Assembly: GCF_022347785.1 (NCBI RefSeq)
Contig: NZ_JAKRGA010000005.1
Coordinates: 289,519 to 353,518, forward strand
Length of the DNA stretch: 64,000 bases
Reading direction: 5' to 3'
DNA from: Psychrobium sp. MM17-31
GTDB lineage: Bacteria; Pseudomonadota; Gammaproteobacteria; Enterobacterales; Psychrobiaceae
Part shown: in pieces, positions 1 to 64,000 of the stretch
How positions within the stretch are numbered: position 1 is the stretch's first letter
How the letters are laid out: every line of letters starts with the position of its first letter
Program-made: the position numbers and the translations under genes
Notes under the pieces: model-generated
Databases searched by the model: none
The model's input: the letters and a program-made list of their open reading frames with translations, nothing else
Told to the model about the DNA's origin: nothing

Positions 1-1836
1 AGCAAAGATGTGTGAGAAACCGTGTTGGAAACGGTTAAAGCTCGGCGGAATAACCACTGAATATTGCTGACGCACTTCGTCGAGTACTTCGCCAACGCGG
101 GCACCGACTTGTGGATCGTAGTTAAGGTGCAATTTGAAATCGAATAATGAAAATTCAAGCTGACGAATCATTTGCATCGCGCTGTGGTAATTACGCGCCG
201 CTAACAGTTTATCTAACATCTCTTTTGGCAGTGGCTCACCAGTTTCATAATGACCTGAAATAAAGGCCAACGCCTCTTCTTGCCAGCACCAGTTCTCTAA
301 GAACTGACTCGGTAATTCAACTGCATCCCAAGGCACACCACTAATACCTGATACCGCTGAGATATCGATTTTAGTTAGCATATGGTGCAAGCCGTGGCCA
401 AATTCGTGGAATAAGGTCACTAACTCATCATGGGTAAATAGCGCAGGCTTGTCGCCAACAGGTTTATTGAAGTTACAGGTTAAAAATGCCACCGGATCTT
501 GTAACTGACCATCAGCCTTAACGCGGCGATCTAAACAGTCTGCCATCCACGCACCGCCGCGCTTGTTGGCACGGGCGTATAAATCAAAATAGAAGCTACC
601 GCGATGTTCGCCATAGCGATCGCTAATGTTGTAGTACTTAACGTCTTTGTGCCACACGTCGGCACCTGGTTGCTCGGTAATAGTTAGGCCGTAAAGACGA
701 TTAACCACTTCAAACAGACCCGCTACCGCTTTATCTTCTGGAAAATAAGGACGTAATTCTTCATCGCTAATAGCGTAGGTGTGCTGTTTTAGCTTTTCGC
801 CATAATACGCCATATCCCATACTTGCAGGTTTTCAGCGTTGTAATGTTCTTTGGCAAAGGCGCGCAATTCATCGAGATCGCGCTGTGCTTGTGGTTTTGA
901 CTTAGCGGCTAAGTCTTCTAAGAAATCTACTACTTGAGCAGGATTTTCCGCCATCTTAGTGGCCAGTGATTTATCGGCAAAGCTATCGAAATCTAATAAC
1001 TGAGCAAGCTCATGACGCAGCGCTAAGGTTTCGTTGATGATCTCGCTATTATCCCACTCGCCTGCGTTTGGTCCTTGATCCGATGCTCGAGTGCTAAAGG
1101 CGGTGTACATTTCTTCGCGGAAGCTGGCATCATCAGCGTAAGTTAAAACAGGTAAGTAGCTTGGGAAATCTAAGGTGAATAACCAACCATCTTGCTCTTT
1201 TTCTTGTGCCGCAGCTTTCGCTGCATCGATAGCGCTTTGCGGTAAACCAGCTAATTGCGCTTCATCGGTAATTAATTTAGTCCAACCTGCGGTAGCATCT
1301 AACACGTTGTTGCTAAAATTCGAGCCAAGCTCTGACAAGCGCATGCTAATTTCGCCGTAGCGCTTTTGTTGCTCTGGTGCCAACGCGATACCCGACAACT
1401 TAAAGTCGCGCAGGGCATCATTAATGACTTTTTGTTGAACATCGGTCAGTTCTTTAAAGCCTTCACTATCAGCCACTTGTTGGTAGGCTTTATATAAATC
1501 TGCATTTTGACCAACCCAGGTGCTGTATTCACTGAGTTTCGGTAAACAGGCTTCATAGGCTTGGCGTAACTCTTCACTGTTTAGCACACCGTTAAGGTGG
1601 CTTACTGGTGAGAAAATGCGATTTAACTTATCGTCAGATTCTTCCAATGGCGCAACCAAGTTGTCCCACGTGAATGGCGCATCATTGGCTAAAACGCTTT
1701 CAATACTCTCGCGACACAATTTAATCGCTTCTGTCACCGCTGGCTCTACATGCTCAGGTTTGATCTGACTAAACGGTGGTAAGCCCGTCATGGTAAACAA
1801 TGGATTGTCTTGTAGTGATTGCGTAGCGTCGCTCAT
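1..1836 (-). CDS. prlC: Oligopeptidase A (M3 metallopeptidase), C-terminus cut by window edge
   Basis: Cytosolic zinc endopeptidase that degrades short peptides, including cleaved signal peptides. 612 codons are open to the left edge; the E. coli enzyme is about 680 residues, so roughly 70 C-terminal residues lie outside. The zinc motif HEFGH is at residues 477-481 and is followed by GLHH, close to its position in E. coli OpdA. The start (MSDATQSLQDNPLF) has an AAGGG ribosome site seven bases upstream. It is divergent from gor across a 178-bp gap, an arrangement I recall from Shewanella-type genomes. The frame is uninterrupted and the family assignment is firm. Confidence 0.95.
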   Translation of the reverse strand, partial: MSDATQSLQDNPLFTMTGLPPFSQIKPEHVEPAVTEAIKLCRESIESVLANDAPFTWDNLVAPLEESDDKLNRIFSPVSHLNGVLNSEELRQAYEACLPKLSEYSTWVGQNADLYKAYQQVADSEGFKELTDVQQKVINDALRDFKLSGIALAPEQQKRYGEISMRLSELGSNFSNNVLDATAGWTKLITDEAQLAGLPQSAIDAAKAAAQEKEQDGWLFTLDFPSYLPVLTYADDASFREEMYTAFSTRASDQGPNAGEWDNSEIINETLALRHELAQLLDFDSFADKSLATKMAENPAQVVDFLEDLAAKSKPQAQRDLDELRAFAKEHYNAENLQVWDMAYYGEKLKQHTYAISDEELRPYFPEDKAVAGLFEVVNRLYGLTITEQPGADVWHKDVKYYNISDRYGEHRGSFYFDLYARANKRGGAWMADCLDRRVKADGQLQDPVAFLTCNFNKPVGDKPALFTHDELVTLFHEFGHGLHHMLTKIDISAVSGISGVPWDAVELPSQFLENWCWQEEALAFISGHYETGEPLPKEMLDKLLAARNYHSAMQMIRQLEFSLFDFKLHLNYDPQVGARVGEVLDEVRQQYSVVIPPSFNRFQHGFSHIFA

Positions 1837-2014
1837 GATGCTGCCCTTTTTATTTTTGACTGCTAACTAGAATGGGGATAAACGAGCTGTTATTCAAGGC
1901 GTTGTTGAAAGAAATCGTCGATAGCTAGGGTCTATCATCAGCATCGAAAAGTCTTGCTCGAAATAATTGTGGATCTCGTTATACTGAGCCAACACGTCTA
2001 AATAGGAACAACTC
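1837..2014. promoter_or_regulatory. Divergent prlC/gor intergenic region
   Basis: This 178-bp non-coding gap must hold the promoters of both prlC (leftward) and gor (rightward). The gor ribosome site AGGAACA lies just before its ATG. I could not pick out a convincing operator such as an OxyR site. Confidence 0.5.
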
Positions 2015-3364
2015 ATGATTGAAGAATTTGATTATATCTCGATTGGCGGCGGCAGTGGCGGCATTGCCAGCGCGAACCGCGCCTCAATGCGCGGCGCTAA
2101 GTGTGCCATTATTGAAGCGAAAGCGATGGGCGGCACCTGTGTTAACGTCGGTTGTGTTCCTAAAAAAGTTATGTGGTACGCCGGTCATATCGCCGAAGCG
2201 CTAACTTACGCACCAGACTACGGTTTCGAATTTAAGCGCGAAGGTTTTAACTGGTCGCAACTTATCAAAGAGCGTGAAGCTTATATCAGTCGTATCCACG
2301 CCTCTTACGATCGCGTGTTAGGTAATAACAACGTCACTGTAATCAACGGTTACGCTCGCTTCGTCGACAAAAATACTGTCGAAGTTGATGGCAAACAATA
2401 TCGCGCAAAACACATCACCATCGCCGTTGGCGGCACGCCAGTAACACCTGACATTCCAGGTGCTGAATACGGTATCGATTCAAACGGTTTCTTCGCCTTG
2501 CAAGAGCTACCAAAACGCGTTGCGGTAGTTGGTGCAGGCTATATCGCCGTCGAATTAGCAGGTGTGATGCATGCACTAGGCAGCGAAACTCACTTATTAG
2601 TACGCCGCGACAAGCCACTTCGCGCATTCGATGACATGCTAAGCGATACACTAGTTGAAGTGATGGCAGCTGAAGGCCCAACTCTGCATACACAAAGCAC
2701 ACCAAGATCGGTCACCAAAAATGACGATGGTTCATTAACGCTAAATCTAGAAAGTGGCGAGAGCATCGAAGTTGATTGTCTTGTATGGGCAATTGGTCGT
2801 CGTCCAGTAACCGAAAACCTCAATCTTGAAGCGGCTGGCGTTGCAACCGATGAGCGCGGTTACATTCCGTCAGACAAATATGAAAACACTAACGTTGACG
2901 GCATTTACGCCCTTGGCGATGTGTGTGGTAAGGTTGAATTAACTCCCGTAGCCGTTGCTGCTGGTCGTCACTTAGCCGAGCGTTTATTCGGCGGTCAAGA
3001 CGATGCTCATCTAGATTACAGCGACATTGCTACCGTGGTATTTAGTCACCCACCAATCGGTACTATCGGTTTAAGCGAAGCCGATGCCAACGCTAAATAC
3101 GGTGCGGAAAACGTTAAGGTGTACAACTCACAATTTACTGCGATGTACAGCGCGGTAACTCAACACCGTCAACCAACTCGCATGAAGCTAGTTTGTGCTG
3201 GTGACGACGAAAAAGTAGTCGGCCTACACTGCATCGGCTTTAACTGTGATGAAATCATCCAAGGCTTTGCCGTTGCCATCAAGATGGGCGCAACGAAAGC
3301 AGATTTCGATCGCACTGTAGCTATTCACCCAACGTCCGGTGAAGAATTCGTGACAATGCGTTAA
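2015..3364 (+). CDS. gor: Glutathione-disulfide reductase
   Basis: FAD-dependent homodimeric enzyme that reduces glutathione disulfide with NADPH in the cytosol. The FAD-binding glycine motif is at residues 11-16 (GGGSGG). The redox-active disulfide is Cys42/Cys47 in [14 protein letters not shown] second Rossmann motif ([12 protein letters not shown]) is followed by RRDKPLR, whose arginines fit NADPH rather than NADH preference. The C-terminal HPTSGEE carries the catalytic His-Glu pair from the partner subunit. At 449 residues it is full length (E. coli 450). The start is supported by AGGA upstream. Assignment is firm. Confidence 0.96.
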
Positions 3365-3373
3365 AAACGCTTT

Positions 3374-3395
3374 CCCCGTCAGCCTACTGGCGGGG
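3374..3395 (+). terminator. Hairpin after gor
   Basis: CCCCGTCAG pairs with CTGGCGGGG (one G-U pair) around a 4-nt loop, 10 bp after the gor stop. There is no clear T tract on the plus side, so termination strength is uncertain. Confidence 0.45.
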
Positions 3396-3478
3396 AATAT
3401 TAACCTCTAGGTTTCCCTTCAATTTTCCAGTTTTGAACTATAGTTAACATTCGATCTAATCACCTGTGATGTTGTTGG

Positions 3479-3952
3479 ATGTTAAATGCAGTAAGAATAA
3501 AACCCTTGTTGTTAGCCTGCTTGCTAATGATTGTTGGCATCATTTTTTACAGCCAAATTCGCGGTTGTAATGCACTCTTTTTAGTGCCGTTAAACAATAC
3601 GTCGCTATGCCAAACAACCCAATTCAACTCGACTGCCATCAGCGCCTTAATTAACGCGCTACCAACTTTTATTCACTGTGCAGCCTTTTGTTTCCTAACG
3701 TTAAGTCTCGTTAAAAATACTCTTCGTAACGCCGTATTAACGTGCGAGTCTTGGGTATTAATCGGCAGCACCTTTGAACTGCTGCAACTCATTTCTTCCG
3801 CGCCAACTAACAATTTACTTATCAATTACTTTAATCAAGGCACATACACCCATCTCGACTTGCTCGCCGTCATCTGTGGTGGGCTTGTTGTCTATTTCTA
3901 TCAAAAATACACTGGAAACTGTCATGAAAGCGTTAAAAATTGCGGCGCTTAG
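3479..3952 (+). CDS. VanZ-like multi-pass membrane protein
   Basis: A 157-residue protein with about four hydrophobic segments (residues 8-26, 50-72, 90-105, 128-145). The region with FELLQ followed by THLDLLAVICGG resembles the conserved glutamate/glutamine and D-x-x-A core of VanZ-like proteins, but similarity is modest and function is unknown. Its end overlaps by 29 bp the likely start of the next, frameshifted gene, suggesting a shared transcript. A clearer VanZ-like protein is at 13942-14355. Confidence 0.55.
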   Translation: MLNAVRIKPLLLACLLMIVGIIFYSQIRGCNALFLVPLNNTSLCQTTQFNSTAISALINALPTFIHCAAFCFLTLSLVKNTLRNAVLTCESWVLIGSTFELLQLISSAPTNNLLINYFNQGTYTHLDLLAVICGGLVVYFYQKYTGNCHESVKNCGA

Positions 3953-5593
3953 CGCCATCTATCTGTTAGGTATGCTCACTATTATCGCCAGTGGCGGTGG
4001 AGGCGGCGGTAGCGATCCACAGCCTGCTCCTGAACCACCAGCAACGCTAAACGCCAATATTCAGGTTACTCAAACGCAATATTCGGAATTCAAAGTTGGT
4101 CAAACTACTGTCACTATCGAAGCAGAACTCGCGCGTAGTGTTTCCTACACCAATTTTAATTTCGAGTGGCAGGTAAAATATCCGTCGTCACGTATCGAGA
4201 AATATGCAGGCATTGGCCTAGCGGGTAAAAAGAAGATTATTACCTTACACGAAGCAGGCGACGTCGACATCGAACTTAAAATCACCGACGACAATTCAAA
4301 TAAGTTTGATTTTAAAACCAGCATAGTCGTCAACGAGTTTTCAAAGGCCGTGCTAGTTCCCAACCTAAAAGTAGATGACAACCTCCATCAACAAGTGACT
4401 GCAAGCTTTGACGCCAGTGGTTCTTATGCCACCAAAGACAAAGATGGTGAGTATCCTGTTAACCAAAACCCAACGATTAAAGACTATCAACTGGATATTT
4501 ACTTTGATGACGCGGTAATCGACACTCTTAACAATCAAAATGGCCGCTTTGAGCATCAACTCGCCAATGAAGGTGAATATAAATTAGTACTGACGTTAAC
4601 AGCAAACGATGACACCAAAGCTAAATTAGAGAAAATAGTCCCCGTCAAAGCCGTCGCCGACATTGAGCCACAAATTAGCTATAACGTGGGCGCAGTGGTT
4701 TGTAACAATGGCTGCCAGCCAGCGTCTGGAGAAGAGGTCAATAAATATGTTCCCGGACGCGGCGTATACATTTATTACTTCGCAAAATCAGGTTATCACG
4801 TGGCTCATAGCGATTTTTCAACAGTTGCATTAGATATTCATTACGAATTCACCACGCCTAATGGAAAGGTCACTAAAGATGTGAATATCGATAACACCCA
4901 TCAATATTGGAACAGCCATCTATTTTTTATGCCGACATTCCACAAAATGCCACAGGCAGCATTAAGATCAGCGCTAAAGTGACCAATGCTAACAATAAGT
5001 CTGCGATTTTAGAGAAAGAAGTCGCGCTAGAAGGCGGTACGGTTGAAACCGAAATCGTATTAAAATCAGGACAATTTCTGATTGAGCGCTTTAGTAAAGT
5101 TGGCGTCGGCACAGGTAATGGCAACTTCGCTTACACCGCCGAGGAGCATCGCCAGCAAATTATTGATACCAGTAAATTCACCTGCCAAGACTATATGGGA
5201 TACAAAGAGTTAGCATTGGTTGAAACGATTAAAGAAGATCCCTTTTCCACTAATACCTTTGCTTCTGGCGACAAATTTAGATTTGTTCTTAGCTGTAATT
5301 TAGAACAGAAATGTCAAAACTATACTGGTGCTACTTTGGCCGGAAACGCCAGTGCCTTTGATGTGTTCGACAATTACCTCACCAGTAAATCAGTGACTTT
5401 TAATTGGGATAGCGCCCGCAGAGATATTAGTGCGTTGGGATTATGCCAAGATCTCTATAAGAGCTGGCCAATAACCACTAATCCGCAATGTCGCGGTGTA
5501 ATGAAAAGCGACGGTTCAACGTCAAGTTGTGACGGTGTTAAACCCGCCCAAGAGAATGTCATGCTGTGTTGTGCCAGCACGGCAGATTATTAG
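3924..5593 (+). pseudogene. Secreted PKD-like protein, split by a frameshift
   Basis: Two overlapping frames read as one protein of about 556 residues if one base is gained in a run of six T at 4923-4928 (equivalently a -1 shift there). The first part runs 3924-4982 and the second is open from about 4907 to 5593. The start at 3924 gives a signal peptide (MKALKIAALSAIYLLGM) and a run of six glycines; the lipobox position has Ser, not Cys. Residues about 130-250 look like a PKD/Ig-type beta domain. The C-terminal part has several cysteines and ends in a Cys-Cys pair (MLCCAS), suggesting disulfides outside the cytoplasm. The shift could be a sequencing error, a real mutation, phase variation or slippage. 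Function unknown. Confidence 0.6.
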
Positions 5594-5775
5594 GGTCTGT
5601 TGAACTTTCGAGGATGAATTTTGTGTAATTGACAAGACTGTTTCGCAAGGCATGAGGAGCGACGCCTAGTTTACCTCGGCTTTGTCTCCTGAGTCGCTCT
5701 AATTCCTGCATCCATGCAGTCATAGGCGAGCGACGAATAACGCAGCGAAATGCCATTAGGCAGCGTCTTCAACAT
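5594..5775. repeat. Probable dispersed non-coding repeat (MITE-like)
   Basis: About 180 bp of non-coding sequence directly after the frameshifted gene. It begins with TCTGTTGAA and ends near TTCAACA (inverted ends), and holds the small palindrome CTGCATCCATGCAG. From memory, very similar blocks recur in Alteromonadales genomes and are often mis-called as small minus-strand proteins. Only one copy is in this window, so repetition cannot be confirmed here. Confidence 0.4.
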
Positions 5776-5818
5776 AATTGTGGCATCATGTTTAAGTTAC
5801 CAACCTATAAAACTAACG

Positions 5819-6241
5819 ATGCCATCAATTACATATCATCATTTAGAGCCAATTAAATTTCCCCTCGTTAATAAATATTATCAAGCGCAGGGCAGTAATA
5901 ATCGGGCTTCGAAAAACCAGCAAGTTGTGATCGCTAAAAATCAAGAAAACCACATTGTTGGCGTAGCAAGATTGTCTCCAATTGACAGCCATTGGCTACT
6001 TACAGGTGTTCATGTTGCACAAAGCGTTCGCGGGCAGGGAACTGCATCACAATTGGTAAATACCCTATGCGAAAGCCAAAGCATCGTTTTCACCTTCGCA
6101 TTTGAACATTTAACCGCGCTATATCAAGGATGTGGCTTTGAAATCATCGTACCAGCGGATATACCCTGTGAGCTAGCGCAAAGGTTTAATGCCTATGTAA
6201 AACAAGGACGCAAAATTGTTGTTATGATAAGAAAAAATTAA
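5819..6241 (+). CDS. GNAT family N-acetyltransferase
   Basis: Small GNAT protein (140 residues from the ATG at 5819). Acetyl-CoA motif A is visible as VAQSVRGQGTASQLV (R-x-x-G-x-G/A type), with a C-terminal LYQGCGFE strand typical of the fold. Substrate unknown. A start at 5750 would extend into the probable repeat, so the internal ATG is preferred. It ends 18 bp before add and may be co-transcribed with it. Confidence 0.75.
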   Translation: MPSITYHHLEPIKFPLVNKYYQAQGSNNRASKNQQVVIAKNQENHIVGVARLSPIDSHWLLTGVHVAQSVRGQGTASQLVNTLCESQSIVFTFAFEHLTALYQGCGFEIIVPADIPCELAQRFNAYVKQGRKIVVMIRKN

Positions 6242-6259
6242 AACAAAAAGGTGCCTGCA

Positions 6260-7261
6260 ATGATCAATAGAAACATTCCACTGACAGATATTCACCGTCA
6301 TCTCGATGGCAATGTGAGATTGCAGACCATTTTGGAGCTTGGCCGTCAATTCAACGTAGCGCTTCCTGCCGATAACCTTATCGATTTAAAACCTCATGTG
6401 CAGATTGTTGAAAAAGAACCTTCACTAGTCGCCTTCTTAGCGAAACTCGATTGGATGGTGGGTGTGATTGGCGATTTAGACGCAGCCCGCCGTATCGCTT
6501 TTGAAAATGTTGAAGATGCCTTTAACGCTGGTCTTGATTACGCTGAGCTGCGTTTTAGTCCGGGTTATATGGCGATGAGTCATAAATTACCAGCACAAGG
6601 TGTTGTAGAGGCTGTGGTCGATGGCGTAAAAGCGGGCCAAGAAAAATTCGGCGTGCGCACTAACCTAATCGGTATCTTATCTCGCACTTTCGGTGTTGAT
6701 GCCTGCCAAGTTGAATTAGACGCTATTGCCAGCCAACGCGATAACATTGTTGCCGTTGATTTAGCAGGCGATGAGTTAGGGTTTCCTAGCGAATTATTCG
6801 TTGGCCAGTTCAAACAAGCCCGTGACGCTGGATTTAATATCACAGCACACGCAGGTGAAGCAGCAGGCAGCGAAGCCATCTGGTATGCGATACAAGAGTT
6901 AGGTGCATCTCGCATTGGTCACGGCGTGAAAGCGATTCACGATCCCAAATTAATGGATTACTTAGCTGAGCACCAAATCGGTATCGAGTCTTGCCCAACC
7001 AGTAACGTACAAACCAGCACGGTCAGCGATTACCAAACTCACCCGATTAAAAAATTCTTAGCTCATGGCATTAATGTATCGCTCAACACCGACGATCCAG
7101 GCGTGAGCGATATTGAAATAGCCCACGAATACACGGTAGCAGCGAAAGCTATTGGTTTAACGGAGCAAGAGCTATTAACGCTACAACAAAATGGATTAAA
7201 ACAGGCTTATTTATCAGCCGCCGAGAAACAAGCGCTGATTGAGAAGTGTAAAGCTAGATAA
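6260..7261 (+). CDS. add: Adenosine deaminase
   Basis: Zinc enzyme of purine salvage that deaminates adenosine and deoxyadenosine to inosine forms in the cytosol. Metal-binding [10 protein letters not shown] is near residue 8; HAGEA, IGHGVKA and the NTDDPG motif follow in order. From the ATG at 6260 it is 333 residues, the same length as E. coli Add and very similar along its whole length. A GTG nine bases upstream is in frame, but the AGG ribosome site overlaps it, so ATG is preferred. A strong hairpin follows. Confidence 0.95.
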
Positions 7262-7264
7262 ATG

Positions 7265-7292
7265 AAAAGAGCATCAAATTTGATGCTCTTTT
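7265..7292 (+). terminator. Terminator after add
   Basis: Perfect 12-bp stem AAAAGAGCATCA / TGATGCTCTTTT with a 4-nt AATT loop, four bases after the add stop. The flanking A and T runs let it work in both directions, so it may also end the minus-strand desaturase transcript. Confidence 0.85.
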
Positions 7293-7423
7293 CGTATCCA
7301 CCTTATTAGCTAGATTTCGATGTATGTGGAGTAAATCTTATTTTTCAGGGATGAAAAATTAAGCCAACACGGATGTTTTCACGGCGAATTTACGTAACAT
7401 ATTTCGAAATCTAGGCCCATGAT

Positions 7424-8500
7424 TTAAACCGTAGTTACTTGCTTCTTATCAGGCAACGAGTAACGCAAAATTCGCTTTACTACCCCGCTATACTGCGTCC
7501 AAAAACTTCCGGTGTTGTAGGGAATACCAAACTCCTTAAAAACAGTCTGCACCTGTGGCGCAACTTCCTGATAACGCGATGATGGCATGTCAGGAAATAA
7601 GTGATGCTCGATCTGAAAACTCAAATGTCCCGTCAACACGTGAAACCAGTGTTTCCCTTGAATATTCGACGAGCCCAACCCTTGGCGATAATACCAATGG
7701 CCCAAACTTTCATTTTCGATCGATTCAGACGTAAACGTATGAACATGTTCGGTGAAATGACCACAAAAGATAATAGTTGATGTCCACAAATTGCGAAGTG
7801 AGTTAGCAATGGCATTACCCGCAATTACCCACAAGAACATGGGTCCGGCAATCGCTGGAAAAATTACGTAGTCCTTAATCAACTGACGTGCGCCTTTGCT
7901 AAAGAAACGGCGCTTTAACTCACCGTGATTAACGCAATCGCGACGGTTGTCTTTTTTCTTGCCAAAGAATACACGTTCGCCAGCGAGCTCGTGATAAGAC
8001 ACGCCCCACTGAAATAATACGCTTAGATTAAAGTAAGTAATAAACTGCCACAGATTCTTAACTCGCCATCTAAAATCACTCGATAAACGCAACAAACCGT
8101 AACCAAAGTCGCGATCTTTACCTATCACATTAGTGTAAGTATGGTGCTCGTAGTTATGCACTCTATTCCAACTAGCACCATCACACGCAATATCCCATTC
8201 ATAAGATTTCGAGTTAATGTGCTTGTCGTTCATCCAGTCGTATTGACCGTGCATCACGTTGTGGCCAATTTCCATGTTTTCTAATATTTTAGCCAACGCT
8301 AATAACAAAACACCGACAACCCACAATGCGGGATGAATAAATACCGTCATTAGCAATAAGCGGCCGCTCCATTCGCAATAGCGCTGACGACGAATCACTT
8401 TGCGAATATAGGCCGCATCATGCGATCCCACCTTAGCCATAGTGCGTTGTTTTATGCCATCAATAGCCGTTTCAAAAGCTTTGTAATCTATTTCGCTCAT
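7424..8500 (-). CDS. Membrane fatty-acid (acyl-CoA type) desaturase
   Basis: Di-iron membrane desaturase that introduces a double bond into an acyl chain, probably for membrane fluidity. The three histidine boxes are HNVMH (80-84), HNYEHH (115-120) and QIEHH (296-300). The last has the QIEHHLFPxMPxxxY form of the DesA3/front-end class. Hydrophobic stretches near residues 47-70 and 210-235 fit a multi-pass protein. 358 residues is normal. Its ATG overlaps the stop of the upstream reductase by 4 bp (ATGA), so the two are translationally coupled. This mirrors the desaturase-oxidoreductase pairs known in Pseudomonas (DesB) and Mycobacterium (DesA3/Rv3230c). Regiospecificity cannot be read from sequence. 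Confidence 0.9.
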   Translation of the reverse strand: MSEIDYKAFETAIDGIKQRTMAKVGSHDAAYIRKVIRRQRYCEWSGRLLLMTVFIHPALWVVGVLLLALAKILENMEIGHNVMHGQYDWMNDKHINSKSYEWDIACDGASWNRVHNYEHHTYTNVIGKDRDFGYGLLRLSSDFRWRVKNLWQFITYFNLSVLFQWGVSYHELAGERVFFGKKKDNRRDCVNHGELKRRFFSKGARQLIKDYVIFPAIAGPMFLWVIAGNAIANSLRNLWTSTIIFCGHFTEHVHTFTSESIENESLGHWYYRQGLGSSNIQGKHWFHVLTGHLSFQIEHHLFPDMPSSRYQEVAPQVQTVFKEFGIPYNTGSFWTQYSGVVKRILRYSLPDKKQVTTV

Positions 8501-9537
8501 TGCGTTAACTCCAAATCACTCATCGGCTGCGACACACACAGCTGAATTAGTTGTTCACCTGCACCAGATAGCTGGCCAGTACGCATGTCTTTCACCACAC
8601 CACTCTTTTTCACGCATTGGCACTGGTGACAAACGCCCATGCCACAACCGCGAATAACAGATTGCTGCAGACGCTCTAGTTCACTCAATAAGTTTGCTTG
8701 ATTAGAGACTGTGAGTTTTTGACGGTTGTATTGCACCGCAAAGTCTTGCTGCTGCTCGCTAATTTCAGGCAACACCGAGAATTGCTCTTCGAAATATGAA
8801 AAGCCCAATGCGTTAGCTTGCGAACGTACTTTTTTCATTAACTCGGCAGGACCACAGCAATAAACATCTCGCGGTTGCTCATCGACAAACAACGGCGTGA
8901 CTTCGTGTTGCTGGCGATTGCATAGCTCTAGTGAGAAGTGAGCGTATTCTTGCGCAAGCGCAGAAAGCTGTTCGACGAAGAAGTGTTGGTCATGTGATGC
9001 GATATAACGCAAATGCACGGGCTGTGAATAGCTTGCGAGATGCTGCGATAACATTGCAATAATCGGTGTAATGCCAGAACCTGCGGCGATCATAGTGACA
9101 GGCAACTCATCGCTTTCAAAAACAAATTCACCAGTTGGCTTCGAGATTGAAAGCCACTGACCAACAACAGCAACATGCTCTAGTGGCTGAGTAAATTGTC
9201 CAAATTGATGACGCTTAATTAATAACGTAATTTGGCGATTTTTCTTAGCTTCATTAGGCGAGATAGCAACGGTAAAAGTTCGGTTGAGCAAACGACCGTT
9301 CGCTTCAATCGTCAATTGAATATGCTGACCAGCACGATGAATCGGCCATGTTCGAGGCACCGAAAGAGTCAGTAAACTGCAGTTGGCGCGCGAGTGGTCA
9401 ACCTCGATAACTTGCGCTCTATAGGTATCAGAGCGCCATGCTGGTAACCATTTCTGCACAACAGGTTCAAAATATGCCGCCAAGCTTTGATGGTGTAAAA
9501 ACCATTGGCTCAATTTATTGATAGTTCGAGATAACAT
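8497..9537 (-). CDS. Ferredoxin-type NAD(P)H reductase, desaturase partner
   Basis: Electron-transfer protein supplying the adjacent desaturase. An FAD-binding reductase fold (RTFTVA near the flavin site, then IAAGSGITPIIAML for the nucleotide) is followed by a C-terminal plant-type 2Fe-2S domain with C-x4-C-x2-C (GCGMGVCHQC) and a fourth cysteine in QLCVSQP. An upstream in-frame ATG at 9585 exists, but a 36-bp palindrome and a good promoter lie between it and the ATG at 9537, so I choose 9537 (347 residues). It forms a two-gene operon with the desaturase. Confidence 0.9.
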   Translation of the reverse strand: MLSRTINKLSQWFLHHQSLAAYFEPVVQKWLPAWRSDTYRAQVIEVDHSRANCSLLTLSVPRTWPIHRAGQHIQLTIEANGRLLNRTFTVAISPNEAKKNRQITLLIKRHQFGQFTQPLEHVAVVGQWLSISKPTGEFVFESDELPVTMIAAGSGITPIIAMLSQHLASYSQPVHLRYIASHDQHFFVEQLSALAQEYAHFSLELCNRQQHEVTPLFVDEQPRDVYCCGPAELMKKVRSQANALGFSYFEEQFSVLPEISEQQQDFAVQYNRQKLTVSNQANLLSELERLQQSVIRGCGMGVCHQCQCVKKSGVVKDMRTGQLSGAGEQLIQLCVSQPMSDLELTQ

Positions 9538-9544
9538 TTTAAGA

Positions 9545-9580
9545 GTACACTTGTTAGCTGAATTCAGCGCACAAGTGTAC
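9545..9580. promoter_or_regulatory. 36-bp palindromic operator upstream of the desaturase operon
   Basis: Outer arms GTACACTTGT and ACAAGTGTAC are perfect inverted repeats; the centre GCTGAATTCAGC is itself a perfect palindrome on the same axis. Only the two base pairs between arm and centre mismatch, so 32 of 36 bases pair. It covers the predicted -10 on the minus strand and lies just before the chosen start codon, as expected for a repressor site. The regulator is not adjacent and I cannot name it. Confidence 0.7.
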
Positions 9581-9601
9581 GCCATAAATTCAAAATGTAA
9601 A
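9574..9601 (-). promoter_or_regulatory. Predicted sigma-70 promoter of the desaturase operon
   Basis: On the minus strand a -35 TTTACA (9601-9596) and a -10 TACACT (9579-9574) are spaced 16 bp apart. The -10 lies inside the right arm of the 36-bp palindrome, so a protein bound there would block RNA polymerase. Confidence 0.5.
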
Positions 9602-9685
9602 CAGCTGTTTTGAAAGAGCAGTTAATTTAAAAACATAATCAATTGGTGTATTTTGTCAGCATAACGTTAGAATCGAGAACTTGAT

Positions 9686-10267
9686 TTGCCATCATTAAGC
9701 CCTAATGCCTTGATTAGTAAATGTAAAAAACAACCTTTAACAATATTGGTCATGATTGTTTGTGGCGTGGTCTATGCTGCTTTTTGGCAAAATGGGCTCG
9801 ACGCTATTTCACTATGGTTTATGCAACAACAGTTCTCGTTTTCCTCCAGTTGGCAGCTTGTAACTCCTAGCTTCATTCATTACACACCACTACATCTCAT
9901 TACTAATCTCGCAGTATGGTGGATTTTATGCCAAAGGCTTAAGCGCTATAACCAATGGTTTTTGCTGTTACTTTTTGTTGTTAGTGCTGCAACTTCGAAC
10001 CTAAGTCAATGGCTAGTAACAGGCCCTGAATTTGGCGGACTTTCGGGGGTTAACTACGCTTTATTAGGCTACTTGTTAATTGGATTTCAATTAACGAAAG
10101 ACGAAGAGTTCAAAGTCGATCCTCTTTTGATTGGATTGTTACTTTTAATGATTCCACTTGGTTTTAGTGAGTTGATGGGTAAATATGCAAACTTCGCCCA
10201 TTTAGGTGGTTTGATTGTCGGTGGCTTATTTGCAACCATTCAATTTGCGGTATTTAAAAAACAGTAA
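9686..10267 (+). CDS. Rhomboid family intramembrane serine protease
   Basis: Inner-membrane protease that cleaves transmembrane substrates. The catalytic dyad is Ser120 in GGLSG and His172 in FAHLGG; the oxyanion-side HxxxN motif is His70/Asn74. It has six hydrophobic segments and no N-terminal cytoplasmic domain, so at 193 residues it is shorter than E. coli GlpG (276). The start is a TTG at 9686, kept because the next ATG (9752) would cut the first membrane segment; this start is uncertain. It is followed 11 bp later by a GNAT gene. Substrate unknown. Confidence 0.85.
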   Translation: MPSLSPNALISKCKKQPLTILVMIVCGVVYAAFWQNGLDAISLWFMQQQFSFSSSWQLVTPSFIHYTPLHLITNLAVWWILCQRLKRYNQWFLLLLFVVSAATSNLSQWLVTGPEFGGLSGVNYALLGYLLIGFQLTKDEEFKVDPLLIGLLLLMIPLGFSELMGKYANFAHLGGLIVGGLFATIQFAVFKKQ

Positions 10268-10278
10268 AAGGATTTGTT

Positions 10279-11097
10279 ATGACGACATTACGCCCGATGT
10301 ACATGAGCGATCTAGTAACAGTATTAAAAATCATAGATGCCCACGACGAAGACGATGCAACAGCTGCTGAAGATGATTATCAGAGTGACGGTATCGAAAA
10401 TCAATTCGTTTTAGAACTCGGTGAAAAAATTATAGGTGTAACTGGCTACAGAGCTATAGAGGCTAGCGACAATAGTTACTGGTTATCGTGGACCTATTTA
10501 TCACCGGATTATCAACGACAAGGGCTAGGCAGGCAGTTACTGCAACAATTAACCGATAAACTACGAGAAAAGTCAGCTCGTAAGCTATTTGTAAAAGTGT
10601 CTGACTATTGTGAAGACGGTAAAAAACTATACGAAAATGCCTTTCATGCCTATCGCTCATTTGGTTTTACCGAAGAAGTTATCAATAGAGATTTTTACGA
10701 AGAAGGCGAAAGCCAGCACATATTGAGTTTTGATTTTTCTAATAAATCTCAAAATGTGGAATCGGAAGCTCAAGGAAAAAAGATCATCGAAGAACGCCCT
10801 AATATCCAATTTTGCGGATTATATGAAATTGCTGAGACAGATGGCTCTTATTCTTTTCGGTGGGAAGTTAAAGAAACTAAAAAACTCTTTGCTAAACGAA
10901 ACTTTACTGCGGTCGACGTACAAACTGGCATCGACGCCGCTAAAGAACAAGGTGCTCGAAAAATATACTTGACCTTTCCGTCAAATTTGCCTTTAATTCA
11001 CAAGCCGCTGCAGGATGCTGGTTTCGATTACGTCGGTTGCCTGTCAGATTATTATGAAGACGGCATACACGAATATCATTTTGTTTACAGTTTCTAA
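10279..11097 (+). CDS. GNAT acetyltransferase with extra C-terminal domain
   Basis: 272 residues. The N-terminal half (1-150) is a clear GNAT domain with motif A YQRQGLGRQLLQQL and a C-terminal SFGF turn. The second half (165-272) has GNAT-like secondary structure and ends in DAGFDYVG but lacks a recognisable acetyl-CoA motif, so it may be a degenerate second copy. An AAGGA ribosome site precedes the ATG. It lies between the rhomboid gene and the polyamine genes; polyamine acetylation is possible but only inferred from position. Confidence 0.75.
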   Translation: MTTLRPMYMSDLVTVLKIIDAHDEDDATAAEDDYQSDGIENQFVLELGEKIIGVTGYRAIEASDNSYWLSWTYLSPDYQRQGLGRQLLQQLTDKLREKSARKLFVKVSDYCEDGKKLYENAFHAYRSFGFTEEVINRDFYEEGESQHILSFDFSNKSQNVESEAQGKKIIEERPNIQFCGLYEIAETDGSYSFRWEVKETKKLFAKRNFTAVDVQTGIDAAKEQGARKIYLTFPSNLPLIHKPLQDAGFDYVGCLSDYYEDGIHEYHFVYSF

Positions 11098-11142
11098 ACT
11101 GCCAACACCGTGACAAAGATTACTTAATCAAGGAAGCACATC

Positions 11143-11739
11143 ATGAACAAATCAGTATTTACCATCGTTAAAGTCGTTGCTATTGCAGCTATTATCGGCT
11201 GGGTTTTCTTTTCTAATGACTCAAACGACACAGAATATGCGAAAGACGAAATCGATCTAAACTTAGTACTCGACGTTACAGTTGAAACACTGCATACAGT
11301 ATCTGAAAATACCCCAGAAGGAACCGACGCCGATCAGGCATTTATCGGTCTAGCAGATGCCCTAGCTGTTGATTACAATAAATCTCAGCCAGCGATTTAC
11401 AAGTCTGAAATTGGCGTTTCTCCTCAAGTTGACGCTTCATTACTTGCCTTTGCTGACGACAACAAAAATAAAGAGTTAGATGAAAATGAAGTGGCACTAT
11501 TTAAAATTGAAATCGACGGTGAAAATGCGCGTATCATAGCCTCAAGTCGCAGTGGTGCAGTAAACGATCATCATTTCAGTGGTACAGCTCTTATAGCTGG
11601 TTACTTAATTGGTTCAATGTTAACTCGTCAGCGCGCAGCTGGGGTATCGTCAAAATCACTTGCTAATAAGAAAACGATTACATCAAGAGAAGCCGCCAAG
11701 GCTCGTGCAGGTTCAGGTAGCCACTCTAAAGGTAAATAA
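11143..11739 (+). CDS. Membrane-anchored protein with EF-hand-like loop, polyamine-cluster neighbour
   Basis: 198 residues with one N-terminal membrane anchor (residues 7-24) and the rest probably periplasmic. A calcium-loop-like stretch DDNKNKELDENE lies near residues 106-117. A glycine-rich hydrophobic segment (TALIAGYLIGSML, about 148-160) is followed by a basic Ser/Ala/Lys tail. I do not recognise the family. It precedes the membrane spermidine synthase and is separated from it by a terminator-like hairpin. Some bacteria carry small membrane proteins of unknown function next to membrane-type spermidine synthase and speD, and this may be one. Confidence 0.55.
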   Translation: MNKSVFTIVKVVAIAAIIGWVFFSNDSNDTEYAKDEIDLNLVLDVTVETLHTVSENTPEGTDADQAFIGLADALAVDYNKSQPAIYKSEIGVSPQVDASLLAFADDNKNKELDENEVALFKIEIDGENARIIASSRSGAVNDHHFSGTALIAGYLIGSMLTRQRAAGVSSKSLANKKTITSREAAKARAGSGSHSKGK

Positions 11740-11754
11740 GTTCATACCTCTTAT

Positions 11755-11785
11755 ACAACAAAGGGCTCTTCGAGCTCTTTGTTGT
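11755..11785 (+). terminator. Terminator-like hairpin before the spermidine synthase gene
   Basis: ACAACAAAGGGCTC pairs with GAGCTCTTTGTTGT (one G-U) around a 3-nt loop, followed by a T-rich stretch. It lies 45 bp upstream of the next ATG, so it either ends the upstream transcript or attenuates read-through. Confidence 0.75.
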
Positions 11786-11829
11786 TTGTCTATTTGCGCT
11801 ATATCCCTCTATCTAACTGAAAAATAACT

Positions 11830-13374
11830 ATGTCTACTCCACAAAGCGTCACCAGTAGAGACTTGTCTGATCAACAAGCGCGTATTCTACTTTTTTCCAT
11901 TCTTATCGTAGCGCTGTGCGGCATTGTCTACGAACTAATTATTGGTACAGTTTCATCCTATTTGCTGGGTAATAGCGTCTACCAATTCTCCCTCACCATT
12001 GGTGTGTTTATGTTCGCAATGGGCGTAGGTTCGTTGATATCAAAATACTTCGACGATCAATTTGTTCGCAATTTTATTACGATAGAAATAGCCATTGCCA
12101 TGATTGGCGGTATTTGTAGTATTTTGCTGTTCATGACATTCCCATACGCTAGAGGGCTCTATGAGCTAGTCATGTATAGCCTAATACTAATTATCGGCGC
12201 TTTAGTCGGTATGGAAATTCCAATATTAACCACACTTCTATCGAAGCGAAAAAGCACTAAAGACTCTATAGCCAATGTAATGTCATTAGATTATTTAGGC
12301 GCATTAATAGGGTCGGTATCATTTCCGTTATTACTGCTGCCCACACTTGGATTAGTACAATCTTCCTTTGCAATTGGTTTGATTAATATTAGCGTTGCCA
12401 TAGTTAACGTACTGGTTTTCAAAGATCATCTCCGTAACTACAAAGTAATGCGCAATAGCTGCTTTGCGATTCTCGCCTTGTTGATTGGCTTTATCGTTTA
12501 CGGCACCAAAATAACCAGTTTTGCAGAGAAACACCTTTATTTTGATCAGGTGGTTTATTCTCAGCAAACCCCTTATCAAAAATTAGTCGTTACTCGTTCA
12601 ACAACAAACCGCGATCGAAAGCTTTACATTGACGGCCATATCCAATTTTCATCACGCGATGAATATCGCTATCACGAAAACTTAGTTCACCCTACACTTT
12701 CAGTTGCTGGTTCTCGTAAAAATGTGCTTATTCTAGGAGGTGGTGACGGCTTAGCCGCAAGAGAAATTTTAAAATATGACGATGTTGAGCAAGTTCATTT
12801 AGTGGATATTGATCCAGAAATGACTAGGATTGCTAAAGAGCTACCTTTTCTAAAACGACTCAACGAAAAAAGTATGTGGTCACCAAAGGTGACAGCTTTT
12901 AACGAAGACGCGTTTAGTTTTATCAATAAACCGGGAATTTTATACGACCGCGTAATTGTCGATATGCCAGATCCACATAACGAAGCCATCAATAAACTCT
13001 ACTCCAAAGAGTTTTACACCATGATAAAACGCAGAATGGCCGACAATGGCGTATTAGTGACTCAAAGTTCATCTCCTTTTTTCACCCGTCAGGTATTTTG
13101 GTGTATTGAAAAAACACTCGACCACGTATTTTCAAACACGCTTAGCTATCAAACAACACTGCCATCATTTGGCATTTGGGGATTTAACATGGCCCGTAAA
13201 GGAGCAAGCTTACCTAACGAGTTTACATTTGATATTCCGACGAGAGCCATTACCGCTGAGACAATGTCTGCAGCAATGGTGTTTTCAAAAGATATGACGA
13301 AGGTCGATACACCAGTTAACACCATCATGGTGCCAAAACTATATCATCTGTATATCGAAGATTTGAGCCGCTAA
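11830..13374 (+). CDS. speE: Membrane-fused spermidine synthase (aminopropyltransferase)
   Basis: 514 residues. About seven hydrophobic segments fill residues 18-225. A cytoplasmic aminopropyltransferase domain follows, with the decarboxylated-SAM motif GGGDGLAAREIL near residue 301, the VDIDPEM acidic loop, and DMPDPHNEA as the catalytic loop. It should transfer aminopropyl from decarboxylated SAM to putrescine. The partner SpeD is encoded convergently and the two stop codons overlap by 4 bp. The role of the membrane domain is unknown; the polyamine made could be other than spermidine. Confidence 0.85.
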   Translation: MSTPQSVTSRDLSDQQARILLFSILIVALCGIVYELIIGTVSSYLLGNSVYQFSLTIGVFMFAMGVGSLISKYFDDQFVRNFITIEIAIAMIGGICSILLFMTFPYARGLYELVMYSLILIIGALVGMEIPILTTLLSKRKSTKDSIANVMSLDYLGALIGSVSFPLLLLPTLGLVQSSFAIGLINISVAIVNVLVFKDHLRNYKVMRNSCFAILALLIGFIVYGTKITSFAEKHLYFDQVVYSQQTPYQKLVVTRSTTNRDRKLYIDGHIQFSSRDEYRYHENLVHPTLSVAGSRKNVLILGGGDGLAAREILKYDDVEQVHLVDIDPEMTRIAKELPFLKRLNEKSMWSPKVTAFNEDAFSFINKPGILYDRVIVDMPDPHNEAINKLYSKEFYTMIKRRMADNGVLVTQSSSPFFTRQVFWCIEKTLDHVFSNTLSYQTTLPSFGIWGFNMARKGASLPNEFTFDIPTRAITAETMSAAMVFSKDMTKVDTPVNTIMVPKLYHLYIEDLSR

Positions 13375-13841
13375 CCGCGCAAGATATTTTTCACTTCAAC
13401 ACGCTCAGGTTGGAATATAGATTCCAATAACGAAATCGCTTTTTCTGGCTGAGCATTACCACACATAAAGGCATCAAAAGCGGCATAATTCAGCTCCGGC
13501 CATGTGTGAACACTAATGTGTGATTCGGCAAGCAAAGCTACGCCTGTAATACCGCCACCACCAGCAAAGGTGTGAATATGTATGTGCAATAAGGTTGCGC
13601 CAGCAACTTGTGCGGCTTGAGTAAGTGCATCTTCCATCAACTCGATATTATTGAGATCTGAAGCACCATGAAAGTCCGCAATAAGGTGTTTTCCAGTATT
13701 ACCAATGACTGCAGAAACGTCACCCTCAACATTATTTTTACTACTGTCAGCAACGTCACCTGACGAATATGACTTACTAATTTGTTTATCAATCATGGGG
13801 TTGGTTACGACGTAATTCGCATCATTTACCGTGCTATTCAT
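13371..13841 (-). CDS. speD: S-adenosylmethionine decarboxylase proenzyme (prokaryotic class)
   Basis: Makes decarboxylated SAM, the aminopropyl donor for spermidine synthase. The proenzyme self-cleaves before Ser107 (AESHIS), which becomes the pyruvoyl cofactor; His112 in VHTWPE and Cys127 in FMCGN complete the active site. At 156 residues it is longer than the usual 120-130 because of a polar N-terminal extension of about 48 residues before GKHLI; Met16 is an alternative start that would shorten it. Convergent with speE, with overlapping stops. Confidence 0.9.
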   Translation of the reverse strand: MNSTVNDANYVVTNPMIDKQISKSYSSGDVADSSKNNVEGDVSAVIGNTGKHLIADFHGASDLNNIELMEDALTQAAQVAGATLLHIHIHTFAGGGGITGVALLAESHISVHTWPELNYAAFDAFMCGNAQPEKAISLLESIFQPERVEVKNILRG

Positions 13842-13941
13842 TGGTAATCTAGTCCTTTATACAATGCTGTGCTGTGCTGTGGTGCATTAAATTTCTGTTG
13901 CTCGACTATAGCACAGAGTTAGCAATAATGAACAAGTCGGT

Positions 13942-14355
13942 TTAGCGCCGATGAGACACACTGTGATTGATCAGTTGAGGCCAAAAATAGACAAGCAGCC
14001 ATGAAATCAAACTCGCCAGCCCAATTCCTGCTAAATCAGCCAAATAATCGTAAATATCTAAGGTGCGACTAGGTAAGAAATGTTGACTCAGTTCTTCGAT
14101 AGTTACAAACAATAAAACGGCACTACTACCCCAATAACAGTGGATTTTTTTCCAATGCCATGTTCGACATTTAGTTGAGAGATTAGCGAGTAAGGTGAGC
14201 GTGCCAAAAATGCAGAAATGACCAATTTTATCGCCATGGGGAAGCTGGGTAAAAAACTTAAACCAGCCAACCATTTGGCCGGTATTGGCGAGATAAATAA
14301 CCCAAATGATAAAACAAGAAAAACAAACGGCTAAAGCGACAAATAATCGATGCAT
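13942..14355 (-). CDS. VanZ-like family membrane protein
   Basis: 137 residues with about four membrane segments. It has the VanZ-like pattern DKIGHFCIFG early and EELSQ, RTLDIYDYLADLAG late (conserved E, Q, R, D, D, N/L, G positions). Named after a teicoplanin-resistance accessory gene, but in gammaproteobacteria the family is general and of unknown role. It stands alone between speD and the LptA-like gene. Confidence 0.8.
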   Translation of the reverse strand: MHRLFVALAVCFSCFIIWVIYLANTGQMVGWFKFFTQLPHGDKIGHFCIFGTLTLLANLSTKCRTWHWKKIHCYWGSSAVLLFVTIEELSQHFLPSRTLDIYDYLADLAGIGLASLISWLLVYFWPQLINHSVSHRR

Positions 14356-14433
14356 AACAATTAGTGCGTGAGTAAATGAATAAAAGACAGCTCACTTTAA
14401 CCCTTTAAAACTGTACCTAATCTTGCTGTGAAA

Positions 14434-14766
14434 TTATTTTGAAATAAGCGTTAAATGCTCACTGGAAATAATGATTTGGCCGTCTTTTTGACGCAAGGTA
14501 ACCTCATCACCTTTTGCCACTACATTGTCGAATTCGAGCTCAACATTACCACTCAACACGCGCGTATTATCACTCATTTTAACGATTTGAGAGTTAGAAC
14601 GAGTGGTTAATGGACCAGAGTATTGAATAATCACATTGCCGTTAAATGCATGAGTGCCAGCGTTAATAGAAGTGGTTTGTTGTTGTGCAGTGATAGTGAA
14701 GTCTTGTGCAAAGCACGCGCCTGAGGTTAACGCTAAGAAGGCTAGAGAAGCTGATAGTTTTTTCAT
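14434..14766 (-). CDS. Small periplasmic LptA/OstA-like protein
   Basis: 110 residues with a signal peptide (MKKLSASLAFLALTSGACFA) and a beta-rich mature part: AFNGNVIIQYSG, then VLSGNVELEFDNVVAKGDEVTLRQKDG, matching the repeating beta-jellyroll style of the OstA-like domain in LPS-transport LptA. It is shorter than true LptA (about 180) and has no lptB/lptC neighbour, so it is probably a paralogue of unknown role. AAGGA lies upstream of the ATG. Confidence 0.6.
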   Translation of the reverse strand: MKKLSASLAFLALTSGACFAQDFTITAQQQTTSINAGTHAFNGNVIIQYSGPLTTRSNSQIVKMSDNTRVLSGNVELEFDNVVAKGDEVTLRQKDGQIIISSEHLTLISK

Positions 14767-14944
14767 AATAGTCTGATTTCCTTATTTGAAGTTGTGCTAG
14801 ATACTCTAGATACAACTTTATCGAGTCCTTGATGAACATATACCCAACCAATATATTGCGGTGGCTTGAACATAAACTAACAGAATAAAAAGGCGCTGGC
14901 CATAAGTTAGGGTATGACCAGCGCAAAACCTCCACAATAAAGGG

Positions 14945-16330
14945 TTACTCGCTATAGAATCGCGATTCGTGCTTAATTAATACTTCGCCAGTTTCCATAT
15001 CGCTGATAATAAATTCGATAGGAAGTACGCGGCGCGGTAAATTCACCGGATCAGCCGTTAGCGTAATGACCTGTGACGACATCTCGCCTGAATCTATGGC
15101 AAAGGTTTTAGTCAAACTCGATTGAATACCATCGATACCAGTTGCACGAATACTAAAGCTGCGCGCTTGTGGCGCTTTGTTTAGCAGCTTGAGTTGATAG
15201 CTATTCTCTATTAAATCGTCGTTATTAATGCGATATAGCACGTTGCGATCGCGCAGAATATTGAGCTCAACATCTGAGCGCGTGAACCAATAACCTGCCA
15301 TTGCCGCGAATATCAAGATACAAGCGATGCCATAACCAATTATTTTTGCTCTAAACAAATGCGTTTTACCGCCTTTAAGTTCGTGTTCACTAGTAAAACT
15401 AATCAAGCCTTTCGGATAATTAAACTGCGACATAGTTTGATCACAAGCATCGACACAAGCACCACAGTTAATGCATTCATATTGCAAGCCATGACGAATA
15501 TCGATACCTGTCGGACACACATCAACACACAAATTACAATCAACACAATCACCTAAGCCCATGGCTTTGTGATCGTCTTTACGGCGACGACGGCCACGAT
15601 CTTCACCACGGGTCGCGTCATAGCCAACAAGCAAGGTATCTTTGTCGAACATCGCCGATTGAAAACGCGCGTAAGGACACATGTGCAAACACATTTTCTC
15701 TTTTAAGAAACCAGCATTGCCCCAAGTACACACTGCAAAAAAGACAATCCAAAACCACGCTAAACCGCCGAGAGAGCCATCGACGATACTCGTGTAAAGT
15801 TCGAGCGGCGGCATAAAATATGAGATAAAGGTTGTCGCCGTTAAAAACGCCACCACAATCCAACTTGTGTGTTTAAGGCTCTTCTTAACGAACTTCTCGC
15901 CGTTCATTTTTTGCTTGTCGAGCTTAATACGTTTATTGCGGCTACCTTCAATCTTTTCCTCTAACCAGAAAAACATGAATAACCAATGAGTTTGTGGACA
16001 CAAAAAGCCACACCACACACGTCCTAACCACGTTGTGACAAAAAAGAGTGCGAATGCGGCCACCATAAAGAGGCCTGCAACTACGGGAAAGTCCTGCGGG
16101 TATAAGGTACTGCCAAAAACGTGCATTTGACGATTGGCGAGATCGAGATAGATGGCGGAATGACCACCGATTTCTATCCAAGGTAAAACGACGAATAACG
16201 TCATTAAAAACATGGCAATACCACGACGGATACGTTGGTATTTACCCTTTTGTTCGCGCACATAAATGGCGCTTTTCTGATTACTACCAGGGGCAATAAT
16301 CAGATCTTTTGGATCGATGTTTACGGACAT
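14945..16330 (-). CDS. ccoG: Cytochrome c oxidase accessory protein CcoG (FixG/RdxA)
   Basis: Inner-membrane iron-sulfur protein needed for copper handling in cbb3 oxidase assembly. Five hydrophobic segments surround N-terminal cysteines (WCGFLCPQ). A two-cluster ferredoxin segment carries CVDCNLCVDVCP and CINCGACVDAC. The C-terminal 100 residues form an Ig-like periplasmic domain. 461 residues is normal. No ccoNOPQ, ccoH, ccoI or ccoS is adjacent in the window, so it is separated here from its usual partners. Confidence 0.92.
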   Translation of the reverse strand: MSVNIDPKDLIIAPGSNQKSAIYVREQKGKYQRIRRGIAMFLMTLFVVLPWIEIGGHSAIYLDLANRQMHVFGSTLYPQDFPVVAGLFMVAAFALFFVTTWLGRVWCGFLCPQTHWLFMFFWLEEKIEGSRNKRIKLDKQKMNGEKFVKKSLKHTSWIVVAFLTATTFISYFMPPLELYTSIVDGSLGGLAWFWIVFFAVCTWGNAGFLKEKMCLHMCPYARFQSAMFDKDTLLVGYDATRGEDRGRRRRKDDHKAMGLGDCVDCNLCVDVCPTGIDIRHGLQYECINCGACVDACDQTMSQFNYPKGLISFTSEHELKGGKTHLFRAKIIGYGIACILIFAAMAGYWFTRSDVELNILRDRNVLYRINNDDLIENSYQLKLLNKAPQARSFSIRATGIDGIQSSLTKTFAIDSGEMSSQVITLTADPVNLPRRVLPIEFIISDMETGEVLIKHESRFYSE

Positions 16331-16448
16331 GCTCTTGCTACTTTTTAATAAATTTATACCTCGCTATTGGCAAGTAGCGCGCCAATTTAAAACAAAAATA
16401 ACCTATTGAATATTAATGAAATTTAATTTTATCGCCCAAGACAACAAC

Positions 16449-16484
16449 GCGATATATCGCGACACCCACGACATATCGCGCACA
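16449..16484. promoter_or_regulatory. ATATCGCG repeat element upstream of ccoG
   Basis: The perfect palindrome GCGATATATCGC is followed 9 bp later by a second half-palindromic CGACATATCGCG, giving two ATATCGCG copies. It lies in the 173-bp gap between the DHH gene and ccoG on the ccoG upstream side. It could be an operator or a hairpin; no named regulator site matches. Confidence 0.35.
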
Positions 16485-16503
16485 ATGTATTATTTAAAGG
16501 CAA

Positions 16504-17316
16504 TTAAATATCGATTGCCGGCTTGTCGACAGCAAAGCCTGCTGCGTGAAAGTGACCACCACCGCCATATTGCTCAGCCACTTTGGCCACATCGATACCG
16601 TCTTTAGCTGAGCGCAGCGAATAAACGCGTTTGTCCAAACGGTCGAAATATAATGCCGCAAACGGATAACCTTGCGCCAATTGCTCTCCCATTTCACTAA
16701 TGAGATGCGTCGCATTAACACAAGGGACGCGATAACCGCCGATAGTTGCCATTGGCACCTTATCTCCCTGTGGTGTTTTCGCCAACTGTAGGTTTTGATA
16801 ATCGACAATAGCACTGCCTTTAACAATTAATTCAGCAACTTTCTCGTCGTCGAGATACGGTTGCCACACATCAAGCTGCTTTGGCAGAGTTAACAACGCC
16901 GCTGAAACTTCTTTACTCTGCGGCAGCTGCCACCGCCACAAATCGCGGTCTTGCACGTATTTCAACACTAGTGGCGTTGGCAATTCAGGATTTAAGGTTT
17001 CCCAAGTTAGCACCGCGCCTGAGCGTGTCATATCAAATACGCAATAATCTAAACCGTCGAGATCTTCCATCGCACTTTTATGATGATCGATTACCGTCAG
17101 TTTTTCAGCTTGCTGATTAAGGGAAATTAAGGTTTGGCGATCATAAGAAAAGTCGACAATAAACACCGTTTTCCCTGTCACATCAGGCGCTTCATGGCCG
17201 TATTGCGCTGGCAAATAATCACACTCAACACCCAGCTTGTCGCAATACAGCTTAACCGCTAACGCCGCACCAAAACCGTCGGCACAATCCTTGTGGTAAA
17301 TACATAAATAACTCAT
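16504..17316 (-). CDS. DHH/DHHA1 family phosphoesterase
   Basis: 270 residues. The N-terminal HKDCADG and central VIDHHKS (the DHH motif) bind the metals of this phosphoesterase superfamily. The C-terminal GGGGHFHAAGF is the DHHA1 substrate-binding signature. Relatives cleave short oligonucleotides, pAp or cyclic dinucleotides; which applies here cannot be told. The start has an AAAGGG ribosome site. It lies between ccoG and a sigma-54 activator, all on the same strand. Confidence 0.85.
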   Translation of the reverse strand: MSYLCIYHKDCADGFGAALAVKLYCDKLGVECDYLPAQYGHEAPDVTGKTVFIVDFSYDRQTLISLNQQAEKLTVIDHHKSAMEDLDGLDYCVFDMTRSGAVLTWETLNPELPTPLVLKYVQDRDLWRWQLPQSKEVSAALLTLPKQLDVWQPYLDDEKVAELIVKGSAIVDYQNLQLAKTPQGDKVPMATIGGYRVPCVNATHLISEMGEQLAQGYPFAALYFDRLDKRVYSLRSAKDGIDVAKVAEQYGGGGHFHAAGFAVDKPAIDI

Positions 17317-17362
17317 CTCAACTGCCCTTTTTCAAATCTGTTTCTTGCTTTAATTTCGCGGA

Positions 17363-18790
17363 TTATTCTGGCCTTGCTATCGCCAATTTCTTCATTCTCG
17401 AACGCAACGTACTCTCTGGCAACTGCAAAACGGCAGCTGCACCTGTTTTGCCGCCAATACGCCATTGGCAATGCTTTAATACGCGCTCAATGTGTTCTCG
17501 CTCAGCTTCAGCCATAGTGCACATGGCTTTATTGCTCTTATTGCCATTTGCACTGAGCTCACGCCTAACTTCCATGATGTCATTGGTGGTTAAAATAGCC
17601 TCGTGTTCAAGCACATTTTGCAGCTCACGAATATTGCCCGGCCAATGATATTGCTTAAGTTTTGTTAGGCTTTTCTTTTTGATACCACGAATGTTTTTAC
17701 CTAACTTGGCATTGAGCTTGTGAATAATCTCATGGCATAGCGGTTCGATGTCTTCAATACGCTCACGTAGCGGTGGAATATGAATTGGAAACACATTGAG
17801 GCGATAAAATAAATCCATCCGAAACGTGCCTTCATCCACCATTTTCTGTAAATCGCGATTAGTAGCGGCAATAACTCGAATATCCACCTTAATAGTTTTA
17901 TTGCCACCGACCCGTTCAAACTCTTGCTCTTGCAGCACCTGTAGTAACTTGCCCTGCGCACTTAATGACAGCTCACCAATTTCATCGAGAAATAAGGTGC
18001 CGTTATTGGCGATTTCAAAACGTCCTTTACGGCGTTCAATTGCCCCTGTAAAGGCACCGCGTTCGTGACCAAAGAGTTCAGACTCCAACAGGTTATCAGC
18101 AAAGGCCGCACAGTTAACTTTAATCAACGGCGTGTTGCTACGCGGACTGAGCTGATGAATATTACGCGCCACCAGCTCTTTACCAGTGCCGTTTTCGCCG
18201 AGGATTAATACGGTGCTTTGTGTTTGTGCCACCAACTCAAGCTGCATTAGCATTTTTTCAAACTGCACACTGTGACCAACCAGCCCTTGACCAGACCATT
18301 GTTGCTGCAGCTCGTTAATGAGGTAGGTGTTTTCTGTTTGCAGCTGTTTTGACAGCGTTTTTACTTCGTCCAACGCGTCGTGAAGGGCTTTTTCGGCTGT
18401 TTTTTGCCGAGTTACATCGCGAAATACCGCGACAGCGCCAATGATGTTGCCATCTCGATAAACCGCCGTAGTCGTGTATTCCACAGGAAATGACGAGCCG
18501 TCTTTGCGCCAGAAAACTTCACCACTGACTTCGCGGCTTACACCGTCTTTAAGGGTGCCATAAATTTTACATTCGCAAGCGGGATAATGACTGCCATCAG
18601 CATGGCTGTGGTGGTGGTATTGATGAATGTTGTGACCGAGCATTTCGCTGTTTTTCCAGCCTGTCATGCGTTCGGCAGCGGGGTTTATAAATACTGCATT
18701 GCCATCTAAGTCAAAGCCATAAATGCCTTCACCTACGGCGTTTAACAGCAAATCAGAATCGGCTAAATATTGTTTTATCTCTTGAAACAT
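17363..18790 (-). CDS. PAS-domain sigma-54-dependent transcriptional activator
   Basis: 475 residues. A PAS sensor (about 12-130) contains two closely spaced cysteines (ACEC). The AAA+ domain has Walker A GENGTGKE, the sigma-54-contacting GAFTGA loop and Walker B TLFLDEIGE. A Fis-type helix-turn-helix lies at the C-terminus (GAAAVLQLPESTLRSRMKKL). It has no receiver domain, so it probably responds to a ligand or redox signal through PAS rather than to a kinase. No obvious -24/-12 promoter target is adjacent. Confidence 0.9.
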   Translation of the reverse strand: MFQEIKQYLADSDLLLNAVGEGIYGFDLDGNAVFINPAAERMTGWKNSEMLGHNIHQYHHHSHADGSHYPACECKIYGTLKDGVSREVSGEVFWRKDGSSFPVEYTTTAVYRDGNIIGAVAVFRDVTRQKTAEKALHDALDEVKTLSKQLQTENTYLINELQQQWSGQGLVGHSVQFEKMLMQLELVAQTQSTVLILGENGTGKELVARNIHQLSPRSNTPLIKVNCAAFADNLLESELFGHERGAFTGAIERRKGRFEIANNGTLFLDEIGELSLSAQGKLLQVLQEQEFERVGGNKTIKVDIRVIAATNRDLQKMVDEGTFRMDLFYRLNVFPIHIPPLRERIEDIEPLCHEIIHKLNAKLGKNIRGIKKKSLTKLKQYHWPGNIRELQNVLEHEAILTTNDIMEVRRELSANGNKSNKAMCTMAEAEREHIERVLKHCQWRIGGKTGAAAVLQLPESTLRSRMKKLAIARPE

Positions 18791-18860
18791 CTGTCACAAA
18801 CCCAAGACCACGAAATATCGAGGGTATTGTGACAGAGTTATTTAACCTTGAATAGCGTTA

Positions 18861-21383
18861 CTATTTATTCACGGTTACTTTTGGCTCTAGACCTTCGCCT
18901 AATTTAGCCGCTAAACCTGCATAACGGTAACCATTTAGACGACCTGCATGCTTTCTAGCAGCAGCTTCTAGCTTGTACTTAAGCTCTGCAGCGATACCGC
19001 GAACCATTGCAACATAAGCTGCTGAAGGCTTTTCACCGCGGCTAGACTTAACTGGCGCCATGTCTTTTAGCAATTTAGCTACAAAGTAATCTTGCAGCAT
19101 TACGCGATATTGATCAGATTGTGGGCGACGAGATTTAATATCACCGTAAATCGCTTCAACGTACTTATTCATAGTTGCAACTGGATCCATCACATCTTGA
19201 CCAGCCGCTTGCAGCTTGATTAGCGAATCTAAACGGTAAGACGTTAATGGCGCGCCAACTGCAGAACGAATAATGTAGTTTGCGTATTGCTCAAACTTGT
19301 CGTAACCAATGCGCTCTAGAATTTGTTCATTATTCCAGAATGCAGGTAGGTTAACGCCGTTGTCGATTAAGAACTCAACTGCACGCTCTTGCTTGTCTTT
19401 GGCGTATGGCACGAACACTTGCTTGTCTTTGTGCGCTTGCGTTAACTCGTTGCGATACATCACACCACCAACCGCTTTAGCCACATGGCCAAGCTCGCGA
19501 GCGTGTTGCTGAACAACAGTTCTGTAAGCACTATCTAGCTCGTCGTAACCTTTGTTTGGCTCGAACGTAGAAGCTTCAATAATGTTGGCTAAGATGCGTT
19601 CTTTGTTCTTCTGACCTAAGCGAGTCGCTTCAACTGGGTCGTCACCGATAGCTTCAGTTAAGATACGCGGATCTAACTTGCTGCCTTTCGAGTATGCATC
19701 CCAACGTAGGCGCTTATCTGTTAACTGACGATCAGCAATCTTGTTTAACAACTTCGCTTCTTCTTTTGGCGATAAATCACCTGGGAATTCTTTGTAACCC
19801 CACTCGATAGCGAACTTATCGTACGGACCTGGATCGTAATCAATTGGCGATACACCGTCATCTGGCTGCATTACGTAGTTAAAGCGCGCGTAATCCATGA
19901 TTGATGAAGAAACACCAAACTCTTTAACGAATTCAGGATCGCGTAACTGCTCGATAGTGTACGAGTTGTTACCGATAAAGTTGTGGTGTAAGCCCGTTGA
20001 ATGACCAACTTCGTGTGCCACAACAAAGCGCACTAAGTCGCTCATTACGTCGTTTGGCAGTGGTAATTTCTTAGCGCGTGGATCTGTTGCACCCGCTTGT
20101 GCGAAGTACCAGCCTTCAAGTAGCTTAATAACGTTGTGATACATGCGAACGTCGGCTTCAATGATTTCACCAGAACGCGGATCGGCTACGTGCGGCCCTT
20201 GTGCATTTGGAATGCCAGACGGAATCCAACGAATTACCGAGTAACGTGCATCTTCTGGGTCCCAATCTGGATCTTCTTCCATCGTTGGGGCCATTTTCGC
20301 GATAATCGCATTTTTAAAACCAGCTTGCTCAAACGCAGGCTGCCAGAACTCGATACCTTCACGAACAGCTTCAACAAAGCGTTGTGGCGTGCCGCGATCG
20401 ATGTACCAAACGATTGGCTCCTTTGGTTCACTGATTTCTAATTCTGGATTCTTCTTCTCTAAACGCCAGCGCTTGATAAAGCTAAAAGTATCTAGCTTGT
20501 TCTTCTCTGAGCTGTAGTCTGAGTAATTAGCCGTGAAGTAACCCACTCGCTTGTCGTAAAAACGCGGCTTCATTGGTGTTTCAGGTAGGGCAAAAATAGA
20601 GTGACGAATTTCGTTAGTCTGGTTACCTTTGCTGCTATTAAATTGTGCTAAAACAGTACCTTCAATGTTCTTTTCAAAGGCTTTAACTTTAGTGATTAGC
20701 GCCGCTTTTCCATTTAACTTGTACTTAGTCGCTTTAGGATTGCGTGGATTCGGGAATAAATCCTTGCTGCCACCTAAGTAAAGCTTAGTGATGTCGATAA
20801 CTGGCGATTTAGCTTCATCTTTCGAGAACGTAGTAATCGGGAATTTAGCAATGATACCGTCGATAGATGCTTTCTTAACAACTAACGATTCTCTTGAACC
20901 ATCTTCAGATACCACAGAGTAGTTGCGGTTGCGCAGCAATACATTGTCGCCATGACGCTCAAATACCACGTATTGACGGCCAATGTCAGCACTGATTAAA
21001 CCTTTACCCGGTTGTGTACCAGACGTTTTGATTTGCCATACGAATTCACGACCAAACTCAGCGGCCGGAATTTCGAAATACACTTTGCTATCAACAAGGT
21101 GAGTCGTAAAAATACCTTCAGATGTTACCGCTTTATCGGTGATTACATCATCGTATTTTTTAAATTTGTCTTTTTTCTTCTTTTTCTTTTTAGCGTCACT
21201 TTTAGCGCCTTTTTTCGCATCAGCTTTTGCTTTGTCGTCAGGTGCTTTTTTAAAGCTGTCTTGAAGAGCAACAGTTGCTTGATCAGCAACTAACGCTTCT
21301 GATTCCGGCAACACAGTAGCCTGTGCAAATGCCGTTACATTGGCGATGCTTAGCACCAACAATGACTTTTTAAATAACTTCAT
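18861..21383 (-). CDS. Large secreted zinc metalloprotease (metzincin-like, DUF5117/DUF4953 type)
   Basis: 840 residues with a signal peptide (cleavage near residue 23). The metzincin zinc motif HEVGHSTGLHH lies at 457-467 (H457, H461, H467, catalytic E458), followed by a Met-turn in SSIMDYARF. The N-terminal third resembles the DUF5117 domain found with these proteases. Residues about 45-75 form a striking lysine/alanine/aspartate stretch with seven consecutive lysines, probably a flexible linker. The substrate is unknown; relatives are periplasmic or extracellular. It stands alone, with AGGAGG before the start. Confidence 0.85.
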   Translation of the reverse strand: MKLFKKSLLVLSIANVTAFAQATVLPESEALVADQATVALQDSFKKAPDDKAKADAKKGAKSDAKKKKKKKDKFKKYDDVITDKAVTSEGIFTTHLVDSKVYFEIPAAEFGREFVWQIKTSGTQPGKGLISADIGRQYVVFERHGDNVLLRNRNYSVVSEDGSRESLVVKKASIDGIIAKFPITTFSKDEAKSPVIDITKLYLGGSKDLFPNPRNPKATKYKLNGKAALITKVKAFEKNIEGTVLAQFNSSKGNQTNEIRHSIFALPETPMKPRFYDKRVGYFTANYSDYSSEKNKLDTFSFIKRWRLEKKNPELEISEPKEPIVWYIDRGTPQRFVEAVREGIEFWQPAFEQAGFKNAIIAKMAPTMEEDPDWDPEDARYSVIRWIPSGIPNAQGPHVADPRSGEIIEADVRMYHNVIKLLEGWYFAQAGATDPRAKKLPLPNDVMSDLVRFVVAHEVGHSTGLHHNFIGNNSYTIEQLRDPEFVKEFGVSSSIMDYARFNYVMQPDDGVSPIDYDPGPYDKFAIEWGYKEFPGDLSPKEEAKLLNKIADRQLTDKRLRWDAYSKGSKLDPRILTEAIGDDPVEATRLGQKNKERILANIIEASTFEPNKGYDELDSAYRTVVQQHARELGHVAKAVGGVMYRNELTQAHKDKQVFVPYAKDKQERAVEFLIDNGVNLPAFWNNEQILERIGYDKFEQYANYIIRSAVGAPLTSYRLDSLIKLQAAGQDVMDPVATMNKYVEAIYGDIKSRRPQSDQYRVMLQDYFVAKLLKDMAPVKSSRGEKPSAAYVAMVRGIAAELKYKLEAAARKHAGRLNGYRYAGLAAKLGEGLEPKVTVNK

Positions 21384-21586
21384 AGGAGGAACCTGTAGTC
21401 AGTTGAATTCAATATTATTTTTATCAGGCCGTATGATGCCACGTTTGCAGCTAGGAATACGTTTTTGGCGGGAAGATTTTGTAACAAATATTTAGCAATA
21501 GGCGATTTTCAAACACAGACAAAAAAACCTAATTGAATATTCGATACTAATAAAAATCCCGATCATTTCTTGCACACCTCACCAAA
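21384..21586. other. Divergent intergenic region, metalloprotease / GntR operon
   Basis: About 200 non-coding bases between the metalloprotease start and the GntR operator. They are AT-rich; promoters for both directions are expected, but none stands out beyond the GntR operator annotated separately. Confidence 0.4.
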
Positions 21587-21617
21587 GTGTATTACTGTAC
21601 TAGTACACATAGTACAC
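21587..21617. promoter_or_regulatory. Operator cluster of the GntR/ABC operon
   Basis: The perfect 12-bp palindrome TGTACTAGTACA lies at 21596-21607. TAGTACAC occurs twice in direct repeat (21601-21608 and 21610-21617), and the inverted half GTGTA lies at 21587-21591. It sits 16 bp upstream of the GntR ATG, where an autoregulatory site for a YtrA-type GntR protein is expected. Confidence 0.6.
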
Positions 21618-21632
21618 CTAAGATTTAAAATA

Positions 21633-22049
21633 ATGACCAAAGTGACTGCTATTGCGATCCAGATAGTCCCCGGGGACGCCCGACCTATCTTTCGCCAAAT
21701 AGTCGATGAAATACGCAAGGAAATAGCCACTGGCAATATTCCAGCTGGCGCGAAATTACCGAGCGTGCGTGGCCTAGCCATGCAATTAACCATTAATGCC
21801 AATACCGTTGCCAAGGCATACACTGAACTCACCAACTTAGGTGTGTTGGAATCTCGAAAGGGATTGGGTGTGTTCGCGTGTGAGGTGAGTCAGCCGTTAT
21901 CAAAGGCTGAGCAAACCGAAAAGTTAGCCGAGGCGACGCAACTATTTGTTAATGAGGTCATGCATTTAGATTTTACACCGCAACAGGTGAGTGACCATGT
22001 GTTGGAACAATTGAATAAATTAACTCAACGAGATCAAAACAATGACTGA
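21633..22049 (+). CDS. GntR family (YtrA subfamily) transcriptional regulator
   Basis: 138 residues from the ATG at 21633. The winged helix-turn-helix covers about residues 12-78 (PIFRQIVDEIRKEI, then SVRGLAMQLTINANTVAKAY). The short C-terminal helical tail of about 50 residues is typical of YtrA-type regulators, which control ABC transporter operons. Its stop overlaps the ABC ATPase start by 8 bp. A start at 21570 would run through the operator, so it is rejected. Expected to be a repressor of its own operon. Confidence 0.88.
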   Translation: MTKVTAIAIQIVPGDARPIFRQIVDEIRKEIATGNIPAGAKLPSVRGLAMQLTINANTVAKAYTELTNLGVLESRKGLGVFACEVSQPLSKAEQTEKLAEATQLFVNEVMHLDFTPQQVSDHVLEQLNKLTQRDQNND

Positions 22050-22956
22050 TTACATCATTGAAACCAAGAGTTTGACGAAACGCTTTGGCAGTAAAATAGC
22101 GTTAAATTCTTTAGAATTAGCTATTCCCAAAGGCGGAATTCACGCGCTGATTGGCGCTAATGGCGCAGGTAAATCGACGCTGTTTCGAATTTTACTGGGG
22201 CTAGAAGCACCCACGCTTGGTACTACCGAAATTCTCGGCGCTAACAGTCGTGAACTCACGCCTGAGCAGCGTGGAAAAATTGGCTACGTTAACGAAGAGC
22301 ACACGTTGCCAACATGGATGACTGCCGATGAAGTGATGCAAATGCAGCGCAATCTATACAGCGGCTGGCGTCAGGACATTTTTGATAATGTACTCGGTAA
22401 TTTCGATGTGCAGGGACACCAAAAAATATCTGGCTTATCACGCGGTGAACGCGCAGGTTTGAACCTATCGATGGCACTAGCGCAATCGCCTGATTTACTG
22501 ATCTTAGATGAACCAACCTTAGGATTAGACGTTGTTGCTAAGCAAGCCTTTTTAGAAGCCTTGATGTACACAGAAACCGACAATAACACCACCATTATCT
22601 ATTGTTCGCATCAAATGGAAGAGATAGAACGCGTGGCGGAAAACTTAGTGATTATGGAAAAAGGTGAGCTCAAATACATGGCCAGTCCAGATGAGTTTTT
22701 AGAACGTATTCACTACTGGATTTGCGATTTCGACGGTCCAGCACCTGCCAATAATGAGATTCCTGGGTTACTGACAAAAAAATCCATCGAAGGTCAATAT
22801 CACTTAGTGGTTACCGATCAAGATGCCGCCGAGTTTGAAGCTTTCCTCAAGCAAAGAAATGCCGAATCTATTGTTCGTTCGCCAATTAATTTAGAGAAGG
22901 CGGTCAATTCGGTATTGGCGCAAAACCACAAAGCACCAAAAGCTGAAATAGCTTAG
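22042..22956 (+). CDS. ABC transporter ATP-binding protein
   Basis: 304 residues. Walker A GANGAGKST, a signature-like LSRGERAGL, Walker B LLILDEPTLGLD and the switch histidine in CSHQMEE are all present. A C-terminal 70-residue extension follows the ATPase core. It resembles YtrB/CcmA-type exporter ATPases, and its neighbours are two large permease-like proteins. Substrate unknown; related GntR-controlled systems respond to cell-envelope stress or antibiotics. Confidence 0.9.
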   Translation: MTDYIIETKSLTKRFGSKIALNSLELAIPKGGIHALIGANGAGKSTLFRILLGLEAPTLGTTEILGANSRELTPEQRGKIGYVNEEHTLPTWMTADEVMQMQRNLYSGWRQDIFDNVLGNFDVQGHQKISGLSRGERAGLNLSMALAQSPDLLILDEPTLGLDVVAKQAFLEALMYTETDNNTTIIYCSHQMEEIERVAENLVIMEKGELKYMASPDEFLERIHYWICDFDGPAPANNEIPGLLTKKSIEGQYHLVVTDQDAAEFEAFLKQRNAESIVRSPINLEKAVNSVLAQNHKAPKAEIA

Positions 22957-22964
22957 GAGTTATC

Positions 22965-24836
22965 ATGTTTGATTTGTTTAAAAGCGAGTTTAAACGCTTT
23001 CGCTTAGTGGCTCTTATTGCCTTTTTAGTGCTGATGTCCGGTTGGATTTTTTACGGAAAAATGCTCTCAATTCTCAACCCAATTGAGATTAATCATTTCA
23101 TTCTGATGTTAAGTGCGCTCGGCGGTGGTATCGGTGTTGGTGCGGTTCAAATGTGGCTGCATACCCGTAAAAACCATTGGACTTATTTAGTTCATCGGCC
23201 GATGCCAATGGCTAAAATTCACTTAGCGCTTAGTGCAGCCGCCATTGCGATAATCACACTTGGCTTTATTTTGCCGTTTTTCATGGTGGTGACTTATCTC
23301 GACCTAATGACTAATAACGCAGTCGATTTACGTCATTATCTCACTAGCCTAAACATGCTGTTTATCGCCATTAGCGCCTACTTTATTACCTCGTATGTAA
23401 TGCTTTCGGCGTCAAAGCTGACTGTTATTTCTCTATGGATGGTGACCTACATAATCTCGCGTCAGAACGTCGAAGCTAGTGTAGTTATCTTTATTGCGTT
23501 GATTTTTGCGGTATTGAGTTTTTACATGGCGCATAACGCGTTCAAAATCGATCGCACTCAACTATCAACTAAAAAGCCGATGATTGTCTTGGCAAGCATT
23601 AGCATGCAACCGCTGCTGTTTGTTCTCTTAATCATGGCACAGGCTGTGTATTACCATTTACCTCTAGCGATAACTAAATCGCATCCGAGTAAAGACTTGT
23701 CCCGTGATACTCATTTTGCATTTGAACGCATTGAAAGCTTGCAACAGTTTGAGAAGATTATCGCCAACAGCGATAGCCCGATAGCTCAATCTCTTGCCCG
23801 TCAATTGCCGCTGGCTCAGTTTGAATATACCTGGCTGCTAACCAAAGATCAGACCGTGAAAGGTCAAATATTTAACGCCGATCGCAGCTACTCAATGTGG
23901 ACTAGCGAGATGGATTCTTGGGTCTTTTCTCATGATGAAATGGTGTTTAAAGGACGCAATTTTCTCAATGACAAGCTCGTTGGCTATTTAACCAACCAAG
24001 GTTTTGTCGATTCACTCGATAAAGTCACGCCACAATCGCGCTTCGAGTTTGTGCCTAACATCATTAATGATCAATTGATTTACACCCAAAACAAGCTGTT
24101 TAAGGTGGATTTTGAACTGCAAACCATCACTAAACTGTTTCAAACTTCGGCGGATGAAAAACTGCTAGGCAAACCAGTTAATGTCTTTGACTTATCCATT
24201 CTGCGCACTAACAAGGCCTTGTTATTGTTTGATAAGACAGATGCGATGACTGCGGATAAACTAATAGCGCCATTACATCGCGTTGAATATCCAATTGCAC
24301 CTGAAAATCGCGTCACCGTGAAAATTTCACAAATGACCGATGGTTATTTAGTGATGTTTACCAGCGACCACTTCTATGGTTTCGAACGCGGCGGCAGTGA
24401 GTTGATTTACGTTGAACACGAAGGACAAATTAGCTCAATTGCGAAAATTGATTTTGACCAATATCACTTCCCTCGACTACTGACAGAGCAATTTTTTACC
24501 TTGTCGCCTGTAGTTGCCAACGTAATAGATTTCACCTTAGGCCGTTTGTTAACGACCCCAAAAACGGCACCTGAGTCGATGAAGTATTTTTGGCAACGGG
24601 ATTATCCAAGTTCGATCTGGCTGTTCTGTCTTGGTATAGCTGTTTTCTCAGCGCTTGTGACCTTCGCTGCAGTTAGAAATCTACCGATGAGTGGTAGTAA
24701 TCGTTTGCTTTGGATTGCTCTTAGCACCATTGGCGGCCTACCGGCATTAATCGCCTTTTTTGTTCTCAACGATTGGCGTGAGGCGCTGCGCGCTTTGCGC
24801 GGCAAAAACAACAAACAGGAGCTGTCTCATGTTTGA
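22965..24836 (+). CDS. ABC transporter permease-like protein with large soluble insert (first of a tandem pair)
   Basis: 623 residues. It starts MFDLFKSEFKRF, then has about six N-terminal membrane segments (residues 15-230). A beta-rich soluble region of about 310 residues (250-560), probably periplasmic, precedes two C-terminal membrane segments and a basic tail. It shares start sequence, layout and many motifs (WTYLVHRP, IHLALS, LPxxxxF.L.DWRE-like end) with the next gene, so the two are tandem paralogues likely forming a heterodimer with the ATPase. The soluble insert has no recognised domain. Confidence 0.7.
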   Translation: MFDLFKSEFKRFRLVALIAFLVLMSGWIFYGKMLSILNPIEINHFILMLSALGGGIGVGAVQMWLHTRKNHWTYLVHRPMPMAKIHLALSAAAIAIITLGFILPFFMVVTYLDLMTNNAVDLRHYLTSLNMLFIAISAYFITSYVMLSASKLTVISLWMVTYIISRQNVEASVVIFIALIFAVLSFYMAHNAFKIDRTQLSTKKPMIVLASISMQPLLFVLLIMAQAVYYHLPLAITKSHPSKDLSRDTHFAFERIESLQQFEKIIANSDSPIAQSLARQLPLAQFEYTWLLTKDQTVKGQIFNADRSYSMWTSEMDSWVFSHDEMVFKGRNFLNDKLVGYLTNQGFVDSLDKVTPQSRFEFVPNIINDQLIYTQNKLFKVDFELQTITKLFQTSADEKLLGKPVNVFDLSILRTNKALLLFDKTDAMTADKLIAPLHRVEYPIAPENRVTVKISQMTDGYLVMFTSDHFYGFERGGSELIYVEHEGQISSIAKIDFDQYHFPRLLTEQFFTLSPVVANVIDFTLGRLLTTPKTAPESMKYFWQRDYPSSIWLFCLGIAVFSALVTFAAVRNLPMSGSNRLLWIALSTIGGLPALIAFFVLNDWREALRALRGKNNKQELSHV

Positions 24837-26706
24837 TTTATTTAAAAACGAGTTAAAGCGTTTTGGCAAATTAGCGCTAATTATTTGTGTAATTTCCATC
24901 GGCTATTGGCTCTATCATTCGCTGACGATGCCGATTGTCGAAACCACCAAAAACAAAGTATTCTTTACGAACGTTTGGGTGATGGTGTGCAGTTTAGGTT
25001 TTGGTATTTTGCAGATGGCCCTGCATCGCCGCAAAGCCCATTGGACCTATCTTGTTCATCGTCCGATTGGCGTGAAAAATATTCATTTAGCCCTTAGTGG
25101 TGCAGCTGCTGTCATGTTATTTGTCGCCTTGGTACTACCTATTTTTGTTGTAACTATGGGTTACGATTTAGGCTCTAATCTAGTCATTGAATCGCGCCAT
25201 TACCTGCGCCCGGTTCAGCTTTTTTTAGTGGCACTCGTTAGTTACTTTATCGGCTCATTTATCGTGCTATCACCGCATAAAATTGCCTTTTTGTCGCTAA
25301 GTTGGTTAGTGTTCGCGTTTAGCTCAAATGACATAGTTAGCAACGAAGTATTATTTGGTGTTTGTCTGTTGTCGTTAGCTATTGTTTTCACCTTAGCAAG
25401 ACTGTCGTTTAAAGAGGATTTGTCGGCTCAGCTAAGCAATAAACCAGCGGTAATTTTCAGCGTTTTAGCCTTACAACCGGGGTTAACGGCGATGTTGATG
25501 GCCTCGCAATTAGTGCATTATCACCTACCGATGATGATGTTTGACGCCCATCCAGATCAATACACAGTGGAGCAACAAGAAGGCTATTACAGTCAGGTCT
25601 GGCGCATGAAACCGTCAGAACTCATCGAAAAATTTGTCGATGACAATAACGCCCAAAAATCACAGTTAGTAAAACGCAGTGAAAATGCTGAAGTGCAATG
25701 GGTTCGCTCACGCTTTATGCCACAGCCATTTGTTGGCCAAGCGCATCATCACGATCGTCAATTTGCGCTGACAGATAAAGCTAATCAAGCGATATGGGTA
25801 TTTTCTCATAACCTAGGTGTGTTAGTTGGCACACATCAGCTAACCGATGAGAAACTTGGCTATATTGGTGCTCGTGGCTTCCTTGCTCCTGAAAGCAATA
25901 TAACGCCCGACGATGTGTTTAACGGTGTGCCTAGCGTGCTGTTTGACCAGTTTATTCAAACCAGAAACGCGATTTACGTGATTGATTTTCAGCAAAAAGA
26001 AATGGAGCTGAAGCATCAACTAGGCGACGATGAAATCTATCTCAGCACCCTAGCTCCCGGCGAAACCCATGACTTTTACGCTATCGCATCAAATAAAAAG
26101 CTCTATTTGTTTAATACAGCAAACTTTGAAGAAGCCAATGATTATAGCGAGCCAGCGGTAGAGCTGAAACATCCATTTTCGTACAACAACAGCACCACTA
26201 TTCGCTATACCGATTTAATCGATGGTTATTTAATTGAATACAAGTCTAGTGTGTTGTTTGGCTTTAATCGTCCGGGAATTGGCTTGGCGTTCATCGATCA
26301 CCTCGGCAAGGTTGATGTGCTCGCTCATCATGAATTTAAAGGCTATCGCGCTCTACCGCAGTGGGTTGCAGATCAAGATTACTGGTTCTCACCAATTATC
26401 GTTGGCACGCTATACGCTCAACTCGATAATCTTAGATATCCATCTCGTCCAGAAGGCGGACTACAGATGAAGGATGCTTTAAGCATGGTATACGCGCAAA
26501 GCACTTATATCGTAGCTTTGGTTGCTGCTCTCTTTAGCGCCCTAGTGACCTTTGTACTGGCTATAAAAATTAAACTATCCACCAGCAACACTATCATGTG
26601 GACAGTGTTAAATTTAATTTGCGCTCTGCCAGGGCTAATTGCCTTTTTGTTCATGACCAATTGGCGCGAGTCGCTATACGCCGCCAAACATCAACCCAAT
26701 AACTAA
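24829..26706 (+). CDS. ABC transporter permease-like protein with large soluble insert (second of a tandem pair)
   Basis: 625 residues from the ATG at 24829, with AGGAG just upstream; an in-frame upstream start would overlap the previous gene more deeply and is rejected. It begins MFDLFKNELKRF and contains WTYLVHRP, IHLALSGAA and a closing NWRESLYAAKH, all matching its upstream paralogue. Topology is the same: about six membrane segments, a soluble region near 255-560, two membrane segments. It overlaps the previous stop by 8 bp. The pair probably arose by tandem duplication. Confidence 0.7.
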   Translation: MFDLFKNELKRFGKLALIICVISIGYWLYHSLTMPIVETTKNKVFFTNVWVMVCSLGFGILQMALHRRKAHWTYLVHRPIGVKNIHLALSGAAAVMLFVALVLPIFVVTMGYDLGSNLVIESRHYLRPVQLFLVALVSYFIGSFIVLSPHKIAFLSLSWLVFAFSSNDIVSNEVLFGVCLLSLAIVFTLARLSFKEDLSAQLSNKPAVIFSVLALQPGLTAMLMASQLVHYHLPMMMFDAHPDQYTVEQQEGYYSQVWRMKPSELIEKFVDDNNAQKSQLVKRSENAEVQWVRSRFMPQPFVGQAHHHDRQFALTDKANQAIWVFSHNLGVLVGTHQLTDEKLGYIGARGFLAPESNITPDDVFNGVPSVLFDQFIQTRNAIYVIDFQQKEMELKHQLGDDEIYLSTLAPGETHDFYAIASNKKLYLFNTANFEEANDYSEPAVELKHPFSYNNSTTIRYTDLIDGYLIEYKSSVLFGFNRPGIGLAFIDHLGKVDVLAHHEFKGYRALPQWVADQDYWFSPIIVGTLYAQLDNLRYPSRPEGGLQMKDALSMVYAQSTYIVALVAALFSALVTFVLAIKIKLSTSNTIMWTVLNLICALPGLIAFLFMTNWRESLYAAKHQPNN

Positions 26707-26714
26707 TCCCCTAA

Positions 26715-26734
26715 CGCAGCCCAATCGGGCTGCG
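26715..26734 (+). terminator. Hairpin between the ABC operon and the S9 peptidase gene
   Basis: CGCAGCCC pairs with GGGCTGCG around a 4-nt loop in the 45-bp gap. There is no T tract after it, so it may attenuate or protect RNA rather than fully terminate; the peptidase could still be co-transcribed. Confidence 0.45.
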
Positions 26735-26751
26735 TAACTAGGAAAAACATT

Positions 26752-28929
26752 ATGAATAATTTATCAAAGCTATTAAGCCTGTTGAGCCTGACTGCTGCCT
26801 GTTATTCACTGTCAGCAAACGCGATTATCGTTGAAGATATCGATGCAGAAATTCAAAGCCTAAGTCATCACTACAGCGCTCCGTTGGTGCAACAAACAAC
26901 CGCCGAGCAACTGCAAGGTGAAGTCGCGCTAAGTCAATCAAAGGCTAAGCCTGAATTACACGATTATGAAGACATCCTCGCCACCAGCAATATCTTCAGT
27001 GTTGAGCTGTCACCTGACGGTCAATGGCTCAGTTATTTTGAGAAAAGCGGTGTTGATAACCGACGAGTGGTTTCACTCTGGGTTTACAATATCAAGCACC
27101 AAAAAGCGCGTAAGCTTTTTACCACGAAACGATTGCAAGAAGCACTGTGGACCGCAGATAGCCAATCTTTGTTTTTAGAGACCGGAAAAAACATTGCCGT
27201 CATCGACCTTAAAGAAAATTCCGCCCCACACGTTTTATTTCAAAAAGATCGCCGCAGTCACGAAGGGATTTTATTCGTCGATTATATTCACCGCGACAGT
27301 GTGTTAGTGACTCGTTGGGACAAGAAAACCAAGCACTATCAAGTCATTCGTTATAACAGCCAAGGCGACAGTGAGATTATCTACCAAACCGATAAACGCT
27401 TTATGAAGTTTGGCATAAATCACCTCGGCCAGCCTGCATTTGTTATGCGTCCTAACGAAGCACAAGACAATAAAGGCGAACGACTAATTTTCGACATTTC
27501 TGGCGATAAAGAAAAGCTGATTTGGCAGTGTGATTGGCTGGATAAGTGTGGTGTGCTCTATTTCGATAATGTAGCGCAACTCTTGTGGGTAAAATCGAAT
27601 ACAGACAGTGACTTTTCACGCCTTGTACAAGTCGATGTAAAAAGTGGAAAACTCACTGCACTGCATAGCGATCCCTTAAACCGTGCCGACCATCACAATG
27701 CCGTCTTTGAGTTTGATGAAAAACAAAGAACCCTCAAAGCCCCGTTGATTAGCTATCGCGGCGATTACAAAACCTATTACGCCGCCGATAAGCGCCTGCA
27801 ATCACATCTCGATGCCATTGAAAACAAACTGGCGACTAAGTCATTTGATATTTCAACCGCCATTGCCGCCGATATCACCAAGCAACCTTGGCTAGTGGTT
27901 GACCACGACAATCAACGCAGCTCGGTTATCTATTACTTGTATCAGCCACAAACAGGCGCGTTTACCCGGCCATTACAGCAAGTTATCGCCAAAGCAAATA
28001 CAGATAAAAAACTGCTGCCAGCAGCTGAAATTGCTAAGAAATTTGCCATCAACTATCGCAGCCGTGACGGTTTTCTGATCAATGGTTATTTAACCTTGCC
28101 ACTTGGCGTGGATATCAGCAAAGCACCTATGGTAACTAACGTTCATGGCGGCCCGTGGAGCCGTGTTGACGAGAGTTATAAGCGTTCGACACAAATACTC
28201 GCCAATCGCGGTTATATCGTATTTGAACCCAATTTCCGCTCATCGACTGGCTTTGGTAAAACCTACCTTGCTAGCACTGCTGGCGAACACGGCGATGGCA
28301 GAATCCAGCAAGACATTATCGACGGTGTCCACTTCCTGCTAAAACACAATATTGGCGACAAAGATCGCATGGCAGTAACAGGCCATTCGTTCGGTGCTTA
28401 CAGTGTGCTTGCAGCGTTAGCCTTTAATCCAGAGCTATTCCAAGTGGGTTTTGCAGGCGCAGCACCCCACGACATTGGCCGTTCAGCCAAACTCTACTAT
28501 CGCTTTGCCAAGCAAACCAATAAACCAGCTCGCCAGTACTTTATGAAAAAGTTAGTGGTTGATTGGGACGATAAAAAAGCCATGGCAGAGCATTATCAGC
28601 GTTCACCAGCCGCCAACGCTGGCAAGATTACCAAGCCGCTAGTGATGTGGGCTGGCAAAAACGACCGCCGTGTATTCATTGCCGATATAAAAAACTACGC
28701 CTTAACGGTGGAAGAAATGGATAAAAAAGTGAGTTTATTCGTCGATCCCAAGGCGCTCCATTCCCCTGGTAGCCGCTTAGGTATGTTCGCCTATCAATAT
28801 CTATTGGAGAAAACGCTCAGCGACAATATCGGCGGTGCTATTAAACCTATCGACCCTATTGAAGATAAAAAGCTCTATCGCTTCTTGAAAAAGAATATGG
28901 CGATAGATCATAACGATTTATTGAAATAG
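26752..28929 (+). CDS. Secreted S9 family prolyl oligopeptidase-like peptidase
   Basis: 725 residues with a signal peptide (residues 1-24), so probably periplasmic. The N-terminal beta-propeller (about 75-420) precedes an alpha/beta hydrolase domain. The catalytic triad is Ser546 in GHSFGAY, Asp638 in GKNDRRV and His670 in ALHSPG. The oxyanion-region NVHGGPW is also typical of the family. It cleaves peptides, probably dipeptidyl- or acylaminoacyl-type. It directly follows the GntR/ABC operon and may act with it, for instance on an exported or toxic peptide; that link is only positional. Confidence 0.88.
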   Translation: MNNLSKLLSLLSLTAACYSLSANAIIVEDIDAEIQSLSHHYSAPLVQQTTAEQLQGEVALSQSKAKPELHDYEDILATSNIFSVELSPDGQWLSYFEKSGVDNRRVVSLWVYNIKHQKARKLFTTKRLQEALWTADSQSLFLETGKNIAVIDLKENSAPHVLFQKDRRSHEGILFVDYIHRDSVLVTRWDKKTKHYQVIRYNSQGDSEIIYQTDKRFMKFGINHLGQPAFVMRPNEAQDNKGERLIFDISGDKEKLIWQCDWLDKCGVLYFDNVAQLLWVKSNTDSDFSRLVQVDVKSGKLTALHSDPLNRADHHNAVFEFDEKQRTLKAPLISYRGDYKTYYAADKRLQSHLDAIENKLATKSFDISTAIAADITKQPWLVVDHDNQRSSVIYYLYQPQTGAFTRPLQQVIAKANTDKKLLPAAEIAKKFAINYRSRDGFLINGYLTLPLGVDISKAPMVTNVHGGPWSRVDESYKRSTQILANRGYIVFEPNFRSSTGFGKTYLASTAGEHGDGRIQQDIIDGVHFLLKHNIGDKDRMAVTGHSFGAYSVLAALAFNPELFQVGFAGAAPHDIGRSAKLYYRFAKQTNKPARQYFMKKLVVDWDDKKAMAEHYQRSPAANAGKITKPLVMWAGKNDRRVFIADIKNYALTVEEMDKKVSLFVDPKALHSPGSRLGMFAYQYLLEKTLSDNIGGAIKPIDPIEDKKLYRFLKKNMAIDHNDLLK

Positions 28930-28951
28930 GGATTTATCTAAACAAGCATTT

Positions 28952-28974
28952 AGCGCCGTTTCTACAACGGCGCT
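28952..28974 (+). terminator. Terminator after the S9 peptidase gene
   Basis: Perfect 9-bp stem AGCGCCGTT / AACGGCGCT with a 5-nt loop, 22 bp after the stop codon and between convergent genes. Confidence 0.7.
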
Positions 28975-28982
28975 ACTCGTTA

Positions 28983-29714
28983 TTAATCCTCCTTGGTGAA
29001 GGTCCCCGGAGAAATGGCGTTAATAACTGTCTTAAAAGCCAATGCCCAAAAGAACAGTAAACCAAAGATGTAAAAATACATATCTTGCGTTTGGAACGCG
29101 CGAATACGCGGTTTAAGCAAACGATAGGATAACAGCATGCGCTCATCAGATTTTAACTGATAGATAATACCGTCTTTATGCCAAATGGAGATTGGCGATC
29201 CCGTTGGATATTCGCTTTTGATGGTATTACACATGCGCTGACTGATATCAAAAGCGGTAAAACGGTCAATGTCTGACATCACATCCAAGTCGATATAGCG
29301 GCGCACTTCATCGGTTTCTTCATTTTCAACATCAGTGATAACACACTTCATGCTAGAAACTGTGGTGTCATATTTTCTAACATCGTCCAATGATGTCACC
29401 CAATAATCTTTACCAATCAATAATAATGCCCAAGCGGTAATAATTAATGCGGCACAAATAACAAAGCGGCGACGCTTTTTATTGGCATTGGGTTTAAAGT
29501 CGAGAAAGAAAAGATCTTCTTCGTCATCATCATCGTCGTAATCGTAGTTGTTGATCAGATGATCGGTATTGTTACCGTGTAGATTGCCTGAACGACGTCT
29601 GCGCTCGATCTCGTCGATAAGCGCTTCGTAGTTTTCAGGAAAGCGTTCGGCGTCAATGCGACTTTTAACATCGAGCAGATCTTTAAGAGAATAGGTGGTG
29701 TAATCGACTTTCAC
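28983..29714 (-). CDS. Hypothetical two-pass membrane protein
   Basis: 243 residues. The cytoplasmic N-terminus has a pattern seen in other gammaproteobacterial membrane proteins (YSLKDLLDVKSRID, then NYEALIDEIERRR). An acidic run (DYDDDDDEED, about 58-67) follows. Membrane segments lie near 83-103 and 214-234, with a 110-residue soluble part between them, probably outside. Family not recognised. It is separated from hemN upstream by a strong hairpin, so it needs its own promoter or read-through. Confidence 0.65.
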   Translation of the reverse strand: MKVDYTTYSLKDLLDVKSRIDAERFPENYEALIDEIERRRRSGNLHGNNTDHLINNYDYDDDDDEEDLFFLDFKPNANKKRRRFVICAALIITAWALLLIGKDYWVTSLDDVRKYDTTVSSMKCVITDVENEETDEVRRYIDLDVMSDIDRFTAFDISQRMCNTIKSEYPTGSPISIWHKDGIIYQLKSDERMLLSYRLLKPRIRAFQTQDMYFYIFGLLFFWALAFKTVINAISPGTFTKED

Positions 29715-29734
29715 GGTAAATCCATTTTAAAACA

Positions 29735-29769
29735 GAAGAGGCAGGCTATATAACTTAGCCTGCCTCTTC
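29735..29769 (-). terminator. Terminator after hemN
   Basis: Perfect 14-bp stem GAAGAGGCAGGCTA / TAGCCTGCCTCTTC with a 7-nt loop. Reading leftward (the hemN direction) it is followed by a T-rich stretch. It begins 27 bp beyond the hemN stop. Confidence 0.85.
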
Positions 29770-29795
29770 AACTAAAAATGGAGATTTTAGGTAGC

Positions 29796-31178
29796 TTAAA
29801 TGACTCGCGAGAACTGCTGCTGACGGGCTCTGTCGCGCAAATAAACGTCAAAACACATGCAGATGTTGCGGATTAAAAGTTCGCCTTTTGGTGTCACTTT
29901 TAATGAACGGGTATCATATTTAACTAAATCGTCGTCGATAAACGTTTGAAGTAATTGAAGATCTTCTTTGAAGTATTCCTCAAAGTTAAGATCCCATTGC
30001 GATTCAATCGATCCAAAATCTAACTCGAAGTGACAGATCAATTGTTTAATCACCGCGCGGCGAATAAAGTCATCTTCAGTCAAACCGACACCCTTCCACA
30101 GCGCATTGGATTTTTCATCAACGCTCGAATAATACTGCTTAATATCTTTCTGGTTTTGGGCGTAACATTGACCAATTTGACTGATCGCCGAGACACCTAA
30201 GCCCAACAAATCACATTCAGGTTGCGTGGTGTAACCTTGAAAATTTCGATGTAATTTACCGTTGTTCTGCAAAATCGCTAACTCGTCATCTGGCTTGGCG
30301 AAATGATCCATCCCGATGTACTGATAGCCTGCCGCAACTAATTGATTAATTGTATTTTCCAGAATTTGCAGTTTTTCGCGTGGCGACGGCATATCTTCTT
30401 CTTTTAATTTACGCTGCGCAGCAAAGATATTTGGCAAATGAGCATAGTTAAATACCGATAAGCGATCAGGTGAGAGCTCAATCACGCGTTCGATAGTTTT
30501 AGCAAAAGACTCAGTTGTTTGATGCGGCAGTCCATAAATAAGGTCGATGCTGGTGGACACAAAACCCAGTTCACGAGCGCGCTCGATCATCGCAAAAATA
30601 AAGTCTTCACATTGCTCGCGATTAACTGCTTTTTGCACATCTTTATTGAAGTCTTGTACACCCAGACTAATGCGATTAAAACCTTCTGCGCGCAGGTGAT
30701 CTAGCGTGTCTAATTCAATTTCGCGCGGGTCGATTTCAATAGAGTATTCACCGATTTCGGCGAAGTTAAACTCACTGCGTAATAACTGCACCAGTTTAGA
30801 TATTTGTTCTTTGGTCAAAAACGTTGGTGTACCACCGCCCCAGTGCATTTGGGTCACGGTCTTTTGTTTGAATAGTTGCGCGCGAGCTTTGATTTCACTG
30901 GCGAGATATTCTAAATATTGATCGGCTTTGTGGGCATGACGAGTGATGATTTTGTTACAGCCGCAGTAGTAACAAAGCATGTGACAAAATGGGATATGAA
31001 TATATAAAGACAGCTTGTCATTATCACTATTTTCCACCGCGTTAACGAAATCGCTTTCGCTAAAGTCTTCATTAAACTCTAACGCCGTTGGATATGAGGT
31101 GTATCGCGGACCGCTGTAATTGTATTTTTCAATTAAAGCCTGATCCCATTCTATTGTTTTCTGCACGCTATTGACCAC
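29796..31178 (-). CDS. hemN: Oxygen-independent coproporphyrinogen III oxidase
   Basis: Radical SAM enzyme of anaerobic heme synthesis that converts coproporphyrinogen III to protoporphyrinogen IX. The iron-sulfur motif is Cys65-x3-Cys69-x2-Cys72 plus the HemN-specific Cys74 (FCHMLCYYCGC). GGGTPT and the HemN C-terminal domain follow. 460 residues matches E. coli HemN (457). The start is GTG at 31178 without a clear ribosome site, so the first residues are uncertain. A degenerate FNR-like site is upstream. Confidence 0.95.
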   Translation of the reverse strand: MVNSVQKTIEWDQALIEKYNYSGPRYTSYPTALEFNEDFSESDFVNAVENSDNDKLSLYIHIPFCHMLCYYCGCNKIITRHAHKADQYLEYLASEIKARAQLFKQKTVTQMHWGGGTPTFLTKEQISKLVQLLRSEFNFAEIGEYSIEIDPREIELDTLDHLRAEGFNRISLGVQDFNKDVQKAVNREQCEDFIFAMIERARELGFVSTSIDLIYGLPHQTTESFAKTIERVIELSPDRLSVFNYAHLPNIFAAQRKLKEEDMPSPREKLQILENTINQLVAAGYQYIGMDHFAKPDDELAILQNNGKLHRNFQGYTTQPECDLLGLGVSAISQIGQCYAQNQKDIKQYYSSVDEKSNALWKGVGLTEDDFIRRAVIKQLICHFELDFGSIESQWDLNFEEYFKEDLQLLQTFIDDDLVKYDTRSLKVTPKGELLIRNICMCFDVYLRDRARQQQFSRVI

Positions 31179-31241
31179 TGTTCAATTAAATATTAACTTA
31201 TCTTATAGCTAATAGTATTGCTCAGATCATGATTTGAAATA

Positions 31242-31255
31242 TTGATCGATCGCAA
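31242..31255. promoter_or_regulatory. Possible FNR/CRP-family site in the hemN/TetR gap
   Basis: TTGATCGATCGCAA matches the FNR pattern TTGAT-N4-ATCAA at eight of ten positions and lies 64 bp upstream of the hemN start. hemN is a common target of anaerobic regulators, but the match is imperfect. Confidence 0.3.
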
Positions 31256-31311
31256 TGACACACTCAATAATTTGTCTTGACTCCACAAACTGGCAATGGA
31301 AGGCACGAAAT

Positions 31312-31902
31312 ATGACTACGCGCGCAAATACAGACCAAGAAAAACAGCAAAAACACCAAGCAATCATCGATTCTGCCGCCACTCTATTCCAAGAAAACCT
31401 AACGCTGCCAACAGTGGCCACCATCGCCAAACACTGTAATCAGGCCAAAGGTACGGTTTATCTGTATTTCTCAAGCAAAGAAACTATCTACCTGTCATTG
31501 CTGCAACAACACTACCAAGTGTGGTTTCAAGAGTTAGAGCAAACACTAACCACAACACAAAGCTTAGCCGAACTCCTCAATTGCTTTGTCCGTTACCCAC
31601 TCGACGACGCCCTGTTCTTCCCTTTGGCGAGTCTATCTTGCTCGACCTTAGAACCGGGGTGTGACGAACACGTTAAAAACGAGTATTACCAGTGGTTAAG
31701 TAATCACGCCAACAGCATTGCCACACAAATTCACCAACAATTCCCAATGCTAAATCAAGCGCAAGCACTGTCGCTATACAACGATTCACACGCACTTATT
31801 TTGGGATTGTGGCAACAACGTCAACGCCAAACCGACGAAGATTTCCAAGCACATATCAAGGCTGCCCTAGCGCGATTGTGGAAAGGTTACTTTGCTAAAT
31901 AG
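31312..31902 (+). CDS. TetR/AcrR family regulator
   Basis: 196 residues from the ATG at 31312 (GGAAGG nine bases upstream); an in-frame ATG at 31255 is less likely. The N-terminal helix-turn-helix reads IAKHCNQAKGTVYLYFSSKETIY. The C-terminal ligand domain is not informative. It is divergent from hemN and transcribed toward moaA after a 137-bp gap. Target genes unknown. Confidence 0.85.
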   Translation: MTTRANTDQEKQQKHQAIIDSAATLFQENLTLPTVATIAKHCNQAKGTVYLYFSSKETIYLSLLQQHYQVWFQELEQTLTTTQSLAELLNCFVRYPLDDALFFPLASLSCSTLEPGCDEHVKNEYYQWLSNHANSIATQIHQQFPMLNQAQALSLYNDSHALILGLWQQRQRQTDEDFQAHIKAALARLWKGYFAK

Positions 31903-32039
31903 TCTTTATTTAGCTGGGTAATTGAAATATTCCCTTACCAACACTGTTCTAATAGTTTGAAGCTGATCCACTGACACTATCAACAACATTTGCTATGGTG
32001 ACATATCAGCACTTTATTTGATTAACTTCAGGCTACTCG

Positions 32040-33017
32040 ATGCAACTAAGCGATAACTTTGGCCGTAAATTTTATTATTTACGCCTCTCAATAACGGACG
32101 TTTGCAATTTCAAATGCGAATATTGCTTGCCGGACGGTTATCAGCACAAAAGCAAAGCCTGTTTCTTATCGGTTAATGAAATACGACGTACAGTTGAAGC
32201 CTTTGCCAAGGTCGGCACTCAAAAGGTTAGAATTACTGGTGGCGAGCCGGGATTACGCAAAGATTTACCGCAAATTATTCGCGCGATTAAAAATATCGAC
32301 GGGATTAAAAAAATCGCCATGACAACAAATGGCTATAACCTAGCGAAACACGCGCAAGCGTGGAAGGATGCTGGACTTAATCAAATCAATATTAGCGTCG
32401 ATAGTCTCACGCCACATCTGTTTAACAAGATAACCGGTGTCAATCGCTTCGACGATGTGATGCGTGGTATCGATAAAGCCCTTGAAGTAGGCTTTGACAA
32501 AATCAAACTCAACTCAGTACTAATCAAAGAGTTTAACGACAACGAATTACAACAATTTCTAGCCTTTATTAAAGATCGTAATATCGAAATGCGCTTTATT
32601 GAGCTCATGGAATGCGGCGAAACTAGTCAGTTCTTCAATCAACATCATTTATCTGGCGATGGCATTAAAACCTTTTTACAGGCGCAAGGTTGGGTACAAC
32701 AACTGCGTGCCAAGGACGATGGGCCAGCGCAGGTTTATTCACATCACAATTATCAAGGCAGCCTTGGTTTAATTCAGCCCTACGCTAAAGATTTTTGCGA
32801 GACCTGTAATCGACTACGCGTGAGTGCGTTAGGTAAAATGCACCTATGTTTGTTTGGTGAAGCTGGCGTTGAAATTCGTGATTTAATACAAGAAGATACA
32901 CAACAAGATGCGCTGATTGAGCGATTGCATCAAGCAGTACAAACCAAAGAAGTTAGCCATTATTTACAACAAGGCAATACGGGAGCAACTCCCCACCTAG
33001 CCTCAATTGGCGGTTAA
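32040..33017 (+). CDS. moaA: GTP 3',8-cyclase
   Basis: Radical SAM enzyme of the first molybdopterin step (GTP to cyclic pterin precursor). The N-terminal cluster ligands are Cys22, Cys26 and Cys29 (CNFKCEYC). The C-terminal cluster motif is FCETCNRLR with a later cysteine in MHLCLFG. It ends in the essential Gly-Gly. 325 residues is normal. First gene of a six-gene molybdenum operon. MoaC, the partner for this step, is not in the window. Confidence 0.95.
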   Translation: MQLSDNFGRKFYYLRLSITDVCNFKCEYCLPDGYQHKSKACFLSVNEIRRTVEAFAKVGTQKVRITGGEPGLRKDLPQIIRAIKNIDGIKKIAMTTNGYNLAKHAQAWKDAGLNQINISVDSLTPHLFNKITGVNRFDDVMRGIDKALEVGFDKIKLNSVLIKEFNDNELQQFLAFIKDRNIEMRFIELMECGETSQFFNQHHLSGDGIKTFLQAQGWVQQLRAKDDGPAQVYSHHNYQGSLGLIQPYAKDFCETCNRLRVSALGKMHLCLFGEAGVEIRDLIQEDTQQDALIERLHQAVQTKEVSHYLQQGNTGATPHLASIGG

Positions 33018-33027
33018 AGGAACCACT

Positions 33028-33279
33028 ATGTTATCCATTGTGTTTTTCGCACAAACTCGAGAAATTATCGGCCAAGACGAACTGAAACTAGATTTCGAAT
33101 CTCGTTTTAGCAATTTAGAAACCTTACGCAGCCATCTCGCCGCTATCAATGACAAATGGGATTTAGCCCTCACCCGCGACAAACTGCTTGTGGCGGTTAA
33201 TCAAGAAATGAGCCCGTGGAATACCGTCATTAAAGATGGCGATGAAGTCGCCTTTTTCCCACCGGTAACAGGCGGCTAA
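33028..33279 (+). CDS. moaD: Molybdopterin synthase sulfur carrier subunit
   Basis: 83 residues with a ubiquitin-like fold ending in the required Gly-Gly (FFPPVTGG), which is thiocarboxylated to donate sulfur. From the ATG at 33028 (AAAGGA upstream) it has the normal length; an in-frame start at 33007 would overlap moaA. Followed after 2 bp by moaE, its catalytic partner. Confidence 0.92.
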   Translation: MLSIVFFAQTREIIGQDELKLDFESRFSNLETLRSHLAAINDKWDLALTRDKLLVAVNQEMSPWNTVIKDGDEVAFFPPVTGG

Positions 33280-33281
33280 TC

Positions 33282-33752
33282 GTGATTAGTGTACAAACTG
33301 ACGACTTTGATATCGCCGCGCTTTATCAGCAAATTACTGCTAAAGATAACAATCCGTTGGGCTATGGTGCCATAGTCACCTTTGTCGGCAAGGTGCGTGA
33401 TTTCAATCTAGAACAAAGCGTTAGTAATTTAACACTCGAACACTATCCGGGTATGACAGAAAAAGCTCTAGCTAAAATCAGTGAGCAAGCACAAGCCCGT
33501 TGGCCAATAGCTACGCCATTAATTGTTCATCGCGTTGGCGAACTCACTCCCGGCGATCAAATTGTTTATATCGGCGTTGCTAGTGCCCATCGCAAAACCG
33601 CTTTCGAAGCCTGTGAGTTCATTATCGACTATTTAAAAACCCAAGCGCCATTTTGGAAAAAAGAGTCCGACGGAAAAACCGAAACTTGGTTAAATGAGCG
33701 TGAGTCAGATCATCATGCAGCCGCAAAATGGAAAAAGAACAGTGGTCAGTAA
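33282..33752 (+). CDS. moaE: Molybdopterin synthase catalytic subunit
   Basis: 156 residues from a GTG start. The family pattern is visible as GAIVTFVGKVRD near residue 29, EHYPGM, VHRVGELTPGD, and the APFWKKE lysine region that binds pterin. It forms a heterotetramer with MoaD and converts the cyclic precursor to molybdopterin. GTG is chosen because it lies 3 bp after the moaD stop; no ATG is available nearby. Confidence 0.93.
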   Translation: MISVQTDDFDIAALYQQITAKDNNPLGYGAIVTFVGKVRDFNLEQSVSNLTLEHYPGMTEKALAKISEQAQARWPIATPLIVHRVGELTPGDQIVYIGVASAHRKTAFEACEFIIDYLKTQAPFWKKESDGKTETWLNERESDHHAAAKWKKNSGQ

Positions 33753-33753
33753 C

Positions 33754-34506
33754 ATGGTGAAATGGCTATTAGGAGTTTCGTTCGCCGTATGCACTTTTTT
33801 AGCACATAGCGGAGAAATAAAAGTAGCCGTTGCCGCCAACTTTAAAACAACAGCACAAATAATCACTGAAAATTTCCAGCAAAAAACTGGCCATAAAGTT
33901 ACCTTGATTACAGCATCGAGTAGCGCGCTGGCTAATCAAATTTTTCACGATGCACCATATGATATTTTTCTCAGTGCCGATCTATCAAGACCACAATGGC
34001 TTATAAAAAATAACAAGGCTGATGCTAACTCGCTAATCCTTTATGCCACCGGCCAATTAGCTTTCTTCAGTCAAAAATATTCAGTCGCGTCCTTAGAAGA
34101 CCTTAAAAACACCTTGAAATTGCAGACAGGTAAGTTAGCAATTGCAAACCCCAAGTTTGCACCATATGGAAAATCAGCTAAAGAACTAATCAGTTCATTA
34201 GGCATAAATGACGCTTTAGTAAATAAACTAGTGCTGGGAAACAACGTTATTCAGGCATTACAATTTGTGCAAAGTGCTAACGCTGAATCTGGCCTAGTTT
34301 CAGTTAGTCAGCTGCTAGAGTCTGGCGCTGAGCAACACTACTTTATTATTCCCAAACAGCTTCATTCACCAATCAACCAATTCGCGGTGCTCACCAACCA
34401 CGGAAAAAATAATCAGCTCGCCAAACAGTATTTAGATTACTTAACGCAAGATAGTAAAACAGTCATTTCAAACAAAGGTTACTTAACTGGAGTTAACAAT
34501 GACTAA
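33754..34506 (+). CDS. modA: Molybdate-binding periplasmic protein
   Basis: 250 residues with a signal peptide (MVKWLLGVSFAVCTFLAHS). The mature part starts with VAVAANFKTTAQII and has the TASSSALANQI segment whose serines bind the oxyanion. It delivers molybdate to ModBC. The ATG at 33754 is one base after the moaE stop; a longer in-frame start inside moaE would bury the signal peptide. Overlaps modB by 8 bp. Confidence 0.92.
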   Translation: MVKWLLGVSFAVCTFLAHSGEIKVAVAANFKTTAQIITENFQQKTGHKVTLITASSSALANQIFHDAPYDIFLSADLSRPQWLIKNNKADANSLILYATGQLAFFSQKYSVASLEDLKNTLKLQTGKLAIANPKFAPYGKSAKELISSLGINDALVNKLVLGNNVIQALQFVQSANAESGLVSVSQLLESGAEQHYFIIPKQLHSPINQFAVLTNHGKNNQLAKQYLDYLTQDSKTVISNKGYLTGVNND

Positions 34507-35170
34507 CGATTTACAAGCGTTATGGCTCACTCTAAAACTGGCTTTTTTAACCACTATTATCTTACTGACCATTAGTCCGTTCATTGCTTGGTGGTTAGCA
34601 AAGAGTAAAAGTAAAACACGACCATTTTTTGAAGCCTTAGTCGCCCTGCCGTTAGTATTGCCACCTACAGTATTAGGCTTTTATTTATTACTGGCTTTTT
34701 CTCCAAACTATTTACCCGGTCAGCTATGGCAATCTATGACTGGCACTACACTGGCATTTAGCTTTAGCGGCCTATTAATAGGCTCAATCATTTATTCACT
34801 GCCCTTTGTTGTACAACCGCTGCAAGCAGGCTTTGTAACCTTGGGTAATAAAGAATTAGAAGCAGCTAAAACCCTTGGTATGAGCCGTTGGCAAACCATA
34901 AAGCACATCATAGTGCCGATGACTAAACGCAGTTTTTTACTCGCAGCAGTCATGGGATTTGCCCACACCTTAGGTGAATTCGGCGTAGTACTAATGATTG
35001 GCGGTAATATCCCCGGCGAAACACAGGTATTGGCCATTAGCTTATTCGAGCACGTCGAAGCTTTTGAATATCAACAAGCCCACACCATCGCTGGCGGCTT
35101 ATTAATTAGCTCGTTAGTAATGTTGGTGTTGATTTACGCATTCCTTCAAAACAAGGATGCAAAACCATGA
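34499..35170 (+). CDS. modB: Molybdate ABC transporter permease
   Basis: 223 residues with about five membrane segments. The ATPase-contacting EAA loop reads EAAKTLGMSRWQTIKHIIVP (about residues 121-140). Next to modA and modC with overlaps of 8 and 4 bp, so synthesis is coupled. Confidence 0.94.
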   Translation: MTNDLQALWLTLKLAFLTTIILLTISPFIAWWLAKSKSKTRPFFEALVALPLVLPPTVLGFYLLLAFSPNYLPGQLWQSMTGTTLAFSFSGLLIGSIIYSLPFVVQPLQAGFVTLGNKELEAAKTLGMSRWQTIKHIIVPMTKRSFLLAAVMGFAHTLGEFGVVLMIGGNIPGETQVLAISLFEHVEAFEYQQAHTIAGGLLISSLVMLVLIYAFLQNKDAKP

Positions 35171-35934
35171 CCTTAAAACTCAACATTCAACAACCTCTCG
35201 CTCATTTCGACCTCGACATAAATGTCGAACTTAATGCTGATGGCATTATCGGCCTATTCGGCCAATCAGGTAGCGGTAAAACAAACTTACTCAGAGCTAT
35301 TGCAGGGCTTAACGAATCAAGCCGTGGAAATATTGTTTTTAATAGTCATCACTGGGCGTTAAGCAGTGAACACGCTTGCCGTGTAGGCATGGTATTTCAA
35401 GACAGCCGCCTGTTTAATCACTTAACAGTGGCGCAAAATATAGAGATAGTTAATCAACTCGATTTAGCAGCCTTAGAATCATTGATTAGTGATTTTGGAG
35501 TAGCTCCGTTATTAGATAAGCGCTGTAATTTGTTATCAGCAGGTCAACAGCAACGCGTCGCTATAGTGCGCAGTCTTGCTGCAAAGCCCGACTTGCTATT
35601 ACTCGACGAGCCACTATCAGCACTAGACGACACCGCTAAGCAGCAGCTAATGCTCGCGCTTAAAAACTACAGTCAGCAACAGCAATTAGTGATGATTTAC
35701 GTTAGCCATCACATCGATGAAATCCATTTTTTATGCGATGAGCTGATGCTAATTGAGCAAGGGAACATTACCGATAGCGGTGATTGCCAGCAACTTCTCA
35801 AGCGCCACCAGCTATTACCTCATACTAGCCAAGTGCTTGATATTGATGAAAGCAGCAAGCAAATTACCCTGCAACTTACCGACGAAGCCTTTGCGCAATT
35901 GGCATCGCAATCGGCTATCAAGCTTAGTAAATAA
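35167..35934 (+). CDS. modC: Molybdate ABC transporter ATP-binding protein, short form
   Basis: 255 residues. Walker A GQSGSGKT, signature LSAGQQQRV and Walker B LLLLDEPLSALD are present. E. coli ModC is about 352 residues with a C-terminal molybdate-binding (Mop) domain; this protein ends soon after the ATPase core with only a short tail, so it lacks the full Mop domain and probably its feedback inhibition. Last gene of the moa-mod operon. Confidence 0.9.
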   Translation: MTLKLNIQQPLAHFDLDINVELNADGIIGLFGQSGSGKTNLLRAIAGLNESSRGNIVFNSHHWALSSEHACRVGMVFQDSRLFNHLTVAQNIEIVNQLDLAALESLISDFGVAPLLDKRCNLLSAGQQQRVAIVRSLAAKPDLLLLDEPLSALDDTAKQQLMLALKNYSQQQQLVMIYVSHHIDEIHFLCDELMLIEQGNITDSGDCQQLLKRHQLLPHTSQVLDIDESSKQITLQLTDEAFAQLASQSAIKLSK

Positions 35935-36024
35935 CATCATTCATCACAGCTCGAGAGTCGTTAACTAGCGCCCACTGGCTTGGATAAGCTATAATTCGCC
36001 CACTTTGATAACGCGAATCCCATC

Positions 36025-38358
36025 ATGAAAAAGCCAATTGAAAAGCCAACCGCGCCACCAATTCACGAATACCCAAGATATTGGGCGGAGTGTTATGGCA
36101 CAGCGCCGTTTTTGCCAACATCACGCAAAGAAATGGACAAATTAGGCTGGGATAGCTGCGACATCATCATCGTTTCAGGCGACGCCTATGTCGATCATCC
36201 AAGCTTTGGCATGGCGGTAATTGGCCGTGTATTAGAAGCCCAAGGTTATCGTGTAGGCATAATTGCTCAGCCTGATTGGCACAGTAAAGATGCCTTTATG
36301 GAGCTGGGTAAACCGAACCTATTCTTCGGTGTGACTGCCGGTAACATGGATTCGATGATTAATCGCTACACCGCCGATCGCAAGATTCGTCACGATGATG
36401 CCTACACGCCAAATAACGAAGGCGGTAAGCGACCTGATCGCGCAGTTTTACAATATTCACAACGTTGTCGCGAAGCCTACAAAGACGTGCCTATCGTATT
36501 AGGTGGTATCGAAGCCAGCTTGCGCCGTTTAGCACATTATGACTACTGGTCAGATAAAGTACGCCGTTCGGTATTATTCGACGCCAAAGCCGATATTCTG
36601 CTGTTTGGTAACGCCGAACGCGCCCTTGTGGAACTGGCTTATCGCATCGCTAACAAGACGCCAGTTAGCGAAATTACCGATATTGCTGGTACCGCAATCA
36701 TCGTCAAAGAAGTACCGGAAGGCTTTAAAGAAATAGATTCGTCGCGTATTGAAAAACCACATAAGTCTCACGTAAAACCGATGATAAATCCGTATGAAAC
36801 CGAAACGGATTGTAAAAATGACACCGACAAAGCGCCTGAAGAAGCCAAGGCACAAGTCATCACGGTAAGACCATCGCGTCACGACTCAAATACCACGGTA
36901 GTGCGTTTGCCATCGTTTGAGAAATTGCAAAATGACCGTGTGTTATACGCCCACGCATCACGCATTATGCACCTTGAAGTAAATCCATACTCAGGGCGCG
37001 CGCTTATCCAGCAACACGGCGATCGCCACTTGTGGGTTAACAAGGCGCCAATTCCGTTAACTACCGAAGAAATGGATTTTGTGTTTGGCCTCCAATACGC
37101 TCGTGTACCGCATCCTAAATACGGCAAGGCTAAAATCCCTGCTTACGACATGATTAAAACCTCGGTTAATATCATGCGTGGCTGTTTTGGTGGCTGTTCG
37201 TTCTGTTCTATTACCGAGCACGAGGGCCGTGTAATTCAAAGTCGTTCGAAAGAATCAATCTTGAACGAGCTTGGTGAAATTCGCGATAAAGTTCCGGGCT
37301 TTACTGGCACTATTTCCGACTTAGGCGGCCCAACCGCCAACATGTATCGCCTTGGTTGTAGCGATCCCAAAGCAGAAATTAACTGTCGTCATCCATCTTG
37401 TGTGTTCCCAAAAATCTGTAGCAAGCTCGATACTGACCACAAGCACACCATAGATTTATATCGCGAAGCTCGAAAAGTTCGCGGCATTAAGAAAATCTTA
37501 ATAGCCTCAGGTGTACGTTACGATCTGGCAGTTGAGTCCCCAGAGTACGTTAAAGAGCTGGTGCAAAATCACGTTGGTGGTTACCTAAAAATAGCGCCAG
37601 AGCACACGGAAAAACGCACCCTAGACTTGATGATGAAGCCAGAGATGAAAGCTTACGACAAGTTTAAGGAAATGTTCTATCAGTACAGTGAAGAAGCGGG
37701 TAAAAAGCAGTACATGATCCCGTACTTTATCTCGGCGCATCCGGGCAGTACCGACGAAGACATGCTGAATTTAGCACTGTGGCTTAAAGCCAATGATTTC
37801 GAGTGTGACCAAGTACAAAACTTCTACCCATCGCCAATGTGTAACGCAACGGCAATGTATCACTCGGAAACCAATCCGCTGAAAAAGGTGAAATACAAGA
37901 AAAATGGCGAAGAGCTGTTTGTCGCGAAAGGCGAACGTCAACGCCGCCTACACAAGGCATTCTTGCGTTATCACGACCCAGAAAACTGGCCGCTATTACG
38001 CTCGGCGCTAAAACGCATGGGCATGAAGTACCTTATCGGTACTAAGAAGCACTGTTTAGTACCAGACGAGCACGAAGAAGCCCGTGTAGCCGCCACCCTG
38101 CGTAGCCGTGAATCAAGCCGTCATGGCAACAAACGCTTTGCAACAAAGAACCCGAAACAACCGGATATTAGAAGCGACAAACCAACTTTTGGCAAAGGCA
38201 AAGGGAAATCGGTTTACAGTGATAAGGCAGCGACTGGTAATCAGCCAAGCAATAAACCAGCGAAGAAAAAGGTTAAGCCGAAAGCGAAACCAAATCAGCG
38301 CAAACGCTCATCTCTAGCTGGCAAGCCAGCACTGGGAGCAAGGCCTGATAGGGTTTAA
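36025..38358 (+). CDS. ygiQ: YgiQ family radical SAM protein
   Basis: 777 residues, the usual size for the family. An N-terminal cobalamin-binding-like domain ([17 protein letters not shown]) precedes the radical SAM core with the cluster cysteines in [10 protein letters not shown] near residues 388-395. A basic tail rich in Lys and Pro closes the protein. Reaction unknown in vivo. It is monocistronic, ending at a strong bidirectional terminator. Confidence 0.93.
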
Positions 38359-38377
38359 CTCTCGATACTGAAGAACT

Positions 38378-38415
38378 AAAAAACCGAGTTTAGTTAATTC
38401 TAAACTCGGTTTTTT
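38378..38415. terminator. Bidirectional terminator between ygiQ and the TPR protein gene
   Basis: Perfect 16-bp stem beginning AAAAAACCGAG and ending CTCGGTTTTTT with a 6-nt loop. The A and T ends serve both convergent genes. Confidence 0.92.
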
Positions 38416-38444
38416 AATTTATATTTTGTGTGCTTACTTGCTAA

Positions 38445-40922
38445 CTATTCTTGCAACCCTTTAGTTTCTTCTAAGAATTTTTCTTTATCTTTATGTTCTT
38501 CAAAAAATCTTACAACAGCATTAATTTGTTGACGTTTTAAGCCAGTGAAATTGTCATTGATGTAATCTTTTATTTCAGAAAATTGCCATGTCAATTCAAT
38601 ATCACTTGGTAATAATTCAATCGAATTTACTACCTCATTAAATGTTACATTATCTAGTAAGAATCTCATGAACTTCATTACTATAGATGTTTGTTCATCG
38701 GGGTTGTTTAATTCAACTTTTTCAATTCTCAAAATAACATTTTTAGGCTCTTCGAAAAGAATAGATAGTTCAGCTAAATTTGCCAACGCGTCCTTAACTA
38801 TTTCTTGAATATCTGCACTATCAATATCCTCAAATTTTTGGATGAGTTCATCAGATATAGAAATGGCCTTATTAAATAATTTTTCTTGTCCATATATAAT
38901 ACCCAAATTCATCATCACTTTAGCGACTTGCAGCTGAATTTCTTCATTATCATGACCAGTAAATTGTTCAATCAGCTGCTTATACGTATCAATGGCTTCA
39001 CTAGGAGACTTTTCTTGTTTATAAGTCACCCCCAAGTTCATCATCGCCTGTGCAACTATTAACTGAATCTCTTCATTATCATGACCAGTAAATTGTTCAA
39101 TCAGCTGCTTATAAATCTCAATCTCTTCGTTAGGAGACTCTTCTTGTCCATATATAATACCCAAATTCATCATCACTTTAGCGACTTGCAGCTGAATTTC
39201 TTCATTATCATGACCAGTAAATTGTTCAATCAGCTGCTTATACGTATCAATGGCTTCACTAGGAGACTTTTCTTGTCCATGTGTAATGCCCAAGTTCATC
39301 ATCGCCTGTGCAACTATTAACTGAATCTCTTCATTATCATGACCAGTAAATTGTTCAATCAGCTGCTTATAAATCTCAATCTCTTCGTTAGGAGACTCTT
39401 CTTGTCCGTAAGTAACACCTAAATTTGTCATCGTTTTAGCGACTTGAAGCTGAATTTCTTCATTATCATGACCAGTAAATTGTTCAATCAGCTGCTTATA
39501 CGTATCAATGGCTTCACTAGGAGACTTTTCTTGTTTATAAGTCACCCCCAAGTTCATCATCGCCTCTGCAACTGTTACCTGAATCTCTTCATTATCATGA
39601 CCAGTAAATTGTTCAATCAGCTGCTTATAAATCTCAATTTCTTCGTTAGGAGAATTTTCTTGTCCATGTGTAATACCCAAGTTCATCATCGCCTGTGCAA
39701 CTATTAACTGAATCTCTTCATTATCATGACCAGTAAATTGTTCAATCAGCTGCTTATACGTATCAATGGCTTCACTAGGAGACTTTTCTTGTTTATAAGT
39801 CACCCCCAAGTTCATCATCGCCTGTGCAACTATTAACTGAATCTCTTCATTATCATGACCAGTAAATTGTTCAATCAGCTGCTTATAAATCTCAATCTCT
39901 TCGTTAGGAGACTCTTCTTGGCCATATATAATACCCAAATTCATCATAGCTTTAGCGACTTGCAGCTGAATTTCTTTATTATCATTAACTTCGAATAAAG
40001 TAATTATTTGTTTTAAATAATCTACTTCATCATCTGTTTTTTTGATTCTATTGGAAATTGCAGCTAAACCAAATATAGCTCTAAGAACCAGTAACTTATC
40101 ACTTTGATTGGAATATTCGACAATAGACGCCTGATACAAGTGCTGTTTAGCTACCTGCCAATGTTTATTTGTATAAGCTTTTAACCCCTTGAATAAGTAC
40201 TGCTCCAATGAACTTAATTTTTCTGATAATGAAGAGTTATTAATCTGTTCTTTTTCGGAATCTGTTAGTTCTTTATTACTCACTATCTTAGTAAATACAT
40301 CACTGAATTTACTTTCATAATCTCGGTGTAAATCATTAAGCGAATCAACCGCATCATCTAACTGCGGCTGTAATTCTTTTATTACAGATAACAGACTCTC
40401 TCTCGCATCACTTAATAGTCCTTGTCTATTGCTATTTAACCATTCTGACATATGACTGTCGGCTGCATCTCTCGCTTCTGACTTAGCACGATGAATTGTT
40501 GAAAGACCAGTTATAATACCTGCTATACCAAGAACTAAACCAAATAACGAGAATATAACTCCCCACATATTCGTATTAAAATTTAAATCTGAAATGCGTC
40601 CCTCAACATCTTTTATCTCAGATGATTTCACTTGCTCATTCTTCGAAACGAGCTCTTGTAATTTAATTAAGTCTTCACCTAACTTTTTTAAGTCAGATTC
40701 TAACTCTTTAACTTTTTCCGAATCATTCTGCTGCTCCAATTTCACTTCCAGCGCAGTAAACTGCTTTTGAATCGCAATGAGTTCTTGATAGAGATAGTTT
40801 TGATTATTGGAGATAACGGCTTGCTTTATTTGCTGCTCCTTTGGTGCATCGTCCGCGGCAAAGGAAGTGGAACAAACAAGAAGTGAAAAGAAAAAATAAG
40901 ATAATGCGAAGAGTCTTGGCAT
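38445..40922 (-). CDS. Secreted/membrane-anchored coiled-coil TPR repeat protein
   Basis: 825 residues. Signal peptide 1-22; a charged coiled coil follows at about 28-110; one membrane segment at about 119-142 (MWGVIFSLFGLVLGIAGIITG); a second helical region lies at 150-250. Eight near-identical 43-residue TPR-type units follow, flanked by one diverged unit on each side. The consensus contains MMNLG, QE.SP and YKQLIEQFTGHDNEE. Two unit types, SPNEEIEIYKQ and SPSEAIDTYKQ, mostly alternate. It probably scaffolds protein contacts; whether the TPR part faces the cytoplasm or periplasm depends on whether the N-terminal segment is cleaved. Family not recognised beyond the repeats. Confidence 0.8.
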   Translation of the reverse strand: MPRLFALSYFFFSLLVCSTSFAADDAPKEQQIKQAVISNNQNYLYQELIAIQKQFTALEVKLEQQNDSEKVKELESDLKKLGEDLIKLQELVSKNEQVKSSEIKDVEGRISDLNFNTNMWGVIFSLFGLVLGIAGIITGLSTIHRAKSEARDAADSHMSEWLNSNRQGLLSDARESLLSVIKELQPQLDDAVDSLNDLHRDYESKFSDVFTKIVSNKELTDSEKEQINNSSLSEKLSSLEQYLFKGLKAYTNKHWQVAKQHLYQASIVEYSNQSDKLLVLRAIFGLAAISNRIKKTDDEVDYLKQIITLFEVNDNKEIQLQVAKAMMNLGIIYGQEESPNEEIEIYKQLIEQFTGHDNEEIQLIVAQAMMNLGVTYKQEKSPSEAIDTYKQLIEQFTGHDNEEIQLIVAQAMMNLGITHGQENSPNEEIEIYKQLIEQFTGHDNEEIQVTVAEAMMNLGVTYKQEKSPSEAIDTYKQLIEQFTGHDNEEIQLQVAKTMTNLGVTYGQEESPNEEIEIYKQLIEQFTGHDNEEIQLIVAQAMMNLGITHGQEKSPSEAIDTYKQLIEQFTGHDNEEIQLQVAKVMMNLGIIYGQEESPNEEIEIYKQLIEQFTGHDNEEIQLIVAQAMMNLGVTYKQEKSPSEAIDTYKQLIEQFTGHDNEEIQLQVAKVMMNLGIIYGQEKLFNKAISISDELIQKFEDIDSADIQEIVKDALANLAELSILFEEPKNVILRIEKVELNNPDEQTSIVMKFMRFLLDNVTFNEVVNSIELLPSDIELTWQFSEIKDYINDNFTGLKRQQINAVVRFFEEHKDKEKFLEETKGLQE
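38940..39971 (-). repeat. Eight tandem 129-bp units inside the TPR gene
   Basis: The unit recurs every 129 bp (43 codons), seen from the spacing of the TTCATTATCATGACCAGTAA block. About 60 bp of each unit are nearly identical in all copies. Two unit types mostly alternate, giving a 258-bp higher-order period. The frame is kept throughout, so copy number can change without breaking the gene. Confidence 0.92.
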
Positions 40923-41073
40923 TCTTAATCCCTTAAGAAATTGAAATGTATAAATAATCTAAAGGCATATTACGCCGTTTATCATTTTAAGTCAGCTTTT
41001 GTTTTTGGTTGATTGAGCTTTTTAAAATTTCAACTAAACTGACACCTCATTAATAATTTAAAAGGATTTAACT

Positions 41074-41469
41074 ATGTCGCAAAGCAAAGTATTTTCACCT
41101 GTTCAAGCCGCTGTTGGCGCGTTTTTGGGTGGGCCGCTGGCTTCAACTATCTTTATCAGTCAGAATTTTTCTGCGCTCAACGAGCCAGAAAAGAAATCAA
41201 CAACCTTAATTGCCGGCACGATTATTATCATCGCATTGATTGCTGTAAGCCTAAATCTACCCGAAAACTTTCCCGGCCTTATCTTCACTATCGCGACCAT
41301 TATCACAACACGCCTTATCGTAGAGAAAAAGCAATTTACTAAGGAAAAAATAGAAGAAAGTGAGCAGTTAACATTTCACTCAAACTGGTTAGTATTTGGT
41401 ATCGGAATGTTAAGTTTATTACTCACCTTTGCCGTAGCATTTTTGTTAATTATGGCAATAGAAGTTTAG
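41074..41469 (+). CDS. Hypothetical membrane protein
   Basis: 131 residues with four hydrophobic segments (about 10-30, 44-60, 67-84, 104-128) and a polar KKQFTKEKIEESEQ stretch between the last two. AAAGGA lies before the ATG. No family recognised. It precedes a small lipoprotein gene by 65 bp. Confidence 0.6.
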   Translation: MSQSKVFSPVQAAVGAFLGGPLASTIFISQNFSALNEPEKKSTTLIAGTIIIIALIAVSLNLPENFPGLIFTIATIITTRLIVEKKQFTKEKIEESEQLTFHSNWLVFGIGMLSLLLTFAVAFLLIMAIEV

Positions 41470-41534
41470 GGGCTGTTGGTCTATAAAACTGCTGAAATCT
41501 AAAATAATTTAAAAACCGAATCAGGGAATAGAAA

Positions 41535-41918
41535 ATGTCAGTAGGAAAATTGAGTTGTATTTTATCTGCCTTGCTATTAACGGCCTGTGCATCTAATCCA
41601 GCAATTGAATACAACAGCTCACTAATTGAAGCATTAGTAAAACGTGGCAGCGACGTAAATAAAGTTCATACCATCAGATACCATGTAAGCTGTAACGCTA
41701 AGACTGATGTTGAAAAATTGGTGAAACTTAGTCACGAAAAAGGTTTTAGTGCCGACGTGATTAAATATTTCGAGACAGATAATCACTGGTATACGTCGCT
41801 GAAAAAAGAATCACCGTTGAAGATTAAGCCAATTATGGCGTATCTCGATACTCTGACCGATTTACAACAAGGTTTAAACTGCGACAAGGTTACTTGGGGC
41901 AGTAAGGTTGTGAAGTAG
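41535..41918 (+). CDS. Small lipoprotein with RraB-like domain
   Basis: 127 residues with a lipobox (LLTAC, Cys18). The mature part has the layout of the RNase E inhibitor RraB family: a helix ending LVKRGSDVNKVHTIRYHV, a sheet with a KLSHEKGF turn, and a final tryptophan strand (VTWGSKVV). As a lipoprotein it cannot meet cytoplasmic RNase E, so any shared function is doubtful. Domain call is moderate. Confidence 0.5.
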   Translation: MSVGKLSCILSALLLTACASNPAIEYNSSLIEALVKRGSDVNKVHTIRYHVSCNAKTDVEKLVKLSHEKGFSADVIKYFETDNHWYTSLKKESPLKIKPIMAYLDTLTDLQQGLNCDKVTWGSKVVK

Positions 41919-42000
41919 CAAGCGTTTTTATTCGCTGGCGCATCAACCAATTAACAGACCTCATTTTGAATTAATCGTAAACATTTTCCGTCTAAATTAG

Positions 42001-42882
42001 CTATTTCATCTTGCTATTTATCGCGCCAATAGCTAATTCAACAGCCTTCGGCTTACCACTTGAATAAGCGTGTAAAGCGAACACTTCATTCGGTGGTAAT
42101 TGGTAATCAGCAACAACCTTCACTAGTGCAGGCTCTTGAGCGACAATAAAGTGCGGAAGTAACGCAATGCCAGCGCCTGCTTTTGCTAACGCTACAACTG
42201 TTGGCAAGGAGTTAGCACGGCGCTGTGGTGTAAAAGACAGATTTAGTTGCTTATTTGTCGACTGAACATGAGTCAGTTGATGATTTACATGACTTCCTTG
42301 CCAGTCATTAGCGATATAGTTAATTGTCGACCATTCAATAGCGTTATCACTAAAGTGTTTATCGATGTAAGTTTGCGAGGCACACAATACATCGCGAAAC
42401 TCGCCGAGTTTTACTTGCCGATAATCACTGTCAGGCAATTCCCCTACCCGCACTGCAATATCAATATTGTTTTTAATGAGATCTTGGCGCTGATCATCAG
42501 CAATAAGCACAGGCTTCATTAGCGGATGTTTAATCAACAGTTCACCAATTGCTGGGGCGACTACGCTGTCCATCAATGCATGAGGGGCCGTAATGGTAAC
42601 AATTCCCTTGGCAACTTCCTGCGCCGCTTGCGCCTGTTGCCACGCTTGTTTAGTGAGTTGATTAATTTGTTTGCACTGTTGATAGAACTCTTTTCCCACT
42701 GGCGTTAACGTCTGACGGCGTGTAGTGCGATTTAATAGGGATATACCAAGTTCTTGTTCTAACGCCTTTAAGTGTTGGCTAATCACGGATTTAGATACTT
42801 CTAGCGCTTCTGCGGCCTTGCTAATACCACCAGCTTCCACGATTTGGCAAAAGATCTGAATATGACGAGATTGATTAAGCAT
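42001..42882 (-). CDS. LysR family transcriptional regulator
   Basis: 293 residues. The N-terminal winged helix reads GGISKAAEALEVSKSVISQHLKALE; the effector domain follows from about residue 90. Divergent from the SnoaL-like gene with a 98-bp gap, the usual arrangement of a LysR protein and its target. Closest in style to the short-chain/aromatic regulators of the CrgA/DmlR branch. Ligand unknown. Confidence 0.9.
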   Translation of the reverse strand: MLNQSRHIQIFCQIVEAGGISKAAEALEVSKSVISQHLKALEQELGISLLNRTTRRQTLTPVGKEFYQQCKQINQLTKQAWQQAQAAQEVAKGIVTITAPHALMDSVVAPAIGELLIKHPLMKPVLIADDQRQDLIKNNIDIAVRVGELPDSDYRQVKLGEFRDVLCASQTYIDKHFSDNAIEWSTINYIANDWQGSHVNHQLTHVQSTNKQLNLSFTPQRRANSLPTVVALAKAGAGIALLPHFIVAQEPALVKVVADYQLPPNEVFALHAYSSGKPKAVELAIGAINSKMK

Positions 42883-42980
42883 ACTGTTTAATTTTTACGA
42901 ACAATTATTTCTAAATTACGCTGTTTTTCATTAACTATCTAGTCTCTAAACTATGTCCATCATTTGAAGGAGACCTATTC

Positions 42981-43370
42981 ATGAGCAATCAATTATCAAA
43001 CGAGCAAAAAGAAATTGTTTTAGCAGCAGTAAACCGTGCAAGCGAAACGTGGAAAAATTCATTTAACTCACAAAACGCGGCAGGTTGTGCAGGCCAATAT
43101 GAAAGTGACGCAGTAATGCACGCACGCCCATTCGGCACCTTTACTGGAACAGCAGAGATTCAAGCATTCTGGCAGAAGCTTATTGATGATGGTTTCAAAG
43201 GTGTTGAATACATCGCGCCAAAATTAGAGGTGATTGACGAAAGCAGCGCTTTATTAACTTCTGGCTGGAAAATGAATAATGCGTCTGGCGTCATCCATAA
43301 AGAACTATGGGTATTACAGGAAGACGGCAGCGCTAAATTACGCGAAGATGATTTTGAAGCATTAGCGTAA
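42981..43370 (+). CDS. SnoaL-like (NTF2-fold) protein
   Basis: 129 residues with the cone-shaped NTF2-like pattern: a long N-terminal helix, YESDAVMHARPFGTFTGTAEIQAFW, then a beta sheet ending KLREDDFEALA. Such proteins act as small isomerases, hydrolases or ligand-binding subunits. GAAGGAG precedes the ATG. Probably controlled by the divergent LysR regulator. Confidence 0.7.
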   Translation: MSNQLSNEQKEIVLAAVNRASETWKNSFNSQNAAGCAGQYESDAVMHARPFGTFTGTAEIQAFWQKLIDDGFKGVEYIAPKLEVIDESSALLTSGWKMNNASGVIHKELWVLQEDGSAKLREDDFEALA

Positions 43371-43382
43371 AACCAAAAATTA

Positions 43383-43408
43383 AAGCTAGCGTTTTAAAAC
43401 GCTAGCTT
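43383..43408. terminator. Bidirectional terminator between convergent genes
   Basis: Perfect palindrome, 13-bp arms AAGCTAGCGTTTT / AAAACGCTAGCTT. The TAG stop of the minus-strand gene lies inside the right arm. Confidence 0.75.
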
Positions 43409-43779
43409 GTCCATTCATTAACGCCTACTTTCATTTCTTGGTTCTTCAAATACGAAAATCGATACCAGAAATAATAAACCGCTATCGCGGTGCCAATGGG
43501 AAATGAAAACAGAAAAACACATGAAGTCACCAGTAAAATTGGCGAAGCTAAAGCATGCTGCATATAGTGAAGAATGCCGCCTATTATCGCCAGCAATGGA
43601 ATTGAAGAAATAAGAATGAGTACAATATTTTGAAACGCCGTTAGTTCAGCATCACCGAAATATGAGTTTATTTCTTTGAGTTGCTCAACAATCATTGGCA
43701 CGGTAACTAGCATTATGCAGCCGCCTAACAAGCCAATACCGATAAAAATCCAACCAAGTCTAAAATGATGATTATCCAT
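43402..43779 (-). CDS. Hypothetical three-pass membrane protein
   Basis: 125 residues with hydrophobic segments at about 8-30, 46-68 and 75-102. No family recognised. Its stop codon sits in the shared terminator with the SnoaL-like gene. Confidence 0.6.
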   Translation of the reverse strand: MDNHHFRLGWIFIGIGLLGGCIMLVTVPMIVEQLKEINSYFGDAELTAFQNIVLILISSIPLLAIIGGILHYMQHALASPILLVTSCVFLFSFPIGTAIAVYYFWYRFSYLKNQEMKVGVNEWTS

Positions 43780-43815
43780 GTAACTTCCCTTTCAAATCCT
43801 TTGAATAGCCGTTTG

Positions 43816-44403
43816 CTATGTTCGTTGAACGATGAAATAACAGTGTAGTTCATATTCAACATAATGGCAGACACAGCCACATTGATCGATCAGCGCTAAG
43901 TGTTTCTTGAATCCCAAAGTGCCATAGTAAACTTCGACGCCCATGGCATCATCGGTATGTTGCTGAGGTTCTTCGATGCCACCAGCACTAAAAATTAGTA
44001 CGCCGTCTTTTGTTAACATCGACATCAGCTTAGTCATTAACGCTTCTTGCTGCGCTAGAGGCACGTGCCAAATGCTATCCCACGCGGTAATGAAATCGTA
44101 TTTATTAGACGGTTGCCATTGGCAAATATCAGCATGAATAAATTCGATATTAGGATGTCTTTCTTGTGCTAATTGCAGCATTTTCTGTGAAATGTCGATG
44201 CCCTGTGGCGTGAAGCCATGGCTAAGTAATAAATCGATAAAACGTCCCGTACAGCCACAACCAACATCCAAGGCTAAACCGCTATTTTTGGCATAACTCA
44301 GCGCTTTCTCATGTTGAGCAATACCGTTAGTGCGATCAAAACCTTCCCGCTGCCACAAATGAGTAATTTGGTCGTAGGCTTTACCAGTATCTATCGGCTG
44401 CAT
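43816..44403 (-). CDS. Class I SAM-dependent methyltransferase
   Basis: 195 residues. Motif I ALDVGCGCTGRF, then QGIDIS and FIHADICQW complete the SAM site (about residues 40-100). Substrate unknown. It sits between an unknown membrane protein and ctlX on the same strand. Confidence 0.85.
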   Translation of the reverse strand: MQPIDTGKAYDQITHLWQREGFDRTNGIAQHEKALSYAKNSGLALDVGCGCTGRFIDLLLSHGFTPQGIDISQKMLQLAQERHPNIEFIHADICQWQPSNKYDFITAWDSIWHVPLAQQEALMTKLMSMLTKDGVLIFSAGGIEEPQQHTDDAMGVEVYYGTLGFKKHLALIDQCGCVCHYVEYELHCYFIVQRT

Positions 44404-44448
44404 AGTTTTTCCTTCGCAAGGTGAATCAACTATGCAGCATACTCCGTT

Positions 44449-45369
44449 TTAGCGACGACTTAAATGCACTCCCGCCAGCATACAACGCACCGAGCCACCA
44501 GCGAGTTCGAGTGCAGAGACATCGAGTGGTAATAACTTAACACGCTGTGATAACAGTGTTTTTTGCTCTTGTGTCAGAGCATTAAAAGCAGTTTGTGATA
44601 ACGCAAGTAAGCGTTGGCCATTACCTTGTAGCTCTATCGCATTTCCACAAAAAGAACCTATTTGTTGTTCGGTTAGCTGAATGACTAACTTACCGGCGTT
44701 TTCAAAACGGCGAACGATTTGTTGACGACGAAATTCATCCGTCATCATTTCAAACCCTGCCATGACAAAATCGCTACCAATGCACATTAAAACATTGGTG
44801 TGGTAAACCGCCGTGCCGTTGCTATCGCAGGCATCAAATACCATGGGTTCGATATTAAAGTGAGTGCAAAAGCGCTCTAACACGTGAGAGTCGGTACGAT
44901 TAGAACGCGCGGCGTAGGCAATGCGCTCGACGTGATCTAACACCATTGCCCCAGTCCCTTCCAAGAAAATATCGTCGTACTCAAGGCCTGAGTAGTCAAT
45001 AATATCTTGAACGCGGTATTGCGCCTTTAGCATATCAATAATATCGCTGCGACGCTCTTGGCGACGGTTCGGCGCATACATCGGATAGATAGCGATTTGC
45101 CCACCTAGATGAGTAGAAAACCAGTTATTAGGAAATACTGAATCAGGTGTTTTAGTCCCTTTATCTTCGAACAAATGCACAGTGACGCCATTTTGTTGCA
45201 ACTCATCAGCCATGGCGGTTACTTGTTCAAATGCTTGCTGTTTTATATGTTGTTCGTCAATCAACGATGCTGTTTGAAAGCTGTTATCACCACGTGTTTG
45301 CTCGTTGGGTACAAAATGATGCGGTCTGATCATCACTACCGCCGATGGCGCTTGGGGAAATAATGACAT
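44449..45369 (-). CDS. ctlX: Citrulline utilisation hydrolase CtlX (amidinotransferase superfamily)
   Basis: 306 residues of the guanidino-group-modifying fold. Visible motifs: PDSVFPNNWF (about 75-84), LEGTG (136-140), the catalytic His190 in YHTNV, and the nucleophile Cys296 in GGSVRCM. CtlX was described in Francisella as a citrulline ureidase giving ornithine. Here it lies 8 bp after an ornithine cyclodeaminase gene, so the pair should convert citrulline to ornithine and then proline. The divergent Lrp-type gene is the likely regulator. Confidence 0.85.
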   Translation of the reverse strand: MSLFPQAPSAVVMIRPHHFVPNEQTRGDNSFQTASLIDEQHIKQQAFEQVTAMADELQQNGVTVHLFEDKGTKTPDSVFPNNWFSTHLGGQIAIYPMYAPNRRQERRSDIIDMLKAQYRVQDIIDYSGLEYDDIFLEGTGAMVLDHVERIAYAARSNRTDSHVLERFCTHFNIEPMVFDACDSNGTAVYHTNVLMCIGSDFVMAGFEMMTDEFRRQQIVRRFENAGKLVIQLTEQQIGSFCGNAIELQGNGQRLLALSQTAFNALTQEQKTLLSQRVKLLPLDVSALELAGGSVRCMLAGVHLSRR

Positions 45370-45377
45370 AATGACTC

Positions 45378-46412
45378 CTACAGGGTGATACCAAATAAAT
45401 TACGAGGATCTTGCGGATTAGCTAATAGCTCCAATTGTTGACCATCGGAATTTGCCAAATCAAAGACATAACGCAATGCAGAGTAATCCTCTACCGCAAA
45501 GCCGACGCCATCAAAGATAATGAGTTCATTTTGAGCCGTGCGCCCTTGTATCTCACCTTTAATCACACGATGCATTTCGGTAACACTAAACTCAGGTGTT
45601 AGCTGCTGAATATCCCCTTCGATACGCGTTTGAGGCTCGTACTCAACAAACACCTTAGCGCGCAATAACAGATCATCTTCCAGCTCGGTTTTTCCAGGAC
45701 AATCACCACCAATCGCATTGACATAAAGCGCGTCCTTAACCATTTCGCTGGTTAAGATGGTGGCGTTTTTCTTATCGGCGGTGCAGGTAGTGATAATCTG
45801 CGCACCTTGCAACGCTTGCTCTGCGCTATCACACACAACTACTTCGATATCATAACTGCGCAGGTTATCGCGACATTTAGCGATGGCTGCTGGATCGATA
45901 TCGTATAAACGCACAGTTTTGACACCGATTACATGATTAAAGGCAATGGCTTGAAACTCAGATTGCGCACCACAACCTATCATCGCCATAGTCGTTGCAT
46001 TTTCGGGCGCTAGGTATTTGGCCATCATTGCCGAAGTTGCCGCCGTGCGAAGTGCAGTAAGTAGCGTCATTTCAGAGAGCATTAATGGATAACCGCTATC
46101 AACGTCAGATAGCACACCAAAGGCCGTTACGGTTTGCAGTCCGCGTTTGGTGTTTTTAGGATGGCCATTAACGTATTTAAAGCTGAATTTATCGAGGTTA
46201 CCCGTTGGCATTAACTCAATAACACCTTCTGGCGAATGAGCTGCATAGCGCGGCGATTTATCAAAACCGTCCCACTGCATAAAATCTTGCTCTAAATACT
46301 CTATTAAGCCAGTAATAAATGCAGGGATCCCCTGTGTATTAACTAAAGAAATCATGTCATTTACACCAACGAATTGAACATTGGATAAGTCATTTTTTAT
46401 TTGAGAATTCAT
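45378..46412 (-). CDS. Ornithine cyclodeaminase family protein
   Basis: 344 residues from the ATG at 46412; an in-frame start further upstream would run into the divergent promoter region and is rejected. NAD-binding MIGCGAQSEFQ and the family segment LTALRTAATSAMMAKYLAP are clear. The enzyme makes proline and ammonia from ornithine with bound NAD. Its position next to ctlX supports ornithine as substrate over the related tyramine, alanine or lysine enzymes. Confidence 0.88.
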   Translation of the reverse strand: MNSQIKNDLSNVQFVGVNDMISLVNTQGIPAFITGLIEYLEQDFMQWDGFDKSPRYAAHSPEGVIELMPTGNLDKFSFKYVNGHPKNTKRGLQTVTAFGVLSDVDSGYPLMLSEMTLLTALRTAATSAMMAKYLAPENATTMAMIGCGAQSEFQAIAFNHVIGVKTVRLYDIDPAAIAKCRDNLRSYDIEVVVCDSAEQALQGAQIITTCTADKKNATILTSEMVKDALYVNAIGGDCPGKTELEDDLLLRAKVFVEYEPQTRIEGDIQQLTPEFSVTEMHRVIKGEIQGRTAQNELIIFDGVGFAVEDYSALRYVFDLANSDGQQLELLANPQDPRNLFGITL

Positions 46413-46486
46413 ATTAAATATTCCGCTGAGTGAAGTTTTAAATATGCTAACGCGCTCAAACGTTATAAAAAATGGTAATAATTTGC

Positions 46487-46518
46487 ATAATTCGTACAAT
46501 TTTCTGTCATTATGTACA
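46487..46518. promoter_or_regulatory. Probable Lrp-type operator, direct repeats
   Basis: Two copies of an AT-rich tract ending GTACA (GTACA at 46494-46498 and 46514-46518) are spaced 20 bp, two helical turns, between the divergent cyclodeaminase and Lrp genes. Phased sites of this kind suit an Lrp oligomer. Confidence 0.4.
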
Positions 46519-46546
46519 CACCTATTAGCTATTTGTAGAAAAGTTA

Positions 46547-47002
46547 ATGTCTACTTCAACTAACATCACCAAACGTGCCTACTTACACGATGCTATCGAC
46601 AAGGAGCTGCTCGCTATTTTGCGAGCCGATGGTCGCGCTTCCGTCTCCAAACTTGCGACAATGCTCAATATATCGCGCGGTACGGTACAAAACCGATTAG
46701 ATAGATTAGTTAGTAGTGGGGCTATTCTCGGTTTTACTGTGCGTGCTCATGACGAATTAGAAACCGACGTGGTTAAGGCGATGATGATGATTGAAGTCGT
46801 TGGCAAATCAACTAATCAAGTAATTCAAAAGCTGCGTGGAATCCCGCAATTAACTAAACTACATACGACCAATGGAAATTGGGATTTAGTGGCTGAAATA
46901 CGAGCGTCAGATTTACAAGAATTTGATAGAGTGCTTAGTGATGTGAGAACTATCGATGGTGTGCTCAATAGTGAAACTAGTATTCTGCTAAGGTCGGTAT
47001 AA
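46547..47002 (+). CDS. Lrp/AsnC family transcriptional regulator
   Basis: 151 residues. The N-terminal helix-turn-helix (SVSKLATMLNISRGTVQNRLDRL) and the C-terminal RAM ligand domain (TTNGNWDLVAEI) are complete. Divergent from the ornithine cyclodeaminase-ctlX operon, so it probably senses ornithine, arginine, citrulline or proline. Confidence 0.92.
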   Translation: MSTSTNITKRAYLHDAIDKELLAILRADGRASVSKLATMLNISRGTVQNRLDRLVSSGAILGFTVRAHDELETDVVKAMMMIEVVGKSTNQVIQKLRGIPQLTKLHTTNGNWDLVAEIRASDLQEFDRVLSDVRTIDGVLNSETSILLRSV

Positions 47003-47006
47003 AAAA

Positions 47007-47022
47007 GGGCGCCTAAGCGCCC
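47007..47022 (+). terminator. Terminator after the Lrp gene
   Basis: GGGCGC pairs with GCGCCC around CTAA, followed by a T-rich tail, 4 bp after the stop codon and between convergent genes. Confidence 0.8.
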
Positions 47023-47038
47023 TATTCTTTATTGTTAA

Positions 47039-48538
47039 CTATAAACTAGCTATCCAATCTTTACACTGTTGGTCAGTGGTTGGCACGGTAATACTAGTGT
47101 TAGCAAAAGCCGTGTTAGTAGACCAATTTTTTTCATCTTTATCGTAATCAAACACGAAGCTGGTGCTATCCGTAGTTTTAATACGCAATGCTTCTTCGGT
47201 TCCCGCTAATCGCAGCGTTAAATCGATAAAGTAATCGGATTTATCCCAATTACCCGTTAGCAGTGTGCCGTTGGTATTTTGCGAGTCATTTGGCTTGCGC
47301 AAGTTTTGGAATTTAACACAGGCCGTAACATTACCGCTGCTTTCCCCATTAAAGAAGAAACCAATAACCGCATCGCGTTTAACGTTTTTATCGGTTAACA
47401 CTAAATGCATATCCGTTAAATCTGTTGGCAATTGATTGCGAGCGCGCATACGCAATGTGCCAGCATCAATATCCCCCACCGTATTTAGCCCGTTAAAGTA
47501 ATCAGCATCGAAACTATCTTCACCGAGATCGTCGAGTACAACTTCATTAAGTACGATATCGGTTAGCACTTGATTATTATCTAATGCATCCTGCAGACTT
47601 TGATCGAGAAAGTTATTGCCAGAAATAGCCATCACACGGGCTTTTGATTCAGTAAGATCTTTTGATAACTGTGTCGTTAGCAAATTATGAAGCTTAGTTA
47701 GGCTGTCAATAATAGCGCGTATACGCTCATTAATATCCGATGACGACACTGCTCGCTGTAAACCTTTTTCAGGTGCACTATTTTTGCTGACAATAAAGCT
47801 ATCTAAACGGGTTCTAACCTGAGTCAATAATTTATTAATGCGCTCATCTGTCATGTCTTTAAGTAAAGACGCTAATGACAGCCTTTCTTCTTTGCTTAGT
47901 TTATTGATAGCGTCATACGTATAACCAGCAACATCAACAGGTAAATCTTCATTATCACCGATTTCTGGATACTCTTGCGCGATTTCATTACTAATTAACT
48001 CAACGACTTTATGGAGTGTAAATGCCAATCCAAATGCTGAATCACCAGATAGAAATGCATCTTGCATAATATTTTGATTAGCTTCGATACTTTGTTGTTC
48101 GTTAATTGCTATGTCGCCAACACTGGTTAGCGGCGTAATGTATTGAATGCCGCTGTTACCTGTATACATGGTGCTCATACGTGAATTAACACGCTCTAAC
48201 GTCGTTAGATCATACCCACCAACAGCAACTAATTTAACGGGATCATTACTTGGTAATTTCAAACAATAACGGCTGTTATCCGCACAGTAATCTTCACCAT
48301 CTTTACCGAAACTGTAGTAACCGTTTTTATCGGTAAATGCCCAAGGCTCAAACGGATCTAAAACGTCATCTTCATTGTAATCTGCAAAAACAATAGCGCT
48401 GGCAATAAAAGGATCTATTACCGCGCCATTTACCACGACCTGTGTTTGAGTCGCATCGACAACGTCTTGCTCATCTGGTGAACAACCTGCCAATGCGCTA
48501 ATTACGCCAACGGCTAACAGAGATTTAATAAATTTCAT
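47039..48538 (-). CDS. Large lipoprotein with N-terminal calcium-site-like segment
   Basis: 499 residues from the ATG at 48538, best placed relative to AAGGA (an ATG two codons upstream is too close). The lipobox is ALAGC. The mature protein opens with a beta segment, VVVNGAVIDPFIASAIVFAD, then DYNEDDVLDPFEPW, a dockerin/EF-hand-like acidic loop followed by TDKNGYYSF, as in repeat surface proteins. The middle is helical. Function unknown. It follows a beta-barrel gene by 11 bp and is surely co-expressed. Confidence 0.7.
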   Translation of the reverse strand: MKFIKSLLAVGVISALAGCSPDEQDVVDATQTQVVVNGAVIDPFIASAIVFADYNEDDVLDPFEPWAFTDKNGYYSFGKDGEDYCADNSRYCLKLPSNDPVKLVAVGGYDLTTLERVNSRMSTMYTGNSGIQYITPLTSVGDIAINEQQSIEANQNIMQDAFLSGDSAFGLAFTLHKVVELISNEIAQEYPEIGDNEDLPVDVAGYTYDAINKLSKEERLSLASLLKDMTDERINKLLTQVRTRLDSFIVSKNSAPEKGLQRAVSSSDINERIRAIIDSLTKLHNLLTTQLSKDLTESKARVMAISGNNFLDQSLQDALDNNQVLTDIVLNEVVLDDLGEDSFDADYFNGLNTVGDIDAGTLRMRARNQLPTDLTDMHLVLTDKNVKRDAVIGFFFNGESSGNVTACVKFQNLRKPNDSQNTNGTLLTGNWDKSDYFIDLTLRLAGTEEALRIKTTDSTSFVFDYDKDEKNWSTNTAFANTSITVPTTDQQCKDWIASL

Positions 48539-48549
48539 GGTCATCGTCC

Positions 48550-49815
48550 TTAAAATTGGTTGCTAATAGAAAGATTAATGAATGCACCGCGCGTCGTTGA
48601 ATCGCCGTCAATTTCCGTTTTATCTAACGAGTAGCCAAGACCTAAACCAAACCAGCCCCAAGTCAATTCACCTGACAGGTAACTTAGCTCGTTGCCAACA
48701 AGGTTGTTTGAATAAGTTAAACGGGCATTAGGCGCAAATGAAGTTTCTGGTTTGTAGCCAACAGATGCCGTCATCCACTGCTCTTCAACACCAACAGGTG
48801 TTACGTGATCGCTCTCAAGGCTGAAATCGGCACTAAAGCGCTCATTGTCAGAAATATAGTTCGCTTGGAAGGTTGCGTAGCTGGTTGCCTTATAGGTTTC
48901 AGTGAGGTCAATGCGATCAGAGTAAGACAACGCAGTTAAACAATTACTGCGGCTAATGTCATTGGTTAAATCACCACAATTTTTACCCAATTCACCATAA
49001 TCAAACTCTGGCTCATTGACGTTTGATAAGGTTAAGCCGAGATTGTAGTTTTTCGCTGACCAGTAAGCGGATAAATCTAAGGCTATTTCAGTGGTTTCAT
49101 TTTTGAAATCTTCGTAATCATCGAGGAAAGTATCCGATAAATCATCATCGCCGTCCGCTGCTTGAAAACCGATAACCTGCTTTGATAGACCTAAACGCTG
49201 TACATTTAAACGCGCACCAAGGTGTAAATCACCTTGTTTTGGTTGCCACACTAATCGGCTGTAACCAAATGAGAACTCGAGCATATCGGCAACTTTTACA
49301 TAACCAGCAGCATTCGTTTCAATGGTTTGCTGTAGAGGGTTATAACGAACTGTGTCATCTAAAATATCAATATGAGCAGTGCCATAAGTACGCGTACTAA
49401 AGCTAAATGCATCTTTCTCACGCTTCCAAAGTACTGATAGTGGTAGCTCTAAACCAACGTTAACATCGGCGTAGCCTTTATCGCCTGCCAGCTTTAATAC
49501 GGCATTAAAGCGATCAATTAAGGCATTAGCTTCATCCAGCGTAATGTCATCGCGATCGAGTTCATCGATTAAATCTTCGATATCATCGGCAAAATCAGCA
49601 TCGCCAATTTCACCACCAAAACGCAGTGAAGTTAAGAAAGCAAAACTGGCTGACTCTTTAGTGTGAGCGTTAACACTCGCAGCGTTTACACCATTCATGG
49701 CATAAGCATTATGAGTAGCAACGCTATAACGTGAATTACTCACTTGATCACCTTGTGCAGCATAGAGTGGCGAGCAGAGTAATAAGGATAATGGGGCAAG
49801 TTTTTTGAATTTCAT
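48550..49815 (-). CDS. TraF-like outer-membrane beta-barrel protein
   Basis: 421 residues from the ATG at 49815 (AAGGA upstream). Signal peptide to about residue 19. The remaining sequence alternates short amphipathic strands and ends in NLSISNQF, a C-terminal phenylalanine typical of outer-membrane barrels. Early residues (ATHNAYAMNGVNAASVN) resemble the chromosomal family annotated as conjugal transfer protein TraF, though no conjugation genes are near. Paired with the downstream lipoprotein, suggesting a barrel-lipoprotein complex. Confidence 0.65.
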   Translation of the reverse strand: MKFKKLAPLSLLLCSPLYAAQGDQVSNSRYSVATHNAYAMNGVNAASVNAHTKESASFAFLTSLRFGGEIGDADFADDIEDLIDELDRDDITLDEANALIDRFNAVLKLAGDKGYADVNVGLELPLSVLWKREKDAFSFSTRTYGTAHIDILDDTVRYNPLQQTIETNAAGYVKVADMLEFSFGYSRLVWQPKQGDLHLGARLNVQRLGLSKQVIGFQAADGDDDLSDTFLDDYEDFKNETTEIALDLSAYWSAKNYNLGLTLSNVNEPEFDYGELGKNCGDLTNDISRSNCLTALSYSDRIDLTETYKATSYATFQANYISDNERFSADFSLESDHVTPVGVEEQWMTASVGYKPETSFAPNARLTYSNNLVGNELSYLSGELTWGWFGLGLGYSLDKTEIDGDSTTRGAFINLSISNQF

Positions 49816-50051
49816 GTTCAAAATTCCTTTTACGTGAGAAGTGCGTTTAAAACAGATTTAATTAATTGAACCATACAAAGTAGCTATTAGACAGTGATTT
49901 CAGACAATAAAGTAGTGTTTAACCTTACTTTCCCTTACGTATTCTTACATAAACGAACATTTCCCCCACAGTATCCAACAGTCTAAGACACTTTATTTTC
50001 ATATGATGTTTGCCATCGAAATAACACGATTCAACTTACAAGGAAAATATG
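49816..50051. promoter_or_regulatory. Divergent intergenic region between two outer-membrane genes
   Basis: 236 bp, AT-rich, holding the promoters of the TraF-like operon and the small outer-membrane protein. No distinct operator was recognised. Confidence 0.35.
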
Positions 50052-50657
50052 ATGACTAAACTGAAAACACTATCAATCTCGCTGGTTGCGATTTTGGGAA
50101 CAGTTGGCGTTAGCTCAATGGCACAGGCGGCAACTAAAGGCCCACATAGCGTTGGCGTTCAATTAGCTGGTGGCGGTGCTGAATACAAAAATTCAAAACA
50201 AGACGGCGATGGCGCTGGTTCTATTTACTTTCACTACAACTACAATTTTTCTGACATGTTTGCGCTAGAAGTCGGTTTAAACGGCGGTGGCGATGCCGAA
50301 GATTGGAAATGTAAAGACACTAAAGACAAGCTAGTGTGTGAGAGACAAACCAATAAGTTCTTTAACCTAGCGGCAGATGATTTTAAATACGGTAACTTAG
50401 TGGTTGCCGCCAAAGGTCAATACGCCTTAACAGAGCGCAACAGCTTATACGGCAAACTCGGCGCTAACTTTTACGATTACGAAATTAACAATGGTAAAAA
50501 CAAGCTAGTCAGCGATGATGGCATTGGTTTATTCGCCGAAGCAGGTTGGCAATATCAATGGGATAACGGCGTCGCTGTCAAAGCGGGTTATCAATTGATG
50601 AACATGGGAGATTTAAAAGTATCTGGCACGACTTTAGGTGTTAGTTACCAGTTTTAA
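50052..50657 (+). CDS. Small outer-membrane beta-barrel protein
   Basis: 201 residues. Signal peptide ends at AQA (about residue 26). The mature part has eight predicted beta strands of the OmpA/OmpW-like size class (VGVQLAGGGAEY..., VVAAKGQYALTE, LYGKLGANFYDYEI) and ends GVSYQF with a C-terminal Phe. Two cysteines (CKDTKDKLVCE) probably form a loop disulfide. The second of two adjacent ATGs is preferred from AAGGA spacing. Confidence 0.8.
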   Translation: MTKLKTLSISLVAILGTVGVSSMAQAATKGPHSVGVQLAGGGAEYKNSKQDGDGAGSIYFHYNYNFSDMFALEVGLNGGGDAEDWKCKDTKDKLVCERQTNKFFNLAADDFKYGNLVVAAKGQYALTERNSLYGKLGANFYDYEINNGKNKLVSDDGIGLFAEAGWQYQWDNGVAVKAGYQLMNMGDLKVSGTTLGVSYQF

Positions 50658-50665
50658 TCATCATT

Positions 50666-50694
50666 GGGAAAGGCGTTAAGCGCCTTTCCTTTTT
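50666..50694 (+). terminator. Terminator after the outer-membrane protein gene
   Basis: GGAAAGGCG pairs with CGCCTTTCC, followed by TTTTT, 9 bp after the stop. The minus-strand lytTR gene stop is at its right edge. Confidence 0.88.
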
Positions 50695-51415
50695 AAAACA
50701 CATTAAACAGTTGCTTGAGTGATTGTACTTGGCGACGACTGACATCAACTTGTTGATTTGATTTCATAATTGCCACTAAACTACCAGAAGACATCCCCTC
50801 TTCCAAGCGTAAAATACTGTCGATACGGACAATTTCACTTCGGCTAGTTTTAAAGAATTGCGCTGGGTTAAGGCGTTTTTCTACCTTGTTTAACGACGAG
50901 TGAATATAGGATTTTCCTTGAGTGGTATAGACAGCAACATGATTACCAACAGATTCAAAACGTTCGATTTCTTCGAGGCGAACGATTTGATTGCTCTCGC
51001 CTATTTTCAATAACAAACCGTGATTATCAGGTAAATACTCAACGACCTCAGGCGCTTTTATTGCAACGGTTTCTTTCACTCTAGCAATGGTTTTAGCCAA
51101 GCGCTCTGCATTAACAGGTTTTACAATGTAATCGGTGGCGTTAAGAGAGAATGCATCCACCGCGTGCTCATTAAAGGCGGTGCAAAAGACGAATTTGATG
51201 TTGGCATCAATTTGCTGCGCCAATTCCAGCCCCGTCACTTCCGGCATTTGAATATCGAGAAATACCAAGTCGATAGTTTGCTGCTTGAGAATAGACAAAG
51301 CTTCGGCGGCATTTTTAGCCTGAGCTACCACTTCAACGTCATCTATTTGAGTTAATAAGCGATTGAGTTCGACTCGCGCTAAGCGCTCATCATCTACAAT
51401 TAAAACTTTAAGCAA
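50693..51415 (-). CDS. LytTR family response regulator
   Basis: 240 residues. The receiver domain has the acidic pocket Asp8/Asp9 and phospho-acceptor Asp54 (FLDIQMPE). The C-terminal LytTR DNA-binding domain covers about 135-238 (RFESVGNHVAVYTTQGKSY, then FKTSRSEIVRIDSI). Its start overlaps the kinase stop by 8 bp. Last gene of the efflux/two-component operon. Confidence 0.92.
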   Translation of the reverse strand: MLKVLIVDDERLARVELNRLLTQIDDVEVVAQAKNAAEALSILKQQTIDLVFLDIQMPEVTGLELAQQIDANIKFVFCTAFNEHAVDAFSLNATDYIVKPVNAERLAKTIARVKETVAIKAPEVVEYLPDNHGLLLKIGESNQIVRLEEIERFESVGNHVAVYTTQGKSYIHSSLNKVEKRLNPAQFFKTSRSEIVRIDSILRLEEGMSSGSLVAIMKSNQQVDVSRRQVQSLKQLFNVF

Positions 51416-52526
51416 GTGGCAGCTCCATTTTCACTTCGAAAAAACTATCGGTCTTAGTTTGCACCCATTGATATTTTTTACCAAACATTAATGACAGGCG
51501 CTGCTTTACGTTTTTCATGCCAGTATTGGTACCGTCCGCCTGCGATGGTTTATCGATAGTATTGCCCACCGACAAGTGCCATTTTTTATCGCTAATCTTA
51601 TTGGCACTCACCATAATTTTTCCCGGCTCACTGTTTGGGGAAATGCCATGTTTAATAGCGTTTTCAATCAGTGTTAAGAGGGTTAATGTCGGAATTTGTT
51701 GTCCTAATAGTTCATCGTCCAGCGTTACGCCTAACTGCAAGCGTTCTTCCAAACGAATACCTTCGATAGCGAGGTAACGAGAACACACATTCCACTCATC
51801 TTCGAGGGTCGATTTTGCTTTGAGATGTGCTTGAAGATGAGTTCGAAACAATTCAGATAACTGAGTCACAGTATCTGCGGCTTTGTCTTTATCTTCATAG
51901 ATAAGCGCGCGAATACTGTTAAAGGCGTTAAATAAAAAATGAGGATTTAACTGATTAGTTAGCTGTTGAATTTGCGCCTGATGCATTTCTTTTTGCACCT
52001 TACGACGATTGATTTGTTGATGCCAAAACGTATAGACAATAGCCCACGCTAAAAACACGATGTAGGTGTTAAATATGAGTAATGCGATAAAAGGAAGTTT
52101 TTGTATATCAAACTCGGTTTCCCCTTGATCGTTAAACAATTTAAGAGAATTCACATCAGTAAAGGCGAAATATTCAAACTGACCAACGCCCACTGCACCA
52201 GCAATATGAATAACAGAAACAGGAATTAAAAAGGCTAAGAAACGCCACACTTTAGCCCCTGATAAAGCAGAGTGAGTGATTTTTATTTTTAAGTAACTAC
52301 GAATGAAAAAATGCGTAATCAAAAAGAACCACAAGCCATCAACCACGGCACGCAATACGATAGCGCTATACTGACCGTTGTGCGTAATCATCGCCTGCAA
52401 AATGGATACAGACATGAATAAGTTAAGGGTTAAGCCTACAACGGTAACTATTTTGTAACTCTTAGTAGAGGAGAACGCGATAGCGCGATATTCGCGCCAC
52501 CAATCATAAAATGCTTGTTTATTCAT
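51408..52526 (-). CDS. LytS-type membrane sensor histidine kinase
   Basis: 372 residues with four membrane segments in the first 165 residues. The His_kinase domain has the phospho-acceptor His196 in QLNPHFLFNAFNS. The ATP-binding N box is LIENAIKHG. No extracellular sensor domain of size, so it may sense through its membrane part or through the ABC transporter encoded just upstream, as in transporter-coupled kinases. Confidence 0.9.
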   Translation of the reverse strand: MNKQAFYDWWREYRAIAFSSTKSYKIVTVVGLTLNLFMSVSILQAMITHNGQYSAIVLRAVVDGLWFFLITHFFIRSYLKIKITHSALSGAKVWRFLAFLIPVSVIHIAGAVGVGQFEYFAFTDVNSLKLFNDQGETEFDIQKLPFIALLIFNTYIVFLAWAIVYTFWHQQINRRKVQKEMHQAQIQQLTNQLNPHFLFNAFNSIRALIYEDKDKAADTVTQLSELFRTHLQAHLKAKSTLEDEWNVCSRYLAIEGIRLEERLQLGVTLDDELLGQQIPTLTLLTLIENAIKHGISPNSEPGKIMVSANKISDKKWHLSVGNTIDKPSQADGTNTGMKNVKQRLSLMFGKKYQWVQTKTDSFFEVKMELPLA

Positions 52527-53757
52527 ATCTTAATGCATCAACTGGATTTAATTTTGCAGCTTTGATTGCCGGGGCAAGACCAAAGACTACCCCGATTAAG
52601 GTGGTAAAGCCAAATGAAAGTCCGATTGCCCACAATGGCACCATCACGCCATTAGAACCCGGCATAAATAGCGCTACCATGGACGCTAAACCATAACCGA
52701 GAATTAATCCGATCAGGCCACCTAATAGTGATAACAGCAAGGCCTCGACCAAGAACTGGAACAAGATAAACTGCGGACTAGCGCCTAGTGCTTTGGCAAT
52801 ACCGATTTCCTTAGTACGTTCGGTCACCGATACCAACATAATATTCATAATGCCAATACCGCCAACTAACAAACTAATACCAACGACGCCACCTGCCACT
52901 AAGGTGACTGATGTGGTAATACTTTCAAATTGTTTTTTAGTTTTCTCGGCAGTGACAAACTCAAAGTGATCTAAATCATCGCCGCTTAGTTTGTGTTTTT
53001 GACGCAATACCTGACGAATATTTTCTTTGATCGCCTTAAAATCTGCACCAGCAGCAGGCCTAAACATAATATCTATGTTGTCCGTTGCCTGAGAGCCATT
53101 AAGGGAACGAACTGTACTGAAAGGCGCGATAATGTAGTTGTCTTGATCAAAGCCAAACAAGCTCCCGCGCTTTTCCGCAAGACCAATCACCCGAAACCAA
53201 TCGCCGCTAAGATTAATGAACTCACCAATAGGATCTTCCGGCATATTGAGTTTTTTAGCTACTGATGCACCAATAAAGGCAACGCGGCGACGACGTAAAT
53301 CATCACTTTCAGATAAGAAACGTCCCAATTCAGGATAAACGTGAATGACCGCCTGATAGCTACTGTCAGTACCTATAATTTGAGTTTGGGTGTTATTGCG
53401 ACCGTATTGCACGCTAGAGCCTAAACTAAAGGCGCGCATTACCGCAGTCATGTCCTCGACGTTTTTAACTTTGCCCTTTAACAACAAGAAATCGTCGTAG
53501 CTGATTTTATTACTAACACCTAACATCTCTTGCTCTGGATTGGTGTAAGCGCGTAGTGTCACCATATCACTGCCTAAATCATCGAGCTGATCGGTAATAT
53601 TGGCACTTAAACTCTCCATGATGGCCACCACTGTGATTACCGCGCCGACGCCAATAATAATCCCCAGAGTGGTTAAGGCACTGCGCATTCCATGTGCGGT
53701 AATCGCTTGCATTGCTGCTTTAGAGCCTTCGTAGAAGGCGTGAAAAAATCTAGCCAT
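52519..53757 (-). CDS. MacB-type ABC transporter permease (FtsX domain)
   Basis: 412 residues. One N-terminal membrane helix, then a periplasmic domain of about 220 residues, then three C-terminal helices ([35 protein letters not shown]), the MacB/LolE topology. The ATPase is a separate gene just upstream. Overlaps both neighbours by 8 bp. Transports by mechanotransmission; substrate unknown. Confidence 0.92.
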
Positions 53758-54472
53758 GACTCGCTTCCTTGTGATTTAACACATCACTTTCAATTTGACC
53801 GTCAACGAGACGAATAACACGGCGACAATGATCAGCAATATCCGCTTCATGGGTTACCAAGATAATGGTGTGGCCTTGATCGTGAAGTTCATCGAATAAG
53901 TCCATAATGTCACGCGTGGTTTTACTATCGAGATTCCCCGTAGGTTCATCACCGAGAATAATCGCCGGATTAGTGACTAGGGCGCGCGCAATAGCTACCC
54001 GTTGACGTTGCCCACCTGAGAGCTGATTGGGCAAGTTTTTGAGCTTATCTGCTAATCCAACGCGTTTTAGGGCGTCTAATGCTAGTTGTTTGCGTTCACT
54101 ATTTGGCATCATGCGATAAATTAGCGGCTGCATCACGTTTTGTAACACGCTAGCACGCGGCAACAAGTTGAAGCTTTGAAAGATAAAGCCAACGCCATAA
54201 TTTCGAATTTCCGCAAGCTCGGCTTCACTTTGGCTGGCAACATTTTGATGATCGAGCCAATATTCACCAGCACTAGGGTTATCTAAACAACCTAAAATGT
54301 TCATTAACGTCGATTTTCCAGAGCCGGATGGGCCTGTAATTGCAACGTATTCATTTTTATAAATAGATAAATCGACATCCCGCAGTGCGTAAAACGCTTC
54401 ATCCGCCATGTGATAGCTTTTGCTAACCCCTTTTATGGCTATAACGGCTTCGTTTTGCTGGCTATTCATCAT
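53750..54472 (-). CDS. ABC transporter ATP-binding protein (MacB/LolD type)
   Basis: 240 residues. Walker [10 protein letters not shown], signature LSGGQRQRV, Walker [12 protein letters not shown] and switch VTHEAD are all intact. The [10 protein letters not shown] form is characteristic of MacB/LolD ATPases. Start ATG shares one base with the stop of the upstream adaptor gene (TAATG). Confidence 0.94.
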
Positions 54473-55617
54473 TAACTATCCTTTTTCAGACTAAGCTCAC
54501 TGCCCTCTTTAATATCGCGAACAATGCGACTAGGGCCGGTAACAACCACTTGCTCCTTTGATAAGCCACTGACAATTTGCTGACGCGTATCTGTGGCCAT
54601 ACCAACTTCAACCCACTGTTGCTTAGCAAGTCCATTTTCAATCACCCAAACATAGTGTTTATCACCCTCTTTCAAAATTGCAGAAATAGGCGCACTTAAT
54701 GATTCTTCAGCCTGTGCAGTAATGATTTCAGCACGACAGCTCATACCTGGATAAAGTTGCTGGCTGTCTTTAAGGAGTACTTTAACGCGGAAATATAGGC
54801 CTAAACCTTGGCGATCGGCGCGTGCCGATGTGCCGATACTAGTCACATCACCTTTTAGCGCCTGTTTTGGATTTGCCGCAGCGAAAACTTCCACCGCCAT
54901 TCCCGGTTTAACGCTAGCAATATCGGCTTCATCGACTCGTAACTCAGCCAAGATGGTTTTGGGATCAGCCAAGGTCATTAGTGCCGAACCAACGATGTTA
55001 GTGGTACCTGCGATAACAGTTTCACCCGGTTTAACATCAACTGCAGCAATAAGCCCCGGCATCGATGCTCTAAAAGTGGTTTTGCTCAGGCGATCTTTGG
55101 CAAAAGCTAACGATGCTTTGTTTTGATTAAGACGCTCTTGCGCCGCTTTTACCTTAATGCGGGCAACGTTTAGCTGACTGCGAAACTGCTCTAAATCATC
55201 AACGCCAATCAACTTTTGTTTAAACAGCTTAGATTTAACGGCGAATTGACGCTTCATTTCGTTGTACTGTTCTGTAACGAACTCAATTTCGATTTTCTGC
55301 GCATTAACCGCGGCTTGATTGTTAGCAACATCTGCTGAAAACGCCGTTTGATCAAGTTGCATCAGGATCTGACCTTGCTCTACATATTCCCCCTCTTCTA
55401 CTAGAACTTCAGTCACTATCCCTGTGACTTCTGAGCGAATTTGAATTTGGGTGTTAAAAATCAAATTACCCGAAGCTAAAATGCTGTCTGATAGCACTTC
55501 ACTAGCAATTTTTTCGCTACTTACCGAGAGAACTTGATGGTTGTCGCTATTTTTTTTCCAAAAGACTAAGGCACCTACCCCAGCGATTATAGCGATGAAT
55601 ATTAAGAGCTTTTTCAT
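54472..55617 (-). CDS. MacA/HlyD-type periplasmic adaptor protein
   Basis: 381 residues. N-terminal membrane anchor (residues 3-21), a lipoyl-like half motif ([24 protein letters not shown]), a coiled-coil hairpin (about 95-175), the second lipoyl half ([18 protein letters not shown]), then beta-barrel domains. Bridges the MacB-type permease to an outer-membrane channel; no TolC gene is nearby. Membrane-fusion protein of the efflux operon. Confidence 0.92.
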
Positions 55618-55644
55618 GGTCTGATCCTGTGACTCAAATTGCAG

Positions 55645-56352
55645 TTAAGCGGCGATAATAAACCAAGCACCGAAAATAACGATCAATGGTAAAACAGCGA
55701 ACAATGCAGATTTAACCATCGACGTTTTTAAGCAACGATTAAAACCAACAGCCGCAAGAATCACTGACCAAATAGCGAATAGATTTAGAGATTCAGCCCA
55801 AGCATATAACGAATCTGTAGGACCATAATTAAACACAAGTTGGTTTAAAGAAGCATAATTAGCCATCGATAGGGGTAAATCTGCAGTAGCCGCACTTAAA
55901 AACAATGCCATAAAACCAAGTGTGTTAATGATAGACGGCATTTGCGTCCAAATAGTGAACGTGAACCAATCACCAAAAGATAATTCAGGCTCGGCACCAC
56001 CCGCTGTTTTACCGATAATTAAGTAGTAAGTTGCGAATAGTAAGCTGACGACTGGTACGAAAATAGCCGCAGAAACAGCAGCCATAATTCCCACGTAATC
56101 GGCCATCATTGTCATGGCTTCTCGTGCAGCTTCGCGCTCAGCTGGTGACATATCGCCAGCCGCCATCAATTGTTGCTCAACGATCCATGAGCTAGACATA
56201 CCGCCAAAGAACATCACTGAGCTAACGGCTGTAATGCCGATAATTAGCAGCATGCCCGCAATAGCCCATTTTTTATTGGCTTTTAGATTGTCGAAAACAG
56301 ATTTTGGCTCAACGAATATATTCACAAGAGCCATAGGTGAAGAGTTACTCAT
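55645..56352 (-). CDS. Yip1-domain membrane protein
   Basis: 235 residues with five hydrophobic segments (about 28-50, 90-112, 130-155, 190-210, 215-233). The overall pattern fits Yip1-family membrane proteins, found in bacteria near transporter genes with unknown role. Its ATG overlaps the stop of a 50-residue peptide gene (ATGA) and it lies 27 bp before the MacA-like gene. Confidence 0.75.
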   Translation of the reverse strand: MSNSSPMALVNIFVEPKSVFDNLKANKKWAIAGMLLIIGITAVSSVMFFGGMSSSWIVEQQLMAAGDMSPAEREAAREAMTMMADYVGIMAAVSAAIFVPVVSLLFATYYLIIGKTAGGAEPELSFGDWFTFTIWTQMPSIINTLGFMALFLSAATADLPLSMANYASLNQLVFNYGPTDSLYAWAESLNLFAIWSVILAAVGFNRCLKTSMVKSALFAVLPLIVIFGAWFIIAA

Positions 56353-56501
56353 AACACAGTCCTTTCATCATTATTGGATTTTAAAGAGTTGAGCAATAAC
56401 GAACCGCTGATACCAATAACCGTCAATTTAATTAATCCTTGCCACTGACTTGCTGATAAGCCGTAGTTAAGTAATTCGATTGCGTTGAGGTATTCAATCA
56501 T
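56349..56501 (-). CDS. 50-residue single-pass membrane peptide, first gene of the efflux operon
   Basis: A short reading frame (MIEYLNAIELLNYGLSASQW...) of 50 residues with one hydrophobic segment (LIKLTVIGISGSLLL) and a polar tail. It has an excellent AAGGAG ribosome site 8 bp before its ATG, and its TGA overlaps the Yip1 gene ATG. These two facts support real translation despite the size. No family is recognised. It is probably the leader gene or a small regulator of the Yip1-MacA-ATPase-MacB-LytS-LytTR operon. Confidence 0.7.
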   Translation of the reverse strand: MIEYLNAIELLNYGLSASQWQGLIKLTVIGISGSLLLNSLKSNNDERTVL

Positions 56502-56616
56502 CGTGATAGCTCCTTTTTTGATGCTGCTATCTTAATGAGTGAAATGATAGTGTGGGGTAAAAAATGACGAACGGTTAAATAAAGTGATTTTCGGAAAATA
56601 TAAGTTACGAGATCAA

Positions 56617-56639
56617 AAAGGGTGCTTGAAGCACCCTTT
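56617..56639. terminator. Terminator after mnmG
   Basis: AAAGGGTGC pairs with GCACCCTTT around a 5-nt loop, with A/T runs on both sides. It lies 28 bp beyond the mnmG stop and separates it from the efflux operon. Confidence 0.85.
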
Positions 56640-56667
56640 CTTTTTTGCAAACTATAAGAGCTAGCGT

Positions 56668-58557
56668 TTAGCCAGCTTTTTTCAGTAAGCCTTTCTTTTT
56701 CATGTACACCAACAACAGCGAAATTGCCGCTGGCGTAATGCCAGAAATGCGACTTGCCATACCGAGTGTAGCAGGGCGTGCTTCGGTAAGTTTTGCGACA
56801 ACTTCATTAGATAAACCAGATACTTGGCTGTAATCTAAATCGATTGGTAGCAAGGTATTTTCATTGCGTTGTTGCTTTTCAACCTCATCCATTTGACGAG
56901 CAATGTAGCCAGCGTACTTGATTTGAGTCTGCACTTGGTAAGCGGCGTCTTCTTTCTCTAAGCCAGGACCAAAACCGTCAATTTTCATTAGCTCATCATA
57001 GGTAACTTCAGGACGAGTTAATAAATCTTTTAAACTAGCTTCGCGGCTTAATGGTGTTTTCAACATCTGATTAAGCTCGGCACTTTGTTCGCTTTTCGCT
57101 TGTACCCAATGTGATGCCAAACGTTGTTTTTCTTGCTCAACGCTTTCGATCTTTTCGTTAAATAACTTCCAGCGATGATCGTCAACTAAGCCTAACTCAC
57201 GACCTTGTTCAGTTAAGCGAATATCGGCGTTATCTTCACGCAATAACAAGCGATATTCGGCACGACTGGTAAACATACGGTACGGTTCTTTAGTACCTAG
57301 CGTTGATAAATCATCAATTAATACGCCCATGTAAGCTTGGTTGCGTTGTGGTGACCACACATCGAGATCTTGCGCTTGGCGTGCCGCATTTAAACCAGCG
57401 ATCAAACCTTGGGCACCCGCTTCTTCATAGCCAGTTGTACCGTTAATTTGACCAGCAAAGAATAAGCCGTTGATAAATTTGTTTTCTAAACTCGGTTTTA
57501 GATCGCGAGGATCGAAGTAATCGTATTCGATGGCATAACCAGGGCGAGTGATAAATGCATTTTCAAAACCCTTCATCGAATTAACCAGTTTTACTTGGAC
57601 ATCAAACGGCAAGCTGGTGGAAATACCATTTGGGTAAACTTCGTTAGTCGTTAAACCTTCTGGCTCAACGAAAATTTGGTGTGAAGTTTTGTCGGCAAAA
57701 CGGGTAATTTTATCTTCAATAGAAGGGCAGTAGCGCGGGCCAGTTCCTTCAATAACACCGGTAAACATCGGGCTGCGATCAAGACCATTACGAATAATGT
57801 CGTGAGTTTGTTCGTTGGTGTGAGTGATGTAACACGGAATTTGCTCAGGGTGATCTTCTTTACTACCAATAAAAGAGAAAGTAGGTAACGGATTATCACC
57901 AGGCTGTGCTTCAAGTTTTGAAAAGTCGATAGTTCGCGCATCGATACGCGGTGGTGTTCCAGTTTTTAAACGATCAACACGCAATGGTAATTCGCGTAAA
58001 CGATGGGCTAATTTAATAGATGCAGGATCACCAGCACGACCTCCCGTATGATTTTCTAAACCAATGTGAATAGTGCCACCAAGGAAAGTACCGACGGTTA
58101 ATACCACTGCTTTAGCGGTAAACTTAATGCCCATTTGGGTAATAACACCACAAACTTGATCGTTTTCAACGATTAGATCATCACAAGATTGTTGGAAGAT
58201 GGTGAGGTTAGGTTGGTTTTCTAACTTAGCACGCACAGCCGCTTTGTATAACGCGCGGTCTGTTTGAGCACGAGTTGCGCGAACTGCTGGGCCTTTACTT
58301 GAATTTAAAGTACGAAATTGGATACCGGCAAGATCGGTAGCTTGTGCCATGTAACCACCAAGGGCGTCGATCTCTTTAACTAAATGGCCTTTACCAATAC
58401 CACCAATGGCTGGGTTACAAGACATTTGGCCTAGGGTATCGATGTTATGTGTTAACAAGAGGGTTTGTTGCCCCATACGAGCCGCTGCTAGTGCCGCTTC
58501 AGTGCCTGCATGACCACCACCAACGACAATTACGTCAAACTGTTTGTTAAATAACAT
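56668..58557 (-). CDS. mnmG: tRNA uridine-5-carboxymethylaminomethyl modification enzyme
   Basis: 629 residues, the E. coli size. FAD-binding [11 protein letters not shown] (about 13-23), [21 protein letters not shown], and the C-terminal helical domain that meets MnmE ([16 protein letters not shown]) are all present. With MnmE it modifies the wobble uridine of several tRNAs. In gammaproteobacteria it flanks oriC, as here. The usual rsmG-parA-parB genes do not follow; a terminator does. Confidence 0.96.
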
Positions 58558-58640
58558 TTCTCATACCACGTGTTTCAAAAGGGCGAATATTCTACCAATT
58601 TTTTATCTGATCTAAAACGATCATTTTGGCGAGATCCAAC

Positions 58641-58692
58641 ACATAATATAAATAGAATTATTTAAAGATCTTTATTAATTCTTGTTATTAAC
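58641..58692. other. DNA unwinding element of oriC
   Basis: About 50 bp of almost pure A/T on the mnmG side. It contains GATCTTTATTAAT (58667-58679), which matches the E. coli 13-mer GATCTNTTNTTTT at 10 of 13 positions. Confidence 0.7.
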
Positions 58693-58705
58693 GATCGCCT
58701 AGATC

Positions 58706-58714
58706 TGTGCGTAA
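58706..58714 (-). promoter_or_regulatory. DnaA box, one mismatch
   Basis: TTACGCACA on the minus strand differs from TTATNCACA at one base. It is the box closest to the unwinding element. Confidence 0.5.
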
Positions 58715-58794
58715 GTGATCTAAGATCCTGATGATCAAGATCATAATGGCGATCATAAAGTGTTAAATGATCGCGATCTATCTTGGGATCAAAG

Positions 58795-58803
58795 TGTGAA
58801 TAA
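58795..58803 (-). promoter_or_regulatory. DnaA box, perfect
   Basis: TTATTCACA on the minus strand, a perfect match to TTATNCACA inside oriC. Confidence 0.85.
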
Positions 58804-58812
58804 AAGCGCCAG

Positions 58813-58821
58813 TTATCCACA
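58813..58821 (+). promoter_or_regulatory. DnaA box, perfect high-affinity type
   Basis: TTATCCACA, the strongest-binding form in E. coli (R1/R4 type), 9 bp from the inverted box on the minus strand. Confidence 0.9.
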
Positions 58822-58883
58822 GAGAGGTTTGGAAATAAAGTTATTAACGAATAAGTTTTTTTTAATTAGGGGATATAAGGTAG

Positions 58884-58892
58884 TTATTCACA
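58884..58892 (+). promoter_or_regulatory. DnaA box, perfect
   Basis: TTATTCACA on the plus strand, mioC-proximal. Two identical weaker nonamers TTATTAACG lie at 58685-58693 and 58841-58849. Confidence 0.85.
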
Positions 58893-58949
58893 GGTTAGAT
58901 CTAATAAAAAGTGTGATCTTGAATAAACTATTTTTAGCAAACCAATAAA

Positions 58950-58984
58950 AAAACGGATCTCAATGGGTAATTGAGATCCGTTTT
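58950..58984 (-). terminator. Strong terminator between mioC and oriC
   Basis: Perfect 15-bp stem starting AAAACGGATCTC with a 5-nt loop. Read leftward from mioC it is followed by a run of T. It contains two GATC sites and would keep mioC transcription out of the origin. Confidence 0.85.
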
Positions 58985-59039
58985 ATGGCGATCGTAAGCG
59001 CTGTTTTTATTGTGATCTTGGCGTTTGAGCACATTAAAT

Positions 59040-59486
59040 CTAGCCCTCTAGCTTGTCTTTCCACTGAACAAACCAAGTTTCTGCGAGATCTTCAGGGATT
59101 TCACCGGTGCTTACGTCGATATTTAATGGATCCACCAGCGCTATTGCACCGCGATCTCGCATCATTTGATCTACGGTATTTCCCGCTTGGCAGAAGGTGT
59201 CGTAGTTAGTGTCACCTAGCGCACATACCGCGTAATCTATGTGTTTTAAGTCAGTTTGAATGGCTAGTTGATCGATAAAGTTTTGAATATTGTCAGGGAA
59301 ATCACCAGCGCCGTGAGTTGAGGTACAGATGATCCATGTTTGGGGAACTTTGAGATCGAAATCATTGAGATCCGTCGCTAAATGTTGGTTAACTTCAACG
59401 CCATCTGGAACTAAGGTTGCTAGATGATCGGCAACGTATTCGCTGGAGCCCAGCATAGTACCGACAATAAAATGAATTGGTTTCAT
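59040..59486 (-). CDS. mioC: Flavodoxin-like protein MioC
   Basis: 148 residues of the flavodoxin fold. The FMN phosphate loop lies in IVGTMLGSSEYVAD; the flavin-flanking loops are STHGAGDFPDN and ALGDTNYDTF. E. coli MioC (147 residues) is a short flavodoxin linked to biotin synthase activity and sits beside oriC, as here. Its start is 8 bp after the stop of a TetR gene, so the two probably form one transcript. Confidence 0.93.
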   Translation of the reverse strand: MKPIHFIVGTMLGSSEYVADHLATLVPDGVEVNQHLATDLNDFDLKVPQTWIICTSTHGAGDFPDNIQNFIDQLAIQTDLKHIDYAVCALGDTNYDTFCQAGNTVDQMMRDRGAIALVDPLNIDVSTGEIPEDLAETWFVQWKDKLEG

Positions 59487-59494
59487 AGTGTTTC

Positions 59495-60133
59495 CTATTT
59501 AAAAAAACTCGACTCATCACCTGCATAGGTAATAGAGCGTAAACAAAACTGCTGACATTGCGAAATGAGCTTAATGCGCTCAAATGTAGGCATTTGTTGA
59601 TGTTGCCAACGCAACGGGATCAATGTGGCTTCATTGAGCGTTCCCATGATTGCGCTTGCGACAATTGCAGGATCTTGTTCGAGAAAGATCTCTTGTGTTA
59701 TGCCTTGTTGAATTATGTTGTGAAATACTTGCTTAAATTGATCTTTAAACCGCAACCTATGTTGTTCAATCCGCTCTGACAGGGGTTCTGCGAACAGGGC
59801 ATAAGAGAGTTTGTCTGCCATTAATGCCCGAGAAAAAAGTTGCTCGAGGGCTGTGGTTAATTGTGTTTTAGGATCTTTTGATGTGTATATTTGTGCGTGA
59901 TCCAATACGAGATCGCGTTCGGTCAGTTCACAATAAACTTGTTCTAGTAAGTGATCTTTACTGGTGTAGTGTTTATAAACCGATCCTACCGCCAGTCCTG
60001 ATACCGTGGCGACTTTTTTAATCGTCAAACCACTAAAACCTTCTTCTGAAACGATCGTTTTGGCAGCTTCAAGTAGCTTCGCACGTTGTTTCGCCATGTG
60101 GGCTCGGGTTTTTGCTGTTGGTCTATAAGCCAT
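59495..60133 (-). CDS. TetR/AcrR family regulator
   Basis: 212 residues. N-terminal helix-turn-helix (TIKKVATVSGLAVGSVYKHYTSKDHLLEQVY) with a C-terminal ligand-binding domain. It is upstream of mioC on the same strand with an 8-bp gap. Target unknown; a role for it in mioC or origin-region transcription is only suggested by position. Confidence 0.88.
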   Translation of the reverse strand: MAYRPTAKTRAHMAKQRAKLLEAAKTIVSEEGFSGLTIKKVATVSGLAVGSVYKHYTSKDHLLEQVYCELTERDLVLDHAQIYTSKDPKTQLTTALEQLFSRALMADKLSYALFAEPLSERIEQHRLRFKDQFKQVFHNIIQQGITQEIFLEQDPAIVASAIMGTLNEATLIPLRWQHQQMPTFERIKLISQCQQFCLRSITYAGDESSFFK

Positions 60134-60179
60134 AACTTGTTGTATTTGTTATTTTTGTACTAGCTTACCTACAACATTA

Positions 60180-60207
60180 AAATAAGTGAATGCTAATTCA
60201 TTTATTT
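60180..60207 (-). terminator. Weak hairpin after the sigma-factor operon
   Basis: AAATAAGTGAAT pairs with ATTCATTTATTT (one G-U) around a 4-nt loop. It overlaps the last bases of the preceding gene. The stem is almost all A/T, so strength is doubtful. Confidence 0.35.
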
Positions 60208-60783
60208 ATCTGGTTTAGCGATTAAATAGTGTAGTTCTTTTGGTAATGCGTCTTTGCCAAAGCGTTTTTCAAAATTTTTGGCAGCTTGCATCGCTGCATT
60301 TAACTCTTTTTGCTTTAACAAGTTTCTAATTTCTGCAATATCATGGGCTTGTTGCTTAGCGATAAATTCCATTTTAGCCATTTCACGTTTGCTAAGTCGA
60401 GCTTTTTGCGTCGACCTAACGCTATGAAACTGCTTTTTTTCCATAGGAGGTGGTATTAAAACTTCGGGCTGTGATGCTTTTATTTCATGAATTATCATGT
60501 TCTCGTCTGCAGCATTTTCGTTAGAAGAAGCTGTAATAGCCGTTGGTGCTGAGGGCTCTTGGATAATTGGCGGTTGTTGGTAAGTTTGCGGAAAATAGAG
60601 CACTAAAATACTGACTAGCGCAATACTGGCAACCAAGGATAACGGTGCGTAACGTTTGAAAGCGCTTATTGGTTTTTTGCGCACGCTTTGCTGCGCCATT
60701 TGTGTAATTTTATTATCAACGCTAATTGGCGGCATTTCTGTCGCTTGCTGTTTATATTGTTGGTCTATGTCGTGATCGGTCAT
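60202..60783 (-). CDS. Single-pass membrane protein, probable anti-sigma factor
   Basis: 193 residues from the ATG at 60783, one base after the sigma gene stop, with AGGAG upstream; a longer in-frame start would lie inside the sigma gene. A short cytoplasmic N-terminus (about 44 residues) precedes one membrane segment (SLVASIALVSILVLYF), a proline-rich linker and a helical periplasmic end. Layout and position suggest an anti-sigma factor, but the zinc HxxxCxxC motif is absent. Confidence 0.6.
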   Translation of the reverse strand: MTDHDIDQQYKQQATEMPPISVDNKITQMAQQSVRKKPISAFKRYAPLSLVASIALVSILVLYFPQTYQQPPIIQEPSAPTAITASSNENAADENMIIHEIKASQPEVLIPPPMEKKQFHSVRSTQKARLSKREMAKMEFIAKQQAHDIAEIRNLLKQKELNAAMQAAKNFEKRFGKDALPKELHYLIAKPDK

Positions 60784-60784
60784 C

Positions 60785-61327
60785 TTATTCTCCTGCCACG
60801 GCGTTGACGAGTGATAGGCACTTACGCAGCGATTGATAGGCGTATCGCAAGCGACTTTTCGCTGCTTCCATTGAACATTCAATTACCTGTGAAATTTGTT
60901 CTAGATTGAGATCGGTTTCTTGTTTAAGTAAGAAAGTTTCCAGCTGCGGCGCAGGTAATTTTTGCAGGCAATGATCTATCGATTGTCGCTGTTGTCCTGT
61001 AACAACCTGCTGCTCAGGAGTTAGGTGGCCGTTGCCGCTAGTTTTTTCAGAATCATGCTCGTCGTCGATGTTCTGATTATGTCGATTCTGCTGGCGATGA
61101 TGATCTATTAAAACGTTGTGGGCGATTGTGTAAAGCCAAGTAGTAAACTTGGCGCTTGGTTGGTAGCTTTCCTTGGCTTTAATTAACTTACCCCATAATT
61201 CCTGCATCAGATCATCAGCTATTGTCTTATCGCTACACTGCCTGAGTAAATAGCGATAACTTGGACCTTTATGGCGGGCATACAGCAAGTTGAACGCCAT
61301 TAAATCGCCCGCCTTAAAATCGATCAT
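60785..61327 (-). CDS. ECF-type RNA polymerase sigma factor
   Basis: 180 residues. Region 2 (DDLMQELWGKLIKAKESYQP, FTTWLYTIAHNVLIDHHR) and region 4 (LNLEQISQVIECSMEAAKSRLRYA) are clear, with a polar linker rich in His/Asp/Glu between them. It starts one base into the stop of the VWA lipoprotein gene and is followed by a membrane protein, its probable anti-sigma factor. Confidence 0.9.
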   Translation of the reverse strand: MIDFKAGDLMAFNLLYARHKGPSYRYLLRQCSDKTIADDLMQELWGKLIKAKESYQPSAKFTTWLYTIAHNVLIDHHRQQNRHNQNIDDEHDSEKTSGNGHLTPEQQVVTGQQRQSIDHCLQKLPAPQLETFLLKQETDLNLEQISQVIECSMEAAKSRLRYAYQSLRKCLSLVNAVAGE

Positions 61328-63078
61328 TAGTTGATGGTCTGAACGTTTGATGACAGTTCCTTAGTCAAAGTTGACGTTGATTTCAGTGTTTTTACCGTGC
61401 GCATCAATTGAATAAATTCGCTGCGATAGCCAAATTCGTCACTGCCTTTATTGGCTAAAGCAAGGTTTATCATATCGTCAATCGAGTAATCTTGCAGATA
61501 TTTTCCACCTCTTAACAATTGACCAAATGCGGTAACTGTAGTGGCAAATTTGAGATCGACGCTAGGTTGTTTACTCAGCTGCGATTTATCAACAACTTGC
61601 TCGATAAGCTTGCTATTTTTTTGGTTAGGCAATTTGTAGCGCAGTTTTACATTGGCTATTTCATTACTGTTGCTTGGCGTCGTATTTGTCGCTCGATACT
61701 TTAAATCATCAACTGATTGTTGCTTTGCATTGTGCATGGTTAATTCGTAAAGCGCTGTCATTTGATGCCCTGCACCAATTTCGCCGGCATCGACTTTATC
61801 GTTATTAAAATCTTCGTTGGCCAACGCGCGATTCTCATAACCGATGAGGCGATATTCGCTGACTAATTGTGGGTTAAACTCTACTTGAATTTTTACGTCA
61901 TGCGCAATGGTGCTGAGGGTTGATGATAATTCGTCGACAAGAACCTTACGGGCTTCGTTAATGTTGTCGATATAGGCGTAATTACCATTGCCAACGTCGG
62001 CAATTTGCTCCATCAGGTGATCGTTGTAATTGCCTTGTCCAAAACCGAGCGTTGTTAACGTAATGCCTTGTTCGCGTTTTTTCTTGATCAGTTCTTTAAG
62101 GGCATTGGTATCGCTTAAACCGACGTTAAAGTCGCCATCAGTAGCTAAAATCACGCGATTGATGCCATCTTTAATAAAGTTTTCACTGACTAAGTTATAT
62201 GCCAGCTCTATACCTTGGCCGCCGTTGGTTGAACCACCAGCATTGAGTTGTTCGAGGGCATTGCTAATTGTGGCATATTCATTACCTGGCGTTGGTTTTA
62301 GTACCATGCCTGCTGCACCGGCATAAACCACAATGGATACACGATCATCACTATCGAGCTGTTTGGTGAGTATTTTTAACGAGCTTTTTAACAGCGGTAG
62401 TTTTTGCGGTGAGTTCATTGAGCCTGATACATCTAATAGAAATACTAAATTAGCATTTCCAAGCTCTGTTTTAGGCACTTCATAGCCTTTGAGGCCGATT
62501 TTTAATAACTTACGATCGCGGTTCCACGGTGATGTCATTAGTTCGGTATTCACACTAAAAGGTTGGCTAGTATTTTGCGGCGTGGTTTGGTGATAATTGA
62601 AATAGTTAAGCATTTCTTCAACGCGCACTGCATCTTTTGGTGGTAGTTGACCGCGATTGATAAAACGGCGCATATTCGAGTAGCTTCCTGTATCCACGTC
62701 AATTGAAAACGTTGATAGCGGTGATGCACTCACTTGTTTTACACCATTTTCGTCAAACTCTTGATACTTTTCGGTATTTACAGGCTGCGGATGTGGCATC
62801 GGCATTATCATTGGTTGAGCCATTTTGTGGCGTGCGAATTGTTTGGTAGTAACTGGCTGGCTAGTGAGATAGTGATAATCTACCGCTACCTCGGCTCGCT
62901 GTGGTTTCTGTGTTTGTTGTTTAGCTATCTCTTGTTGTTTCTTCGCTTCTTGAGCCTCTGTTGATTGGGCTTCTTTTGATTGATCCTTTTTTGATGGAGA
63001 GAGAGGCCCGCTACAGCCAATAAGCGTTAGCATCAGTGCGAAAGCGATGCTGGTTTTTATAGTATTTGATGAAGTCAT
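61327..63078 (-). CDS. VWA-domain lipoprotein (YfbK-like)
   Basis: 583 residues from the ATG at 63078 (GAGGT six bases upstream; an earlier in-frame ATG at 63099 is less likely). Lipobox LIGCS. A Gln/Lys/Ala-rich linker follows. The N-terminal domain has STFSIDVDTGSYSNMRRF, and the VWA fold has the MIDAS motif DVSGSM, then TDGDFNVG. A C-terminal domain of the DUF3520 type follows. Sits upstream of the ECF sigma gene in the same operon, so it may feed the envelope signal or be a cargo of that system. Confidence 0.88.
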   Translation of the reverse strand: MTSSNTIKTSIAFALMLTLIGCSGPLSPSKKDQSKEAQSTEAQEAKKQQEIAKQQTQKPQRAEVAVDYHYLTSQPVTTKQFARHKMAQPMIMPMPHPQPVNTEKYQEFDENGVKQVSASPLSTFSIDVDTGSYSNMRRFINRGQLPPKDAVRVEEMLNYFNYHQTTPQNTSQPFSVNTELMTSPWNRDRKLLKIGLKGYEVPKTELGNANLVFLLDVSGSMNSPQKLPLLKSSLKILTKQLDSDDRVSIVVYAGAAGMVLKPTPGNEYATISNALEQLNAGGSTNGGQGIELAYNLVSENFIKDGINRVILATDGDFNVGLSDTNALKELIKKKREQGITLTTLGFGQGNYNDHLMEQIADVGNGNYAYIDNINEARKVLVDELSSTLSTIAHDVKIQVEFNPQLVSEYRLIGYENRALANEDFNNDKVDAGEIGAGHQMTALYELTMHNAKQQSVDDLKYRATNTTPSNSNEIANVKLRYKLPNQKNSKLIEQVVDKSQLSKQPSVDLKFATTVTAFGQLLRGGKYLQDYSIDDMINLALANKGSDEFGYRSEFIQLMRTVKTLKSTSTLTKELSSNVQTIN

Positions 63079-63250
63079 AATTACCTCGATAATTAACAAA
63101 GTGAATGTATTGGTTATTGCTATAAACGACGAGGGTTTAAAAAAGGGTTATTTATTTTTATTTTTTTGAATACGTATGCAGCCAATTGAGTGAAGTTTAG
63201 GGAGCAAGTTACTATTTTTGTTCAAAAAATAATAACTACAAAGGTTTGCT

Positions 63251-64000
63251 ATGCGCGTTTTAAATCCACTGTATGCCGCACTCATTACCGCGGTGTCATT
63301 TCCCGTATTTGCCGAGTCTGTCAAAGTAAAATCACCCGATGGCTCTATCGTTGTTACCGTATCTGACGACAGTAAATTTCCCACTTATCAGGTGTCACTC
63401 GATGGTAAATCTGTAATCAATAATTCCCGTTTGGGCTTGGTATTTAAGAAACAAGGGGAATTTAGCGACGGTTTCAAAATTAGCGATAGTAAGCGCAGCA
63501 GTAGCGATACGACTTGGCAACAACCTTGGGGGGAAGCCAAAGATATTCGCGATAATCATCAGCAGTTAACGGTTACTTTTAAACACAAGAAGCAGCATTT
63601 TGATGTGACGTTCAAAGTATACGATGACGGCATTGGTTTTCGCTATGAAGTGCCGAAACAAGCTGGTATGAAAGGGCGCGTTGATATTACTAATGAACTC
63701 ACTGAATTTAGCGTAGCTAATGCGGATAAAGCACAGTCGTGGTGGATCCCTGCGCGTGGTTGGAATCGCTATGAATATGTTTATGAAAATACGCCAGCCT
63801 TTAAAGCGGCGCATGTTCATACGCCATTTACCCTAAAAACCGATCAAGGTGTGCATTTAAGTATTCATGAAGCGGCGCTTACTGATTATGCTGGCATGAC
63901 ATTGAATCAACGTCGTCCAGGGACTTTTAAAGCAGACTTAACGCCGTGGTCAGACGGTATTCTTGTTAAAAAAAAAGCTGGATTCACAACGCCGTGGCGT
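63251..64000 (+). CDS. GH97-type glycoside hydrolase, C-terminus beyond window
   Basis: 250 codons are open to the right edge. Signal peptide MRVLNPLYAALITAVSFPVFA. The mature start (VKSPDGSIVVTVSDD, LDGKSVINNSRLGLVF, then WGEAKDIRDNHQQL) matches the N-terminal beta domain of GH97 enzymes, whose founding member is the SusB alpha-glucosidase. The catalytic domain is outside the window, so retaining versus inverting type cannot be judged. Divergent from the VWA operon. Confidence 0.8.
   Translation, partial: MRVLNPLYAALITAVSFPVFAESVKVKSPDGSIVVTVSDDSKFPTYQVSLDGKSVINNSRLGLVFKKQGEFSDGFKISDSKRSSSDTTWQQPWGEAKDIRDNHQQLTVTFKHKKQHFDVTFKVYDDGIGFRYEVPKQAGMKGRVDITNELTEFSVANADKAQSWWIPARGWNRYEYVYENTPAFKAAHVHTPFTLKTDQGVHLSIHEAALTDYAGMTLNQRRPGTFKADLTPWSDGILVKKKAGFTTPWR

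Follow-up and report, generated by a model that had tools for sequence, protein, structure and literature searches.

A predicted E. coli-type oriC between mnmG and mioC in Psychrobium sp. MM17-31, with a consensus DnaA box at the I2 position

Introduction

The closest described system to the locus analysed here is oriC of Escherichia coli K-12 (NC_000913.3, 3925744-3925975). It lies in the gap between mnmG and mioC, with an A/T-rich element on the mnmG side, and three of its DnaA boxes, R1, R2 and R4, match the motif TTATNCACA. SeqA, Dam, IHF-alpha and Hda are partners of this origin. The portion of PMC6727663 used here describes four low-affinity sites, 2 bp apart, in each gap between strong boxes; R1 and R5M are 46 bp apart, R1 passes DnaA to R5M over an IHF bend, and I2 is a weak site that prefers DnaA-ATP. 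On the distances given in that portion, R5M would start at position 223 of the E. coli mnmG-mioC gap and the fourth low-affinity site at 256, which is R2 minus 18 bp.

We have analysed a stretch of 64,000 nucleotides from Psychrobium sp. MM17-31, here called the window (G000:C5:289519-353518, in an assembly of 4,169,603 bases and nine contigs). From its sequence we predict, with near certainty, that the interval 58558-59039 between mnmG and mioC holds the oriC of an E. coli-type chromosome.

Results

The gap and its neighbours

The predicted origin is flanked by mnmG and mioC, both on the reverse strand, in the order and on the strands of E. coli MG1655, as a first-pass annotation of this DNA had said. 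The coordinates of all features are collected in Table 1. With the first 100 residues of mnmG as query, every one of the 39 genomes searched gave a match (its own genome included), and 30 of these loci were examined.

Table 1. Features of the mnmG-mioC region, in window coordinates
Feature	Position	Strand	Basis or remark
mnmG (gidA)	56668..58557	-	transcribed away from the predicted oriC; first 100 residues match in 39/39 genomes
Conserved core of the predicted oriC	58578..58893	.	boundaries from alignment of nine same-genus genomes
Leader block GATCTAAAACGATCA	58609..58623	.	9/9 genus genomes; 0/21 other loci; absent in E. coli
20 GATC (Dam/SeqA) sites	58609..59017	.	count in gap; SeqA and Dam genes present
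A/T-rich stretch, probable DNA unwinding element	58632..58691	.	83% A+T in 60 bp; aligned with E. coli 13-mer region
R1-equivalent, off-consensus TTACGCACA	58706..58714	-	107 bp left of R2 in 9/9 genus genomes
Consensus DnaA box TTATTCACA at E. coli low-affinity I2 position	58795..58803	-	R2 minus 18 bp; TTATNCACA in 8/9 genus genomes
R2-equivalent DnaA box TTATCCACA	58813..58821	+	position aligned with E. coli and genus loci
R4-equivalent DnaA box TTATTCACA, right border of the predicted origin	58884..58892	+	71 bp right of R2 in 9/9 genus genomes
Intrinsic-terminator-like hairpin between mioC end and predicted oriC	58950..58984	-	15-pair stem then T; 0/200 mononucleotide shuffles as good
mioC-type flavodoxin gene	59040..59486	-	transcribed towards the predicted oriC; product 36% identical to E. 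coli mioC product

To the right of the gap lie, among others, mioC, a TetR-type regulator, a sigma factor, a vWA protein and a GH97-type glycosidase, followed farther right by mnmE, yidC, rnpA and then dnaA-dnaN-recF-gyrB, all four of these rightward, with the dnaA start about 11 kb from the gap. The names dnaA and rsmG come from family searches, and the other neighbours were named from reading their translations. Genes for SeqA (E 2.1e-37), Dam (1.3e-91), IHF-alpha (4.2e-45) and Hda (3.2e-85) are present in the genome, and every match exceeds its curated cut-off.

Gene order beyond mnmG was compared in seven of the eight same-genus relatives and six outgroup genomes. The rsmG gene, which adjoins mnmG in all six outgroups (five families), lies here at C5:273169-273798, about 72 kb from mnmG, beside genes reading as parA, parB and ATP synthase. 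In none of the seven fetched relatives did the 6-11 kb read past mnmG turn up rsmG, and the break between mnmG and rsmG may be genus-wide. The place of rsmG in the outgroups is occupied by genes reading as YIP1-like, membrane-fusion and ABC transporter proteins (53750-56352), which likewise follow mnmG in three of the seven relatives (G002, G006, G008).

An Rfam scan of the window gave no matches at gathering thresholds. A search of phage records returned six weak, uninformative matches covering 22-24% of the query, all within its mnmG part.

DnaA boxes and their geometry

The gap contains three matches to TTATNCACA, two of them inverted and 9 bp apart, as the first reading had it. The near-perfect box that it also listed is probably TTACGCACA at the R1-equivalent position, with one mismatch to TTATNCACA. 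Its remark that the box set is sparser than in E. coli does not hold, because the same criterion gives three boxes in E. coli oriC too.

The R1, R2 and R4 equivalents agree with E. coli in position and orientation, but the three consensus boxes differ in place. The R1-equivalent is off-consensus here, and it is the box 18 bp left of R2 that has the consensus. We take the fourth low-affinity site of E. coli, at R2 minus 18 bp, to be I2; the E. coli sequence there reads CTGATCCCA, on the same strand. Thus this genome has a consensus box where E. coli has a weak site, and an off-consensus sequence at the usual anchor. At the R5M position the 9-mer differs from TTATNCACA by four mismatches, against one in E. 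coli. About 150 bp, including the terminator-like hairpin, separate R4 from mioC, compared with 22 bp in E. coli.

Single boxes are uninformative. Across the window there are 17 boxes with no more than one mismatch to TTATCCACA, where 16.4 are expected, and exact TTATCCACA occurs 34 times in the genome against 37 for the reversed control, so single perfect boxes are not enriched. It is the grouping and geometry of the boxes that bear the weight.

The R2/R4 pair (both boxes on the plus strand, at most one mismatch each) is present at 24 of the 30 mnmG loci. Six lack it (L035, L040, L041, L043, L047, L051). A contig end truncates L035, and in the five uncut loci the origin may lie elsewhere or have diverged. 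The table of sites omits these six loci and L046. The R2-R4 distance is 71 bp in all nine genus genomes (window included), 72-74 bp at the 15 other loci with the pair and 74 bp in E. coli. The best R1 candidate, sought 95-118 bp left of R2, lies at 107 bp throughout the genus, at 104-107 bp in the 15 others and at 106 bp in E. coli.

Conservation within the genus

In the alignment of nine same-genus genomes there are 6-15 invariant columns per 20-bp block from 58578 to 58897, and the following 140 bp (58898-59037) have just one. Because conservation breaks off immediately beyond the last box, we place the core at approximately 58578-58893, ending with the R4-equivalent. The interval 58558-59039 given by the first-pass annotation does contain the predicted origin, but it is the whole intergenic gap and is too wide on the mioC side, where genus conservation ends at about 58893.

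Across the nine genus genomes the R1 position reads TTACGCACA, TTATCAACA, TTACACACA or TTACTAACA, and never TTATNCACA. Eight of the nine carry TTATNCACA, in R1 orientation, at R2 minus 18 bp, and the remaining one has a single mismatch there.

This pattern suggests another way in which the origin might work: the strong I2-position box, and not R1, would nucleate the left DnaA array, given that R1 is weak in the genus. It would be a refinement of the oriC explanation and not its opposite, and the origin would rely less on the IHF bend from R1 to R5M, over which DnaA is passed in E. coli, where I2 itself is weak and prefers DnaA-ATP (PMC6727663, in the portion used). The constancy of the off-consensus R1 and of the consensus box across the genus speaks for it. 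However, R1 boxes with one mismatch may still bind DnaA, and in the wider order the two patterns are not mutually exclusive. Among 197 genomes the I2-R2 pair occurs in 26 (6/6 of this genus and 20 in three other families) and the R1-R2 pair in 34 (0/6 of this genus), with reversed controls of 0 for both; four genomes have both pairs, where about 4.5 are expected if the two are independent. We regard nucleation from the I2 position as possible but doubtful.

A general trade-off in the order between loss of R1 and gain of I2 is not supported by this number. These counts are of whole-genome matches; among the 20 genomes of other families, the pair was confirmed beside mnmG in the two that were checked, G016 and G038. 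All 20, from families f7, f9 and f27, share with the window the inverted TTATNCACA I2-R2 pair 9 bp apart, but four of them, all in f9, also carry a consensus box at the R1 distance.

GATC sites

The first reading had counted 20 GATC sites in 482 bp, and a recount gave 20 in 58558-59039. E. coli is likewise dense in GATC, with 14 in the 378 bp between its mnmG and mioC. For the gap analysed here, a first-order Markov model predicts 2.26 sites (sd 1.47), with a maximum of 11 in 5000 simulations, and the mean over the 2,294,107 unmasked bases read from the genome is 1.43 per 482 bp. The densest 482-bp window of the 2.29 Mb read (55% of the genome) starts at 58609 and holds 21 sites, one of them inside mioC. 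The next densest among those listed, with windows starting less than 600 bp from a listed one skipped, has 10 sites and falls within the TetR-type gene, some 1 kb farther right.

The A/T-rich element and the mnmG-side leader

An A/T-only stretch had been noted on the mnmG side. This side is indeed the A/T-richest part, but no notable A/T-only stretch stands there: the two longest runs on this side measure 12 and 11 bp with a single base between them (58643-58666), a run of 13 bp on the mioC side is longer than any other in the gap, and runs of at least 13 bp number 24 in the whole window. The motifs of gammaproteobacterial oriC given in the portion of PMC7174414 used here are the DnaA box, AAAGATCTTT and A/T-rich trio-like motifs. 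AAAGATCTTT is present inside the A/T-rich element of the window. The leader block overlaps a weak mnmG promoter-like match (58616-58589, minus strand) that is not above chance, with 1 found and 3.4 expected.

The hairpin on the mioC side

The stem of the terminator-like hairpin contains two GATC sites. A similar hairpin is found in two of the eight same-genus relatives. As a genus-wide trait the terminator was rejected, since strong stems (score 14-15, 0/200 shuffles as good) occur in only three of the nine genus genomes, window included; in the other six, 29 to 166 of 200 shuffles did as well, and their stems do not stand out clearly from chance. In E. coli, mioC transcription enters oriC, as stated in the portion of PMC6606810 used. 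The hairpin may insulate the predicted origin from mioC in this species.

GC skew and the terminus

Skew was calculated for the whole of C5 (partly masked) and for 20-kb stretches of the other eight contigs. Of 119 stretches 115 were scored, four on C5 being largely masked, and the sample covers 55% of the genome. Only switches within a contig are counted, because the sign of a contig depends on its orientation; a skew minimum or maximum keeps its nature whichever way the contig is turned.

Among the 115 scored stretches of the nine contigs, the skew turns from negative to positive only at the gap, and from positive to negative only on C3. Of the 16 scored stretches on C5, 13 are negative; the final three are positive, and the gap lies in the first of these three. 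This positive arm is short because C5 terminates 38 kb right of the predicted origin. The cumulative minimum of C5 falls at window position 57432, inside mnmG and 1.1 kb left of the gap. On C3 the first four stretches are positive and the other 18 negative, with the turn at about 140-200 kb. The remaining contigs have a single sign, negative for C1 (25/25) and C2 (24/24), and positive for C4 (12/12), C6 (6/6), C7 (4/4), C8 (3/3) and C9 (3/3). The first-pass annotation had expected the minimum at this locus and would have counted one elsewhere against an origin; no minimum lies elsewhere in the 55% of the genome that was covered.

A pattern search with what we take to be the E. coli dif sequence found one dif-like site, C3:171789, with 2 mismatches of 28 (control 0), within the positive-to-negative switch of C3. 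Origin and terminus are each located once in the DNA read, and the two are mutually consistent.

These data bear on whether the gap could be only a regulatory region of mnmG and mioC with an accidental GATC cluster, replication starting elsewhere, for example beside dnaA. In many bacteria oriC adjoins dnaA, the distance to dnaA-dnaN is here no more than about 11 kb, and perfect TTATCCACA matches are not uncommon genome-wide, but the skew minimum is some 12.5 kb from dnaA and close to the gap, where the GATC density and the fixed, conserved box geometry also sit, and we consider this reading very improbable.

Discussion

The interpretation of the gap as oriC, made in the first-pass annotation, is supported by the skew minimum, the dif-like site at the skew maximum, the nearby dnaA-dnaN-recF-gyrB genes, the GATC cluster and the conserved box geometry. 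Matched against an E. coli-type oriC, the locus has an R1/R2/R4-like box layout in which the R1 position is kept off-consensus, a GATC cluster in a genome with Dam and SeqA genes, and mnmG and mioC as neighbours. It has a GC-skew minimum at the predicted origin with a dif-like site at the maximum (in 55% of the genome, taken contig by contig), and, as judged by composition and alignment, an A/T-rich unwinding element adjoining the boxes. The locus is very probably an ordinary gammaproteobacterial oriC with a lineage-specific arrangement of boxes, one strong box being at an unusual position.

By analogy with E. coli, DnaA would bind to R2, to R4 and to the consensus box that stands inverted at the I2 position, and DnaA oligomers would then occupy weaker sites to the left and right of R2. 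Opening of the A/T-rich element next to mnmG would be followed by helicase loading. Newly copied, hemimethylated GATC sites would be bound by SeqA, with re-initiation delayed, and Hda would reset DnaA-ATP. We infer DnaA binding, opening, sequestration by SeqA and the order of these events at this origin from those in E. coli.

What the shift between the R1 and I2 boxes means in function is a guess. In this genus the left half of oriC might have had its leading DnaA anchor shifted from R1 to the I2 position, so that the orisome would start around the central I2-R2 inverted pair and depend less on the IHF bend; we think this rather unlikely.

The placing of an origin and of a dif-like site marking the terminus makes a replichore-based analysis of this genome possible. 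The strong box at the I2 position would offer a naturally occurring variant with which to test at which DnaA sites the orisome is nucleated, and the pair that it forms with R2 is found also in three other families of the order.
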